Shown piece by piece: positions 1-22,552 of a stretch of DNA of 22,552 nt (positions within the stretch are counted from its first letter, which is position 1; every line of letters starts with the position of its first letter). Source of the stretch: a virus; the IMG/VR virus record IMGVR_UViG_3300025759_000766, positions 1 to 22,552 of that record; one strand, written 5' to 3'. The position numbers and the translations under genes were made by a program. The notes below the pieces were generated by a model that saw nothing but the letters and a program-made list of their open reading frames with translations, did no database searches and was not told the DNA's origin.

Positions 1-110
1 TCATCATTTTCCATACATTGTTGACATGTATGAAATTCATCACATGAACATGTTAGTTCAGGTGATATTTCATACAAATCAAACATATCAGCAGCTTCTT
101 CAAATGACAT
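1..110 (-). CDS. Partial small cysteine-rich protein, putative zinc-binding
   Basis: This leftward reading frame opens at an ATG at 110 and runs off the left edge, so only 36 residues are visible. The visible part is acidic and ends with a CxC pair (C21, C23) and a CxxC pair (C29, C32) with H27 between them, a pattern compatible with a small zinc-binding knuckle. The ATG is preceded by an A/T-rich stretch, as in the other leftward genes, but the repeated promoter cassette is not directly upstream. Instead a strongly structured intergenic stretch (170-284) lies there. I do not recognise a family. The function is unknown, and the frame is supported only by its openness and its position. Confidence 0.5.
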   Translation of the reverse strand, partial: MSFEEAADMFDLYEISPELTCSCDEFHTCQQCMEND

Positions 111-145
111 AACTACTTATTTAAAAGGTTAAAAAATAAGAGAAC

Positions 146-303
146 TCTCACAAGGTTGCAACCCTTGAACCACGGCCCCTACCTCTCGGAAGATTACTAG
201 CTGTTATCTAAGTAACAGTAGGTTTATAAAGAATATACTTTATAAAGATTAATGACTATGCGCGACTAGCCATAATCACCGTGGGTCTGTATCCTGCAAT
301 TGG
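146..303 (-). ncRNA. Structured noncoding stretch with multibranch fold
   Basis: No gene is visible between 111 and 315, but the stretch folds strongly on paper. CCACGG (170-175) pairs with CCGTGG (279-284). GATTACTAG (192-200) pairs with TAATC (273-277) and CTAG (266-269) with a three-base bulge. The enclosed space holds a 6-bp hairpin (201-206 with 213-218) and a perfect 9-bp hairpin (223-231 with 238-246). A further hairpin, CAAGG with a seven-base loop and CCTTG, lies at 151-167. The strand is inferred from the flanking leftward genes. It could be a 3' untranslated region, a processed RNA or a regulatory element. I could not make it fit a tRNA. Confidence 0.45.
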
Positions 304-315
304 ATGAGAGTTAAT

Positions 316-651
316 TCAATTACCCTTCATTAAAGAAAGGGCATACAGCTTCATCTTTTCCTGTATTTCTACAGGAAATAGATGGTCTTCAATGTAAAAT
401 GGGTCAATCTCTTTTATATAGAAAAGAGGAACAATCGTTGGAACTCTATCTGCAAAAGGCTCAGGCTGTCTATATACCTCAATCTTATTTTCCTCTGCGA
501 GAGCATAATACTCTGTATTTTTTTTAATGTGTCTCAAAGCTCCTTGAACAAGCTCAGGAATAGCTTTACGACCTTCTTCCTCTGAGAAGACAACTTTACT
601 TTGAGCAAAGTCATCTCCATGAAGGGTCTGCCAAATCATGTATACTTTCAT
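316..651 (-). CDS. Hypothetical protein, 111 aa
   Basis: This is a complete leftward frame from an ATG at 651 to a TGA at 316-318. The product is a mixed-charge soluble protein without membrane segments or a motif I recognise; the C-terminal half is rich in Pro, Phe, Tyr and Ile. The start is supported because the sequence before the ATG (CATAAAACTATAAATTAAT plus a few bases) closely resembles the A/T-rich leaders in front of the genes starting at 1468, 2687 and 3000. The rightward frame at 382-585 on the other strand is a shadow. Function unknown; probably an early phage protein. Confidence 0.75.
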   Translation of the reverse strand: MKVYMIWQTLHGDDFAQSKVVFSEEEGRKAIPELVQGALRHIKKNTEYYALAEENKIEVYRQPEPFADRVPTIVPLFYIKEIDPFYIEDHLFPVEIQEKMKLYALSLMKGN

Positions 652-727
652 AACAATTAATTTATAGTTTTATGAAGTTAATAATAACGATACGACTCTT
701 GTGTATTGTCAGGTCTTTAAAAAAAGA
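652..727 (-). promoter_or_regulatory. Divergent copy of the repeated leftward leader cassette
   Basis: This stretch sits where the leader cassettes of the other leftward genes sit. It keeps the A/T-rich segment before the ATG, an ACAATACACA-like block on the minus strand, and an AT-rich hairpin at its upstream end (TCTTT 714-718 with AAAGA 723-727). The GGCAAT inverted repeat is missing; a shorter GTTA-TTAT-TAAC inverted repeat stands near that place. I read it as the promoter and 5' leader of the 111-aa gene, more weakly supported than the other copies. Confidence 0.4.
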
Positions 728-946
728 GGAAAAAGGGTAGATGAGTGACAAACAACTCTGTTAGTCCGAGCATAACGGATATTTGCTGTGTTTGTCACTC
801 ATCAGAACCTCATCTCAGTGCACGCTACCATTGCATAATACTAAGTAAGGTAATTAATCTTACGTTTCTTACACAATGCTGAGAGTCTCTTGGTCTTTTC
901 CCCAAGGTAAAAAGACGGCAGATTATACTCATGCCAGGAGTCAGTA
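728..946 (-). ncRNA. Structured 3' region with perfect 15-bp stem
   Basis: No convincing gene lies between 728 and 946. The main feature is a perfect 15-bp inverted repeat: GATGAGTGACAAACA at 740-754 against 789-803. The 34-base interior holds a smaller hairpin, TCCG (765-768) with CGGA (776-779) around a seven-base loop. On the minus strand the big stem is followed by a T-rich tract (about 738 to 719), so it may double as a transcription terminator for the gene ending at 947. The long ordered loop is more than a terminator needs. The CCGAGCATAACGG core at 766-778 nearly repeats at 1939-1951. Confidence 0.5.
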
Positions 947-1468
947 TCAGAACGGTGCAGAGTCAATGGCTGGAGACGTAGCAGTAGCAGGAACTGCTAC
1001 TTTGTCCACGTCCGTAAGGAAACTCCGAGAAGGAGTTCCTGTGGTAAGTTCGGTATGCCTGTACACAGGCAAACCACCCTTCGTTACCACCAGACCAGTC
1101 TCTGGGTTGGTTTTGGGCGTTTGGTTCGGCCGGTTCGGATTCGGAGAGGTATTCTCCAGAACCGAAATATTGACCTCCTGCCCAAAGAGGTCGTTAGCAC
1201 TAAGCACAGGGCGACTGCCGTCATGGTAGTTGCCAGCAACTACGCCCAGTTTCTGCAACTTAGTTGCAGCGAAAGAAAGAATGGCAGTCAGTTTGGTGGT
1301 TGCAGGCACGTCCTGTGCAAATGCAACCAAGCCTCCTTCCCCAGGCTTTTGAACTTCCTGCATGAACTGGACAGAAACCTGTCCAGGACGCTTAGGATTA
1401 GGCATGATTCTACGAACCATACAAGAACCTGTGGAAAGAGCAGTCAAGAAATCAGCAGAGTAACTCAT
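947..1468 (-). CDS. Hypothetical early protein, 173 aa, GC-rich, possibly ssDNA-binding
   Basis: This is a complete leftward frame from an ATG at 1468 to a TGA at 947-949, directly behind a well-conserved copy of the leader cassette. Its base composition is clearly more GC-rich than that of all its neighbours, with many C- and G-ending codons. That fits either very high expression or separate origin. The protein is predicted soluble: an N-terminal half of mixed strand character, then a low-complexity stretch rich in Pro, Asn and Thr (about 105-125), and a flexible tail rich in Ala, Pro, Thr and Ser that ends in Asp-Ser-Ala-Pro-Phe. A flexible tail ending in Pro-Phe recalls single-stranded DNA-binding proteins, but the tail is not strongly acidic and I see no clear OB-fold signature. 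The ssDNA-binding idea is therefore a guess. Two long rightward frames over the same bases (876-1229, 1055-1477) are shadows. Confidence 0.7.
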   Translation of the reverse strand: MSYSADFLTALSTGSCMVRRIMPNPKRPGQVSVQFMQEVQKPGEGGLVAFAQDVPATTKLTAILSFAATKLQKLGVVAGNYHDGSRPVLSANDLFGQEVNISVLENTSPNPNRPNQTPKTNPETGLVVTKGGLPVYRHTELTTGTPSRSFLTDVDKVAVPATATSPAIDSAPF

Positions 1469-1560
1469 AATTTATAGAGTTTAAAATGAATGGCAAAATT
1501 GCCAAAATGTAGTATTGGTGTATTAGCAGGTGTATATCTAAAAAAAACGAAGTTTTTTTT
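1469..1560 (-). promoter_or_regulatory. Repeated leader cassette, copy for the 173-aa gene
   Basis: Read on the minus strand this copy contains, in order: an AT hairpin with a 9-bp stem and three-base loop (1540-1560), an AGATATACACC block, an ACACCAATACTACAT block, the inverted repeat TGGCAA/TTGCCA (1491-1504), and an A/T-rich leader into the ATG at 1468. The stretch from the hairpin to TACATTTTGGC is nearly identical to 1822-1880. TACATTTTG resembles, but does not match, the Bacteroidota minus-7 element TAnnTTTG, because it has three bases where two are expected. Confidence 0.7.
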
Positions 1561-1821
1561 CTAAGAAAGAAGAGCAGTTTTAATTTAGCCTTTGGTGCAT
1601 GTTACTTAAATTCTTTCTCAAGGCTACCAACCTTGCGTTACAAAAGAACTTAATAAGTAACATGCACCTAACCGAGTATTTCTATGAGCATGGCTGCAAG
1701 ACCAAGTGGTATCTCATAGTATATACTCTTGTCTAATCCCCAGAAGCCAATTCTGGTAGATTAAATAGGAATGACATAGGCGTGCCATCCCTGAGCAATC
1801 CGCTCGGCAATCCTTGCACAT
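1561..1821 (-). ncRNA. Candidate stand-alone noncoding RNA with its own promoter cassette
   Basis: A leader cassette (1822-1880) points into this 260-base gap, but no convincing gene follows. The gap is full of self-complementarity. A perfect 15-bp stem (1594-1608 with 1654-1668) encloses TTCTTT/AAAGAA (1611-1616 with 1643-1648) and CAAGG/CCTTG (1619-1623 with 1631-1635) around a seven-base loop. Upstream of it on the minus strand are CCAGAA/TTCTGG (1740-1745 with 1751-1756) and CTATGAG/CTCATAG (1682-1688 with 1713-1719). The hairpin at 1540-1560 with its T-run could end the transcript. A 35-codon frame at 1714-1821 starts where the inverted repeat of the cassette should be; I think it is fortuitous. 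Confidence 0.5.
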
Positions 1822-1880
1822 CGCCAAAATGTAGTATTGGTGTACTGGTAAGTGTGTATCTAAAAAAACGAAGTTTTTTT
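1822..1880 (-). promoter_or_regulatory. Repeated leader cassette without a following gene
   Basis: This copy has the AT hairpin (stem AAAAAAAC at 1862-1869 with GTTTTTTT at 1873-1880, loop GAA on the plus strand) and the same promoter-like block as 1505-1540, nearly base for base. It diverges after TACATTTTGGC, losing the second half of the inverted repeat and the A/T-rich leader. Conservation therefore stops about where a transcript would start, which suggests that the hairpin-to-TTGGC part is the promoter. Confidence 0.65.
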
Positions 1881-2042
1881 AAAAAGCAGTTTTAATTCAT
1901 GCTTAGGAATATGAAAGCGTGCAAGTCCCTTTTTATTACCGAATATAACGGCTGAACGAGAAAAGGGTCCGCAATTAGATGAATTTCACACCTTAACCCT
2001 TACACAGAAGATGTAAGTTATCTTACTCTTCTATACTTTCAT
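1881..2042 (-). ncRNA. Structured noncoding stretch downstream of the 51-aa gene
   Basis: This gap has several nested complementary segments. ATGAAAG (1911-1917) pairs with CTTTCAT (2036-2042) and closes the whole stretch. Inside are CCCTTTT (1927-1933) with AAAAGGG (1961-1967), and within that CCG/CGG (1939-1941 with 1949-1951) around a seven-base loop. A long hairpin has GAAGA plus GTAAG (2007-2017) pairing with CTTAC plus TCTTC (2022-2031), with one bulged T. The 3' end (minus strand) carries TTAAAACTGCT before the AT hairpin at 1862-1880, which is also found before the hairpin at 1540-1560. No reading frame of note was seen. Confidence 0.45.
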
Positions 2043-2071
2043 GAAAAATCGGGCAGTTTTATATCATGCCC
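2043..2071 (-). terminator. Possible intrinsic terminator after the 51-aa gene
   Basis: On the minus strand GGGCA (2071-2067) pairs with TGCCC (2055-2051) around an 11-base loop, and is followed by GATTTTTC. It lies 12 bases after the stop codon of the 51-aa gene. The stem is short and the loop long, so termination may be partial and the structured RNA beyond it may be read through. Confidence 0.45.
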
Positions 2072-2082
2072 AGGATACAATC

Positions 2083-2238
2083 TTATTCCTCTCCAGATAC
2101 ATTCTGGAGGAAGTCGTGCATGACCTGAATAATTTCGTTAAACTCATCAGGTGTAAGGTACGTTTCTTCTTCCTCCTCAAAGAGGAGGAAAGAATTCCAT
2201 ACATGCTCCACTAATTCGAGATATTTCTCGTCATCCAT
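2083..2238 (-). CDS. Hypothetical small acidic protein, 51 aa
   Basis: This is a leftward frame from an ATG at 2238 to a TAA at 2083-2085, too short for most ORF cut-offs. The product is very acidic, with a run of five Glu at residues 21-25, and predicted helical: Leu, Val, Phe, Ile and Trp are spaced as in two amphipathic helices around a T-P-D-E turn (29-32). The start is fixed by a copy of the leader cassette ending just in front of it. Small acidic early phage proteins often bind or inhibit host proteins or mimic DNA, but nothing here shows the target. I do not recognise a family. Confidence 0.65.
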   Translation of the reverse strand: MDDEKYLELVEHVWNSFLLFEEEEETYLTPDEFNEIIQVMHDFLQNVSGEE

Positions 2239-2306
2239 AATGTTGAAATTTAAAATTTACGGCAATATTGCCAATATGTAGTTTCGGTGTTCTGGCATTT
2301 GTTATC
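2239..2306 (-). promoter_or_regulatory. Repeated leader cassette, copy for the 51-aa gene
   Basis: This copy contains the perfect palindrome GGCAATATTGCC (2261-2272), the block ACACCGAAACTACATATTG on the minus strand, and an A/T-rich leader to the ATG at 2238. The triloop AT hairpin of other copies is replaced at the equivalent place by a conventional terminator hairpin (2314-2336). Confidence 0.6.
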
Positions 2307-2336
2307 TTAAAAAAAGACACCATATAATGGTGTCTT
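2307..2336 (-). terminator. Intrinsic terminator of the 27-aa gene
   Basis: On the minus strand AAGACACC (2336-2329) and GGTGTCTT (2321-2314) form an 8-bp stem with a seven-base loop, followed directly by a T-run. It starts eight bases after the stop codon of the 27-aa frame. This is a standard Rho-independent terminator and supports that the tiny upstream frame is a real gene. Confidence 0.85.
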
Positions 2337-2343
2337 CTTTTTA

Positions 2344-2427
2344 TTATACTCCTTCAATGAAGGAGTGTAGGATTAATCCAATAACAAACACTACTAAGAT
2401 GATTTGAATAGCCAACAATCCAGCCAT
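2344..2427 (-). CDS. 27-aa single-membrane-segment microprotein
   Basis: A very short leftward frame runs from an ATG at 2427 to a TAA at 2344-2346. Residues 4-20 are almost entirely Leu, Ile, Val, Ala, Phe and Gly with one Gln, enough for one membrane-spanning helix; a short His-Ser-Phe-Ile-Glu tail follows. It is flanked by an A/T-rich leader like those of the other leftward genes and by a strong terminator eight bases after its stop, which argues against chance. It lies downstream of a 62-aa gene with two probable membrane segments, so the two could act together in the host membrane, for example in superinfection exclusion or as membrane-active early proteins. That function is conjecture. 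Confidence 0.55.
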   Translation of the reverse strand: MAGLLAIQIILVVFVIGLILHSFIEGV

Positions 2428-2462
2428 AATTTAAAATTTTAATAAATGAAATAATATTTATA

Positions 2463-2488
2463 GGGCCCCACACCTAAGTGTGAGACCC
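2463..2488 (-). terminator. GC-rich hairpin after the 62-aa gene
   Basis: GGGCCCCACAC (2463-2473) pairs with GTGTGAGACCC (2478-2488), allowing two G-T pairs, around a four-base loop, ten bases after the stop codon of the 62-aa gene. The sequence beyond it on the minus strand is AT-rich but not a clean T-run, so it may terminate only partly or protect the 3' end, allowing read-through into the 27-aa gene. Confidence 0.6.
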
Positions 2489-2498
2489 CAGTTACGTT

Positions 2499-2687
2499 CT
2501 ACTTGTAGTTCTTCTGATAATCAGAAGAACACACTCTCATCACGGATATAAATCCGAATGAGAAAACAAATGTCATAATCCAAGTAGCTAAATATACACT
2601 ACCTTCATCGCCATACATTGCTGGTATCACCAGCGAAAAACAACTTACTATGAGAGCAAACAAAATCCGAAATCCTAAATAACCCAT
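2499..2687 (-). CDS. Small membrane protein, 62 aa, two membrane segments
   Basis: This leftward frame runs from an ATG at 2687 to a TAA at 2499-2501, with a full leader cassette ending just before the ATG. Residues about 3-25 and 32-50 are hydrophobic and separated by a short acidic turn (Tyr-Gly-Asp-Glu-Gly), giving a two-helix hairpin with a polar, Lys-ending tail. I do not recognise a family. Two-helix small proteins can be holins, superinfection-exclusion proteins or inhibitors of host membrane complexes. The position in the leftward arm, far from the lysis genes at 4934-6249, argues against a holin, but it cannot be excluded. Confidence 0.7.
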   Translation of the reverse strand: MGYLGFRILFALIVSCFSLVIPAMYGDEGSVYLATWIMTFVFSFGFISVMRVCSSDYQKNYK

Positions 2688-2772
2688 GACAATAAATTTA
2701 GAGTTTATGGCAACATTGCCAATATGTAGATTTGGTCAACAGGTATGTGTCATCTAAAAAACGAAGTTTTTT
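2688..2772 (-). promoter_or_regulatory. Repeated leader cassette, copy for the 62-aa gene
   Basis: On the minus strand: AAAAAAC-TTC-GTTTTTT hairpin (2772-2756), AGATGACACATACC, TTGACCAAATCTACATATTG, the inverted repeat TGGCAA/TTGCCA (2721-2708), and the leader ATAAACTCTAAATTTATTG into the ATG. The AT hairpin lies 13 bases beyond a strong independent terminator (2785-2813), so it is not needed to end the upstream gene. Confidence 0.7.
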
Positions 2773-2813
2773 AAAGAAAAAAGAGAGAGCCCTGCATTAT
2801 CTGCAAGGCTCTC
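2773..2813 (-). terminator. Strong intrinsic terminator of the 60-aa gene
   Basis: On the minus strand GAGAGCCTTGCA (2813-2802) pairs with TGCAGGGCTCTC (2796-2785), with one G-T pair, around a five-base loop, followed by TCTTTTTTCTTT. It begins about five bases after the stop codon at 2818. Confidence 0.9.
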
Positions 2814-2817
2814 ACTT

Positions 2818-3000
2818 TTAGAATGGACCACTACCTTCACGGTAGTCTTCCAAAAATGTATTTATCGCATTTTCAATCTTTTCATCTTCTACTACTTTAT
2901 ATATAGTAAAATAGTGGTTGGCTAAGATTAAGATTTCTTCTAAAGACTTTGCTTTAGCCACCTCAGTCTTTATAGACTCCATGATTTCACAATACTCCAT
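2818..3000 (-). CDS. Hypothetical small helical protein, 60 aa
   Basis: The open frame extends upstream to an ATG at 3195, but the first 65 codons run through a full copy of the leader cassette (3001-3090) and the region before it. I therefore place the start at the ATG at 3000, exactly where the cassettes of the neighbouring genes put theirs. The 60-residue product is predicted all-helical and acidic, with a Met-Glu-rich start, a hydrophobic middle (EEILILANHYFTIYKVV) and a tail ending Glu-Gly-Ser-Gly-Pro-Phe. It ends in Pro-Phe, as does the 173-aa protein at 947-1468. It has a strong terminator of its own. Function unknown. Confidence 0.75.
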   Translation of the reverse strand: MEYCEIMESIKTEVAKAKSLEEILILANHYFTIYKVVEDEKIENAINTFLEDYREGSGPF

Positions 3001-3090
3001 GACACTAAGTTTTAAGTTTGTGGCATTATTGCCACAATTTAGAATGGGTGTACTGGCGTATGTGTATCTGAAATAAACGTAGTTTATTTC
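3001..3090 (-). promoter_or_regulatory. Repeated leader cassette, first of the leftward arm
   Basis: This is the copy nearest the divergent region. It has the hairpin GAAATAAAC-TAC-GTTTATTTC on the minus strand (9-bp stem, three-base loop, 3070-3090), AGATACACATACGCC, AGTACACCCATTCTAAAT, and the inverted repeat TGTGGCA/TGCCACA (3019-3036), then an A/T-rich leader to the ATG at 3000. The hairpin stem differs in sequence from the other copies, but the changes are paired on both arms, so the fold is kept. Confidence 0.7.
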
Positions 3091-3585
3091 TTCAAAATAA
3101 CTTTGGCAATCATTCCCCGCGAAGCGGGGGGTACTAAAATCTAAAAAAACTTTAATGGGGTTTTTTATATAAGCCCTCACAAAAATTACTCTCATAAATT
3201 TTTTGCCTCACAAAAACCACTCTCACAAAATTTTCACTATTAGCAAGGGGGGGGGTTACTTTCTTTTTCTCAGATAAGTACCTGTCTTTTTCAAGTTACT
3301 TTTTTTCTCACACTCACAATCCTTAAATAACCCTTGGATAGATAGAAGCAAATACCCCTATTTTTATCTACCTTTCGTGATAAAACTATTGGTATCAATG
3401 ACTTGTAAAGACATATTAAAATTTATATTATCATTACAGAATGACTACTATTCATCGTGAGATATACTATTAGTCATTACAGAATGAATAGTATGCATTT
3501 TTTCAATGAACTTCTAGTAAAAACTTTCTCACAATTGCACATTTCTGTACCCCGTTATTCATTTTTTTAATGTATATTTACAGGC
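3091..3585. promoter_or_regulatory. Divergent control region between the two arms
   Basis: About 500 bases without a supportable gene separate the leftward and rightward arms. Features seen are a GC hairpin CCCCGC-GAA-GCGGGG (3115-3129), a roughly 31-base imperfect tandem repeat starting with CCTCACAAAAA (3175 and 3206), and a run of nine G (3247-3255). GTTACTTT-plus-T-rich-plus-CTCA repeats occur at 3255 and 3295. The direct repeat TCATTACAGAATGA occurs at 3431-3444 and 3474-3487, the second copy lying inside an inverted repeat ATACTATT/AATAGTAT (3464-3471 with 3487-3494). TATATTTA at 3573-3580 resembles the Bacteroidota minus-7 element TAnnTTTG but ends only five bases before the ATG, so it would give an almost leaderless message. 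I read the repeats as operator-like sites for a phage regulator. Confidence 0.55.
3431..3494. repeat. Direct repeat plus inverted repeat, operator-like
   Basis: Two perfect 14-base copies of TCATTACAGAATGA lie 43 bases apart (3431-3444 and 3474-3487), which is about four helical turns. The second is embedded between ATACTATT (3464-3471) and AATAGTAT (3487-3494). Spacing and symmetry suit a dimeric or cooperatively binding regulator. The winged-helix gene starting at 3586, about 90 bases downstream, is a natural candidate for binding here, but that is inference. Confidence 0.5.
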
Positions 3586-4059
3586 ATGAAGGATGACGAA
3601 TTTAAGATCTATCAAGAGGAGAAATTACCAGATGGTACAATTCCTATTGATCCAGCTACTGGTGAAATTAAAGAGGTGATTGTACATGAGCATGTGTACA
3701 AGGTAAAAGATGATAAGGAATTTGTACTTTGTTATGTACATCTTCTTAATGCTATGAAGAGAGATATGACTCTCGCAGAGATATGTGTGTTTGCCTTTTT
3801 GGTAGAAAGATATGGTGATGGCAGGGAGTTCTCTGTAAATAAATCAATGAGGGAGCTTATATGTGAAGAGACTAAGGTTACTAATATAGGTACGGTAAGT
3901 AATATTATAAAGTCTCTTTGTGATAAAGATGTACCTATGTTGATTAAGCTTGGTAGAGGGTTATATCGTGTAAATCCAAGATATGCTTTTAAAGGCAAAC
4001 ATGATTTAAGGAATAAACACTTAGAAACTATTATTTTTAAACTTAAAAAGAAGGCGTAA
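3586..4059 (+). CDS. Winged-helix DNA-binding protein, RepL-like
   Basis: This is the first gene of the rightward operon, 157 aa, ATG at 3586. Residues about 1-45 are charged and flexible, with a P-D-G-T-I-P-I-D-P-A-T-G-E segment. Residues 46-140 have the order of a winged helix-turn-helix: helices around CYVHLLNAMK and LAEICVFAFLVER, a recognition-helix region KVTNIGTVSNIIKSL, and a wing ending MLIKLGRGLYRVNPRYAFKGK. The ending L-G-R-G-x-Y-R-V-N-P-x-Y-x-F-K-G is the kind of sequence seen in RepL-type replication initiators and related phage regulators. It could start replication or control the divergent region directly upstream. The stop overlaps the next ATG (TAATG). Fold fairly likely, role uncertain. 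Confidence 0.75.
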   Translation: MKDDEFKIYQEEKLPDGTIPIDPATGEIKEVIVHEHVYKVKDDKEFVLCYVHLLNAMKRDMTLAEICVFAFLVERYGDGREFSVNKSMRELICEETKVTNIGTVSNIIKSLCDKDVPMLIKLGRGLYRVNPRYAFKGKHDLRNKHLETIIFKLKKKA

Positions 4060-4283
4060 TGATTATTAATGAAACTGGTACTGTGGTTAGAGTTAAAACT
4101 ATGGTTGATGGAGGATCAAGAGTAGAAATAGATTTTCCAGAAAATATTCCTCTTGGGAATTTTGATGATGTAAGAAAGGTTCCTGTGGTGGTGCGTATTG
4201 TACCTGAGATTTTATACATTAAAATGTTACAAGATGAACAAGGAACAACAGGAAATGACAATGGAGGAGAAGTGGAAGATTAG
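4059..4283 (+). CDS. Hypothetical small beta-rich protein, 74 aa
   Basis: The ATG overlaps the stop codon of the preceding gene by one base, which implies coupled translation. Residues 1-55 alternate hydrophobic and polar residues (TGTVVRVKTMVDGG, RVEIDFPENI, VPVVVRIVPEILYI), suggesting a small beta-barrel. The tail is polar and acidic. It ends in TAG. A minus-strand frame over the same bases (4043-4261) is a shadow. No family recognised. Confidence 0.7.
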   Translation: MIINETGTVVRVKTMVDGGSRVEIDFPENIPLGNFDDVRKVPVVVRIVPEILYIKMLQDEQGTTGNDNGGEVED

Positions 4284-4437
4284 TATTTATGAAGATACTG
4301 TAAATTCTGTAAATGCAAAGGTTATTTCTCCCGATGCAATGAACACAGATGAATTTATTGAATTACAAGAAGAAGTTATTGAAATTAAAAAAAAGTATGA
4401 TGGAAAATGGGATAAGATACAACAAAGGAAAAGTTAA
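4255..4437 (+). CDS. Hypothetical small charged protein, 60 aa
   Basis: The frame is open from 4198, but starting there would overlap the previous gene by more than 80 bases. ATG codons at 4255 and 4261 give a shorter overlap, and I prefer 4255. The product is charged and mostly helical, with a Glu/Lys-rich second half (LQEEVIEIKKKYDGKWDKIQ). It overlaps the start of the pyrophosphohydrolase-like gene by about 40 bases. No motif recognised. The overlap with a conserved gene makes this one of the less certain calls. Confidence 0.5.
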   Translation: MTMEEKWKISIYEDTVNSVNAKVISPDAMNTDEFIELQEEVIEIKKKYDGKWDKIQQRKS

Positions 4438-4750
4438 ATGGTCATTAGTGCCTTTTTCTGCTCTTGAAGGTATGGTTAAGGTGTTGGAGTTTGGCGCAGA
4501 AAAGTATAGTATACATAATTGGAAAAAAGGATTGCCTTATACAGAGGTTTGTGAATCTCTAATGAGGCATTTGTTTTCTTTCTTAGAAGGTGAAGATATT
4601 GATAATGAATCTGGATTACACCACAAGGATCACATCCTTGCTAATGCATTATTTCTCTCTTGGTTAATAGAAAATAAACCTGAATTGGATAATAGAGATG
4701 TGGAAAATAATTTATCAAACAAGCCTGTATTATATGAACACGGAAAATAA
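4397..4750 (+). CDS. dATP/dGTP pyrophosphohydrolase-like protein (DUF5664 type)
   Basis: The frame opens at 4349, but the conserved part starts only at about residue 23 of that version, so I use the double ATG at 4397/4400 (117 aa). Motifs seen, numbered from 4397, are RYNKGKVKWSLVP (7-19), LEFGAEKY with a following NW (30-42), then RH (57-58), FLEGEDID-E-SGL (62-74), and H-x-x-D-H with an Asn two turns later (75-83). This order matches the phage family annotated as the N-terminal domain of dATP/dGTP diphosphohydrolase (DUF5664), a helical enzyme related in concept to MazG pyrophosphatases. The expected role is hydrolysing purine deoxynucleoside triphosphates to shape the nucleotide pool during infection. 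The family call is from memory of its motif pattern. The second His is in a His-His pair, so which residue binds metal is not certain. Confidence 0.7.
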   Translation: MMENGIRYNKGKVKWSLVPFSALEGMVKVLEFGAEKYSIHNWKKGLPYTEVCESLMRHLFSFLEGEDIDNESGLHHKDHILANALFLSWLIENKPELDNRDVENNLSNKPVLYEHGK

Positions 4751-4937
4751 GTTAAATCTTGAGTCAGTAAATATTGAAAAGAAAGTGGCTCAGCCTGAAG
4801 AGATTGCTAAGATTTTAAGACAAGAAGCGAATCATAAAGGATATCTTAATGTTAAGATTGTTCGTAAGGGTGATATCTTTCGTGTATATCACAATGACGA
4901 ATTAATCTACATTACTAATAAAGGTTGGGCAACATGA
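4734..4937 (+). CDS. Hypothetical protein, 67 aa
   Basis: The frame is open from 4698, but an ATG at 4734 overlaps the preceding stop by only 17 bases and is preferred. Residues 20-67 look like a helix (PEEIAKILRQEA) followed by three or four short strands (YLNVKIVRKG, IFRVYHND, LIYITN). It ends Lys-Gly-Trp-Ala-Thr. Its TGA stop overlaps the amidase start (ATGA), so the two are probably translationally coupled. The compact alpha-beta fold is unrecognised. Confidence 0.6.
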   Translation: MNTENKLNLESVNIEKKVAQPEEIAKILRQEANHKGYLNVKIVRKGDIFRVYHNDELIYITNKGWAT

Positions 4938-5593
4938 TTAACTTTATCAAGAATTGGTTCTTTGAACCACCTGCAGAACTTTCCCCTAAAAGTAAAGAAA
5001 TACTGAGTAAACAAAAGTATTTGTGGATACTTGACCCTGGACATGGAGCTTTGACTAAAGGTAAAAGATCTCCTGTCACTAAGGATGGTAGACAGCTTTT
5101 AGAGTATGAGTTTAATTTTGATGTAGCTAAAATGATTCAATGCCAGCTTTGGAATGCTGGCATTAAGTCTATTATGACAATAGATGATCCTGCTAATGTA
5201 GGAAATGCATTGTTTAAAAGGGTTTCTAAAGCTAACTCAATAAAGAGTCCTTTGCATAAAGTGTTTGTGTCTATTCATGGTAATGCTGGCCCAGATAAAG
5301 GATTTAGTGACAAAGCTCATGGTATTGAGACTTTCTACTTTTCTCCTATGGGTAAGATTATTGCTGAGGTGTTTCAAAAAGAACTAATTGGTAAAACTAG
5401 GTTAACAAACAGAGGAGTCAAAAAGGAAGATTTTTATGTTCTTAGATATACAGATCATCCTGCTATTCTTACAGAGAATGGATTCTTTACAAACCCCAAA
5501 GAATTTGAATTGATGATGACTAAAGAGTATCGTAAGAAAGTTGCAGATGCTCATGTTGCAGCAATTCAAAAGATTGAAAACCTCAACTTATGA
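4934..5593 (+). CDS. N-acetylmuramoyl-L-alanine amidase (Amidase_3), endolysin
   Basis: This is a cell-wall hydrolase of the zinc-dependent Amidase_3 family, which cuts the bond between MurNAc and the first L-Ala of the stem peptide. The frame is open from a TTG at 4925, but the ATG at 4934 sits in an ATGA overlap with the previous stop and is the better start (219 aa). Zinc and catalytic residues can be placed: H37 in LDPGHG, E57 or E59 in LLEYEFNFD, H115 in VSIHGNA, and the catalytic E181 in ILTENGFFTN. There is no signal peptide and no separate wall-binding domain; residues 1-28 are a short extra N-terminus with a Trp/Phe-rich start. It is followed with a four-base overlap by a membrane-anchored protein, together forming a lysis cassette. 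Confidence 0.93.
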   Translation: MINFIKNWFFEPPAELSPKSKEILSKQKYLWILDPGHGALTKGKRSPVTKDGRQLLEYEFNFDVAKMIQCQLWNAGIKSIMTIDDPANVGNALFKRVSKANSIKSPLHKVFVSIHGNAGPDKGFSDKAHGIETFYFSPMGKIIAEVFQKELIGKTRLTNRGVKKEDFYVLRYTDHPAILTENGFFTNPKEFELMMTKEYRKKVADAHVAAIQKIENLNL

Positions 5594-6249
5594 ATCAGTT
5601 ATTATCCCATCTAACCATTTTTGTATTAGGCATTTTGTTAGGATTTTTTATTCTTGGTAAAAGTGTAAGAACTCCTCAACCTCCAGTTGTAAAGACAGTT
5701 GTTATTGATACATGCTTAACTAATATTGATAGTATTGCAGATATTATTGATACTATGCATGTTAGACCTGATGTTGTTGAAAGAGTTATTATTGATACTT
5801 TTGTTCTTATTGATAGCTCAATTTATCCTATTGATAGTTTGTCTAATGATTCAGTAGACTTTTATTGGGTATATCATGAAACTCCTTATGGTTATGTTGA
5901 TCATAAATTTAAGATGAGTTACAAAAGAATATTAGATTCTAAGATTGAGTATACTTCTAAAGAAACACAGTTTATTCGTCCGTTAGAAAAACAACGGACT
6001 ATTATATTAGAGCCTAAACATAGAGTTATTACTACGAATAAATATGTGCCGTTTGAGAATAGTTACAATCAAATTTATTTAGGAGCATCTACAATGCTAA
6101 TGAATAATAGGTTGTTGTTTGGCCCTGAAGTAACACTGAGAACAAAAAATGATTTAGTAATTCGCACTACTGTCCATCTTGGTAAAAACCAAAATAATTT
6201 TATGTCAGTAGGTGTATCAATTCCTTTTAAAAAGTTTAGTAAAAATTAA
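5590..6249 (+). CDS. Membrane-anchored envelope protein, probable spanin-like lysis protein
   Basis: 219 aa; the ATG overlaps the amidase stop (ATGA). Residues about 7-24 form one N-terminal membrane segment with a short cytoplasmic tail, leaving the rest in the periplasm. The middle (35-90) is rich in Ile, Val, Asp and Thr in repeated ID-T or ID-S steps, and the region 105-150 is charged. The last 60 residues look like four amphipathic beta strands ending in FMSVGVSIPFKKF. Its place directly after the endolysin is where Gram-negative phages keep spanins, which join inner and outer membranes at lysis. An inner-membrane anchor plus a C-terminal beta module suggests a one-protein envelope bridge, but I do not recognise the family and there is no lipobox. 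Confidence 0.6.
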   Translation: MNQLLSHLTIFVLGILLGFFILGKSVRTPQPPVVKTVVIDTCLTNIDSIADIIDTMHVRPDVVERVIIDTFVLIDSSIYPIDSLSNDSVDFYWVYHETPYGYVDHKFKMSYKRILDSKIEYTSKETQFIRPLEKQRTIILEPKHRVITTNKYVPFENSYNQIYLGASTMLMNNRLLFGPEVTLRTKNDLVIRTTVHLGKNQNNFMSVGVSIPFKKFSKN

Positions 6250-6255
6250 TGATCT

Positions 6256-6666
6256 ATGCGACAGATTAGTTTAAACATGTTAAATTATGCAGTTGGTGTT
6301 GAGGCAAGCAATCCAGTTGCTGTAACTAAAGAAGAATTTTGGAATATTTATTTAGAACTTCTTGCAGTAAAGAATAATGTACATTTAGCTGAAAGAACAA
6401 AAGGTTTTTTTGTAGAAATTTTATGTGGAGAAATAGGGAAGAACTATTTCTCAGGAGATAATAGAGAAGCTATTGCAAAGAAATTAGATTTGCATAATAC
6501 TCAGTTTACTCATTTTTCTAAAGAGCTTACAGGTTGTGGATATATGGAAAAATTAGGAAGAGGTATTGTAATGCCTAAAGAGAGTTTTATGAAGATGCAA
6601 AAGATGCTTGAAACTGAAGATGTAATTATTAATTTCTTATTTCCAATAGTTGTAAATAATGAATAA
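6256..6666 (+). CDS. Winged-helix-like DNA-binding protein
   Basis: 136 aa, starting seven bases after the previous stop. After a helical N-terminal segment, residues 40-115 read as a winged helix: FVEILCGEIGKN, then DNREAIAKKLDLHNTQFTHF as helix-turn-recognition helix, then LTGCGYMEKLGRGIVMP as the wing. The L-G-R-G wing matches that of the 3586-4059 protein, although overall identity is low. The next frame starts inside its last codons. It may regulate late transcription, or act as a virion or DNA-bound architectural protein. No named family recognised. Confidence 0.6.
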   Translation: MRQISLNMLNYAVGVEASNPVAVTKEEFWNIYLELLAVKNNVHLAERTKGFFVEILCGEIGKNYFSGDNREAIAKKLDLHNTQFTHFSKELTGCGYMEKLGRGIVMPKESFMKMQKMLETEDVIINFLFPIVVNNE

Positions 6667-6925
6667 ACAACATGATATATATGAAGCTGTAGCCCATGAA
6701 CTTAATATATCAGAAGATTTAGTTAGATTTGTGATTGAAGATTTAGAAAGCTCATTAAGAATAATGATGAGAGATCCACAAATTACAGGACCTCTTATTG
6801 AAGTAAGAAATTGTTTTAAAGTTAAACTTAATGAGAAACATGCAAAAAAGATATTGCGTAAAGGTAAAATATCAGAAGAGAAACAGAAGAAACTATTTTT
6901 ATTGATTAAACATTTTAATTTATGA
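6659..6925 (+). CDS. HU/IHF-like protein, short form
   Basis: 88 aa, overlapping the previous gene by eight bases. The first 60 residues follow the HU/IHF pattern: helix 1 (HDIYEAVAHELNI), turn, helix 2 (EDLVRFVIEDLESSLRIMM), then a two-strand segment PLIEVRNCFKVKLN. In HU the DNA-binding arms would follow; here the chain goes straight into a Lys-rich stretch (AKKILRKGKISEEKQKK) and a final hydrophobic helix. So the dimerisation body may be present while the beta arms are missing or replaced. crAss-like phages are known to carry IHF-like genes. The next ATG overlaps its stop. Confidence 0.5.
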   Translation: MNKQHDIYEAVAHELNISEDLVRFVIEDLESSLRIMMRDPQITGPLIEVRNCFKVKLNEKHAKKILRKGKISEEKQKKLFLLIKHFNL

Positions 6926-7563
6926 ACCATAAAACTAAAGGTTCTAGAACAAGAACAATGCTGGATATTGCAGCAAATGATTTTACAGACCCTAATAGTA
7001 AAAGGATTATTGGACCCGGAAAAGGAATATTTATGAATAATGACAAAGTAGAAGACGCTCAGGTAATTTTTACCGAAGTAACAGGTTATGAGTTTAGAGA
7101 GACTTTTGTAAAAGAATACAATGAAAATATTCTTAGCGTAGCTGACAAGTACAAAAGTTTTTCTCCCTTTCAAGGTATTGTTGTACGATGTTATCACAGA
7201 GAATCTACTGTAACAGAAGGTGGATTGTACATTCCTATGGATGCTATCGTGGTAAATGAACGTACTCAGAATGGAATTGGAGTAAGGGAAACACTACCTT
7301 CTCCTTGGCAGTATTCACGAACTGCTGTAGTTATAGCATCCTGTCCTCAGTATGGAGACACTTTTAAATTTGGTCAAAAAGTATTACTTAATGTATCGGC
7401 TATTCAAGCAGGTAAACAATCTGTTGATGCTCCTTTTATACTTCCTAATGGTTTTACCCATTCTGAAGATCCTAATAATCAACCTCCTACAGACATTAAG
7501 AACGAGGATTATGGGTATCTTAAAATTGATCCGTACAAATATTTAGATGGTTTTATCTTTTAA
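6922..7563 (+). CDS. Possible GroES-like co-chaperonin, 213 aa
   Basis: An ATGA overlap links it to the preceding gene. Residues about 82-213 have the order of a GroES-type barrel: PFQGIVVRCYHRESTVTEGGLYIP resembles the strand-loop with the Gly-Gly-Leu/Ile mobile-loop signature, RTAVVIASCPQYGDTFKFGQKVLLN resembles the strand pair GxVxAVG...VKxGDxVLF, and the C-terminus YLKIDPYKYLDGFIF resembles the closing ILxxxDILAII strand. Residues 1-80 are an added N-terminal region and about 35 residues are inserted before the end. Some phages, such as T4 with gp31, bring their own co-chaperonin to fold the capsid protein. This gene stands ahead of the packaging and capsid genes, which fits. The assignment is by eye only. 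Confidence 0.45.
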   Translation: MNHKTKGSRTRTMLDIAANDFTDPNSKRIIGPGKGIFMNNDKVEDAQVIFTEVTGYEFRETFVKEYNENILSVADKYKSFSPFQGIVVRCYHRESTVTEGGLYIPMDAIVVNERTQNGIGVRETLPSPWQYSRTAVVIASCPQYGDTFKFGQKVLLNVSAIQAGKQSVDAPFILPNGFTHSEDPNNQPPTDIKNEDYGYLKIDPYKYLDGFIF

Positions 7564-7584
7564 CTTATTTTAAATAACCTACTC

Positions 7585-7944
7585 ATGACCAAGACTTTCA
7601 AAACTGTATTTGATGAAAACGTATCATCAATGCAGGAACAAATTGTAAAAGTAGAAGAGGCTGCTAAAAGCCCCAAATCTGCTGATGATGCTCTTATTGA
7701 TTCACTTCAAGTTGCAAAAGCTGTAAACCGTGAAGTGGATTTAATGGTGTCAAACATTATGGTTGTTCTTCAAGAACGCCCTGTATCACAAATTAAGTTT
7801 TTAGAATTTAAGACTTGGATTCCTTTGTTGCAAGCTGCTTGGGATGGCATGAAAGCTATTCTGTCTTGCTTCAATATTAACTTGGAATTTAAAGTGCCTG
7901 GATTTGTAAAAGCTATTGCTGGATTTATTGGATTTAAATTATGA
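7585..7944 (+). CDS. Hypothetical helical protein, 119 aa
   Basis: It starts 21 bases after the previous stop behind an A/T-rich gap. Residues 1-65 are charged and helical with heptad-like spacing (a probable coiled coil). Residues 75-119 are hydrophobic and Gly/Ala-containing (WIPLLQAAWDGMKAILS and VPGFVKAIAGFIGFKL), possibly membrane-associated. A holin-like role is conceivable because the lysis genes are nearby, but no clean membrane hairpin is seen. The next gene overlaps by four bases (ATGA). Confidence 0.6.
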   Translation: MTKTFKTVFDENVSSMQEQIVKVEEAAKSPKSADDALIDSLQVAKAVNREVDLMVSNIMVVLQERPVSQIKFLEFKTWIPLLQAAWDGMKAILSCFNINLEFKVPGFVKAIAGFIGFKL

Positions 7945-8282
7945 ATACATTAGTTACCACTTTATTTCAATCAAGGATTTATAGTCACTATCATCATTTA
8001 TTGACTAAGTCTTATGCAGAACATAAGACATTAGAAGAATATTATGATGGTATTGTAGGCTTGGTTGATGATCTTGTAGAAATTCATTGTAAGATGGAAA
8101 GAAAAATATCAATGCCTAAGTCTATTGATATTCCGTCTTTTAATCCTGTTGAGTATTTTACAGGACTGAGTGGTTATGTAACAGAGCAAATTCCTACAAT
8201 GGAAGATGAAGCTTTAAAGAATAAACTTACTGAGATTTTAGAACTGATTAATAAGACGTTGTATAGATTGTCGCTTAGATAA
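7941..8282 (+). CDS. Hypothetical helical protein, Dps/ferritin-like pattern
   Basis: 113 aa, ATGA overlap at the start. The sequence is helical, with a His-rich opening (SHYHHLLTKSYAEHKTLEEYYDGI) followed by VGLVDDLVEIH. The order His...His-x-x-Leu-x-x-x-Tyr-Asp-x-x-x-x-Leu-x-Asp-x-x-x-Glu recalls the first helices of Dps/ferritin-like proteins, and similar small proteins of unknown function occur in Bacteroidota phages. The second half is polar with a Pro-rich linker and a final Leu/Ile helix. The fold is suggested only by this residue spacing; function unknown. Confidence 0.6.
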   Translation: MNTLVTTLFQSRIYSHYHHLLTKSYAEHKTLEEYYDGIVGLVDDLVEIHCKMERKISMPKSIDIPSFNPVEYFTGLSGYVTEQIPTMEDEALKNKLTEILELINKTLYRLSLR

Positions 8283-8875
8283 TGGGGTATTTAAAACTAA
8301 ATGGAGATTTGGATCATAGAGAAGATTTTTGGGATATTCATCCTCAATATCAACTCTATGATCCATTCTCTAAACTTTTTAAGAATGTAGAAGATAGGAA
8401 GCTCTCATCAGATATGATGTGGGCTATTGTGTATATGTTATACCCTGATGAAGATGAAAATATCTTTTATAAAACAGATGAAAGTACTCGTAAGGCAATG
8501 CTGCAAGAAACTCTTTTACCTGAAGAACATTGGGACAATGAGTTTTTTGTAGAATGTTATGATATGTTTCCTTATGAAAGTATGACAGCTGTTGAAAGAG
8601 CATTGGCAGAAGAAAAGAAAGCATTGCGTAAAAGAGCGCAGCTTATCAAAGATACAGAGTTGACTTTAGATAGCACTCAAATAATAAATAATAAAACTAT
8701 TGTAGTAAAAGGCACTGCTTCACAGATTAATACTTTGCAAAAAGATGCACTTAAGGTATATGAGAATTATGAAAAGATAGAGATTAAGTTTAATAAAGAA
8801 AAAGCAAAAACTGTTAAGAAAGGAGGTGGTAAGATTTTTAAATCGCAAAATCAACGAATGTGGTCAGATGGATAA
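8282..8875 (+). CDS. Hypothetical protein upstream of terminase, 197 aa
   Basis: The start overlaps the preceding stop (TAATG). Residues 1-95 are rich in Asp, Glu, Tyr, Trp and Phe (DHREDFWDIHPQYQLYDPF), and are probably an all-helical acidic domain. Residues 98-185 are a long Lys/Glu-rich helical stretch, probably coiled coil, ending in a basic tail (KAKTVKKGGGKIFKSQNQR). A helical oligomer with a basic tail just before TerL fits a small-terminase-like or packaging accessory protein, but no family signature is visible and this is positional reasoning only. Confidence 0.65.
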   Translation: MGYLKLNGDLDHREDFWDIHPQYQLYDPFSKLFKNVEDRKLSSDMMWAIVYMLYPDEDENIFYKTDESTRKAMLQETLLPEEHWDNEFFVECYDMFPYESMTAVERALAEEKKALRKRAQLIKDTELTLDSTQIINNKTIVVKGTASQINTLQKDALKVYENYEKIEIKFNKEKAKTVKKGGGKIFKSQNQRMWSDG

Positions 8876-9159
8876 AGTTACCTACAGTATATGTAGTAAA
8901 GGATAATAAGAAAGAACGTGAAATGTGGATTATGATTAATGTAGATTTTATTAGTCATATTGAACCATACTTTACGTCTGAAGATTTGTCTATGGATGAT
9001 GAGAAAATTATTATCACATTGGCAACAGATGAAAAGATAGCCTGTAATCTTTCCCTTGAGGAATTTTCACAGATTTCTAAACATGAAATAATAGATGGAG
9101 TAAATGGAGTGGATCAAGATACAAACGGGGACACTCTCGGAGATTTTGAACCAATTTAA
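8860..9159 (+). CDS. Hypothetical small protein, GTG start, 99 aa
   Basis: The frame overlaps the previous gene by 16 bases and uses a GTG at 8860; no in-frame ATG is available before codon 22. The sequence from residue 4 is already structured (WIKLPTVYVVKDNKKEREMWIMINVDFISHI), supporting the upstream start. It looks like a beta-rich domain with an acidic tail ending DTLGDFEPI. It overlaps TerL by 56 bases. No family recognised. Confidence 0.6.
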   Translation: MVRWIKLPTVYVVKDNKKEREMWIMINVDFISHIEPYFTSEDLSMDDEKIIITLATDEKIACNLSLEEFSQISKHEIIDGVNGVDQDTNGDTLGDFEPI

Positions 9160-11428
9160 ACCTAGAGCAGTACACCCTTTTCATCCTGAGCATACTAAGA
9201 TATGGAGAGAGTTACGAGCTAAAATGATTAATGGTATATGGGTTCTACAGTTTGGTCAGTGGAGATATGTGCCAGGTCGTATTGGTTTTATGGGTGTATT
9301 TGGAAGGTTTGAAGATTGGACAGATTACGGAGAACGAACTATTGGTATTCCAAGGATTAGAGACTTGGAATGGCATAGAATGTATTATCGTATGATAATG
9401 GATAAGTTCTCTGGTTTTGAAGGAGATGATGAGTACACTTCTGATTATGCAGTATTTGAATGCACAACAACAAAACGACCATCTAATATACCTGAGGATA
9501 GGTATTTACAGATGATTAATAAAAAAGGTAAACTTAAAAAGTTTATTAGTCCAGTAGAAAACCTTTTTGGTCTGCATAAAGAACCAAAAGGGTTTCCTCT
9601 TTATTGGAACCAAGCTAAAAATTATATTGAGTTAGGTTCTCGAGGTGGTGGTAAATCAGTAAGTCAAGCAATAGGTAATATATTGTTTGACTTATGTTTT
9701 TCTGGTCAAAAGAAGTATTTGCCAGGAGAAGAAGTTAATTCTTCAGCTGTTATTGAAGTTACATCTGGTGGTGGAGGTAAATCTACTGAGTTGCTTCAGA
9801 AAGTACAGTTTAATATGGATTGTATGGCTTCTACTGATTATCCTGAGCTTGGTGTTTGGGGTAAATCAAAAGCTGATAGTGAATATGAACCATCTCCATT
9901 TTGGAAAGAAATGGGTGGTAGTATTAAGATTAACAATAAGGAAGATCCTTGGGAAGAACGTAAAGATGTAAAGCAAGGTGGTGTTTGGACAAAGGAGAAA
10001 ACAGGAGACAGAGTATACAATACTGCATACTCACCTAATCAAAAAGGTGCATCTCAAAAATCTGCTGGTGGTAGACGTACATATATTATTAATGAAGAGA
10101 TTGGATTGAATACAGAACTGCTTGATTCATGGGGTTCTAACGAGCATATGATTTCTGATAGTGCATCAAGAAAGTTAGCAGGTCAGGCAGGTATTGGTAC
10201 TTCTGGTGATATGGAAACTATTATTCCAGCAAAGAAAGTATTTACTCAACCTAAGGATTTTAATTGTATTGAGTTTACTTACCCTGATTATGATTCTGAA
10301 GCTTCTTATGGATTCTTTTTACCATGTTATATGGTAGATCCTGGGTTTAAAGACGAAGATGGTAATACTAATTTAGATGAAGCTAAGGAAAAGCATTTAT
10401 CTATTCGTGAAGAAAAGAAAAAATCATCAGACCCTTCTGTATTTAGAAACCACAGAATGGGTGCGCCTTTTTATATTGATGATATGTGGGTACAGGCGCA
10501 TGGTGATATATTACCTACAAAAGAAGCTGAGATTAGAGAAAGGCAACTTATTAAAGGAGAATTGTATAAAAAGATTGGTACTTCTATCTCTTTGTATAGA
10601 GATAGTAGCTCTCCAAATGGTGTAAACTATGATATTGTAGCTAATCCAGATCCATTTTATGAATGGCCTATATCAGTAGACAAGAAAGATTTATCAGGTG
10701 AATTTGTTATGTATATATCACCTGAGAAATTAAAGATAAATGGAGTCATTCCTGAAGATGCAGTATTTGCTGTACATGATCCATATGTATCTGATTCATG
10801 GAATGAAGGAGGATCATTAGGGGTTACATATTTTATTGTAAACCCTAAATACATTAGTCATGGTTTGCCAGGGAATTGTATTTGTGCAGGATTTGTTGGT
10901 AAACCTTTAGAGGGTTTAGATAAATATAATGAAATTGTAGAATTAGGTTTGGCTTTGTATGGTAATCCTATTGGAGGACTGTGGTATGAAGCAAACCGTG
11001 GTGAAAGAATAAGACAATATTTTATAAAGAAAAGAAAGATAGATCTTCTTTGTAGAAGACCCCAATATAGCCAAGGATCATGGATGTTTGAAAAAAAGGC
11101 AACTCAAACTGGATACATTGTTAGTGGTGCTTCTAAAGTTACACTTATTGATCAATTCGCAGACTGGTTAAAAGAAGAAACTGAATTGACAATAGATGGT
11201 GAGACAGAAATCAAAATGAACATTGAAAGAATTCCATGTTTATTTTTAATTAAGCAGATTAAGCAATACAATGACAAAGTAAATGCTGATGCTGTATCTG
11301 CCTGTTTAGGAATACCATTAGCTCTTGGAGAACAAGAAGTTAGAATGTCTAGAATGAGAAGTCATAATTACATTTCCATTGCACGATCCGTAAAACAACG
11401 TAAATATGCGAGCAGATATAAGACTTAG
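9104..11428 (+). CDS. terL: Terminase large subunit (TerL)
   Basis: 774 aa. This is the DNA-packaging motor: an N-terminal ATPase and a C-terminal RNase H-like nuclease that cuts concatemeric DNA. The Walker A loop is LGSRGGGKSVS (residues 178-187) and the Walker B-like strand with catalytic Glu is TYIINEEIG (326-334). Nuclease acidic residues are placed at D559 (FAVHDPY), E629 (LWYEAN) and D728 (VNADAVSACL). Unusually, a second glycine-rich loop, TSGGGGKSTE (220-229), lies 42 residues after Walker A. The N-terminal 175 residues contain Trp/Tyr-rich blocks typical of crAss-like terminases. It ends in TAG. The portal gene starts 23 bases before its end. Confidence 0.95.
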   Translation: MEWIKIQTGTLSEILNQFKPRAVHPFHPEHTKIWRELRAKMINGIWVLQFGQWRYVPGRIGFMGVFGRFEDWTDYGERTIGIPRIRDLEWHRMYYRMIMDKFSGFEGDDEYTSDYAVFECTTTKRPSNIPEDRYLQMINKKGKLKKFISPVENLFGLHKEPKGFPLYWNQAKNYIELGSRGGGKSVSQAIGNILFDLCFSGQKKYLPGEEVNSSAVIEVTSGGGGKSTELLQKVQFNMDCMASTDYPELGVWGKSKADSEYEPSPFWKEMGGSIKINNKEDPWEERKDVKQGGVWTKEKTGDRVYNTAYSPNQKGASQKSAGGRRTYIINEEIGLNTELLDSWGSNEHMISDSASRKLAGQAGIGTSGDMETIIPAKKVFTQPKDFNCIEFTYPDYDSEASYGFFLPCYMVDPGFKDEDGNTNLDEAKEKHLSIREEKKKSSDPSVFRNHRMGAPFYIDDMWVQAHGDILPTKEAEIRERQLIKGELYKKIGTSISLYRDSSSPNGVNYDIVANPDPFYEWPISVDKKDLSGEFVMYISPEKLKINGVIPEDAVFAVHDPYVSDSWNEGGSLGVTYFIVNPKYISHGLPGNCICAGFVGKPLEGLDKYNEIVELGLALYGNPIGGLWYEANRGERIRQYFIKKRKIDLLCRRPQYSQGSWMFEKKATQTGYIVSGASKVTLIDQFADWLKEETELTIDGETEIKMNIERIPCLFLIKQIKQYNDKVNADAVSACLGIPLALGEQEVRMSRMRSHNYISIARSVKQRKYASRYKT

Positions 11429-13904
11429 AATACCTGATTCTCAAAAAAATGAGAAATGGTATGAGGAAATAATTAATGACATTATTCCATACGATCAAAC
11501 TGTGTCTTATCAGTATGAGCGTATGAAACGGTGTTATGATATTCTCAATAATGATTTAACAAGGTTTAAAGAGCATATGGAGGAATTTTGTTCCCAAGTT
11601 CCTATTCATATGCAACTTCCAGATGAAGAACCAGAAAACTTAATACCTTACAATAGAATATACTCTAAGTATATGTATCAAGTTGGAGAGATGCATAAAC
11701 GCGGAGATAATATTGAGGCAATGGTACTCTCTGACAGAGAGAATAAAATAAAAGATGCTGAGCTTGAGAATATGCTTTACAACAGCATCAATGAAATGAT
11801 TAATTTAAACATTGAAGGAGCTCAACTTCAACAACAAGGTGTACCTAAAGAAGATGTAGAACAATATATTGCTAAACAAAGAACACAACCAGAACCTGAG
11901 CAATTAGTAGGAACACATTATAAAAGTGAAGCAGAACAATTTTATAATGATGTCATTCAGTATTTTAAGTGGAAGTTTAATTGGAGGAAAATTAAAGATA
12001 CTGCATTTAAACATTTAATGGCTACAGATGGTACGTTTGTAGGTATTGTAGAAGTAAATGGTCAACCTAAACCTATTGTTACTAATAATTTACATGTAGG
12101 ATTTCACAAATCTCCTGATGTATTTGATGTTAAGAATGCAGATTACTTTTGGATTAAAGTACCTATTACATTAGCAGATGTCTATAATGAAATAGGAAAT
12201 GAAGTAAGTCCTGAAGAAATAGAACAACTCGTTACTTTTACTGGCTCATCTAACAACAGAGCAAACAAACATCATGAACCTGGACCTGATGCAAAAGCTG
12301 AAAGATCTGAGCTATTAGCATCAGCTACAATGCATTATGCGGATGACAGAGAAGTAGGACACGGTATGGGTTCTATGACAAATCGCAGATTTAATAGTGA
12401 AACACTTACTTGGAAAACATACTTGCAATTTAAAGCATATCGTCAAGTTTGGTTTATTACACGAACTGATGATTATGGTGAGGAAATTACAGAAGTAGCA
12501 CCTTCTAATTTTAAACCACCAGCTGATGCTACCAAGACAAGAATTACAAATGATTATGGTCAAAAAAGCACTCGGTACGAATATTTAGATGAGTACAATA
12601 ATGCTTGTTTTGCTGAGAAATTATGGGTTCCTCGCAGGTATGAAGTAACAAGATATGGTAGCAGATTGATTTGGAATTTTAGAGAATGTCCTTATCAGCC
12701 ATTATTTACAGGAGATCCATTTGGTGATTTTACATTAGGTATCAATGGTAGGTTTATTTCCAATCTTAACTCACAACCAATTTCATTAGTAGAAAGAGCA
12801 CTAAATACTCAGTTCCAATACTTTGCAGTAAAAGCTCTTCAAACAAAAGAAATATCTAAATACGAAGGATTTATTAAGAACATATCAGTTGATATGATTC
12901 CTGAGTATTTACATACTGATGAAAATGGTGAACCTCTGTATGAAGGTATTGATAAGATTGCAATGTTCATGTACTTGAGAAGAAGTCTTGGTTATGCACT
13001 TCAATCAAGAACTGAAGGCTTAATGCCTAATTACAATAGTGGTGCTGTTGTCAGACCTGAAATGGCAGGTGCATTTGGTGAGATTATACAAATGCAACAG
13101 TTCCTTGAATTATTAGATAGAGAGATTGGAATGCAAATGCTTGTACCACCACAAGCAGAAGGTGTTATTGAACCAAACAGTAATGCTTCTGATAATCAAA
13201 TGGCTGTACAGCAGGGATATACTATGTCTGAAAGTTATTTTATTGAGTTTAATGAAATAATGAAAGATTTAATAAATGAATATCTTCGTCAGTTTAGAAT
13301 GTATTATACTGACTTCTTTAGAAAACATCCTAATAGAAAAGAACATTTTCTAAACTATGTATCATCTGAAGGAGTAAAGAAAGTACTAAAGATTACTCCT
13401 GATATATTAGATCATGAAGATATTGGAGTGTTTATAGGAGATGAAACAAACAATGAAGAGTACAGAAAGTATATGTTACAATCTGCTCATGCATTTGCTC
13501 AAAATGCTGGACAGGGAATGGAAACACTTTCTAATTTGTTTTTGTCTATAATTAAAAAAGAGTCTCCTGAAAAAATACACAAGAAGATAACTATGGCTTC
13601 TAATGAGCAGCAGCAAAGAATGGAGCAAATGCAACAACAGCAACAACAAGCAATGATGCAAGCTGAGCAGAAGAAAGAACAAGTTGAGATTAATAAGATT
13701 ATGGTTAAAGGAGAAATTGATAAAGAAATTAAAGCAATGGATCTTCAGAAATATATGATAGATAAAGACAGTGATAATGATGATGTTCCAAGAGAACTTG
13801 AAGCTGCTAAAACAATTCAAGATATGAACATCAAAGAACGCGAACAAAATAGAAAAGAAAGAGAAACTAATATGAAACAACAACAAGGTCAAAGACCTTC
13901 TTAA
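11406..13904 (+). CDS. Portal protein
   Basis: 832 aa. It forms the dodecameric ring at one capsid vertex through which DNA enters and leaves. Identification rests on size, position between TerL and the scaffold-like and capsid genes, and the character of the chain: an acidic, helical N-terminus, a long alpha-beta body with Trp/Tyr-rich segments (YFWIKVPITLADVYNE, LIWNFRECPYQP), an N-S-x-A-S-D-N-Q-M-A-type stretch near residue 595, and a long C-terminal helix. The last 100 residues (about 732-832) are extremely Gln-, Glu- and Lys-rich, including a pure Gln run, forming a probable coiled coil or barrel extension. Minus-strand frames here are shadows of the CAA/CAG-rich stretch. Confidence 0.88.
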   Translation: MRADIRLRIPDSQKNEKWYEEIINDIIPYDQTVSYQYERMKRCYDILNNDLTRFKEHMEEFCSQVPIHMQLPDEEPENLIPYNRIYSKYMYQVGEMHKRGDNIEAMVLSDRENKIKDAELENMLYNSINEMINLNIEGAQLQQQGVPKEDVEQYIAKQRTQPEPEQLVGTHYKSEAEQFYNDVIQYFKWKFNWRKIKDTAFKHLMATDGTFVGIVEVNGQPKPIVTNNLHVGFHKSPDVFDVKNADYFWIKVPITLADVYNEIGNEVSPEEIEQLVTFTGSSNNRANKHHEPGPDAKAERSELLASATMHYADDREVGHGMGSMTNRRFNSETLTWKTYLQFKAYRQVWFITRTDDYGEEITEVAPSNFKPPADATKTRITNDYGQKSTRYEYLDEYNNACFAEKLWVPRRYEVTRYGSRLIWNFRECPYQPLFTGDPFGDFTLGINGRFISNLNSQPISLVERALNTQFQYFAVKALQTKEISKYEGFIKNISVDMIPEYLHTDENGEPLYEGIDKIAMFMYLRRSLGYALQSRTEGLMPNYNSGAVVRPEMAGAFGEIIQMQQFLELLDREIGMQMLVPPQAEGVIEPNSNASDNQMAVQQGYTMSESYFIEFNEIMKDLINEYLRQFRMYYTDFFRKHPNRKEHFLNYVSSEGVKKVLKITPDILDHEDIGVFIGDETNNEEYRKYMLQSAHAFAQNAGQGMETLSNLFLSIIKKESPEKIHKKITMASNEQQQRMEQMQQQQQQAMMQAEQKKEQVEINKIMVKGEIDKEIKAMDLQKYMIDKDSDNDDVPRELEAAKTIQDMNIKEREQNRKERETNMKQQQGQRPS

Positions 13905-13924
13905 TTTATTAAACAACAAGAACT

Positions 13925-15007
13925 ATGGAAGATTTAGTATTACCAGATTTTGACTTTATAGATGATGAAATCAAAGGTGATGAAACCACCAATGAAAAAA
14001 AAGAAGACATTCTAGGAAAACCTTCTGCTTCAGAATTTCAAAATCAATTTAGTGATGAAGAACCTGATGATGAACCTGATTCTCAAGAAGAAGATGAAGA
14101 ACCAAAACAAACTACAAAACGCTCTAAGCCTGCAGACGGTGAAGCATCAGGATTGTATCAGTTTTATCGAGACAAGGGTTTTATTGCAAATGAGTATGAA
14201 GATTTTGATGGTAGTTATGATCAACTAGCTCAAATATTAGAGCATGAAAATGCAACAAAACTTCAGCAATCACAAGAAGCTATTTTGCAAGCTATTGTAA
14301 ATTCTCCAAACCCTGTTACTTCTAAGGTATTGGAATATGTTGTTACAAAAGGGAATGATCTTACTCCAGATGAATTTAGAAAAATTATTGATCGTGCTGA
14401 AGCAGCAAATGTAGATTTGACTGAAGAAAGTTTTAATGATGAGTCTGTTGCTGAAGATTATTTGACAAAGCAACTTATGGAACAAGGAGATGATGAAGAA
14501 ACGATTGAAGAGATTATTGAGTTATATAAGGATAAAGGCACACTTAAGAAAAAAGCTTTAGCTGCCTTTAAAAAGGATTTATCTTTAAAAACCAAGGACT
14601 TAGAAAAAGAGGTTAACAAGGTTAAAGAAGAAAGAGCACAAGCTGAACGTAACATTGAAGAGTTTCAAAAGGGTTTTGTAGAAGCAATTAATGAAACTGG
14701 ATGGATGGATAAGCGTAAGCAAATTGTTTATAATGAACTTGCACAAGGTGGTTTTAAAAATAAAATTGAAAGCATTTATAATCATCCAAGAGGCTTAGTT
14801 CAGCTGTTAGATTTTATGTCTTATTTTAATCCTGAAGATGGTACATTTAATTTAGATAACTATAAAAAGTCCTCAGTTTCAGACGGTGTGAAAGAAACAA
14901 AAGAGAATTTAATGAATTATTTTAGAGGTACAGGGAATCTTTCTGGGTCAGATAAGGGTTTTGGTACTAAAGTTAAATCTTTGAATGATATTGAATTTGC
15001 AGACTAA
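13925..15007 (+). CDS. Scaffold-like protein between portal and capsid
   Basis: 360 aa, starting 20 bases after the portal stop. The first 75 residues are strongly acidic and low in complexity (DEEPDDEPDSQEEDEEP), the middle is helical, residues 205-255 form a charged coiled coil (KKALAAFKKDL then EKEVNKVKEERAQAERN), and the C-terminus is Ser/Gly-rich ending NDIEFAD. Acidic, coiled-coil proteins in this slot are typically internal scaffolds for procapsid assembly. I see no protease motif in or beside it. The assignment is by place and composition. Confidence 0.7.
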   Translation: MEDLVLPDFDFIDDEIKGDETTNEKKEDILGKPSASEFQNQFSDEEPDDEPDSQEEDEEPKQTTKRSKPADGEASGLYQFYRDKGFIANEYEDFDGSYDQLAQILEHENATKLQQSQEAILQAIVNSPNPVTSKVLEYVVTKGNDLTPDEFRKIIDRAEAANVDLTEESFNDESVAEDYLTKQLMEQGDDEETIEEIIELYKDKGTLKKKALAAFKKDLSLKTKDLEKEVNKVKEERAQAERNIEEFQKGFVEAINETGWMDKRKQIVYNELAQGGFKNKIESIYNHPRGLVQLLDFMSYFNPEDGTFNLDNYKKSSVSDGVKETKENLMNYFRGTGNLSGSDKGFGTKVKSLNDIEFAD

Positions 15008-15051
15008 TTTTTTACTTTAATTTTTAATTTTTAATTAAACTCGAATTTATT

Positions 15052-16656
15052 ATGAATAGGAGAACAGCACTTAGTGTTGCCGAATATCAACAGTTTGGTG
15101 GCACTTTCTTTGACTCATATTCACATGCAGCCATGTTTCGTGACGAGAAGCCATTCCAATTTGGAGTGAAAACTGCTCGTCTTTTCTCTTCTGAGTTCAT
15201 GGGTGAAATGGTGAATAAAAAGTGGACTTGGCATACAATGGCCAAAGGAAACTATTACACAATTCCCGGTGGTAAGGATGAGTACGAGTGGGAAGTTGTA
15301 GGTGATGCACTCATTGAGTATCGTGTCACAGGTATGCTTGAATCATCTGGCACTCAAATTGGCAAGGGTGGACAAGAAACTTTCCGTATTGTATTGAATC
15401 ATCCACACGTTGAAAATCCAATGGTCTTAAAGACTGAGGATGACAATGCACCTTTAATTAAGGTTGTATCTGTTGGTACACCTGAATCTATGGGGCCTTA
15501 TCAGTATGTAATTACTTGTAAGTTGCAGACTTCAGACCCTAATGCTTACATTGACTCAGCTTTAATTGATGAAGGAGCTACTCTCATTCGTGTTTCTTCT
15601 CAGGTGGGTGACGAAGATAACCCATTCTACGCTGGAGATGAGTATGGTAAGATGGCTAAACTGCGTGGTGTAGTTGGTCAGTCTGCCAACAAAGTAGAAT
15701 TTTCTGACAAGTTTGTTCGTATGGAAATTTCTGCTGCCCGTAAGGGACAAAACAATAATGCCCCATACAAGATGGGAGGTGCTACTTACAAGGATGGAGG
15801 TTTCCATTCTGGTTACATTTATCAATCAAATATTACCAAGAAAGGAACTAACGAAACTATTCCTGCAGGATTCTTTATTTCTAAGGCAGAAGCTCGTTTG
15901 TTAGATCGCTCTGAGATGGATCGTGAATTCATGATGGAGTTTGGTAATCTTGAAATTTCTACTGAGCCTAACACAGGACATCCAATCAAAACTGCTCCAG
16001 GTTGGAGACAGATTGTTCGTGATGGTCAGTATTTCCCACACGATGGTTCATGGACACTTAACGAGTTGTATGATTTCTTACATCAGATTTTTGTAACTCG
16101 CCGTGGATTTATGAACCGTAAGCCTTACATGATTGGTGGTACTGGTTTTATCAGCTATCTGTCAAACCTGATTGCTGCTGAAGCATCTACTTTCCAAACT
16201 GTAGAGCCAGGTCTCTTTATTCGTGAGAACAAAGAACCTATTGGAGTTCACCCTAACGAGCTTGAATATGGTGCTCAGTTTACCAAGATTAAGTTGCCAA
16301 TGGGTATTGTTGTAACTGTAATGTATGATCCATTAAAAGATGATCCACAAATCTACAGGGAAACAGCCCCAGGTTCTTACTTACCTCTTGAATCATTCTC
16401 ATGTGACATTCTTGAGTTTGGTAAAACTGAAAGTGCTGCACAAGGCTCAACTGGTGAAAACATTACTATGGTATGTCAGGATATGGTAGATGAATACTAC
16501 CATGTTTCTAATGTATATGACATTCGCAGGGGCCCCATCACAGATGGTGGTAATGCTTATTCTAACAACAAGAAGACTGGTATTTATCGTACTATGTGTG
16601 GTTCTCTTGCTGTTTGGGATACAAAAGCAATTGGTCGTATGGAATGGGTAGTGTAA
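15052..16656 (+). CDS. Major capsid protein
   Basis: 534 aa, in the slot after portal and scaffold and of the size expected for the HK97-fold capsid protein of crAss-like phages. It is rich in beta-type segments and aromatic/Gly patches (KKWTWHTMAKGNYYTIPGG, GGATYKDGGFHSGYIYQSN, TRRGFMNRKPYMIGGTGF). Codon use is visibly shifted from that of neighbouring genes, with more AAC, TTC, GAC and CGT, as expected for a very highly expressed gene. The 44-base gap in front of it is nearly pure A/T and could hold an additional promoter or act as a strong Bacteroidota-type leader. The HK97 fold itself is inferred from context. Confidence 0.88.
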   Translation: MNRRTALSVAEYQQFGGTFFDSYSHAAMFRDEKPFQFGVKTARLFSSEFMGEMVNKKWTWHTMAKGNYYTIPGGKDEYEWEVVGDALIEYRVTGMLESSGTQIGKGGQETFRIVLNHPHVENPMVLKTEDDNAPLIKVVSVGTPESMGPYQYVITCKLQTSDPNAYIDSALIDEGATLIRVSSQVGDEDNPFYAGDEYGKMAKLRGVVGQSANKVEFSDKFVRMEISAARKGQNNNAPYKMGGATYKDGGFHSGYIYQSNITKKGTNETIPAGFFISKAEARLLDRSEMDREFMMEFGNLEISTEPNTGHPIKTAPGWRQIVRDGQYFPHDGSWTLNELYDFLHQIFVTRRGFMNRKPYMIGGTGFISYLSNLIAAEASTFQTVEPGLFIRENKEPIGVHPNELEYGAQFTKIKLPMGIVVTVMYDPLKDDPQIYRETAPGSYLPLESFSCDILEFGKTESAAQGSTGENITMVCQDMVDEYYHVSNVYDIRRGPITDGGNAYSNNKKTGIYRTMCGSLAVWDTKAIGRMEWVV

Positions 16657-16679
16657 TTATTTAATTTAAATATAAGTCC

Positions 16680-17807
16680 ATGTTAACGGAAATATTAAAT
16701 AAAAAAGTATTTGTTATTCCTGTTCCACGAAAGAGTGTGCAGGGTCGAAGTGATTATGATATTAATCTGTCAACAGGAGAAAGAATCTCCGCTAATAGAA
16801 CCAGAGCAAGAAATGCAAAGGTTAGAGTAAAGTTTACATCTCCTGACGGATTTAAATTGAAGACTGGCTTGGACGAAGTTGTTGACAATCCTTTTTATGG
16901 CTTAGAGCTTGATCAGATTGCCAATGACATTCGTCCAAGACAGTATTGGGCGAGCATTTACAATGAAGAAGTAAGGGATAGGAAAACTCTTCCTCTTCAA
17001 ACATTGTATGAAATTATTGATGATCAACCAAAGAACTCTTATACTTCTGTAAAGAATTTAAGACCTGCGGATGCAAAATACAATAATGGAAAAGCTCCTA
17101 CTGTTCTTGAGGATTTTGCTTTGTATCTAGATGATAACATGGCAGTTTTTAATGGGAATACATCAAGAGGGCGATTGGCTATTCTCTTGTTGGAAAACCA
17201 TCCAAAAGTTGCTAAGTCACGAGAAGAAGCTAATGTAACTAAACATGAGTTTTACTTAGCATCAGATGATGAAGCAACAGCAAGGAAGAAGTCAGAACGC
17301 TCTAAGATCATGGAGACAATGGCAAATACTAAAGACTTGACTACTAACTATGATAAGTTTACAAGGTTCCAAGTAGCCAGTATTCTTAATGTAGTAAAAG
17401 ACAAGCAGATTATTGAAACCAAAGTGGATAATGAACTTGAAGAATTTGTATTTATTCAAAAGTCTATTAGAAACGGAGGAACTCAAGAAGAAAGGCATAA
17501 GAAGTTCAATGAACTGTATGATCTTGTAAAAGCAGGAAAAGATGGTAAAATCAAATTATACATCAAATACATGTTTAAACAAGCTTTGAATTACAGGATT
17601 ATTGTAAACTCAAATGCTGAGTATTTGTGGCTTTCTAAGAAAGACCATGAGAATGTATATAGGTTAGGACGAGATCTTGATAAGATTCACAATATGTTCC
17701 ACCAAGAATATATTAACTATAATCCTGACGTTGATGAATATAATTGGTACAAAGAACTTGAAGAAGAACTTGTACGAACAGGAATTACTACACAAGCTGA
17801 CTTATGA
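16680..17807 (+). CDS. Structural protein downstream of capsid gene, 375 aa
   Basis: It starts 23 bases after the capsid stop behind an A/T-rich leader. The first 120 residues are beta-rich and basic (VFVIPVPRK, NAKVRVKFTSPDGFKLK); the rest is mainly helical and charged (EEANVTKHEFYLASDDEAT, NELEEFVFIQKSIRN), ending with a Tyr/Asn-rich segment. The place after the capsid gene and before the connector genes points to a head-associated or connector protein, conserved in crAss-like phages. I cannot say which virion position it occupies. The stop overlaps the next ATG (ATGA). Confidence 0.6.
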   Translation: MLTEILNKKVFVIPVPRKSVQGRSDYDINLSTGERISANRTRARNAKVRVKFTSPDGFKLKTGLDEVVDNPFYGLELDQIANDIRPRQYWASIYNEEVRDRKTLPLQTLYEIIDDQPKNSYTSVKNLRPADAKYNNGKAPTVLEDFALYLDDNMAVFNGNTSRGRLAILLLENHPKVAKSREEANVTKHEFYLASDDEATARKKSERSKIMETMANTKDLTTNYDKFTRFQVASILNVVKDKQIIETKVDNELEEFVFIQKSIRNGGTQEERHKKFNELYDLVKAGKDGKIKLYIKYMFKQALNYRIIVNSNAEYLWLSKKDHENVYRLGRDLDKIHNMFHQEYINYNPDVDEYNWYKELEEELVRTGITTQADL

Positions 17808-18541
17808 TTATCGAGCAGTTACATAGCGAGGTTAAAAGAAAATGGGACATGTTAGGGAACAATGTTCGCCCCAATCTATCAGATTTGGAGGTGGACGTTG
17901 TTCTCAACACAGCCATATTTTTGTATACAGAATATGCGCTGTATAACAAAAACCCAAGGAATTTTAATTTCGGTTTTGAAACTACTCAACAAAGATTGGA
18001 TATGATTCAAACTTTGGTTGTTGCATATCCTGAGCAACCAGAGATTGATTTAACGCCTTTGGGAGATAATATTTATAGAATTAATTTTCTAACAGATACT
18101 ATTCTCCCACTTAAGTCATTAAGAAAAGCTCGCGTATATGATCCTGACTGTAAAGCATTTTACAATGTATTTATTTATCAACATGATGATTTAGATTGGA
18201 AACTAAAAGACTATCATTACAAACCATCAAAAGCTTGGAAAAGAGCTGTTGGTGTTATTAGAAATGATAGTTTATATGTGTATACAAATGGGGAGTATAG
18301 TTTAACTAAAGCTAGAATAACCTACATTAAAAAACCAAATGAGGTTGCACTTGGCACTTATACTATTCACCCTACTATTGAAGAACCTTTTCCAATTGCA
18401 ATCAAACCTCAAGTAGAATGTGATCTTCCAGAAGATTATCATTATTTAATTGTTGACCTTGCTGTAGAAGAGCTGTCAAGGATCTATTTAGATGTTAATA
18501 GAAAGAATTTACAAACCGAGAAAATCGTTAATTTATCATGA
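17804..18541 (+). CDS. Probable head-tail adaptor / ring protein
   Basis: 245 aa, coupled to the previous gene by an ATGA overlap. The N-terminus is helical (EQLHSEVKRKWDMLG, LEVDVVLNTAIFLYTEYALY). The middle is beta-rich (NIYRINFLTD, SLYVYTNGEYSL), then comes ARITYIKKPNEVALG, and a final helix reads DLPEDYHYLIVDLAVEELSR. A strand with I-x-Y-I-K-K-P followed by a D-L-P-x-x-x-H-x-x-I-V-x-x-A helix is common to podovirus head-tail adaptors and ring proteins. Context and pattern agree; the exact ring cannot be told. Confidence 0.65.
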   Translation: MIIEQLHSEVKRKWDMLGNNVRPNLSDLEVDVVLNTAIFLYTEYALYNKNPRNFNFGFETTQQRLDMIQTLVVAYPEQPEIDLTPLGDNIYRINFLTDTILPLKSLRKARVYDPDCKAFYNVFIYQHDDLDWKLKDYHYKPSKAWKRAVGVIRNDSLYVYTNGEYSLTKARITYIKKPNEVALGTYTIHPTIEEPFPIAIKPQVECDLPEDYHYLIVDLAVEELSRIYLDVNRKNLQTEKIVNLS

Positions 18542-19893
18542 CTAATTCAAAAACATACCAAGATTATTGGTTCGTAGCTAAGGGTGATCAAGCCCTACCT
18601 ATTACAGGTAATATTATTACAAATGGTATTGCTGATGGACAGTTAGGTGTAATTGCAGCTGACAGTTCAGGATCTTTAAATTCAGGAGATTTTGTAGACT
18701 CAGCTGATACTGCAGCTACAGTTCCTGCCATTAAGATTGTACAAGGTACACCTGCTAGTGCAGATTATTCTAACAATGTAGGATGGTTCAATGAAGACAA
18801 AGCATATGTTTCTTCACCTATTATTCGTAATGGTGAGATTCGTAGCTTCTCTGCTCAGTATGCTCCTGTTCAAGCTTACTCATCTTATTTGGCAGCTAGT
18901 TTTTCTGCTCCTACTGCTGACCACGAATATTCAATCTATACTACTTTAGATTCTATTCGTAAGGATCGTGATTATGGACGCAATCAGCACCGCATTCCAC
19001 CTGCTTATTACAAAGCAGTTACTGGTGATGGTGTAGATGATTTGCTTGTAAACATTGCTCACAAGTACAACCGCTTTTCTAAATTAATTACTAACAAGCC
19101 TCGTCATTCAACTCACGAGATTGTTTGTTTAGGAATTGACATTAGTGGTGGAGGAGCAGGTACTGTTATTGGTGATATTGCAGTTGGAGATTCAGTAGAT
19201 TTTATGACTCTTAACGGAGTAACATATTCATTTACTGCAAATGAAGCTTTCCTTCAAACATTCTACAATACTATTGCGAATACCACTGTAACTGCTACTT
19301 CAACTATTGAAGTTATTGACCCAACCTCAGTAGCTCCTGTTGATGCATTATTGTTTGTAGGATTAGATGAAGACCTTTCAGTAGGTACTGATCTTATTTA
19401 CGACAGCAAAGCTAACATTCGTGCTCTTGAGTTTGGACGTGATTTCCAAACTGATATGAATGTTGCTGTAACTGAAGCTTCTACTAAGCAGAACGCATTA
19501 AACAGCTCACGAGTATTAAAGATTCGTTGGGAAGAAAGTGGTTCTACTTTACAAGGTACTATGCAATTAGCAGGATTTAGTGATACTCTTATCCTTCCTC
19601 CTAACTACATTGCAGATGGTACTGAGTACACAGTATTTACACTTACTACTGAGCGTAAGATTGATACTCTTACTATTGAGCCTAACTTTAAGTTTCGCAT
19701 CAATATTTTAGTACCTGGTGCTAAAACCATTGTAGATGCAAAAACTGCAATTACTGTTGCAACTAATGACACTGGAACAACTTCTGATGCTGTTAATAAT
19801 GATGGTTTAGAGCAAGTACTTGGTACTTGGTTAAAGAGTGCTAATACTCACCAATTGTTGGGAACAGCTACTGCTTCTACTTATTTTGCATAA
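18538..19893 (+). CDS. Virion structural protein, tail or connector, 451 aa
   Basis: The ATG overlaps the previous stop by four bases. The chain is almost entirely beta-type and rich in Ala, Thr, Asp, Ser and Gly, as in tail tube, ring or decoration proteins. Segments include ITNGIADGQLGVIAADSSG, SSPIIRNGEIRSFSAQYAP, and a central Gly-rich GIDISGGGAGTVIGDIAVG that may begin an inserted Ig-like domain (about 195-275). Codon use is again shifted towards that of the capsid gene, suggesting an abundant protein. No family is recognised with certainty. Followed after 16 A/T-rich bases by the next gene. Confidence 0.6.
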   Translation: MTNSKTYQDYWFVAKGDQALPITGNIITNGIADGQLGVIAADSSGSLNSGDFVDSADTAATVPAIKIVQGTPASADYSNNVGWFNEDKAYVSSPIIRNGEIRSFSAQYAPVQAYSSYLAASFSAPTADHEYSIYTTLDSIRKDRDYGRNQHRIPPAYYKAVTGDGVDDLLVNIAHKYNRFSKLITNKPRHSTHEIVCLGIDISGGGAGTVIGDIAVGDSVDFMTLNGVTYSFTANEAFLQTFYNTIANTTVTATSTIEVIDPTSVAPVDALLFVGLDEDLSVGTDLIYDSKANIRALEFGRDFQTDMNVAVTEASTKQNALNSSRVLKIRWEESGSTLQGTMQLAGFSDTLILPPNYIADGTEYTVFTLTTERKIDTLTIEPNFKFRINILVPGAKTIVDAKTAITVATNDTGTTSDAVNNDGLEQVLGTWLKSANTHQLLGTATASTYFA

Positions 19894-19909
19894 TTAAAAT
19901 TTATCTTGA

Positions 19910-20881
19910 ATGGCTACTGAATGGCGTATTAGAACTTCAGTAATCAAGAAAGATGAAGATATACCTGATAATATAGTTGCTGGAGGGGGAGATTTTCAAG
20001 ATAAAAAAATCTGGTGGGCAAAACTATCAGATCTTCTTGCAGATCTCCCCGGCAGCACTTTTGGTGATGAAAGGGTAAAGTCTTCTTCTACAGACCCTAC
20101 TACAGGGTATCTTGATTCCAAGGTTAGATATTCTGTAGAAGTTGATTCTAACTTTATACAGCTTACAAATGATGTTGAAACACCATTGCCATATCAAGTA
20201 TATGGTACAAATCCAAATGGCACTCGTACTTGGATTGACAAAGCAAGCTTAGTTGTAGAACTTACAGATGATGATTTAGCAGTATCAGGTGACCCACAGT
20301 TATCTGATTTTGCAAATCTAGTAACAGCTAATAACTATGAAGATGCTTTTATCTTCTATGGTACAGCTGATAATCCTGAATTAGTATATTATGTAGACAA
20401 AGAAGGTAGTCTATTAAATATACTGTCTTCATCAGGAGGAAACCAGTTGCATTATGGAACTGATAATAGTGATTTCTTTTGGTGGATATGGGGACCCAAT
20501 GCTAATCTAACAACACAATATGTAGGAGATAAAGTACAAATTGTAGTACCTGAAGGGTCAAGATTACTGTCTATTAAAATAGTACCTTATGCAGATATTT
20601 ATACTGCAAACAATGACTTACTAGTTGAAATAATATACTTAGACAAATGGCTTTATGCAGATTATGCAGCGTATGTTCCTACATTACAAGTAACTGTCCA
20701 TGATGCAAATTGGTCTAATGTCCCAACTGAAAACAGCCCTAATTACTTTATCCAAAATGTTGTTACAGGTATATACGAAGTAGAAACAGGGTCTACTACC
20801 AGAACTAAAATAGGATACATAATTCAAGATGCTAAAACCTTTTTTGCACAACCCGCATTTGACCTCAAATTTATACCATGA
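19910..20881 (+). CDS. Probable tail or head fibre protein, 323 aa
   Basis: It begins with a short basic head (ATEWRIRTSVIKKDEDIP), a Gly-rich linker (AGGGDFQDKK) and a W-W-A-K-L-S-D-L-L-A-D-L-P stretch, the style of an attachment module at the start of phage fibres or adaptors. The remainder is beta-rich with aromatic clusters (FFWWIWGPNAN, YYVDKEGSLLNIL). No enzyme motif is visible. Its stop overlaps the start of the next, FISUMP-bearing gene (ATGA), implying joint expression; it could be the base to which that protein attaches. The role is inferred from context. Confidence 0.55.
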   Translation: MATEWRIRTSVIKKDEDIPDNIVAGGGDFQDKKIWWAKLSDLLADLPGSTFGDERVKSSSTDPTTGYLDSKVRYSVEVDSNFIQLTNDVETPLPYQVYGTNPNGTRTWIDKASLVVELTDDDLAVSGDPQLSDFANLVTANNYEDAFIFYGTADNPELVYYVDKEGSLLNILSSSGGNQLHYGTDNSDFFWWIWGPNANLTTQYVGDKVQIVVPEGSRLLSIKIVPYADIYTANNDLLVEIIYLDKWLYADYAAYVPTLQVTVHDANWSNVPTENSPNYFIQNVVTGIYEVETGSTTRTKIGYIIQDAKTFFAQPAFDLKFIP

Positions 20882-22552
20882 GAATATTTATTAGCATATT
20901 ATTCTTATTATTTAGCTTATATTCTTACTCTCAAACTGTGGAATTATACCCAGGATGGAGAGTAGATGTAACTAGTATTGTAACTACAAGTGATTCTACT
21001 TACAATGTAAGCTTTAGTATCAATCATCCATACAACACTTATAATGGAAATGATGTACAACTTAATGATGTATTGTACACTAATTCTGTTAGCTATGGAG
21101 ATGATTGTAACGAATATATAGTTACTAATATTATTGACCAATTTGCAGGTCAATTAGTAGTTACAGTAACTGACAGATTATCTCAAGGTATACCTGCTCA
21201 AGGTATTGGTGTGTTGGTAAGATTATCTGAAAGTGGATTGACTCATTGGATTGCAAATGTAAGTGATCCATTAAATCAATGTATTTCTGCTAAACTTGCA
21301 AGTTCTATTGAAAACAAATTTGTTGATATTGAAAACCAAATAGATTCCATCTATGCAGGTACATTCTCTATGTACATCTCTGATAATGATACTACAGTTC
21401 GGTTAATTACTGAAGATAGCATGTTTATTGTTGGTGATGCTGTACAATTAGATGGAAACAAATTTACAATAACCCAAGATGGGAACATAGATTCCTTCTA
21501 TGTATACTTTGGAGCAGATAGTGTTGTATATATCCAACAAGGAGACACTATCTTTTTAGCAGCTTTTGCTCCTGTACCACCTCCAGGCATTGTAAATTGT
21601 AATAGCCCAACAGAAATTGTAGATGTTATTAACCCTGTTACAGGACGCACATGGATGGATCGTAACTTAGGAGCTTCACAAAAAGCCACATCATCTACAG
21701 ATACAGCAGCTTATGGAGACCTTTACCAATGGGGTAGATTTGGAGATGGACACCAATGTAGAACAAGTGGAACAACTACAACAGTAGCAACAACAGCAGA
21801 ACCATTTACAGGCGGTGTTTGGGATAGTCTTTTTATTTTTGGTTCAAACGATTGGTTAACTTCCCAAAATGATAATTTATGGCAAGGTGTAGATGGGATT
21901 AACAACCCTTGTCCATCAGGTTATAGACTGCCTACAGAAACTGAATGGAATGAAGAAAGATTATCTTGGAACAGTAATAATAGTGTAGGTGCCTTTGAGT
22001 CTCCTTTAAAGTTAACACTTGCAGGTCAACGTTTTTATAGTTCTGGAGCAATACTAACTACTGAATCTTTTGGTTATTATTGGTCTAGCTCAACTTCATG
22101 GCCTAATGATGTTAGTTATTTAGTTATTCAAAATAGTAATGCTACTATTGGTTCTTTTTATAAAAGTTTAGGTTATTCAGTTCGCTGTATCAAAGAACCA
22201 TCAGGATTTACTACAACAGACACAATTATAAATTCTTTCAAAGCAGGATATTTATACGATGCAGATGATACAACTGCTATTCGTCCTGTTGTTATTGACA
22301 ATGATATTTATTTCCAATTAAATGAAGAGGCTGTTGAAGATGTTGTTGGTACTGCATTAAGTAATGGAGATCATACGAATATTGTAATTACATATAATGA
22401 CAATACCGGAGGATTTGCATTTTCTGCAATAGACACATCAGGACGTAACCAATCATTGAGTATTACCAATGATACATTATTTTTGGCTGATGCAGATACT
22501 ACGTTGAAAGTGTTACTTCCTGAAGATTTAGTCTTTGATGGAGATTCATCAG
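20878..22552 (+). CDS. Partial FISUMP-domain protein with signal peptide, receptor-binding candidate
   Basis: The frame opens at an ATG overlapping the preceding stop (ATGA) and is still open at the right edge (558 codons visible). Residues 1-18 have a basic start, a hydrophobic core and an S-Y-S-Q-T cleavage-like end, the look of a Bacteroidota secretion signal. Residues about 20-235 are beta-rich (Thr, Val, Asp, Asn). Residues about 240-440 are a FISUMP (Fibrobacter succinogenes major paralogous) domain: GRTWMDRNLGAS from about 257, GDLYQWGRFGDGHQ, NNPCPSGYRLPTETEW (342-357), YYWSSSTSW near 402 and SVRCIKE ending near 440. FISUMP domains have a C-type-lectin-like fold and are found in surface proteins. 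After it come further beta repeats. Likely a host-recognition or surface-display protein. Confidence 0.75.
   Translation, partial: MRIFISILFLLFSLYSYSQTVELYPGWRVDVTSIVTTSDSTYNVSFSINHPYNTYNGNDVQLNDVLYTNSVSYGDDCNEYIVTNIIDQFAGQLVVTVTDRLSQGIPAQGIGVLVRLSESGLTHWIANVSDPLNQCISAKLASSIENKFVDIENQIDSIYAGTFSMYISDNDTTVRLITEDSMFIVGDAVQLDGNKFTITQDGNIDSFYVYFGADSVVYIQQGDTIFLAAFAPVPPPGIVNCNSPTEIVDVINPVTGRTWMDRNLGASQKATSSTDTAAYGDLYQWGRFGDGHQCRTSGTTTTVATTAEPFTGGVWDSLFIFGSNDWLTSQNDNLWQGVDGINNPCPSGYRLPTETEWNEERLSWNSNNSVGAFESPLKLTLAGQRFYSSGAILTTESFGYYWSSSTSWPNDVSYLVIQNSNATIGSFYKSLGYSVRCIKEPSGFTTTDTIINSFKAGYLYDADDTTAIRPVVIDNDIYFQLNEEAVEDVVGTALSNGDHTNIVITYNDNTGGFAFSAIDTSGRNQSLSITNDTLFLADADTTLKVLLPEDLVFDGDSS

Follow-up and report, generated by a model that had tools for sequence, protein, structure and literature searches.

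The question raised by this locus is what is made from a promoter that no evident gene follows. The window analysed here (the whole stretch of 22,552 nucleotides, 22.5 kb, of viral DNA) is part of a crAss-like phage. PHROG matches were obtained for its terminase, portal and major head proteins; between this terminase and the one of Cellulophaga phage phi14:2 identity is 26%. Small genes on the minus strand, read leftward, occupy bases 1–3200. The rightward genes are headed by a 157-aa protein (3586–4059, plus strand), for which Pfam gives a RepL-like match (plasmid replication) at E 1.2e-5. The initial annotation had proposed that one cassette of the leftward region drives a highly folded noncoding RNA.

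The cassette without a credible gene and the predicted fold of RNA1

Five cassette cores are present in the window, all on the minus strand, where 0.06 would be expected, and genes follow four of them. These four lie at 1501–1520 (P1, before the 173-aa gene), 2270–2289 (P3, before the 51-aa gene and then RNA2), 2718–2737 (P4, before the 62-aa gene) and 3031–3050 (P5, before the 60-aa gene at 2818–3000). The cassette P2 (1820–1880, core 1823–1842) is followed by no credible gene and would drive the RNA designated RNA1. The near identity of P2 to the cassette of the 173-aa gene, remarked on before, is borne out: the core CACCAATACTACATTTTGGC is the same in 20/20 positions at 1823–1842 and 1501–1520 (both minus strand), and the 61-nt blocks 1498–1558 and 1820–1880 are 82% identical.

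RNA1 is best drawn as a unit of about 283 nt at 1543–1825 on the minus strand, roughly the extent given initially but slightly wider than its 1561–1821. The 3′ end would be formed at an A/U hairpin terminator, AAAAAACTTCGTTTTTT (1542–1558, minus strand), the T-run hairpin with which the unit had been said to end; three perfect copies of it are found in the window. As had also been claimed, the unit holds no credible gene, since no reading frame in it exceeds 45 aa.

The predicted structure of RNA1 is a closed, multi-arm fold. For 1543–1850 the folding z score is −5.16, and 0 of 100 dinucleotide shuffles folded as well. The perfect 15-bp stem described earlier pairs 1668–1654 with 1608–1594, and the two stems nested inside it have 8 bp (1650–1643/1616–1609) and 7 bp (1635–1629/1625–1619). 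Further hairpins, also foreseen, are recovered with the other main helices at mean pair probabilities of 0.89–1.0. In the prediction a closing helix (1805–1800 with 1577–1572) encloses four arms, at 1792–1767, 1765–1732, 1728–1674 and 1668–1594, and a 6-bp hairpin, GGCGAU...AUUGCC, occupies the 5′ terminus (1806–1825). The region 1–3400 is unusually structured on both strands, coding parts included (z averages about −3 there and about −1 in the rest), so strong folding by itself is not diagnostic of RNA1. RNA1 has no tRNA identity, and no Rfam family reaches its gathering score there. Homologues were sought through the neighbouring proteins, DNA similarity, the promoter pattern and terminase relatives, and none was found by these routes; the near-identical strain contigs L142 and L143 leave the region uncovered. 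The fold is thus a prediction without covariation support.

The cassettes of the mRNAs, other than that of RNA1, have an A+T-rich leader of about 25–45 nt ahead of the ATG. Their transcripts begin with a dyad, GGCAANNUUGCC, at the place where RNA1 has its GGCGAU...AUUGCC hairpin. A structured 5′ end may therefore be common to the transcripts of all five cassettes, which supports the inferred start of RNA1. The GGCAANNTTGCC dyads at the mRNA cassette starts (1501–3050, minus strand) are perhaps a 5′-protecting hairpin or an operator.

RNA1 has its own promoter and terminator and no ORF, that is, the layout of a stand-alone small RNA. This part of the initial proposal stands: a promoter, a structured RNA of about 283 nt, a terminator and no gene. 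The reading built on it is supported in part. Judged from the sequence, transcription of RNA1 would start at a copy of the leftward promoter cassette that belongs to it alone.

Neighbouring RNAs and the alternatives for RNA1

The initial annotation overlooked two features of the surroundings: a phage-wide pseudoknot in the adjacent RNA2, of which RNA1 keeps a decayed remnant, and a duplicated block of RNA 3′ end, terminator and promoter common to RNA1 and RNA2. RNA2 (1882–2078, minus strand, like all features of this section) is the next RNA upstream of RNA1, and a copy of a 26-nt H-type pseudoknot stands at each of its ends. Its structured body (1910–2050) is closed by CAUGAAAG/CUUUCAU(A). 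Copy a (2051–2076) starts after the TAA of the 51-aa gene at 2083–2238, with the arrangement TAA-GATTGT-ATCC. Copy b (1884–1909) follows RNA2 and not an ORF; it makes the 3′ end of RNA2, just before the RNA2 terminator hairpin (1863–1879), which lies inside the upstream edge of the P2 cassette. The model built from the pseudoknot scores copies a and b at E 3.5e-10 and 5.2e-10, values that are somewhat flattered because both copies were rows of its training alignment. Independent of this training are their exact match to the 17-nt core and the formation of all 7 pairs.

A divergent copy c (914–942) heads RNA3 and reaches only E 0.45 with the model. It starts after the TGA of the 173-aa gene (TGA-TACTGA-CTCC), and by inspection both crossing stems form, the second of them shortened. 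RNA3 (715–915) is the 3′ region of the 173-aa gene; it is structured and contains a T-run and a perfect 15-bp stem (740–754/789–803). Another structured 3′ region, RNA4 (118–315), lies after the 111-aa gene and is closed by AACUCUCA/UGAGAGUU.

Within RNA1, alignment with copy b reveals a decayed copy d (1574–1600) with 3 mismatches. The loop and the 3′ strand are kept and the first stem is lost; in the predicted fold the 3′ strand is now part of the closing helix of RNA1. With the first stem lost and no score from the model, copy d is ruled out as a working pseudoknot. RNA1 itself is therefore not counted as a member of the pseudoknot class; its neighbours are members. Since 1496–1612 aligns closely with 1818–1924, RNA1 sits between duplicated boundary blocks, and it would have originated beside the duplicated block of RNA 3′ end, terminator and promoter.

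These surroundings bear on whether RNA1 could be a leftover, a decayed 3′-UTR or gene remnant lying without function between duplicated promoter-terminator blocks. The degenerate pseudoknot copy, the duplication of the boundary block and the negative homologue searches all favour such an origin. Decay would, however, soon erase features such as the unchanged promoter core (20/20) and the intact helices with up to 15 perfect base pairs, and we consider a leftover rather unlikely. It is highly improbable that RNA1 serves as a short mRNA encoding the Cys-rich, 35-codon frame at 1714–1821 (MCKDCRADCSG...). This frame does have an ATG, but it would begin no more than about 5 nt from the start site inferred for the transcript, inside the 6-bp hairpin. 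The A+T-rich leader seen in the other cassettes is missing, and translation would leave out about 170 nt that are strongly folded. A function as antisense or sponge RNA, acting on phage or host transcripts, would have a precedent in the phage K noncoding RNAs, for which targets are predicted (PMC9241854). Almost the entire RNA1 is paired, however, and its best complementarity within the window is 15 bp including G-U pairs, close to the length expected by chance, so that a role of this kind seems unlikely.

A stand-alone phage RNA is the most likely reading of RNA1. Given the compact closed fold and the 5′-terminal hairpin, its most likely role is that of a stable structured RNA. As such it would work in trans, binding a protein or host machinery, rather than serving as a message or as simple antisense RNA. 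We propose with moderate confidence that RNA1 is encoded by a stand-alone noncoding RNA gene of the phage and that the 26-nt pseudoknot serves as a protective 3′ boundary in its neighbours. The crAss-like phages, a group whose noncoding RNAs have received little study, would in this way gain a candidate RNA gene. Of greater interest is the pseudoknot system.

Structure, distribution and possible role of the pseudoknot

A scan of IMG/VR with GCATGANNTAAAACTGC returned at least 120 stretches. Their flanks, outside the fixed letters, pair in a crossing manner (NWCCU-RRGC-An-GW'N'-nUAAAACU-GCYY). An unbiased covariation test was carried out on 116 distinct sequences among the matches listed, chosen without a requirement for pairing. 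Ranked by mutual information, the top four of all possible column pairs are the crossing-stem pairs of the pseudoknot itself. Among these 116 listed sequences, column pairs n1 and r2 are each paired in 110 (shuffle maxima 70 and 96), r1 in 102 (shuffle maximum 92) and the extension pair in 86 (shuffle maximum 69). In a diverse 50-sequence alignment, picked partly by pairing, both partners vary in each of the 8 pairs and 97% of cells are paired versus 74% after shuffling; when the partner was slid by one column, pairing dropped to 34%. Three elements are invariant: the AAA of the loop, the A that follows stem 2 and a single C in loop 1. In a variant found in L008, L047, L080 and L091, AAAAAGGCTC replaces AAAACTGCTC and the stem is kept. 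A promoter role at the DNA level was ruled out, as both stems covary.

The pseudoknot occurs in more than 100 IMG/VR contigs from many unrelated phages. Named phages in which all pairs form include Mycobacterium phage Labelle, cyanophage S-RIM4, Paracoccus phage ParMal1, Nostoc phage NMeng1, Vibrio phage D456 and a microvirus. Labelle has a single copy, at 56,440–56,469, and in Arthrobacter phage Molivia the one copy follows SSB. The strict form occurs 9 times in 84,980 bacterial and archaeal genomes. Among crAss relatives, the pattern search found it in 0 of 14 and the model search in 1 of 10 (G010, with two copies).

The position of the element relative to stop codons is narrowly set. With upstream open frames of at least 60 codons considered, 66 of 225 copies start 6 or 7 nt after a stop codon (39 at 6 nt, 27 at 7) and 0 of 225 start at 5 nt or less; a control position 200 nt away was nearly empty. 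Copies a and c of the window obey this spacing, each at exactly 6 nt. Some copies lie 100–400 nt from an ORF stop, and small ORFs or noncoding RNAs can intervene. By inspection, the upstream proteins are diverse (DUF932-like, SSB-like, Hsp20-like, catalase-peroxidase, DNA polymerase). Downstream, 26 of 171 copies have a tRNA that starts at a distance of 3–12 nt; a tRNA ends just upstream in 0 of 171. Copies within one locus share the same strand in 46/46 loci. Of 220 copies, 21 have a run of six T within the next 60 nt, compared with a background of 3%, and terminators may act jointly with some of the copies. Taken as an RNA structure and as an element linked to stop codons, the pseudoknot is strongly supported.

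Several contigs carry recurrent arrangements around it. In L024 (9193–9490), L056 (4627–4938) and L095 (318–673) a conserved gene of about 55–60 aa (MTLGGYTYQIGDLFTTSKTG...) lies between two pseudoknots. After this gene comes a structured RNA with GCGAAAGUCC, somewhat hammerhead-like and without an Rfam match in L024. A conserved short RNA, TCGCCAGGCTGATTAGGGCGATCATAGAAATACTATAGAG, directly follows the pseudoknot in the phage contigs L016 (9977), L047 (6933) and L080 (8780; match-strand coordinates). Tandem pairs separated by only 12 nt are present in L062 (398–462) and L090.

A helix 6–7 nt after a stop codon sits approximately where the mRNA enters the terminating ribosome, and so the ribosome need not melt the pseudoknot. 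Placed just ahead of the terminating ribosome, the structure would probably block 3′-to-5′ exonucleases. A downstream tRNA or noncoding RNA would be cut from the transcript, and the pseudoknot would then shield the RNA upstream. The stop-codon spacing, together with such removal of the downstream tRNAs and noncoding RNAs, fits a 3′-boundary element that stops 3′-to-5′ exonucleases. Protection of bacterial RNAs by 3′ secondary structure has been described (PMC3997798). In the window, the pseudoknot would be the 3′ boundary of RNA2 and of the 51-aa gene, and probably also of the 173-aa gene. Tentatively, we extend this protective role to the whole set: a 26-nt pseudoknot common to unrelated phages may cap the 3′ ends of mRNAs and noncoding RNAs where the terminating ribosome ends, separate messages from tRNAs or structured RNAs in polycistronic transcripts and organise at least three new structured RNAs here.

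Rfam files the related GP20-b as cis-regulatory, and a regulator of the downstream gene is the role assumed there. The pseudoknot of phiAQ113 does lie upstream of GP20, and some copies are 8–60 nt ahead of a start codon. The distance to the upstream stop is nevertheless sharply fixed (6–7 nt) while that to the next start is broad, and in many cases the copy is followed by a tRNA or noncoding RNA or forms the end of an RNA; this role is accordingly thought unlikely. Stimulation of stop-codon readthrough or other recoding, as by the retroviral readthrough pseudoknots, would draw on the similar spacing of recoding pseudoknots. We attach very little probability to it, as tRNA genes are often next and the in-frame continuation to the next stop is short, a median of 7 codons, on which ground readthrough was rejected. 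Mimicry of type III antitoxin RNAs (ToxI-like), sequestering a host endoribonuclease, is scarcely more than conceivable. Such antitoxins are H-type pseudoknots and phage mimicry of them is known, but no Rfam match to these families was found, most copies are single and tied to stop codons, and one consensus holds across phages of very different hosts. A protective 3′ boundary is the role we favour. So tiny an element, with strong covariation and a strict position at stop codons in unrelated phages, points to a common, unnamed control of phage RNA ends.

Comparison with known systems

The pseudoknot has no Rfam family of its own and appears there only as the first hairpin of GP20-b (RF03003). 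That hairpin (GuC-ag-ccgca-GgC-gUAAAAg-ugcgg) is the same pseudoknot, with the UAAAA loop and the crossing stem in the same columns. GP20-b, however, has a second hairpin as well and is classed as a cis-regulatory element for GP20, whereas the pseudoknot described here lacks the second hairpin, follows many genes and precedes tRNAs. In the window, copies a and c follow the 51-aa and 173-aa genes and precede RNA2 and RNA3 rather than a GP20 gene. At the GP20-b gathering score (36.2 bits) there was no match in the window or in the pseudoknot loci searched. The phiAQ113 sequence is matched by both models, by GP20-b at 26.2 bits, below gathering, and by the model built here at E 2.5e-8, this sequence having belonged to its training set. 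No description of the pseudoknot was found in the literature searched; an earlier one may exist, for example in the source paper of GP20-b.

ToxI RNAs, the type III antitoxins, are small H-type pseudoknots in tandem arrays beside a toxin gene. The pseudoknot described here differs from them in having no tandem array beside a toxin gene and no Rfam match. The gene 32 mRNA of phages T2 and T4 likewise carries an H-type pseudoknot (PMC3014915), but that one lies in the 5′ leader and binds gp32, and is unlike the present element in sequence and position. RNA1 is far shorter than GOLLD and ROOL, matches no Rfam family and has no known relatives. It resembles these RNAs and the phage K noncoding RNAs, which are transcribed, structured phage RNAs without a protein (PMC9241854, PMC12286853), in the structured, protein-free transcript that it would produce from its own cassette.
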